A stretch of 21,711 nt of DNA, from positions 1 to 21,711 of the forward strand of contig JAHFJF010000001.1 of assembly GCA_023245975.1 (NCBI GenBank), written 5' to 3'. The notes beneath the pieces are model-generated. The model did not search any database, was not told where the DNA came from, and saw only the letters and a program-made list of their open reading frames with translations. Below, in pieces: positions 1 through 21,711 of the stretch. Each line of letters begins with the position of its first letter. Position 1 is the first letter of the stretch. Both the position numbers and the translations under genes were made by a program. This DNA comes from an archaeon (GTDB taxonomy: Archaea > Nanobdellota > Nanobdellia > SCGC-AAA011-G17 > GW2011-AR17).

Positions 1-332
1 TGGGCATGCATGTCTATCTTGCCAAGTTTCTCTCCAGTTAGTTTAGAAATCAATTTAGAAAAATCTTTTGAAGAAAAGAGCCCGTAAAAAAGTTGTATTG
101 TTTCATTCTTAGAAGAAAAGAGTTCATTTGTCTGGTGAAAGGAAAATAGATCTATATCCTTTCTTTCGAATTTCTCTTTAAGCACGGCTGCCTTGAACTT
201 TAAAAGTCCCTTTTCTTTGAAAAAATCTTTTAAGACAAGATGCCGGTATGGCTTGGCTTTCTGGAAAGACTTTTTAAGGTTTTTCTGGAAAGAAGCATCC
301 AGATATTTTCGTTGTACCCATTCTTCAAGCAT
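1..332 (-). CDS. Tpa1/OGFOD1-like 2OG-Fe(II) oxygenase, N-terminal part (cut by window edge)
   Basis: The reading frame starts at ATG 332-330 (an in-frame stop lies 18 bases upstream) and stays open to base 1, giving 110 residues. The segment RHLVLKDFF (about residues 30-38), then DLFSFHQTNEL (about 60-70), then LISKLTGEKL and IDMHA follow the same order as the N-terminal half of the Tpa1/OGFOD1/Ofd1 prolyl-hydroxylase family (a 'DLYxFxQTxDL' segment followed by 'LTG..l..IDM'). Members of that family hydroxylate a proline of ribosomal protein uS12, and others act in oxygen sensing. The iron-binding HxD...H residues would lie beyond the edge, so activity cannot be judged. It is divergent from another 2OG oxygenase gene, with 65 bases between them carrying TATA-like sequence. 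The family call rests on remembered motif patterns; a substrate role in ribosomes is inference. Confidence 0.6.
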   Translation of the reverse strand, partial: MLEEWVQRKYLDASFQKNLKKSFQKAKPYRHLVLKDFFKEKGLLKFKAAVLKEKFERKDIDLFSFHQTNELFSSKNETIQLFYGLFSSKDFSKLISKLTGEKLGKIDMHA

Positions 333-354
333 ATTTGTAAGAAGCTGCTATGTG

Positions 355-373
355 TTTATAAAAATATTTATAT
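355..373. promoter_or_regulatory. Divergent TATA region between two oxygenase genes
   Basis: An A/T-only stretch reading TTTATAAAAATATTTATAT lies about 25 bases from both the plus-strand start at 398 and the minus-strand start at 332. TTTATAAA-type sequence faces each way, so both genes may be transcribed leaderless from a shared promoter block. Confidence 0.5.
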
Positions 374-397
374 ACGACCATGATTTCTTCCTAGAAA

Positions 398-1147
398 ATG
401 CACCTCAAGCCAGAACAGATTGACGCATTCTACAAAATAGGATATTTTACGCAAGAGGATGTCTTTTCCAAAGAAGAGGTTAAGGAAATTAGCATGGCAA
501 TTGGACGCCTGCAAAAAATTGCTGAAAGCTTGGAAGGTAAAGTGATGCATAATGGCAGCCAATTTGTAGTAACTGACCACCAAATACGCAGGGTTGTATG
601 GTGCGGTGCTGCAGAACCAATATTGCTGCATTATGGGCAAGATAAGAGATTAACATCAATTGCCAGCGAAATCCTTGGTAGCAGGCAAATGAACCAATTA
701 ATCAACCAAATCCATTTCAAGCTGCCAAATGATGGAGTAATCTATCCGTTCCATCAAGACAGCAGGCATCGCCAATACGGGACAGAATTCTGGAATGATG
801 TAAATGGAAAGGGAAGCTATGTCCAGATAGTTACTGCAATAGATAAAGTGACAGAAGATAATGGCCCAATGCTTTTCATACCTGGGAGCTGCAAATATGG
901 GCATTTAGGATTGCCTTACGATGAAAACCAACAAACAGTTTCTTCTTATGTAGATATTAAAAAGGCTGTGCCAGTTTTAATGAAACCAGGAAGCATTGCT
1001 GCATTTGGTCCATATACTATTCATGGCAGTTTGCCAAATACATCAGAAAAGCCAAGAAGGGCATTCATAAATGGTTTTGCATATCCTGGAGCAAACAAGG
1101 CCGTATATCCTGGTAAAGGTTCTGGAGCATTAATTTCTTTAGAATAA
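398..1147 (+). CDS. Phytanoyl-CoA dioxygenase (PhyH) family 2OG-Fe(II) oxygenase
   Basis: A 249-residue protein of normal length for the PhyH family of non-heme iron, 2-oxoglutarate-dependent oxygenases. The metal triad is visible: H119 and D121 (FHQD), then H209 (TIHGSLPNTS). R220, eleven residues after the distal histidine, is the expected 2-oxoglutarate carboxylate ligand. The segment DNGPMLFIPGSCKYGHL (about 154-170) is the usual PhyH strand-turn before the distal half. The substrate cannot be read from sequence; PhyH proteins act on lipids, small metabolites and halogenation substrates, so the name is a family label only. The gene is probably leaderless, with an AT-rich TATA block about 25 bases upstream. 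Its TAA is three bases from the 3' end of the converging tRNA-Thr gene. The enzyme needs O2, so the host meets oxygen at least at times. Confidence 0.85.
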   Translation: MHLKPEQIDAFYKIGYFTQEDVFSKEEVKEISMAIGRLQKIAESLEGKVMHNGSQFVVTDHQIRRVVWCGAAEPILLHYGQDKRLTSIASEILGSRQMNQLINQIHFKLPNDGVIYPFHQDSRHRQYGTEFWNDVNGKGSYVQIVTAIDKVTEDNGPMLFIPGSCKYGHLGLPYDENQQTVSSYVDIKKAVPVLMKPGSIAAFGPYTIHGSLPNTSEKPRRAFINGFAYPGANKAVYPGKGSGALISLE

Positions 1148-1150
1148 CAG

Positions 1151-1223
1151 AGCCTCTGGAGGGATTTGAACCCTCGACCTGCTGATTACAAGTCAGCTGC
1201 GCTACCAACTGCGCTACAGAGGC
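1151..1223 (-). tRNA. tRNA-Thr (anticodon TGT)
   Basis: A 73-base cloverleaf: acceptor GCCTCTG with CAGAGGC and discriminator T; D-stem GCGC/GCGC; anticodon stem GCTGA/TCAGC with loop CTTGTAA, so anticodon TGT (Thr); T-stem GAGGG/CCCTC with loop TTCAAAT. No intron, and CCA is not encoded. Discriminator U is usual for archaeal tRNA-Thr. The 3' end lies three bases from the stop codon of the converging PhyH gene. Confidence 0.95.
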
Positions 1224-1300
1224 ATAACCGTCAACGCAGAAAAGAAACCATAACTTAAAAGCTTTGTTATAATCTAAAAATCAAACTGCCTTCAATAAAT

Positions 1301-1870
1301 TCAAAGTCTCTGAAGCATCCTTATCTCACAAACAGATAATGGGTATACCTTCTTCAGTTCGCTTCTAAGGTTCCTTTGCAATTCAGTGCTTACAGCCATT
1401 ACTATCAATTCAGCGAAGGTTTTCTCTTTAGCAAGGGCCGTCAATGCTTCCCTGGCTTTTTTCCTTAGAAGAGTCAGTTTGCTATTCTGTGTCATTGCTT
1501 TTGTAACAAATAAAGGTTTAATCATCGCCCTGACATTATCTTTAGTCTCAACCATGAAAGCATCATCCATTTTTTCCTTTGCTTTCTTAATCAGCCTTTT
1601 TATATGCACAGTTGGCAACTCATATTTCATGCTTATAGTATGTGCTTCATGGTTTATTACTTGATTGACCTTGAACGTTAGATTATAGCTCTGCTTTTTC
1701 GGATCCCTTGTCAATGTCATAAGGTTAACAATGACAGTCCTTCCAACTACTGTTTCAGGCTCGAATGCAGGTGTCTCTCCCAATACTAAATTATTAAATT
1801 CTTTAGGGGCAATCAATGTAAGCCATTTCTTCTTTTTCTTTATTATTTTTTGCGATGTTTTTTCAGCCAT
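1301..1870 (-). CDS. rps1e: 30S ribosomal protein eS1 (S3Ae)
   Basis: Archaeal/eukaryotic small-subunit protein eS1 (S3Ae), on the platform near the mRNA exit. The start MAEKTSQK followed by a lysine run and KKWLTLIAPKEFNN is typical, as are VGRTV, LTRDPKKQ (about residues 52-59) and the C-terminal ELKKVYPLSVCEIRMLQ. The length of 189 residues is close to the usual archaeal size of about 200. I chose ATG 1870; a GTG at 1879, whose last two bases begin the upstream uS15 stop codon, would add MIK and is possible. It lies five bases behind uS15 and is almost certainly cotranscribed with it. Confidence 0.95.
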   Translation of the reverse strand: MAEKTSQKIIKKKKKWLTLIAPKEFNNLVLGETPAFEPETVVGRTVIVNLMTLTRDPKKQSYNLTFKVNQVINHEAHTISMKYELPTVHIKRLIKKAKEKMDDAFMVETKDNVRAMIKPLFVTKAMTQNSKLTLLRKKAREALTALAKEKTFAELIVMAVSTELQRNLRSELKKVYPLSVCEIRMLQRL

Positions 1871-1875
1871 TTTAA

Positions 1876-2331
1876 TCACTCAATCAATAATTTTGCCTTT
1901 GTTGGGTCAAACTTCCAGCCCTGCGGCAATTTACCTACACGCATATAGTATTTAGCTAATTTCCCTAATTTAGATTCTGTCAATTGCAAGCCCCTCTTTG
2001 CGGGCATGTCATGATGATTCGCATCAAAATGCTTTGTAAGCTCTATATGCCTACGAACCAATGCCACCATGTCTTCGGGCAACTTAGTCATAGCATTATG
2101 TTCTCTTAATATCTCTGTTATTGATTTGCCTACTACGCTCTTTACGTCAGGTATTCCGTAAGAATCCCTCAATGTCAATCCAACCATGCTTGGTGACAAT
2201 CCTGTCTTTGATAACTTAAGAATAAGCTGCTCTACTTCTTTAGGTTTGTAAGAAAGCCATGAAGGGACCTTTCGCTCGACAGGCTTTCTGCTGCCAGCCT
2301 TGCCCCTTGCCCTTGAATACATCTTTGACAT
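1876..2331 (-). CDS. rps15: 30S ribosomal protein uS15
   Basis: A 151-residue archaeal-type uS15, with the N-terminal extension (SRARGKAGSRKPVERKVPSWL) absent from the bacterial protein of about 89 residues. The rRNA-binding helical core has LTLRDSYGIPDVKSV (about 52-66), HNAMTKLPEDMVALVRRHIELTKH (about 88-111) and the C-terminal LAKYYMRVGKLPQGWKFDP. uS15 is a primary binder of the central domain of 16S rRNA. Unlike many genes here, it has a Shine-Dalgarno site, GGAGA, six bases before the ATG, and a TATA-like element about 70 bases upstream, so the mRNA has a leader. It heads the two-gene operon with eS1. Confidence 0.96.
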   Translation of the reverse strand: MSKMYSRARGKAGSRKPVERKVPSWLSYKPKEVEQLILKLSKTGLSPSMVGLTLRDSYGIPDVKSVVGKSITEILREHNAMTKLPEDMVALVRRHIELTKHFDANHHDMPAKRGLQLTESKLGKLAKYYMRVGKLPQGWKFDPTKAKLLIE

Positions 2332-2337
2332 TTTTTA

Positions 2338-2342
2338 TCTCC
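2338..2342 (-). promoter_or_regulatory. Shine-Dalgarno site of the uS15 gene
   Basis: On the minus strand GGAGA precedes the uS15 ATG by six bases. It supports the chosen start and shows a leadered mRNA, in contrast to the leaderless genes nearby. Confidence 0.6.
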
Positions 2343-2400
2343 AGTATAAACCAGTCTTTAAGCCGGCGTATCCCTCGAATTAGAGGTAGGAACTTGTATC

Positions 2401-2410
2401 CGTTTATAAG
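2401..2410 (-). promoter_or_regulatory. TATA element for the uS15-eS1 operon
   Basis: Minus-strand CTTATAAACG lies about 70 bases before the uS15 start. Transcription would begin near 2376, leaving a leader of about 45 bases that includes the near-palindrome at 2373-2386. Inferred from sequence only. Confidence 0.45.
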
Positions 2411-2423
2411 CATTTCGGCAAGG

Positions 2424-2432
2424 TATTAAACC
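2424..2432 (+). promoter_or_regulatory. TATA element for the MFS-like gene
   Basis: TATTAAACC lies 23-31 bases before ATG 2455, the spacing expected for a leaderless archaeal transcript; no Shine-Dalgarno site is visible. Confidence 0.4.
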
Positions 2433-2454
2433 TAATCAAAACTTTTCAAAACCC

Positions 2455-3567
2455 ATGAGATTCAAGGCTTTCCATGTATTGATCATCTATACTTTAGCTG
2501 AAATGCTGGCATTCACTTTCTTCATGCCATATATATATAGCCTTGAGGTTAGCAATCTGTCTCTGCTGCTTTATTTCATTTTTGCTTATGTTAGTGCGAT
2601 AACATTGATTGCGCTTAGCAAAAGAATAGAGCCAAAAAGATTTATTATGATTGCTTTTTTTTTAAGGATACTAGTTGCTATTTCTATGGTTTTTTTCGCA
2701 AGCAATATTACTGTTCCAATAATAGGCATTATTTCTGGCACTACATTCTATTTTTTCTGGGTTCCATTGAATATCTCTTATTTTATTAGCAACAGCAATA
2801 AGCACGCAACAGAATCATGGAAATATTCTTTTGCAGCCCCGATTATAGGCATCATGATCCCTTCTTTAAGCGGGATTGTTTCTTCGTATTTCGGAATTCA
2901 ATCACTTTTCCTTGCAGCGATACCCTTGTATCTTTTAGGAATCTTTGTCGCATCAAGAACCGAATGGAAATCAATTGATTACAATCTTAAAGATTCATTA
3001 AAAAAGTTCTCCGGCTTGAGGACATTAAGTTTCATAGATGGTTTTTGGCAGCCCGCTTTCTTCATAGGCATTCCATTGGTAACAGCTAACTATTTGAAAA
3101 GCAGCTTGAAATTCGGCGGTTTCTATTCCTATTTAGGCATAGTGAGTACCATGGCAGCTTTCGTAATGGTTACTTATTCTGACAAATACAAAAAAAGAAA
3201 ATTATTTGTATATGTTGTTCCATTTCTATTAGCACTTGCATCTATAGCAATAGCATTCCATAATAGTTTCATTCAATGGACCATTCTTGCTGGAATCGCA
3301 TATTTCCTGCATCCCATGGCCGTTACGTTTTTCCTTGCCATGCTTCTTGACACTAAAAGCATTGAGATAATACCTGAATCTATGATCGCAAGGGAATATA
3401 TCTTGAATCTGGGAAGGGCATTTGGCACTATTGTCCTGATTTTATTTTCATTGTATGGAAACATACTCCATGGTTTTATTATACTTGGAAGCGCAATGCT
3501 AATCTCCCCATTCCTAATTAAATTAAAGCGCATATATGCATTCGAGGCTGGCAATGTACAAAATTAA
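2455..3567 (+). CDS. MFS-like multi-pass membrane transporter
   Basis: A very hydrophobic 370-residue protein with about 10-12 predicted membrane segments and no extra domain. Two positively charged loops sit at matching places in the two halves: SKRIEPKR (residues 55-62) and SDKYKKRK (242-249). They correspond to the cytoplasmic loops after helices 2 and 8 of major facilitator proteins, which supports an MFS-type pseudo-repeat. The canonical long MFS loop signature is not clear, so the family is moderately supported and the substrate unknown. The 3' end overlaps the probable truD start (3554) by 14 bases, implying cotranscription, although a functional link with a tRNA-modifying enzyme is not obvious. 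Confidence 0.65.
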   Translation: MRFKAFHVLIIYTLAEMLAFTFFMPYIYSLEVSNLSLLLYFIFAYVSAITLIALSKRIEPKRFIMIAFFLRILVAISMVFFASNITVPIIGIISGTTFYFFWVPLNISYFISNSNKHATESWKYSFAAPIIGIMIPSLSGIVSSYFGIQSLFLAAIPLYLLGIFVASRTEWKSIDYNLKDSLKKFSGLRTLSFIDGFWQPAFFIGIPLVTANYLKSSLKFGGFYSYLGIVSTMAAFVMVTYSDKYKKRKLFVYVVPFLLALASIAIAFHNSFIQWTILAGIAYFLHPMAVTFFLAMLLDTKSIEIIPESMIAREYILNLGRAFGTIVLILFSLYGNILHGFIILGSAMLISPFLIKLKRIYAFEAGNVQN

Positions 3568-4648
3568 GCAAATCCCAGAAGATTTTATAGTAAAAGAAAA
3601 CCTTTCTGTAAATATTGGCAATGGGAAATTCCTCTATTTTATCATGACTAAGAAAAATTGGGCGACACAGGTGGCTATTGAGAGGATTGCCTCAGCCTTG
3701 AGGGTAAATGAAAGGCGATTCTCTTATGCGGGGCAGAAAGACAAGAATGCAGTCACCTCACAGTATGTTGCTGTTGAAAATCTGCAGATTGATAGCCTAA
3801 AAAATGTTAAGATAAAAGATATAACTATAAAGCCTCTCGGTTATTCTGACAGGCCGATTAGGGTTGGTTCTGTCGATTCAAATCATTTCTCAATAACTGT
3901 GAGGAATATGGAAACTGAGCTTAAGGAAGTAAAGAATTTCTGCAATTATTATGATGACCAAAGGTTTGGTGGCATTAGACCTTCAAACGCAAAGATTGGA
4001 AAATTACTTGTGCAAGGAAAATTTGAGGAGGCATTGAAAAATTACCTTTGTTATCCATCTGAAGAAGAAACATCCGAGCATAAGACCTTCCGCAATGAAA
4101 TATTAAAGAAGTGGGGGGATTTCAAAAATATTAAAATACCGGGATATTTGCCGAACGAAAAGAAGGTAATTGCTTATCTAGCAAAAAATCCAAAAGATTT
4201 TATAGGCGCCATTAGGGTAGTTCCAAAAAGGATTTCAACATTGCTAGTCCAGTCATTCCAGTCATTGTTATTCAATCGGCTATTATCTAAACACGTAAAA
4301 GAGAATTTTGACAAATGCTACAAAATAAAAACAAATGTTGGGGAGTTTTATTGTACTGATGAATTTTTAGACAAAAAATTCCCATTGCCTGGCTACGATT
4401 GCACTGACGAAGAAGCAATTAAATTGCTGAAAGAAGAAAATGTTTCAATAGAAGATTTCAAGGTAAATAAGATACAGTATCTTTCATCAAGGACAACTTT
4501 CAGGGATGCAAGTATCAAATTAAATGATTTTAATCTAGGAAACATAGAAGACGATGAGATTAACAAAGGCAAAGAAAAGCGGGCAGTTTCTTTCAGTTTG
4601 CCTTCAGGAAGCTATGCAACAATTGTAATCAAATGCATGACAAGATAG
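3554..4648 (+). CDS. truD: tRNA pseudouridine(13) synthase TruD
   Basis: TruD converts U13 of tRNAs to pseudouridine; archaeal and eukaryal relatives (Pus7) also act on other positions. The family signature FSYAGQKDKNAVTSQ is at about residues 56-70 with catalytic D63, and YYDDQRFGGIRPSNAKIGK (about 133-150) matches the second conserved block. The C-terminal part ends with SFSLPSGSYATIVIKCM, as in the family. The length of 364 residues is usual. I chose ATG 3554 (MYKIKQIPEDF) rather than ATG 3536, because the 'I.x.PEDFxV.E' opening is the normal N-terminus; it overlaps the MFS-like gene by 14 bases. The stop codon directly abuts the 3' end of the converging tRNA-Glu gene. Confidence 0.93.
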   Translation: MYKIKQIPEDFIVKENLSVNIGNGKFLYFIMTKKNWATQVAIERIASALRVNERRFSYAGQKDKNAVTSQYVAVENLQIDSLKNVKIKDITIKPLGYSDRPIRVGSVDSNHFSITVRNMETELKEVKNFCNYYDDQRFGGIRPSNAKIGKLLVQGKFEEALKNYLCYPSEEETSEHKTFRNEILKKWGDFKNIKIPGYLPNEKKVIAYLAKNPKDFIGAIRVVPKRISTLLVQSFQSLLFNRLLSKHVKENFDKCYKIKTNVGEFYCTDEFLDKKFPLPGYDCTDEEAIKLLKEENVSIEDFKVNKIQYLSSRTTFRDASIKLNDFNLGNIEDDEINKGKEKRAVSFSLPSGSYATIVIKCMTR

Positions 4649-4723
4649 TACCCCGGCCGAGATTTGAACTCGGGTCTCCACCGTGAGAGGGTGGAATGAT
4701 TGACCGAACTACACCACCGGGGC
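4649..4723 (-). tRNA. tRNA-Glu (anticodon CTC)
   Basis: A 75-base cloverleaf: acceptor GCCCCGG against CCGGGGT, discriminator A; anticodon stem CCACC/GGTGG with loop CTCTCAC, so anticodon CTC (Glu); T-stem GAGTT-type arm with loop TTCAAAT. The D-arm GTGTAG...TCAT is the archaeal Glu/Gln form. The first acceptor pair is G1-U72 rather than the usual G1-C72. CCA is not encoded. The 3' end touches the truD stop codon with no intervening base. Confidence 0.93.
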
Positions 4724-4747
4724 GTCGAGGCTTTAAGGAAAACCTTC

Positions 4748-4757
4748 ATTTATAAGG
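4748..4757 (-). promoter_or_regulatory. TATA element for tRNA-Glu
   Basis: Minus-strand CCTTATAAAT lies 25-34 bases upstream of the tRNA-Glu 5' end, the position expected for an archaeal TATA box. Confidence 0.55.
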
Positions 4758-4821
4758 GTTTCGGGAATTAATTCTATCCGGGATTTAAGCCAAATTCCAG
4801 CCGCCATTAATTCAAAAAGGA

Positions 4822-4829
4822 ATATAAAC
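4822..4829 (+). promoter_or_regulatory. TATA element for the CPA2 antiporter gene
   Basis: ATATAAAC is 22-29 bases before ATG 4851, consistent with a leaderless transcript. No Shine-Dalgarno site is visible. Confidence 0.5.
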
Positions 4830-4850
4830 ATATTTCACCAAAATTAAAGT

Positions 4851-6542
4851 ATGGAATTGTCTTTATTGAGCCAGATTGGTTTAATCATCGTAGCAGCAAC
4901 AATTTTAGCAATTTTGGCATCAAAAACAAGGCAGCCGTTAATTTTAGCATATTTCCTTGCAGGCATTTTAATCGGGCCAGGAGTCCTGGGATATATTCAA
5001 GACCCAAAGCAATTGGAAGTACTATCTGAATTCGGCATTGCATTACTATTATTCATAATAGGCATGGAATTGGATGTATCAAGTTTCAAGGGGACAGGGG
5101 CATTATCTTCATTGATAGGTTTATTCCAGGTTGCATTTGGCATCGCACTTGGTTTCTTCATTTCAAGCTATTTCGGATTAACGCTAGTGGCTTCAGCAGT
5201 GATAGGATTAATTGCATCTTTATCCAGCACAATGATAGTGGCAAAAATGCTGAAAGACAAATTAGAATTGGATTCATTGCATGGGGAATTAGTATTAGGA
5301 ATCTTGATAGTTCAGGATGTATTGGCAATAATAGCCTTGTCATTGCTTACAATCCATGGAAATTTTACTTTAATGTCACTTTTCCCAGTTGTCTGGAAAG
5401 GGTTATTGCTTACATTGATTGGGATTATTCTGGCCAAGTTTGTCCTTCCATCATTTTTAGATGAGGCAACAAAGTCTACTGAATTATTATTCATCGGCTC
5501 ATTGACTATACTTTTCTCATTTGCAGCAATAGCAGCATATTTAGATTATTCAATTGCTATCGGTGCATTCATCGCCGGCATATCATTATCAAACACTCCA
5601 TTCATACACGAAATTTCAGGCAGGATTAGACCATTGAAAGATTTTTTCTTGACAATCTTCTTCGTTGTCATCGGCATAAACGTGGTCTTTTCTGACACTA
5701 GTTGGAGATTATTTTTGCTGTTATTATTTTTGGCGATGATGTTAAAGCCAATAGTAACATTCACGATAATGAAAATATTCTCTTACAGCAACAGGACTGC
5801 ATTTCTTTCTGGCACAGCGATCGCCCAAGTCAGCGAATTCTCGCTGGTAATTGCAGCAATAGCAATGCTTAACGGCATCCTTACTCCAAGGCAGTTCTCA
5901 GCAGTTACACTTTCAGCCATAGTTTCAATGACATTGTCTTCTTATGCAATTAAATATAACTCAGATATTTTTAATAAAATTGAAGGGATACTTTCCTCAT
6001 TAGATAGGCTAGGCGGCAAGGAAATAAGGGAATACAGGAATCTAAAAAAAGGAATAAGCGGGCACATAGTAGTTTTCGGCATGCACCGCATCGGCGAAAA
6101 AGTAGTAGATTCATTGACAGAAAATAAGAGAAAAATTCTTGTTGTCGATTACAGGCCTGAGAAGATAAAGGCATTGATTAAGAAGAAGATACAATGCATC
6201 TACAGTGATATCACTAACCCTTCTGTTTATGAGGAATTAAATCTCAAAAAAGCAAAGGCAGTAATATCAACTATAAGGAACTTCGAAGGGAATCTTCTAT
6301 TGATAAAAAGGGCAAGGAGGATTAACAAGACTATATTGATACTCATAGTTGCAAATTCCAATGAAGAAGCTATCAAATTATATGATAATGGCGCTGATTA
6401 CGTTGTAATTCCACTATCTGTTTCCGGAGAAAAGCTTTCAAATTATATTACGCACTTAAACCCTGAGCAAGTAAGAGCTTGGGGAAAGAAATATTATTCT
6501 GAGATTAAGTCAATAAAGCCTAATAATTATATCGAGGTTTAG
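4851..6542 (+). CDS. CPA2-family monovalent cation/H+ antiporter with TrkA-N (RCK) domain
   Basis: A 563-residue membrane antiporter exchanging K+ or Na+ for protons (KefB/KefC-like architecture). The first ~380 residues are about 12 membrane segments and carry family marks: RQPLILAYFLAGILIGPG near residue 27, LSEFGIALLLFIIGMELD near 58, and the Gln-Asp pair Q155-D156 (VQDVLA), typical of KefB/C-type exchangers. A cytoplasmic TrkA-N/RCK domain follows at about 403-520: HIVVFGMHRIGEKVV is the nucleotide-binding turn and KILVVDYRPEKI carries the ribose-binding acid. The turn reads G-M-H-R-I-G where G-x-G-x-x-G is usual, so the second glycine is missing and nucleotide affinity may differ. The gene stands alone behind a TATA element. 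Likely role: pH or ion homeostasis; the ion cannot be told. Confidence 0.88.
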   Translation: MELSLLSQIGLIIVAATILAILASKTRQPLILAYFLAGILIGPGVLGYIQDPKQLEVLSEFGIALLLFIIGMELDVSSFKGTGALSSLIGLFQVAFGIALGFFISSYFGLTLVASAVIGLIASLSSTMIVAKMLKDKLELDSLHGELVLGILIVQDVLAIIALSLLTIHGNFTLMSLFPVVWKGLLLTLIGIILAKFVLPSFLDEATKSTELLFIGSLTILFSFAAIAAYLDYSIAIGAFIAGISLSNTPFIHEISGRIRPLKDFFLTIFFVVIGINVVFSDTSWRLFLLLLFLAMMLKPIVTFTIMKIFSYSNRTAFLSGTAIAQVSEFSLVIAAIAMLNGILTPRQFSAVTLSAIVSMTLSSYAIKYNSDIFNKIEGILSSLDRLGGKEIREYRNLKKGISGHIVVFGMHRIGEKVVDSLTENKRKILVVDYRPEKIKALIKKKIQCIYSDITNPSVYEELNLKKAKAVISTIRNFEGNLLLIKRARRINKTILILIVANSNEEAIKLYDNGADYVVIPLSVSGEKLSNYITHLNPEQVRAWGKKYYSEIKSIKPNNYIEV

Positions 6543-6616
6543 GCTGCTGGAATTTTCACAACTTTCGATGGATTCAGTGATACTTACGGGATTTTCAAAT
6601 AAAATCAGATTTTTAT

Positions 6617-7138
6617 TTGGATAGCTTTAAGAATCTTATAGGAATATTTGCTAAGATGTATAACTTAAAGAAAATAAAAGGAACTTTCAAAGGGATAATT
6701 GGAGAATGTTTATTTAAATCTACATCTAATTGGGTTTTTCTTACTAGATTCCATAATAGAAAATTCTTCTTTAATGCTTATCAGCAATTTCTTACTAAAG
6801 AACAAATCACTTTTCTAGATAATAATTGGTATTCTCTTGATGCCATAGAATGTTCATTCAAAGAAAGAAAAATTACCATTTACGAAATAAAAACTAAAAA
6901 CAAATATGCTTTCGATTTAGGATATAAGCCGAAAGCATCAGCATCAACAATAATTATATATGAAAAAGCACTAACACTTGGTTTTGTTGTTAAATCTGCA
7001 GAAGTAATTCTTTATGAAAACTGGAATTTCTGTGTTGAAATTAAAAATTATTCTAAAAATAATTATTGCATTGACAAGCCAAAGAAATATGATAAAGCTG
7101 TAATCCAGAATCCGGGCGGCATTATTAGTGAAAAATAG
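6617..7138 (+). CDS. Orphan protein with a PD-(D/E)XK nuclease-like motif
   Basis: I recognise no family with certainty. From TTG 6617 the protein has 173 residues; ATG 6656 (160 residues) is an alternative start and neither has a Shine-Dalgarno site. A pattern like the restriction-endonuclease-fold core is visible: GIIGECLF (E30), then D75 (SLDAIEC) and, after a charged turn, E90-I-K92 (ITIYEIKTKN). This spacing, D followed about 15 residues later by a beta strand ending E-x-K, is typical of PD-(D/E)XK enzymes, with the earlier glutamate as in resolvase-like members. No Cys/His zinc sites or membrane segments are seen. Codons are visibly A/T-richer than in the neighbouring antiporter gene. 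The last nine residues (NPGGIISEK) and stop lie inside a repeat shared with the tRNA-Gln region. Recent acquisition beside tRNA genes is possible but unproven. Confidence 0.6.
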   Translation: MDSFKNLIGIFAKMYNLKKIKGTFKGIIGECLFKSTSNWVFLTRFHNRKFFFNAYQQFLTKEQITFLDNNWYSLDAIECSFKERKITIYEIKTKNKYAFDLGYKPKASASTIIIYEKALTLGFVVKSAEVILYENWNFCVEIKNYSKNNYCIDKPKKYDKAVIQNPGGIISEK

Positions 7139-7192
7139 ATTATTCGCTATTATAAAAGGAATAATAGCCTCGCCCGGATTTGAACCGAGGTC
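7109..7192. repeat. Direct repeat copy A (gene tail, tRNA trailer and tRNA-Gln 3' half)
   Basis: An 84-base segment that recurs at 7314-7397 with three mismatches and a constant offset of 205 bases. It covers the last ten codons of the orphan gene, the intergenic trailer and the T-arm/acceptor 3' part of tRNA-Gln(CTG). The mismatches are at 7131, 7145 and 7170. Confidence 0.93.
7146..7168. repeat. Hairpin at the 3' end of tRNA-Gln(CTG)
   Basis: GCTATTAT, a seven-base loop AAAAGGA, then ATAATAGC: a perfect eight-base-pair stem. Its right arm includes the discriminator and first acceptor positions of tRNA-Gln(CTG), so in the precursor it would compete with the acceptor stem. It could also be a bidirectional 3'-end signal between the converging genes. 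Confidence 0.7.
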
Positions 7193-7237
7193 CTTGCCTC
7201 CAGAGGGCAAGATGATTGGCCACTACACTACGAGGCT
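7165..7237 (-). tRNA. tRNA-Gln (anticodon CTG)
   Basis: A 73-base cloverleaf: acceptor AGCCTCG/CGAGGCT with A1-U72 and discriminator A, as is usual for archaeal tRNA-Gln; D-arm GTGTAG...TCAT; anticodon stem TTGCC/GGCAA with loop CTCTGGA, so anticodon CTG; T-loop TTCAAAT on stem CTCGG/CCGGG. CCA is not encoded. A TATA-like CCTTTAAATA lies about 30-38 bases upstream on the minus strand. It is paralogous to the tRNA-Gln(TTG) next to it and differs by a compensated acceptor pair (U5-A68 here, C5-G68 there). Confidence 0.93.
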
Positions 7238-7265
7238 ATTACAATCATCTCGATAAGCCAATTTT

Positions 7266-7275
7266 TATTTAAAGG
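7266..7275 (-). promoter_or_regulatory. TATA-like element for tRNA-Gln(CTG)
   Basis: Minus-strand CCTTTAAATA, about 30-38 bases upstream of the tRNA 5' end. Confidence 0.4.
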
Positions 7276-7313
7276 TTTCTAATGATTATTACAATATTAT
7301 CTCGCAATCCTAT

Positions 7314-7384
7314 AATCCGGGCGGCATTATTAGTTAAAAATAGATTATTGGCTATTATAAAAGGAATAATAGCCCCGCCCGGAT
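7314..7384. repeat. Inverted repeat: partial reversed copy of the tRNA-Gln 3' end
   Basis: AATCCGGGCGG at 7314-7324 is the exact reverse complement of 7374-7384, which is the T-stem/acceptor part of tRNA-Gln(TTG). ATTATT at 7326-7331 pairs with AATAAT at 7365-7370 after a small internal loop. The same arrangement, ten pairs instead of eleven, exists in copy A (7109-7118 against 7170-7179). Confidence 0.85.
7350..7374. repeat. Hairpin at the 3' end of tRNA-Gln(TTG)
   Basis: GGCTATTAT, loop AAAAGGA, ATAATAGCC: a perfect nine-base-pair stem. The right arm enters the tRNA by five bases (7370-7374), covering the discriminator and four acceptor positions. Confidence 0.75.
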
Positions 7385-7442
7385 TTGAACCGAGGTCACC
7401 GGCTCCAAAGGCCGGTATGATTGGCCGCTACACCACGGGGCT
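7370..7442 (-). tRNA. tRNA-Gln (anticodon TTG)
   Basis: A 73-base cloverleaf: acceptor AGCCCCG/CGGGGCT with A1-U72 and discriminator A; anticodon stem CCGGC/GCCGG with loop CTTTGGA, so anticodon TTG; the T-arm is identical to that of the neighbouring tRNA-Gln(CTG). CCA is not encoded and there is no intron. Together the two genes read both glutamine codons. Both inverted tRNA-3'-end copies nearby match this gene best, suggesting that it is the older of the pair. Confidence 0.94.
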
Positions 7443-7489
7443 GCGCCATTAATTTATGCGGCCAATCTGAATTAAAACTGCATGCTTAT

Positions 7490-8272
7490 TTAAGCCTTTC
7501 TTAGGACAAAAAATACTTCATCGCCTATAACTATCCTCTCATATTTCATCCCATTTATCAGCTTCAGGAACCAAGATAACCTCTTCTCTGAAATAAGTTT
7601 TCCCTTCCCAAGTGTTCTCAGTGGAAAGCTGGCAACAATCCATTTGCATTTCAATTTAGATAATAATTCAGCAGTAACATTCCATCTAATAGATTCCAAA
7701 GTATCAATTGCCTTAAACAAGAAACAAATATCTGCCTGCGGCAGCTTATCCATTTCCTCTGATTTAGTTATATCACCAAATAATGTTTCCCCACTAATTC
7801 TCATCTTATCAAAATATTTCTGTAGGAATAAAGCATCATCTTTAGACAATTCATATGCAAAATATTTTGCCTGAATGTTCATAAAGGGATATGACAAAGG
7901 ATTTAGCCCGGATGCTATATCAAGTATTGAGCCAGGATTTCCTGTTATCGCAAATATTGAAGCATAGACTTGGTTATAATAAGGTATTCTTTCGGCTGTT
8001 GAGATGTGCAATTTCAATATTTTTCTGTGACCCTCCAAATCGTTTAATCCCGCTAATGAAGAAAGCAGTTTATCGCGTTTATCAAAGTTTTTAGATAAAA
8101 AAGCACCATATACTTCTCTCAAAAAAGCCCTGGTTTTTTTAACTATAATCTCTTCATCTTTTGAGATATCTAGCTGATTCTCTTTGGCTATTTTTCTTAA
8201 TGCGTCTTCAACGAAAGAATCATCTAAGTTCCTAAATTCCTTTTTCTTCTTTATCTCAAAAACTAGGTCCAT
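7490..8272 (-). CDS. 16S rRNA methyltransferase of the ArmA/RmtB/FmrO family
   Basis: A 260-residue SAM-dependent methyltransferase resembling the enzymes that methylate N7 of G1405 (E. coli numbering) in helix 44 of 16S rRNA and give high-level aminoglycoside resistance. Visible family landmarks: the N-terminal helical region (FRNLDDSFVEDALRKIA, about 13-29, like ArmA 'YENLDSDIVEKVVSIS'); ILKLHISTAERIPYYNQVY (about 85-103, like 'LLKIHSSTNER'); the SAM loop SILDIASGLNPLSYP (115-129, like 'SILDFGCGFNPLA'); DICFLFKAIDTLE (181-193); and WIVASFPLRTLGKGK (211-225, like 'FVISFPIKSLSGKEKG'). I chose ATG 8272 because the protein then starts where ArmA does; it overlaps the KH gene by 17 bases. It is last in a RIO1-KH-methyltransferase run, so a housekeeping role in small-subunit maturation is my inference. 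Confidence 0.82.
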   Translation of the reverse strand: MDLVFEIKKKKEFRNLDDSFVEDALRKIAKENQLDISKDEEIIVKKTRAFLREVYGAFLSKNFDKRDKLLSSLAGLNDLEGHRKILKLHISTAERIPYYNQVYASIFAITGNPGSILDIASGLNPLSYPFMNIQAKYFAYELSKDDALFLQKYFDKMRISGETLFGDITKSEEMDKLPQADICFLFKAIDTLESIRWNVTAELLSKLKCKWIVASFPLRTLGKGKLISEKRLSWFLKLINGMKYERIVIGDEVFFVLRKA

Positions 8273-8816
8273 GATTTTCAAATACCCTTCTGTGCATTTC
8301 CCTTCTTTTGTTCTCAAGCCACTTGTATACAGTTCCATGCGGTGAGCCGGACAATAATTGCTCTATTGCCCTTCTCGCCATTGAGGCATGCTCTATTTCA
8401 CCGATTATGCCGATAGTCTTCCCATATACAGATATGTTTGTCTCTGTCATATCTTCTATCATCCTTCTAGCCTTTCCGGCAGAACCTATTACTCTCCCTT
8501 TCAGCCTTTCAAACTTCTTCTGGGACTTTCCTGAATAGTCATTTATGTCTAGTATCTCCATTATGTTATTCTCATTGAAGAGCTGGAACGCTGTTTCAGG
8601 TGCAAAGCCCCTGCCGATTGCGCTGATGATATTTTTTGTCTCGTACAAAGTTACAGAATCTTCCCCAATTAAAGCAACATCTCCAGTCTTGGAATCAATA
8701 TCTAGTTTCAAGTTTGCTTTTCCTTCTATATATTTCTTAATTTCTCCCTTCTTCCCAATTAAGGCGCCTACCCTATCCTTGGGTATCTTCATTTCCTGCT
8801 GAAATTCTTTTTCCAT
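8256..8816 (-). CDS. Dim2/Pno1-like KH-domain protein (small-subunit biogenesis)
   Basis: Archaeal relative of eukaryotic Dim2/Pno1, which binds the 3' end region of pre-16S/18S rRNA during 40S maturation. Two KH domains are visible: the first with IPKDRVGALIGKKGEIK (GxxG at about 21-24) and the second with LKGRVIGSAGKARRMIE (about 106-121). The C-terminal GSPHGTVYKWLENKRRE (about 157-173) is a strong Dim2 signature. From ATG 8816 the protein has 186 residues; ATG 8792, overlapping the RIO1 stop as ATGA, is an equally simple start giving 178 residues. I prefer 8816 because residues before 'IPKDR' resemble the N-termini of homologues as I remember them and a GAGG lies four bases upstream. It overlaps its neighbours on both sides. 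Confidence 0.92.
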   Translation of the reverse strand: MEKEFQQEMKIPKDRVGALIGKKGEIKKYIEGKANLKLDIDSKTGDVALIGEDSVTLYETKNIISAIGRGFAPETAFQLFNENNIMEILDINDYSGKSQKKFERLKGRVIGSAGKARRMIEDMTETNISVYGKTIGIIGEIEHASMARRAIEQLLSGSPHGTVYKWLENKRREMHRRVFENHGPSF

Positions 8817-9520
8817 TCTTCCTCGAAATCTATTTTCAATCCGATTTTCTTGAAATAGGTGCATATCACATTCATATCCCTTCTCAGCATCTGTTCGACA
8901 TTCGGATAAGCCAATGTTACAGCATGTGACAGGTCTATTATCACAGGCTTTCCGTTATGGTTTAGCACATTGAATGCCGATAGGTCTGCATGCACCAGTT
9001 TCGCTTCTTTAACGAGCTTTTTTAGATTGCTTATAAGCATTTCGTAGAAGATTTCAGGATCTTCAATATGGCTTTTGTTTAGTTGGGGGGCTGCCTCATC
9101 ATCCCCTATGAACTCCATTACAAGTATGTTCTTGTATACCGCATATGGCGTGGGAACCACTACCCCGACTTCCCTTGCTTTCAATAGGTTCCTGTACTCC
9201 TTTTTTGCCCAAGCGTAAATTACTGACATCTTGTTTCTTTTCATGCCAATAAACCTTGAGTCTGGAGCCATATATTCATACATTTTCTTAAAATTTGAGG
9301 AAACCCTATAGATTTTAATGGCTCTCTTGCCTGAATTGGATTCTGCTGCGAATACATTCGACTCTTTTCCTATTTTTATGGGGCCAACTACCTTAGTTAT
9401 TATGCCTTGGGATATCAATCTGAAAAGGCCTCGTTCTGTAGAATCATCGAATACGCCCTTATAGGCTTCAAGGCCTTCCTTTCTCAATATCCCACGTTCT
9501 TTGTCCTTCTTTTGGCTCAT
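8789..9520 (-). CDS. rio1: RIO1-type serine kinase/ATPase
   Basis: RIO kinases are atypical kinases that act as ATPases in late small-subunit maturation. The order of motifs fits RIO1: nucleotide loop GPIKIGKESNVFAA (46-59), invariant lysine in AIKIY (K69), the RIO1-specific insert with an SRFIGMKRNKMSVIYAWAKKEYRNL block (about 88-112), hinge VMEFIGD (134-140), catalytic loop LVHADLSAFNVL (175-186, D179) and metal-binding IIDLSHAV (194-201, D196). The 243 residues are a normal archaeal length. It is directly followed by the Dim2-like KH gene, a partner in eukaryotic 40S maturation. A TATA-like TTTTTAAACT lies 21-30 bases upstream of the ATG, so this gene probably starts its own transcript. 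Confidence 0.95.
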   Translation of the reverse strand: MSQKKDKERGILRKEGLEAYKGVFDDSTERGLFRLISQGIITKVVGPIKIGKESNVFAAESNSGKRAIKIYRVSSNFKKMYEYMAPDSRFIGMKRNKMSVIYAWAKKEYRNLLKAREVGVVVPTPYAVYKNILVMEFIGDDEAAPQLNKSHIEDPEIFYEMLISNLKKLVKEAKLVHADLSAFNVLNHNGKPVIIDLSHAVTLAYPNVEQMLRRDMNVICTYFKKIGLKIDFEEEWKKNFSRK

Positions 9521-9540
9521 GGTGGTAATAAACCAAGAAT

Positions 9541-9550
9541 TAGTTTAAAA
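9541..9550 (-). promoter_or_regulatory. TATA-like element for the RIO1-KH-methyltransferase run
   Basis: Minus-strand TTTTTAAACT, 21-30 bases before the RIO1 ATG, in the only gap (52 bases) between the ferredoxin gene and RIO1. Confidence 0.45.
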
Positions 9551-9572
9551 AGCATTTGGTTTGGCGGCCGGA

Positions 9573-9887
9573 TTATTTGGTTTTTGACAGTTCTTCCATG
9601 ATTATTTGCTTTATGTCATCTACATTCCTTAATCCCTTTACAAACCTTCCAGTTGGGTATATGCATGCAACTCCACCTTCAGGATTGCACCTGCCTAAGC
9701 AAAGAACCTTTGTGCTTTGAACATCAGGTGAAAATCCTTTTTCTCTTAGCCAGAGCTTTATCTCTTTTACATTCTCTGGCAGGATTGTTGGGCCGCAGCT
9801 TGGTGTTTTATTGTCAGGAATATTTGTCCTGTCATTCACGCAGACAAAAACATGCAATTTTGGCTTTAGGCTAGTCAATTCTTCCAT
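9573..9887 (-). CDS. Thioredoxin-like [2Fe-2S] ferredoxin
   Basis: A 104-residue protein of the thioredoxin-fold [2Fe-2S] ferredoxin family. Probable cluster ligands are C16 (FVCVNDR), C31 (SCGP), C63 and C67 (CLGRC); C75 is extra. The spacing (C-x14-C ... C-x3-C) resembles the known family pattern of C-x12-C ... C-x3-C. The segment CNPEGGVACIYPTG after the last ligand is also characteristic. It would carry single electrons in the cytosol; its partner is unknown. The start overlaps the end of the DUF255 gene by 17 bases, so the two are translated from one mRNA and may form a redox pair. Confidence 0.88.
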   Translation of the reverse strand: MEELTSLKPKLHVFVCVNDRTNIPDNKTPSCGPTILPENVKEIKLWLREKGFSPDVQSTKVLCLGRCNPEGGVACIYPTGRFVKGLRNVDDIKQIIMEELSKTK

Positions 9888-11682
9888 TTTCTTTCACTTT
9901 ACTAATCAGTTCTTTAATACTTTTGTATTCTGTGCATTTCTGGTTATAGCAATCCTGGATTTTTTCTGAGAATAACTTTATCGAATTTAATGGTAGTTCA
10001 TCCCATTCTATTTTTTTAGGTATATGAAGCTCATGCCAATTGCCATTCTTGATGAAAACAAGCAGGTTAAAGAAATCGTGCTCTAAAGGAGAATCATATT
10101 CAATTTGAGTATATTCAGCTTTTCCTAGTATTAATTCAGCCATAAATCTTGAAAACTCAGCCAAGGAATTGCTTGAAGGTGTTGGATGGTCTGATGTTTG
10201 TGCTTTAATTTCTTGGAAATCGTCAGCAGAGCTTTCAATCCAGCCGTTTTTATTAAACTTCATCAAACCCCCATGCAATTCTTCTATAATTTCTCTCCCA
10301 TTGAAATCTTCCTGATATAAGAAAGTAGCAAATAGCAATAAGCTTGCATAATCCTCAATGAATTCTTTCTTTTGCACTGATGCGCCTAAAGAACTATGAA
10401 ATAATCTCCCACCCACATAATGTTTTTCTAATAACCTTTGAAATAATTTTCTGGATTTTAATTTTGCTGCCTCATTGCCTAAGTATCGGTAAGCCATCAA
10501 TAGTCCTATTCCTGTTAATGCATTCCAGCTGGCCACTATCTTCCTGTCAACAAAAGGCTGTCTTCTATTCTTCCTTATTCTCAGGAGTTTAGCTTCAAGT
10601 TCTGGCAAAAGAGTATTTTTTTTCTTAACAAGATGGATTTTCCCTTCAAAATTCTCAATTAATGCATATGTTTCAGAAAATTCATTAAAATCTTTTCCCA
10701 AATGTTCTTTGAGTTCTTTCTCAGTCCAAGTATAAGTCATCCCCTCTTCGTGTTCCGTGTCAGCATCATGCGCTGAATAGAACAAGCCATCTTCCTCAAA
10801 AGTCTCTTGAAGGCATTTAATTATTTTTTCAGCGATGATTTTATAATTTTCATTTTTGAAAACCTTGTAAGCTGCACTGTAAACCCATAGCAGCATTGCC
10901 TGGTCATAAAGCATCTTCTCAAAATGTGGTATTTCCCATTGCCTGTCTGTGCAATACCTATAAAATCCCCCCTGAAGATGGTCATGCAACCCGCCAGTTG
11001 CTATCTTAACCAATGTTGTTTCTATTATTTCCTTGGCAGTTTTGTTTTTAGTCTTTTCATAATAGCTAATCAAGAACAATAAAGTATTATGGGGGGGGAA
11101 TTTCATCCCAAAACCAAATCCGCCGTAATCAGAATCGAAATTATCCTGCATTAATTTAATCAAATCATTCTCTTCAACTGATTCTTTATATCTTGATTTC
11201 GGTATATACATGAAGTTAGGGGCCCTATTTTTATCCAGCTCATTCTTGACAAAATGAAGCAAATCAATAAATGACATCATGCCGTATTTGGGTATTACTG
11301 AAACATAAGTTACTGCCAATATTGGTATCTTATCCGATGTAAGAAAAACATTCAAGGGCCAGCCGCCATGACCTTGCGTATCCACCAAAAATGACATCAT
11401 ATAATTATCTATGTCTGGCCTTTGCTCACGATCCACTTTTATTGAAACAAAATACTTGTTTAAATAATTAGCAATCTCTTTATTTGAAAAAGCCTCGGCT
11501 GCCATTACGTGGCACCAGTGGCATGTTGAATATCCAACTGAGACCAAGATTATCTTTTTATTTTTCTTGGCGTAGTCTAAAACCTCTTTCGACCATTCCT
11601 GCCAGTTTATAGGATTGTCCTTATGCTGCTGCAAATAAGGCGAACTGGACTTGTCCAGATTGTTCCTGTTAAAATCTACCAT
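9871..11682 (-). CDS. DUF255 (YyaL/SPATA20-type) thioredoxin-domain protein
   Basis: The N-terminus is a thioredoxin-like DUF255 domain: SSSPYLQQHKDNPINWQEW (about 12-30), the hallmark GYSTCHWCHVM (50-60, with C54 and C57), and NYFV-type strand with VDREQRPDID (about 82-91), then GHGGWPLNVFLT. The rest is an alpha/alpha-barrel-like region resembling N-acylglucosamine epimerase/glycoside hydrolase folds (YRYCTDRQWEIPHFEKMLYDQA, about 243-264, and RQPFVDRKIVASWNAL are typical). It has 603 residues, shorter than the usual ~680. The true function of the family is unknown; redox or chaperone-like roles have been proposed. I chose ATG 11682 over an upstream TTG at 11691 because a TATA box lies 21-30 bases before the ATG. 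It is cotranscribed with the ferredoxin. Confidence 0.9.
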   Translation of the reverse strand: MVDFNRNNLDKSSSPYLQQHKDNPINWQEWSKEVLDYAKKNKKIILVSVGYSTCHWCHVMAAEAFSNKEIANYLNKYFVSIKVDREQRPDIDNYMMSFLVDTQGHGGWPLNVFLTSDKIPILAVTYVSVIPKYGMMSFIDLLHFVKNELDKNRAPNFMYIPKSRYKESVEENDLIKLMQDNFDSDYGGFGFGMKFPPHNTLLFLISYYEKTKNKTAKEIIETTLVKIATGGLHDHLQGGFYRYCTDRQWEIPHFEKMLYDQAMLLWVYSAAYKVFKNENYKIIAEKIIKCLQETFEEDGLFYSAHDADTEHEEGMTYTWTEKELKEHLGKDFNEFSETYALIENFEGKIHLVKKKNTLLPELEAKLLRIRKNRRQPFVDRKIVASWNALTGIGLLMAYRYLGNEAAKLKSRKLFQRLLEKHYVGGRLFHSSLGASVQKKEFIEDYASLLLFATFLYQEDFNGREIIEELHGGLMKFNKNGWIESSADDFQEIKAQTSDHPTPSSNSLAEFSRFMAELILGKAEYTQIEYDSPLEHDFFNLLVFIKNGNWHELHIPKKIEWDELPLNSIKLFSEKIQDCYNQKCTEYKSIKELISKVKENGRID

Positions 11683-11702
11683 CAGAATCAAGCGTATGAA
11701 TC

Positions 11703-11712
11703 ATTTATATAA
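11703..11712 (-). promoter_or_regulatory. TATA element for the DUF255-ferredoxin pair
   Basis: Minus-strand TTATATAAAT lies 21-30 bases before ATG 11682, pointing to a leaderless transcript. It occupies the gap just behind the aIF1A stop codon, so the pair has its own promoter. Confidence 0.55.
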
Positions 11713-11714
11713 TT

Positions 11715-12059
11715 TCAGAACTCATCTGCAGCTACGGTTTCTTTTATTACGCCCCTTCTCTTCATCCATGCTACCTGCGATGGCTTATACTTGAATATTA
11801 CATCTCCCTTTTCATCCCCGCCCAATTCCCAAGGCTCAATTAACAAGAAATCACCTTCAGCAACCCACAGTTTCCTTTTCATTCTTCCAGGAATCCTGCA
11901 GATTCGTGTCTTGCCATCAAAGCATTTAACTCTCATTCTTGAGGCGCCTAATCTTGTTTCCAGAATACCTATTATTTCCTTCCCTCTTGGGATTTTTACT
12001 CTTTGTATTTCTTCCTGCTCTTTCTGCTGCTTATCAAATTCTTCTTGCTTTCTGCCCAT
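11715..12059 (-). CDS. eif1A: Translation initiation factor aIF1A
   Basis: A 114-residue archaeal eIF1A, an OB-fold protein that occupies the A site of the small subunit during initiation. Landmarks: the charged N-terminal helix (residues 1-20), RVKIPRGKEIIGILETRLGASRMRVKCFDGKTRICRIPGRMKRKLWV (about 20-66, the OB-fold core with 'GxxRxRVxCxDGxxRxxRIPGxxxxxxWV') and GDFLLIEPW (69-77), followed by the short helical tail. Its length and motifs are normal. A TATA element 22-31 bases upstream and no Shine-Dalgarno site suggest a leaderless single gene or the head of the long minus-strand run leading to RIO1. Confidence 0.97.
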   Translation of the reverse strand: MGRKQEEFDKQQKEQEEIQRVKIPRGKEIIGILETRLGASRMRVKCFDGKTRICRIPGRMKRKLWVAEGDFLLIEPWELGGDEKGDVIFKYKPSQVAWMKRRGVIKETVAADEF

Positions 12060-12080
12060 TCTCTTAATAGAAATAAGGTT

Positions 12081-12090
12081 TATTTATAAG
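12081..12090 (-). promoter_or_regulatory. TATA element for aIF1A
   Basis: Minus-strand CTTATAAATA, 22-31 bases before the aIF1A ATG; a good match to the archaeal consensus. Confidence 0.6.
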
Positions 12091-12098
12091 GATTTAGG

Positions 12099-12431
12099 TC
12101 AGTTTTCCTCTTGAGTTTTCGGTGTGAGCCTAAAGAACACTGTGGCCCTGTAAACCAGCCTCTGGCTCATCCTGTCCCTTGTGAACAATTCCCTGCTTTC
12201 CTTAAGCTCTCCTTTGAAAGATCTATTCAGTCTCTTGCCCAATTCCCTTACGAACTTCTGCGAGCTGAAATAGATGTCAATTCCATCTCCAACTTCAACA
12301 ATTCTTGAAATGAAAACCTTGCCGTCTTTTTTAATCTGGTTGTTTATGAATCTCATAACTTCTTCATCATAAGGCCTTAATTGTAATGAGCCTTCATAAT
12401 ACCTATCACCTTGATATACTATTTTTGCCAT
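12099..12431 (-). CDS. Minimal NMD3-like protein (lacks zinc-binding N-terminus)
   Basis: A 110-residue protein resembling the conserved middle/C-terminal region of archaeal NMD3: RYYEGSLQLRP (about 10-20), IVEVGDGIDIYFSSQKFVRELGKRLNRSF (about 44-72) and ELKESRELFTRDRMSQRLVYRATVFFRL (about 75-102). Eukaryotic NMD3 carries the 60S subunit out of the nucleus; archaeal versions are thought to act in large-subunit biogenesis. Normal archaeal NMD3 begins with a four-CxxC zinc module; this protein has no cysteine at all. I chose ATG 12431, two bases after the DUF424 stop codon, over ATG 12449, because 'KIVYQGDRYYEGSLQLR' is near the expected domain start. It is the last gene of the aIF2-beta operon. 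Confidence 0.72.
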   Translation of the reverse strand: MAKIVYQGDRYYEGSLQLRPYDEEVMRFINNQIKKDGKVFISRIVEVGDGIDIYFSSQKFVRELGKRLNRSFKGELKESRELFTRDRMSQRLVYRATVFFRLTPKTQEEN

Positions 12432-12432
12432 C

Positions 12433-12717
12433 TCATGCCTCAAATACAAATGCGAATGGAATTTTATTTACATATCTTACATTGTCCTTGTCAACTATTC
12501 CCAACTTCACCAATAAATCCACAGATTCTTTCCCGACTGCATTTATGTTCCTTGCATTCTTTGCGAGCTCTTCAATCATTTCCTTTTTGTAGTCATCTCC
12601 TTTATAGAAAGTTTCAGAAATTTTCAGTTCCATGTTTTCATCGGAAAGAATTTTTCCAAGAAGTTCCTTGTCGCATAATGACAATACGCCTTCTTTGTGC
12701 ATTTTTGCTTCAATCAT
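12433..12717 (-). CDS. DUF424 family protein
   Basis: A 94-residue archaeal DUF424 protein: MIEAKMHKEGVLSLCDKELLGK at the start, then GKILSDENMELKISETFYKGD (about 21-41, matching the family's 'GkxlxeGelxLeVsexFYgGe'), AKNARNINAVGKESVDLLVKLGIV (about 52-75) and a closing IPFAFVF strand. The function is unknown; DUF424 genes commonly sit near aIF2-beta and NMD3-type genes in archaea, which suggests a role in translation. I chose ATG 12717 because it overlaps the aIF2-beta stop codon as ATGA, the classical translational-coupling arrangement, and gives the normal family length; ATG 12759 would add 14 unsupported residues. Confidence 0.88.
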   Translation of the reverse strand: MIEAKMHKEGVLSLCDKELLGKILSDENMELKISETFYKGDDYKKEMIEELAKNARNINAVGKESVDLLVKLGIVDKDNVRYVNKIPFAFVFEA

Positions 12718-13124
12718 ATTTTTGCCTTTACAGGATTCCTCGCACCGCAAGCAGTGCATATCTTTATTGTTACTATGTCCTCTTTTTTTAATTGCGTATC
12801 AGGCTTCCCGCATTCGCTGCATAACACGAAATCTTTCGCATATTGCTCTATCTTCTTGTTTATCAACAATGAAGTCAGTTTCCTGCCCATTATTAATCTG
12901 GGTCCGTCAATTACAGCAGGGGTTGCCAGTTCCCTTTGCAGGTATTTCAATAACTGCGCTGCATCCCGCCTGAAGATGCCGACTATTTCAGCAAAATTGC
13001 TTATCACTGTCCTGTTGCCTTGGACATGACCCTTTACTTTGGGTATCTCAAACCTTTCTCCGGAAGAAGCTCTTTCTGGCAGTTTCTCCCTTGCTTTCTT
13101 CAATAGTAACTCATAGGTTTCCAT
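12714..13124 (-). CDS. Translation initiation factor aIF2 subunit beta
   Basis: A 136-residue aIF2-beta, part of the heterotrimer that brings initiator tRNA to the small subunit. It has the N-terminal helix (METYELLLKKAREKLPE), the alpha-beta core FEIPKVKGHVQGNRTVISNFAEI (about 25-47), LLKYLQRELATPAVIDGPRLIMGRKL (about 58-83) and a C-terminal zinc ribbon with C102, C105, C123 and C126 (CSEC...CTAC). The length is typical. It heads an operon with DUF424 (4-base overlap) and the NMD3-like gene. A TATA element lies 24-34 bases upstream, with no Shine-Dalgarno site. Confidence 0.97.
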   Translation of the reverse strand: METYELLLKKAREKLPERASSGERFEIPKVKGHVQGNRTVISNFAEIVGIFRRDAAQLLKYLQRELATPAVIDGPRLIMGRKLTSLLINKKIEQYAKDFVLCSECGKPDTQLKKEDIVTIKICTACGARNPVKAKI

Positions 13125-13147
13125 AAATTAAGAAAAAGAAGCAGTTG

Positions 13148-13158
13148 GTTTATATGGC
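13148..13158 (-). promoter_or_regulatory. TATA element for the aIF2-beta operon
   Basis: Minus-strand CCATATAAACC, 24-34 bases before the aIF2-beta ATG; consistent with a leaderless transcript. Confidence 0.55.
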
Positions 13159-13185
13159 TTTCTGTCGATTAGGAATCTCAAAATC

Positions 13186-13869
13186 CTACAATCCCTTGAC
13201 AAACCCAGGCCTTGAATAATATACCTCTCCTTCACGGATTAATTCAGTCATGGCCTTAATCGCATCTGCTTTATTATATCCAGATAATTCAGCAAGCTTG
13301 CCTTCATCCATGCCATCAGGATTATTATTTAATATCTCTAATACTTTCGTTCTCACTGCAAACTTTGATGTCAAGGGAAGTATCTCTTCTTCTATAACTT
13401 TCACAGGATTTTCAGAATATACCTGAGATGGGTTCTCAGCAATTGTTGGGACGCCATATTTTAATTCCAAGTCTTTCTTCCTTGCTGCAAGCCATGGCAT
13501 GTCTATCTGCCTTACTATTTCCGGCCTTACATAGACTTCTTTTGATGAATTTAATCCTAGTTTTCCAATCACTAATACAATGTTCCCAACTTCATTCTTT
13601 GTTAGTATGACTGTATCTTCATTCCATGCTTTCGCAAAAATAGTTCCAGTGCCGTCATCCAAAGCCAAGGTAGCATAGCTGCCATTTTCAGAGGTGTATT
13701 TTGATGTCACAACTGCAATAAGATTTACTCGGACTGTATTCTTGTCCCTTATCTTGAAAGATGGATATTGCTGGCTCATGTCTATGGTAGCAGCTTTAAT
13801 ATCAGATATCCAGTACATGTAAGCGGTCTGCCTTTTGTTAACTGGTTCCTGAGTCTGCACTTGTTCCAT
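13186..13869 (-). CDS. OB-fold plus winged-helix protein, RPA-like (possible RPA32/Rpa2 type)
   Basis: A 227-residue protein with an OB-fold at about residues 45-122 (VRVNLIAVVTSKYTSENGSYATLALDDGTGTIFAKAW is a typical nucleic-acid-binding OB core) and a C-terminal winged helix (about 168-227: FAVRTKVLEILNNNPDGMDEGKLAELSGYNKADAIKAMTELIREGEVYY...). OB-fold plus C-terminal winged helix is the layout of RPA32/Stn1-type single-stranded-DNA-binding proteins. It starts three bases after the MCM stop codon, so the two are cotranscribed, supporting a role at the replication fork. The end SRPGFVKGL resembles the MCM end PKQGFVQRI. No zinc site is visible. It could be the main RPA or an accessory subunit. 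Confidence 0.75.
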   Translation of the reverse strand: MEQVQTQEPVNKRQTAYMYWISDIKAATIDMSQQYPSFKIRDKNTVRVNLIAVVTSKYTSENGSYATLALDDGTGTIFAKAWNEDTVILTKNEVGNIVLVIGKLGLNSSKEVYVRPEIVRQIDMPWLAARKKDLELKYGVPTIAENPSQVYSENPVKVIEEEILPLTSKFAVRTKVLEILNNNPDGMDEGKLAELSGYNKADAIKAMTELIREGEVYYSRPGFVKGL

Positions 13870-13872
13870 TTT

Positions 13873-15888
13873 TTAGATCCTCTGCACAAATCCCTGCTTG
13901 GGCTGGAATATGTCTCCTGATCGTTTTAATTTTTCTAAAGCCTCATCAACTTTCTCTTGGGTAATTCCACGTTTCATTGCCTCTGAATAGATATCTACAA
14001 CCGGCATTGTTTTTTTTCCTTCATCATCAAACTTGAATATTATGTCCCTGACAGTAATCATTTTCCCCCTTTCGGATGCAGGCATCCCCCCGCTTATCCT
14101 GTCTATGTCCAATTTCCCAGTCTCAGGGTCAATTCCGACATCCATCAAGGTTGATCTCAATAAGTTTATTCCTCTTCTTGCATCATCAACTGTGACTTTA
14201 TCAGACAGCCTTATCCTTGCCGATGCCTCTGATAATCTTACAACAGCTTCAAGCTGCCTTGCAGATATCGGTATTGGCTGCACTTTGTCATCTCCTGCTT
14301 GTCCTGTGTTCCTTAATTCTACATAGAAATTTTTTATTTCTTCCAAAGCACCTTTCTCTAAGATAGGATTGCAATTCTTCTTGGCATAAGCAATATACTT
14401 CCTCAAAATCTCAGATTTAATCTCGCCCTCTGTCGCCTGTAAAGAGCTTTTTTTCAAGATTTGATGCGCAATCTTTGAATCCCTGTCTTTATCAGGTCTG
14501 TCCCTCACAATGAATATTAAATCAAATCTGTTAATCAATGCTGGTGGCATATCTATTTGTTGTGCAATTGGTGCATAAGGATCGAATCTGCCAAACTTAG
14601 GATTCGCAGCAGCAAGAACAGAAGTCTGGCATCTTAAAGTTGCTTGTATGTTTGCCTTGGAGATGCTAATCTGTTGCTGTTCCAATCCCTCGTGTAATGC
14701 TGCTGTATCATCTTTTGACATCTTGTCCATCTCATCAATCGCTAACAAGCCTTTATCAGCCAAAACCATCGCTCCAGCTTCTAGTGCCCATCCTCGCAAA
14801 AATTCATCTTTTATTACTGCGGCCGTAAGCCCGGTGCCGCTCGCTGATCTTCCTGCAACATACCTTACTTTAGGCGCATTTGCTTTTACAAATGTAAGTA
14901 TCTGGCTTTTACCTGATCCGGGATCGCCAACTAAAAGTATATGCATATCACCTCTCGTAGAGGTACCATCAGGATTAGCCTTTCTGACTGCGCCGAACAG
15001 TTGCAATGCAACTGCCTCTTTTATCATGTCATGGCCATAGATTGTAGGTGCTATAGATTTAATCAGTTTTTGATAGATATTTTTATCCTTGGCCAGAGCT
15101 TTTATCTCGGCTTCGTCTTCTGGCTTGACTATAATATCAGAGAAATCTTCTTCAATCGGCTCAATATAATTTGCATTCATTACAATATCAAATGTAGTTG
15201 ATGTTCCCCCATCCTTTGTCGGTATTGGAATCTCATCAACAACACCATTTATTCTGACACCGCTTCCGGGAGTGGTTCTTTTTTCCATCTTTGGCTCGAC
15301 AAGATCCTCCCTCAAGAATATCGCCAGCCTTCTGGGCTGCCCTCCGCCCTCAAGTGTATTTGAGGATTCTTCTACAACAAGCCTTTGCGCATCAATCAGT
15401 TCTTTTTCTAGAAGCTTGAAATGCCCTTTCCTTCCGCACGAGCACCTGTGCGGTTCCCTGAATTTCTGGTCCACCTGCAATATTGTAATTATATTGTTGC
15501 AGCTAGGGCATTCAAACCTTGCAGAAACAACTTTAGGCCTTACGTCCGAAGCTTGCCTTATCAGCCCTTCAACACAAACAAATTTCCCTAAATGTACCGA
15601 TCTTAGATTTCTTATGTAGACCTTCTGGCTCTCAGGCAAGTTCCTGAATCTTACTCTTAATGCTTTTCCAAATTCTAATTGCCCAATCGCTATTTCAGCT
15701 GCTTTCGTTGTGTCTTCAGGATGGTCCAAAAGCTCTTCTGCCAGTTCATGGTTGAATTTGCTTAGGTCGAAGAAATCAATTACAAGAAAAGTCCTTCCAG
15801 CTAATACGCTCTCTTCAACATTATGCCTATATACTTCCTCTAAAAATTCCTGGAATTTCTCTATTTGCTCATTAGCATCTATTGCCAT
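13873..15888 (-). CDS. mcm: Replicative DNA helicase MCM
   Basis: A 671-residue archaeal MCM, the ring helicase unwinding DNA at replication forks. N-terminal domain about 1-245, with a zinc-binding module at C127, C130, C149 and C151 (CPSC...CSC). AAA+ domain about 270-580: Walker A GDPGSGKS (321-328), Walker B LLAIDEM (381-387), sensor region TSVLAAANP (422-430) and arginine finger LINRFDLIF (451-459, R454). The C-terminal winged helix is at about 608-671. All key residues are present and the length is normal. A short GAGG lies two bases before the ATG, and a TATA-like stretch about 32-41 bases upstream. No intein is present. Confidence 0.97.
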   Translation of the reverse strand: MAIDANEQIEKFQEFLEEVYRHNVEESVLAGRTFLVIDFFDLSKFNHELAEELLDHPEDTTKAAEIAIGQLEFGKALRVRFRNLPESQKVYIRNLRSVHLGKFVCVEGLIRQASDVRPKVVSARFECPSCNNIITILQVDQKFREPHRCSCGRKGHFKLLEKELIDAQRLVVEESSNTLEGGGQPRRLAIFLREDLVEPKMEKRTTPGSGVRINGVVDEIPIPTKDGGTSTTFDIVMNANYIEPIEEDFSDIIVKPEDEAEIKALAKDKNIYQKLIKSIAPTIYGHDMIKEAVALQLFGAVRKANPDGTSTRGDMHILLVGDPGSGKSQILTFVKANAPKVRYVAGRSASGTGLTAAVIKDEFLRGWALEAGAMVLADKGLLAIDEMDKMSKDDTAALHEGLEQQQISISKANIQATLRCQTSVLAAANPKFGRFDPYAPIAQQIDMPPALINRFDLIFIVRDRPDKDRDSKIAHQILKKSSLQATEGEIKSEILRKYIAYAKKNCNPILEKGALEEIKNFYVELRNTGQAGDDKVQPIPISARQLEAVVRLSEASARIRLSDKVTVDDARRGINLLRSTLMDVGIDPETGKLDIDRISGGMPASERGKMITVRDIIFKFDDEGKKTMPVVDIYSEAMKRGITQEKVDEALEKLKRSGDIFQPKQGFVQRI

Positions 15889-16055
15889 TTCCTCTTTTAG
15901 ACCTCTTTAGGGGGAGTAAGCTTAAATTGTTTAATAATGTTTTCTATGGATTAACATCTATTTCGGAAAATAAGGAATTTTGATGTAAAAATAAGAAGGC
16001 TGCTGGAAATTTCTGATTAAGTTGCATCTTAAGAGAAATTCAAAAAAATAAAAAG
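15889..16055. other. Intergenic region upstream of MCM
   Basis: 167 bases without a supported gene. It contains a weak minus-strand TATA-like CAATTTAAGC near 15920-15929, which may serve MCM, and the 3' flank of the TBP gene. No convincing hairpin, small RNA or open frame was seen. Confidence 0.5.
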
Positions 16056-16604
16056 TTACTTATATCCCTTCTTAGCTAAATTCTGAATCAGTAAGTCAAC
16101 TGCTTCCTGCAGTTTCTTCTCAGATCTTGTCCCAGTACAAACAATTTTTCCATTGCTGAACAATAAGAAAGTTGCCCTGGTGTTCGGCAATTTGTAAACT
16201 AATCCAGGGAACTGTTCTGGCTCGTATGCTGTGTTTTCCAATTCAACAGCTAACGCATTCAGATTCAAATCAATGCCAATGCTGCCTGATGCAACCATGT
16301 TTTGGACGATGCATTTGGGGCTGTGCGTTACCTTGATTTTGATCTTTTCGACATTCTTGATTATATTGTCAATGGCTTCCTTGACTTTCTTCATTGACTT
16401 TGCACCTGTACACACAATCTTTCCTGAGCTGAATATCAATGCAGAAGTTTTAGGTTCCTTTATTCTCATTACTAATCCAGGGAACTGTTCTGGGTTGTAT
16501 TCTGTGTTTGGCAATGCTTCTGCCAGCCTTACCAATGGTATCTTTGCTTCTAAGTTGGTTGTTGCGACTATATTTTGGATTTTTACTTCCTTCTTAACTG
16601 GCAT
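16056..16604 (-). CDS. tbp: TATA-box-binding protein TBP
   Basis: A 182-residue TBP with two symmetric repeats: repeat 1 about 8-90 (VKIQNIVATTNL ... EYNPEQFPGLVMRIKEPKTSALIFSSGKIVCTGAKS) and repeat 2 about 98-180 (CIVQNMVASGSIGIDLNL ... AYEPEQFPGLVYKLPNTRATFLLFSNGKIVCTGTRS). The paired 'PEQFPGLV' and 'F-S-(S/N)GKIVCTG' blocks are diagnostic. The length is typical. The ATG follows a strong Shine-Dalgarno site (GAGGAGG, seven bases before), unusual here, and three TATA motifs lie upstream. It recruits TFB and RNA polymerase to the TATA elements listed elsewhere in this window. Confidence 0.98.
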   Translation of the reverse strand: MPVKKEVKIQNIVATTNLEAKIPLVRLAEALPNTEYNPEQFPGLVMRIKEPKTSALIFSSGKIVCTGAKSMKKVKEAIDNIIKNVEKIKIKVTHSPKCIVQNMVASGSIGIDLNLNALAVELENTAYEPEQFPGLVYKLPNTRATFLLFSNGKIVCTGTRSEKKLQEAVDLLIQNLAKKGYK

Positions 16605-16611
16605 TTTTGTT

Positions 16612-16618
16612 TCCTCCT
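16612..16618 (-). promoter_or_regulatory. Strong Shine-Dalgarno site of the TBP gene
   Basis: Minus-strand GAGGAGG, seven bases before the TBP ATG. Most neighbours appear leaderless, so this gene is translated from a leadered mRNA. Confidence 0.7.
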
Positions 16619-16647
16619 CGGAATAAGGTATCTTTTACCTAGGGATA

Positions 16648-16676
16648 TTTATAAGGGTTTATAAATCTATTTATAA
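16648..16676. promoter_or_regulatory. Triple TATA cluster upstream of TBP
   Basis: TTTATAA occurs three times, at 16648, 16658 and 16670, about one helical turn apart, with near-palindromic TTTATAAA/TTATAAAT sequence that also reads as TATA boxes on the minus strand. One copy would serve as the TBP promoter; the others could bind TBP itself or set alternative starts. Confidence 0.6.
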
Positions 16677-16756
16677 AGAGGGTAAGGTTGGCCATGATTG
16701 GAAGTTAAATATGATATTCCTATTGAATCAAGAATTAAAAAGAAAAAAAGAGGATT

Positions 16757-17149
16757 TTATTCCTCACCGCCGAATTCTTCGCTGTCTTCTGCATCTTCAG
16801 TGCTTTCTTCAGAACCCTCTTCAGATGATTCCTCGGTAGATTCAGAAGCTTCTTCAGCTGGCTGATCTTCAGAACCCTCTGCTGGGGCTGAAGCTCCGCC
16901 AACAACTTCAGCAAAGCCGACTTTCTTGAGGACTCTTGTAACCCTGATTCTTACATCCTGGCCTGCCTTTGTTCCTGGAACAAATAGCACGAAACCCTTT
17001 ACTTTGGCTACGCCGTCGCCTTTCTCGCCGACTGCTTCTATCTTTACGTCTAATTCGTCTCCGACATTTACTGGAGCAAAGCTCCTTCTTGGGCCATCAA
17101 ATGACTCCCTTCTTGGGCCACCGTAACCGCCCCTATCATTTCCGTACAT
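16757..17149 (-). CDS. TRAM-domain RNA-binding protein with RG-rich head and acidic tail
   Basis: A 130-residue protein. The core (about 26-84: VNVGDELDVKIEAVGEKGDGVAKVKGFVLFVPGTKAGQDVRIRVTRVLKKVGFAEVV) is a clear TRAM domain, a small beta-barrel binding RNA; stand-alone archaeal TRAM proteins have been shown to act as RNA chaperones. Residues 1-25 are glycine/arginine rich (RGGYGGPRRESFDGPRRS), another RNA-binding feature. Residues 91-130 are a low-complexity acidic tail in which 20 of 40 residues are Glu or Asp, with Ser/Thr between; stand-alone TRAM proteins normally end soon after the barrel. The tail's DNA has a 15-base exact repeat (16806 and 16866) 60 bases apart. A possible TATA (GATAAAATAC) lies about 20 bases upstream. 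Confidence 0.9.
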   Translation of the reverse strand: MYGNDRGGYGGPRRESFDGPRRSFAPVNVGDELDVKIEAVGEKGDGVAKVKGFVLFVPGTKAGQDVRIRVTRVLKKVGFAEVVGGASAPAEGSEDQPAEEASESTEESSEEGSEESTEDAEDSEEFGGEE

Positions 17150-17324
17150 ATTCTAACACACTCCGTATTTTATCCCTCGCTGGGGCTTTAGAAGCTGATT
17201 ATTCAGTTTTCTTTATAAAGCTTATGTTTAAAAAATAGCCATTTATTCGTAGAATTCAAAGAATTCACAAAGTGAAAACTATATAAATGAGTTGAAATGC
17301 TATTTTAATAAGGAGAACTGAAAA
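17150..17324. other. Divergent intergenic region between TRAM and 86-residue gene
   Basis: 175 bases holding promoters in both directions: GATAAAATAC toward the TRAM gene, CTTTATAAAG near 17211-17220 (a perfect palindrome usable either way), and TATATAAAT at 17280 toward the plus strand. No further gene was seen. Confidence 0.5.
17280..17288 (+). promoter_or_regulatory. TATA element for the 86-residue gene
   Basis: TATATAAAT lies about 37-45 bases before ATG 17325, leaving a short leader that holds a Shine-Dalgarno site (AGGAGA, 17311-17316). Confidence 0.55.
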
Positions 17325-17585
17325 ATGAACGAATGGAAGCCTAATCATGGATTTTTGGATTTTTTATTAGACAGGTTTAATGAAGAAGGCCATATTGACC
17401 ATCCGATGGTTAGCATAGATGAATATAGCATTACCAAAAGGGACCTTATCCAAGAAATGCGATTGGGCACTGACTTAGGCAGGAAAGTTTATTCCCAATG
17501 GCACGATGACCCTATCTGCCAAAAGCTATATAGTAAATATTTGTCAGAATATGATGTAAGAAGGGACCAGCCTGAACAAGAATAA
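17325..17585 (+). CDS. Small protein of unknown function (86 residues)
   Basis: I do not recognise this protein. It is soluble and mildly acidic, with an aromatic-rich start (MNEWKPNHGFLDFLLDRF), a central 'HPMVSIDEYSITKRDLIQEMRLGTDLGRKVYSQW' that looks like two helices, and a charged end (DVRRDQPEQE). There are no zinc sites, signal peptide or membrane segment; the one cysteine is at about residue 65. It is probably real: a clear TATA element, a Shine-Dalgarno site AGGAGA eight bases before the ATG, and codon use like its neighbours. It stands alone, 54 bases before the IleRS gene, which has its own TATA, so the two need not be cotranscribed. Confidence 0.7.
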   Translation: MNEWKPNHGFLDFLLDRFNEEGHIDHPMVSIDEYSITKRDLIQEMRLGTDLGRKVYSQWHDDPICQKLYSKYLSEYDVRRDQPEQE

Positions 17586-17605
17586 CTTCTAACCCTGTGT
17601 GCAAA

Positions 17606-17617
17606 ATTATTTAAACC
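17606..17617 (+). promoter_or_regulatory. TATA element for IleRS
   Basis: ATTATTTAAACC lies 23-34 bases before ATG 17640; no Shine-Dalgarno site is visible, so the transcript is probably leaderless. Confidence 0.5.
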
Positions 17618-17639
17618 ATTTCTTGAACCTATTACTCCT

Positions 17640-20600
17640 ATGTATGATTTTAAGAAGGTAGAAGCAGAAGTAATTGAGTTCTGGGAAAGGGAGAATATAT
17701 ACCAGAAATCTGTTGAAAAAAATTCAAAAGGAAAGAAATTCTATTATTTAGACGGCCCACCTTATACCACTGGAGCAATACATGTTGGCCATGCATGGGG
17801 AAAATCGTTAAGGGACTGCTACTTGAGAGTCTTGAGAATGAAAGGCTTCAAGGTTTTTGATAGGCCTGGATTTGATATGCACGGTCTGCCAATAGAAGTG
17901 CAGGTAGAGAAAGAAAAAAACATCCGCAACAAGCAGGAAATATTAACTAAAGTTGGCGTAGAGAGTTTTGTAAAATCCTGCGAAGAGTTTGCCATAAGGC
18001 AGATGCACCCAATGATTAAGGATTTCAAGAGAATTGGCATCTGGCTAGATTGGGATAGGCCTTACATGACAATCAAGAACGAATACATAGAAGGGGCATG
18101 GTGGGCATTAAAGAAGGCACAGGAAAATAATTATTTGGAAAAAGGAAAAAAGGCAATGACATGGTGCCCAAGATGTGCTACGGCCTTGGCAAAGCATGAA
18201 CTAGAATATGAGACTAGGGAAGAAGATTCTATTTTCGTCAAGCTTAAAGTTTTAGGTAAAAAGAACGAATATCTGCTTATTTGGACCACAACACCATGGA
18301 CAATCCCATTCAATTTGGGAATAATGGTCCACCCAGAAATAGATTATGTAAGGGCGGATGTTAATGGAGAAATTTGGATAATTGCAAAAGCATTGGCTGG
18401 CGCAGTAATACAGGGAGTAGTAGGAAAAAGTTTCCACATTCTTGAAGAATTCAAGGGAGAAACTCTTAATGGATTAAAATATGAGCATCCATTCAAGGAA
18501 GATGTAAAGAATTGCCCTGAAACTAAAAATGCTTATTTTGTTGTCATGTCAGAAGAATATGTCTCAACAACTGCTGGAACAGGATTAGTACATTGCGCAC
18601 CTGGATGCGGCCCTGAAGATTTTGAAGTTGGAAGAAGAAATAAATTAAATCCATTCAATGAAGTCGATGAGAATGGTTACTTCTCTGAGAAAATGGGAAG
18701 GTTCACTGGATTAAAAGCAAAAGATGATGACAGGAAATTCATAGGGGAAATAAAAAAGGCTGATGCTTTATTGGCAGAGACAAAGGTAGAGCATGAGTAT
18801 GCGCACTGCTGGAGATGCAAGACGCCAGTTATTTTCCGCACGACAGACCAATGGTTCCTTTTGGTTAGCAAGCTCAGGCAGAAAATGCTTAAGGCAAATG
18901 AAAAGATACAATGGCAGCCAGACTGGGCTGGCAAAAGGCAGTTCAAGTCATGGCTTGAGAATTTGCAGGATTGGTGCATTTCAAGGCAGAGATTCTGGGG
19001 AATTCCACTTCCGATTTGGGAATGTTCTAAATGTAATGAATATGAAGTTATTGGCACAATAGAAGAATTGAAATCCAGGGCAGGCAATGTTCCTGATAAT
19101 TTACATATTCCTTGGATAGACAATGTCAAATTGAAATGTAAAAAATGCAAAAATGAAACATCAAGAGTTCCTGGCGTGCTTGATGTCTGGCTTGATTCAG
19201 GGGCAGCTCCATGGGCAAGCCTCGGCTTCCCTTCAAAAACGGAATTATTTGAAGAATACTGGCCTGTAGATTTTATATTAGAGGGCATAGACCAAATCAG
19301 GGGATGGTTTAATTCTTTGATGTGCCTTTCAATGGTCAGCCACAAGAAACCAAGCTACAAAGCAGTATACATGCACGGCATGATACATGATTCGCAGGGC
19401 AGGAAAATGTCAAAAACACTCAAGAATGTAATCTCGCCATACGAAGTAATAGACAAGTATGGTGCTGATGCAATGCGATATTACATGATCTCGGGCTCAG
19501 CTCCAGGCTTGGACTTGAATTACAATTTCGAAGATCTCAAAACAAAATTCCGTAACATAGGAATTTTCGTGAATTTGGCAAATTATATTATAGAATATTC
19601 AAAATCTTCAGGAATAAACCCATCCAAAATAAAGAATCCCGGATTGCTTTCAACAGAAGAGATTTATATCATTTCAAAATCAAATACTGCCGTAAAAACA
19701 GCTGAAGCGATGTTCAAGGACAAGCAGGTAAACAAGCTGCCTCAAGCCGCTGAAGACTTGCTTTTGGAATTAAGCCGAACTTATGTCCAGGCCACAAGGG
19801 AAAGGATAAATTCTGAGGAAAGAGAAGCTGTTTTGTATGCATTGTATAACTGTTACATGGAACTGTTAAGATTATTCGCACCGATAATGCCATTTACAAC
19901 TGAGCATGTTTATCAATTATTGAAGAATGAATTAAAGCTCAAAGCAGAAAGTGTCCATCTGCTTACATGGCCTAAATATTCTGACTTGAAGATCAATCCG
20001 CAGCTGGAAGATGATTTCATGATAACCCAGGCAATAGCCCAGGCAACGATGTCAGCAAGGGAGAAGGCTGTTTTAGGGGTTAGGTGGCCTGTTTCAGAAG
20101 TTACAATCGTGACACAAGATGCCAAAATTTCATCTGCAATATCAAATTTGAATGATTTTCTTAAGATGCAGGTCAATGCAAAAAGTATTAATGTCTCTAA
20201 ATCTGTTGAAGGTTCGAAAGTCGATATAACTGCCAATCAAGCTGCTATCGGCAAGGATTTCAAGCAGGACGCACCAACAATCTTGAAAGAGATAAATGAT
20301 GATACTCTTAAGAAATTACACAAAAATGGTAAAGCATTTGTTGGCAAATTTGAATTGTTAAGGCAGCACATTAATGTAAAAGAGAAACTGCCTGAAAATG
20401 TTATCTCTTCTTCATTCAAGGGCGGGGAAGTTTATATCAATACAAAGCTCACTCCTGAATTAGAGTCGGAAGGTTTTTCTAGGGAAATTACAAGAAGGAT
20501 ACAGGGCATGAGAAAGGATAACGGATTGAAAAAGAAAGATGAAGTAGAAGTTTCTATCGCATCAGACTATCAGCTTTCAGGCTGGGTAAAAGAAATATCT

Positions 20601-20714
20601 TCAAAAGTTGGGGCCAAATCTATTTTCTTTAAGGAGATGGGCTATCCGATAAAGGCGGAAGAAAAAGTCAAGGGCCGTATTTTCTCTATTGGCCTAAAAA
20701 TTCTAAGCAAATAA
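17640..20714 (+). CDS. ileS: Isoleucyl-tRNA synthetase
   Basis: A 1024-residue class Ia synthetase charging tRNA-Ile, of archaeal/eukaryal type by length and C-terminal layout. The HIGH motif is GAIHVGH (45-51), within DGPPYTTGAIHVGHAWGKSLRD. The KMSKS motif is KMSKT (589-593). The editing domain (about 195-400) includes IWTTTPWTIPFNLG and GTGLVHCAPGCGPEDF. Cysteine pairs CPRC (about 177-180), CWRC, CSKC and CKKC suggest zinc sites. DVWLDSGAAPWA and DQIRGWFNSLM precede KMSKT. The C-terminal part includes the anticodon-binding helices and an extended tail. The start MYDFKKVEAEVIEFWERENIYQKS is the family's usual opening, and a TATA element fits. Confidence 0.98.
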   Translation: MYDFKKVEAEVIEFWERENIYQKSVEKNSKGKKFYYLDGPPYTTGAIHVGHAWGKSLRDCYLRVLRMKGFKVFDRPGFDMHGLPIEVQVEKEKNIRNKQEILTKVGVESFVKSCEEFAIRQMHPMIKDFKRIGIWLDWDRPYMTIKNEYIEGAWWALKKAQENNYLEKGKKAMTWCPRCATALAKHELEYETREEDSIFVKLKVLGKKNEYLLIWTTTPWTIPFNLGIMVHPEIDYVRADVNGEIWIIAKALAGAVIQGVVGKSFHILEEFKGETLNGLKYEHPFKEDVKNCPETKNAYFVVMSEEYVSTTAGTGLVHCAPGCGPEDFEVGRRNKLNPFNEVDENGYFSEKMGRFTGLKAKDDDRKFIGEIKKADALLAETKVEHEYAHCWRCKTPVIFRTTDQWFLLVSKLRQKMLKANEKIQWQPDWAGKRQFKSWLENLQDWCISRQRFWGIPLPIWECSKCNEYEVIGTIEELKSRAGNVPDNLHIPWIDNVKLKCKKCKNETSRVPGVLDVWLDSGAAPWASLGFPSKTELFEEYWPVDFILEGIDQIRGWFNSLMCLSMVSHKKPSYKAVYMHGMIHDSQGRKMSKTLKNVISPYEVIDKYGADAMRYYMISGSAPGLDLNYNFEDLKTKFRNIGIFVNLANYIIEYSKSSGINPSKIKNPGLLSTEEIYIISKSNTAVKTAEAMFKDKQVNKLPQAAEDLLLELSRTYVQATRERINSEEREAVLYALYNCYMELLRLFAPIMPFTTEHVYQLLKNELKLKAESVHLLTWPKYSDLKINPQLEDDFMITQAIAQATMSAREKAVLGVRWPVSEVTIVTQDAKISSAISNLNDFLKMQVNAKSINVSKSVEGSKVDITANQAAIGKDFKQDAPTILKEINDDTLKKLHKNGKAFVGKFELLRQHINVKEKLPENVISSSFKGGEVYINTKLTPELESEGFSREITRRIQGMRKDNGLKKKDEVEVSIASDYQLSGWVKEISSKVGAKSIFFKEMGYPIKAEEKVKGRIFSIGLKILSK

Positions 20715-20723
20715 ATTTAAAAG
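20714..20723 (+). promoter_or_regulatory. TATA-like element for RadB
   Basis: AATTTAAAAG lies 22-31 bases before ATG 20745, starting at the last base of the IleRS stop codon. Confidence 0.4.
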
Positions 20724-20744
20724 ATAAGCAATTATCCTTATCTT

Positions 20745-21344
20745 ATGGGGACCACAATTCACGAATTCCTTGCAATTGGCAATTTCCTTACTTGCATTTA
20801 TGGCAAAGCCGCATCTGGAAAGACAAACATATGCATTTCCACAGCAGCCAAATTTTCAAAGGAAGGCAAAGTCGCATTCATAGACACAGAAAATACTTTC
20901 TCTCCTAAAAGATTCCATGAATTCGGAGGTAATTTATCTAATCTAATCTTTTATAAGGCCAATAGTTTCAAGGAACAATCAAAAGCTATTGCTGCTCTCC
21001 TGCCGATTTCAAATAAGCTAAAATTGGTTGTCATAGATTCTCTTAATTCCCACTATCGTACATTGATACAGCAAAGCCCAAAAGTAAATTCTGCATTCTC
21101 AAGGCATCTCAGCGAATTATCAGATCTGGCAAGGAGCAATGTTCCAGTTATTATGACATCCCAGGTATATTCTACAGAAAAAGGCACTCAAATGGTGGGA
21201 AGCAATATGCTTAGGAACTGGTCAGCATCTATTATTCGGCTTGAGCAGGAAAATAAACGTTCTGTTTTCATAGAGAAGCATCCATCTGAAGAATCAAAAT
21301 CAGTTAATTTCGAGATAAAAGAAGATTCAGTCAACTGCCTCTAA
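20745..21344 (+). CDS. radB: RadB-like RecA-superfamily recombination protein
   Basis: A 199-residue RecA/RadA-fold ATPase. Walker A is GKAASGKT (20-27) and Walker B is LVVIDS (94-99); FIDTENTFSPKRF (45-57) is the RecA-family strand that follows the P-loop, and PVIMTSQVYS (about 144-153) is the sensor-like strand. The protein is a bare ATPase core without the N-terminal helix-hairpin-helix domain of RadA, as expected for RadB, an archaeal paralogue thought to assist RadA in recombination. A RadB-like orphan ATPase of the KaiC/RadA superfamily cannot be fully excluded. Its 3' end overlaps the converging orphan gene by 14 bases. Confidence 0.87.
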   Translation: MGTTIHEFLAIGNFLTCIYGKAASGKTNICISTAAKFSKEGKVAFIDTENTFSPKRFHEFGGNLSNLIFYKANSFKEQSKAIAALLPISNKLKLVVIDSLNSHYRTLIQQSPKVNSAFSRHLSELSDLARSNVPVIMTSQVYSTEKGTQMVGSNMLRNWSASIIRLEQENKRSVFIEKHPSEESKSVNFEIKEDSVNCL

Positions 21345-21711
21345 AATAGAAGCCGATTTGATTGGAAGGATATTTGTCATAATATCTATTTTTTGCTGTA
21401 TTAAATCTTGCTATTTGCGCATCAGAAAATCTTTTTCGGTATGAAAACCGTAATGAATCTAATTCAATTAGCAAAGAATCTAAATACTCTTTTTCTGGAG
21501 GACAGGGTACCGGATCTCTCGATTTAACCAAATTAGTCTTGCATATTGTCCCATTTAAAGTATCTTCCAAATCTAATAATTTTTCTTCAATCTGAACCTC
21601 TACTAGTCTTTGTTTGGGAACAGGAAGTATATTGCCAACATATTCATCAATGCATATAGATAATGATTTTATTGGCCCATGCCCCATTTTTCTAAGTTTT
21701 GAATATAGATC
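21331..21711 (-). CDS. Unknown protein, reading frame open to the window edge
   Basis: I do not recognise this protein. From ATG 21687 it has 118 residues, but the frame remains open through eight further codons (DLYSKLRK) to the window edge, so it may be the C-terminal part of a larger protein. The visible part is soluble, with VPKQRLVEV near residue 23-31, a charged helix (EEKLLDLEDTL), and two cysteines (about 49 and 62). The stretch 'IDEYVGNILPVPKQRL' faintly resembles the segment before 'PRxRLE' in some ATP-grasp enzymes, but I do not rely on it. It converges with RadB, overlapping it by 14 bases at the 3' ends. Codon use looks ordinary. Confidence 0.6.
   Translation of the reverse strand, partial: DLYSKLRKMGHGPIKSLSICIDEYVGNILPVPKQRLVEVQIEEKLLDLEDTLNGTICKTNLVKSRDPVPCPPEKEYLDSLLIELDSLRFSYRKRFSDAQIARFNTAKNRYYDKYPSNQIGFYFRGS

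Follow-up and report, generated by a model that had tools for sequence, protein, structure and literature searches.

A chromosomal FmrO/Rmt-family 16S rRNA methyltransferase gene adjoining dim2 and rio1 in the Nanobdellota and its likely housekeeping role

Methylation of 16S rRNA at N7 of G1405, the target of the characterised Rmt/Arm methyltransferases, makes cells very highly resistant to 4,6-substituted aminoglycosides, as described in the accessible part of PMC12340973. A gene for a relative of these enzymes is present in the window analysed here, the whole stretch of 21,711 nucleotides of contig JAHFJF010000001.1 (positions 1 to 21,711; assembly GCA_023245975.1) from an archaeon of the Nanobdellota, where it adjoins genes for a Dim2-like protein and a RIO1-type kinase. 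This locus raises the question of what such an enzyme does in an archaeon, and whether its presence there bears on the ancestry of the resistance enzymes. Dim2 and RIO1 are factors of late small-subunit maturation.

As judged from ORF calls and profile matches, the genes fmrO, dim2 and rio1 are all real and follow each other on the minus strand in the order that a sequence-only reading of this DNA had given (Table 1). The Dim2 protein scored 210.5 bits with TIGR03665/arCOG04150 (cut-off 114.2) and the RIO1 protein 170.9 bits with PF01163 (E 3e-50, cut-off 22). The extension of fmrO up to 8338 is probably not part of the gene, since homologues begin at codon 23 of the long ORF, in agreement with the database protein P0001 (260 aa); thus, the shorter gene of 260 residues is the most likely one. 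With the starts corrected, the overlaps described in that reading persisted, with 17 nt between fmrO and dim2 and, assuming that dim2 starts with the Met at 8816, 28 nt between dim2 and rio1.

Table 1 Features of the fmrO locus in the window.
Feature	Position	Strand	Remarks
FmrO/Rmt-family 16S rRNA methyltransferase gene (fmrO)	7490..8272	-	260 aa; start is M23 of a longer ORF
ORF extension 5' of the fmrO start	8273..8338	-	probably untranslated; homologues start at 8272
dim2, Dim2/Pno1-like two-KH-domain protein (arCOG04150)	8256..8816	-	TIGR03665; KH domains
rio1, RIO1-type kinase	8789..9520	-	PF01163
TATA-like TTTTTAAA	9544..9551	-	candidate archaeal promoter element; ends 23 nt upstream of the rio1 start codon (ATG)
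Gene for translation initiation factor aIF1A	11715..12059	-	PF01176; upstream in the same minus-strand gene run

The position of TTTTTAAA relative to the rio1 ATG would fit a leaderless archaeal transcript, and a promoter at this place is plausible. A scan for sigma-70 promoters, a type of scan that is not applicable to archaea, returned one against 6.0 expected. Further upstream on the same strand lie mostly core information genes, among others those for aIF1A, an NMD3-type protein, a DUF424 protein and MCM. The GC content of fmrO is 33.7%, compared to 40-42% in dim2, rio1, IF1A and MCM, and to 35.5% in TruD, which is also encoded in the window.

The assignment of the methyltransferase to the FmrO/ArmA family, proposed from the letters of the sequence, was borne out by a profile search, in which PF07091 matched at E 2.5e-25 with 89.8 bits (cut-off 27). 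The NCBIfam profile of the Rmt G1405 family, NF000466, matched at 8e-38 with 130.2 bits, which lies below its equivalog cut-off of 250. The ArmA-like landmarks were found again in the protein, with HISTAER at residue 89, SILDIASGLNPL at 115 and ASFPLRTLGKGK at 214, and the predicted fold matches m7G1405 (Rmt/Arm) enzymes over the full length, comprising an N-terminal helical domain and a Rossmann methyltransferase core. In the alignment, R95, D118, K187 and E252, which occupy positions that we take to have SAM-site or catalytic roles in the Rmt/Arm family, are identical in 70/70 archaeal, 17/17 bacterial and 6/6 resistance rows. At one further position, all bacterial and resistance rows have Asp, as do 57% of the archaeal rows, and the window protein has Glu141. 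A Gly-Met...Tyr loop, presumably near the target base in Rmt/Arm enzymes, is present in 6/6 resistance rows and largely kept in the bacterial rows (Gly 88%, Met 88%, Tyr 94%). This loop was not found in the archaeal clade, where 70/70 rows are gapped at the Gly position, Met occurs in 47% and Tyr is most often replaced by Arg (39%); the window protein has Ile for Met and Arg at the Tyr position.

The gene was expected to be chromosomal and widespread rather than sporadic, and its occurrence agrees with this. PF07091 matched in 30/40 near genomes (own genome included), in 16/18 genomes of the window's family and in 135/279 genomes of the phylum sample, 133 with one match and two with two, and gave no match in any of 14 well-known control genomes, four archaea among them. 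A phylum-specific profile, built from an alignment of 44 archaeal members, matched in 168/279 genomes at E<=1e-3; 140 of these were accepted as carriers (E<1e-15), and the 28 genomes with weak matches (E 1e-3 to 1e-7) were excluded. In a collection with one genome per species (84,980 species), 375 relatives of fmrO were found, and the best 80 of these comprise 4 bacterial and 76 archaeal loci, the latter titled Nanoarchaeota, Woesearchaeota, Pacearchaeota, Nanoarchaeia, Nanoarchaeales, Parvarchaeota (one), 'DPANN group' (one) or plainly archaeon. A pattern scan of a viral collection, with tblastn as confirmation, found no fmrO relative. Within the Nanobdellota sample, fmrO is common, not universal: no full match was found in G001, a member of the window's family rated 100% complete. 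Since this genome and about half of the sampled phylum are without a full match, a lineage can do without the gene; its inheritance in the other half or so suggests a housekeeping job for the FmrO enzyme family.

That Nanoarchaeota-type archaea carry such a gene is already in print: as far as the accessible text of PMC3655853 (Podar et al. 2013) goes, a homologue of the rRNA (guanine-1405-N7) methyltransferase, and thus a member of the same family, occurs in Nanoarchaeum equitans and in Nst1 and is described there as a signature of the Nanoarchaeota 'shared with Bacteria'; that text gives no test of function, no genomic context and no broader distribution. Judged from this description, the homologue very probably belongs to the same archaeal clade as the window gene. 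In the literature listed on archaeal FmrO or G1405, on a housekeeping or Chloroflexi origin and on RmtC, no other title or opening of an abstract indicated an archaeal or housekeeping member.

A fixed place of fmrO next to dim2, which the sequence-only reading had proposed to survey, was seen within the window's family and was not supported as a general rule. In 13/14 loci of relatives from this family (14 loci out of 15 gene-carrying relatives), a same-strand dim2 is found no more than 1.1 kb upstream of fmrO, and in the fourteenth, L004 (taken as L025), 1.24 kb upstream; some loci of the family have an extra ORF between the two genes. In other families of the order, dim2 is upstream of fmrO in 1/5 loci. 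Among the best 76 archaeal loci of the 375 relatives, which are the nearest relatives of the window and thus do not represent the phylum evenly, and three of which have little upstream sequence, dim2 lies upstream in 12, pelota in 20 and neither in 44. Pelota, which acts in the handling of stalled ribosomes, was called by the match of one representative to TIGR00111 and otherwise by similarity to that one; with first start codons taken, its gene and fmrO share 7-25 nt in 18/19 loci in which both were resolved. IF1A lies upstream within 1.5 kb in 6/76 archaeal loci, and adjoins the dim2-fmrO pair in some relatives. Distances between FmrO proteins followed those between Dim2 proteins over 21 taxa (Spearman 0.42; 0/5000 permutations as high), a correlation that, though moderate, would be as expected for genes inherited together. 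In one archaeal locus, L043, a gene for a NOL1/NOP2/Sun RNA m5C methyltransferase (5894-6886, minus strand) adjoins fmrO, and a relative of it lies beside fmrO in L070.

On the bacterial side, fmrO was found in 3/3 genomes of a small class and in 18/100 genomes of the class to which L101 (titled Anaerolineae) belongs. Surroundings were compared for 17 of these bacterial relatives, namely 13 of the 18, L100 (Anaerolineales) and the three small-class genomes: tgt lies near fmrO in at least 12, rsmI in at least 7 and either of the two in at least 14, all lower bounds since most flanks span about 1.5 kb. The equivalog cut-offs are passed by one representative each of RsmI and Tgt, and the others were called by similarity. 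Like the archaeal ones, the bacterial members are thus repeatedly found near genes of RNA modification. Two Anaerolineae-type genomes have a second fmrO close to the first (L100 5747-6589, L101 8458-9381).

The sequence-only reading had further suggested that archaea contributed to the ancestry of the resistance enzymes. The trees, in both of which the program's own check flagged many rows for odd amino-acid make-up, lend this no support. In a quick tree of 114 rows, a branch with SH-aLRT 100 sets apart 40 non-archaeal rows, and the long-branch protein P0027 is placed among the archaeal rows. In a tree of 80 rows, from which P0027 and the gappy rows L065, L071 and L092 were dropped and in which every second archaeal row was kept along with eight chosen ones, a long branch separates archaeal from bacterial rows with 100/100 support and in 100% of 200 bootstrap trees; the archaeal loci L026, L056, L060 and L075 are in neither tree. 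All six resistance enzymes compared (ArmA, RmtB, RmtC, RmtE, RmtF and Sgm) sit across the 100/100 branch among bacterial chromosomal relatives: ArmA, RmtE, RmtB and RmtF form one group (97/91), Sgm is sister to the Anaerolineae-type rows (99/92), and RmtC is weakly placed (67/65) close to rows of the small class and rows labelled Dictyoglomaceae. The database proteins P0155 and P0157 are among those with that label. From this placement, the resistance enzymes look like bacterial-side branches, and an archaeal origin for them is unsupported by either tree. As to how the two sides parted, the unrooted tree would be compatible both with an old transfer between the domains, in either direction, and with inheritance from a common ancestor.

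The presumed target was sought by a pattern search of 16S genes, which matched CACCGCCCGTCA in 22/141 genomes and gave no match in the window's own genome; a match means that the site is present and nothing more, since the pattern itself demanded the G. With the same proviso, the conserved CCCGTC with G1405 is present in two carriers of the window's own family, G003 and G012. The accessible portion of PMC12406665 gives C1402, C1407 and U1498 as housekeeping sites around G1405, G1405 not being among the E. coli A-site ones, and cites work in which ArmA blocks RsmI at C1402. This nucleotide of helix 44, the target of RsmI, is three bases from G1405.

A replacement of Dim1/KsgA by FmrO was considered and rejected, as the two genes occur independently. 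KsgA matched at E<1e-20 in 60/279 genomes of the phylum (at E<=1e-3 the tally is 261/279, where we take most matches to be partial ones to other methyltransferases), and with the own genome excluded, 34 genomes have both genes, 105 FmrO only, 26 KsgA only and 113 neither (Fisher p 0.31). That N. equitans and certain further nano-sized archaea lack Dim1 is known from the accessible part of PMC7897474. In G007, G010 and G012, which are 95-99% complete, KsgA/Dim1 matches are weak and partial only, and at least G010 and G012 of these do carry dim2.

The window gene truly belongs to the FmrO family and is widely inherited, and its role is likely a housekeeping one. As to what this role is, the reading that we favour and regard as rather probable is that of a SAM-dependent FmrO/Rmt enzyme that would dock on 30S subunits when these are mature or almost so. 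At this late stage of maturation it would methylate helix 44 in its decoding-site portion, with N7 of G1405 as the probable position, and it would be produced together with Dim2 and RIO1. This reading builds on the family, the predicted fold and active-site residues, the wide and mostly single-copy occurrence, the recurrent linkage to dim2/rio1 or pelota and the bacterial relatives beside tgt and rsmI. Characterised FmrO/Rmt relatives act on assembled 30S subunits, and such a mode of action would account for a place beside the late maturation factors Dim2 and RIO1 or beside pelota. Against a housekeeping function stand the lack of a full match in about half of the sampled phylum and in G001, rated 100% complete, and the 44/76 loci with neither dim2 nor pelota. 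The NF000466 score below the equivalog cut-off and the loss of the Gly-Met...Tyr loop in archaea may in turn count against G1405 as the target, and would suit an enzyme of like docking and fold that, its target loop having changed, methylates another nucleotide of the archaeal decoding region. We regard this variant as unlikely, though worth keeping in mind, since R95, K187 and E252 are invariant, the structural match extends over the full length including the N-terminal helical domain, and CCCGTC with G1405 occurs in the two family carriers, where the pattern demanded the G.

For some rRNA methyltransferases, binding has been proposed to matter more than methylation, and the linkage to dim2, rio1 and pelota would also be in line with a factor acting mainly in 30S assembly or quality control; the invariance of the SAM-site and catalytic positions over 70 archaeal rows, however, would argue that catalysis was kept, which makes this improbable. 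Membership in the FmrO/ArmA family is all that recalls a gene for aminoglycoside resistance or self-protection as in actinomycete producers and on plasmids. An acquired resistance gene would be a patchy, foreign one in a mobile or plasmid setting, whereas fmrO lies on a chromosomal contig among core information genes, is carried by nearly all genomes of its family and about half of those sampled in a small-genome archaeal phylum, follows Dim2 in its distances, has no relative among those sought in the viral collection by pattern scan and tblastn, and is separated from the six resistance enzymes by the 100/100 branch, so that we consider this explanation very improbable. Hardly any weight, and slightly less again, is given to a gene recently acquired from bacteria that has yet to settle into a role: the family is also bacterial and the GC content of fmrO is below that of dim2, rio1, IF1A and MCM, but TruD in the same window is low as well, the archaeal rows form one side of the 100/100 branch, and the distances, again, follow Dim2.

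Among known systems, the plasmid-borne m7G1405 methyltransferases ArmA and RmtB/RmtC/RmtE/RmtF share family, fold and the invariant R/D/K/E positions with the window protein, and differ from it as mobile resistance genes on the bacterial side of the tree. Another of the closest systems is Sgm, the sisomicin-gentamicin resistance methylase (PDB 3lcu/3lcv), to which we take FmrO and KgmB to be actinomycete relatives; it differs in serving the self-resistance of an antibiotic producer and in keeping the Gly-Met...Tyr loop. The bacterial housekeeping helix-44 methyltransferases RsmI, RsmF and RsmH, which belong to protein families other than FmrO/Rmt, would share the type of job and the rRNA site with the proposed enzyme, and rsmI adjoins some bacterial fmrO relatives. 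They differ in modifying other nucleotides (C1402, C1407), as given in the accessible text of PMC12406665.

An inherited, operon-embedded archaeal member, together with bacterial members near rsmI, would give the FmrO family a housekeeping role and suggest a source of the resistance enzymes. Whether m7G1405, or a neighbouring helix-44 mark, is native in much of the Nanobdellota and in the bacteria with the gene beside tgt and rsmI, and whether ArmA/Rmt and Sgm are accordingly mobilised or specialised bacterial-branch offshoots of an old ribosome-maturation family and not inventions of producers, we regard as evenly balanced. If the housekeeping reading is true, it predicts a directly mappable decoding-site modification in small-genome archaea, many of which lack a full Dim1/KsgA match.

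Some further features of the window were noted. Two tRNA-Gln genes (7164-7238 and 7370-7442, minus strand; anticodons ctg and ttg) lie directly downstream of fmrO, and their near-duplicate flanks look like the result of a tandem duplication. The NMD3-type ORF of 116 aa (12099-12449, minus strand) matches the C-terminal part of the NMD3 profile only (positions 142-243 of 243); it and the adjoining DUF424 ORF each have relatives in 6 of the best 80 of the 375 loci. Near the other end of the window, a gene for a PhyH-type dioxygenase (398-1147, plus strand) lies beside ORFs read by eye as putative ribosomal protein genes.
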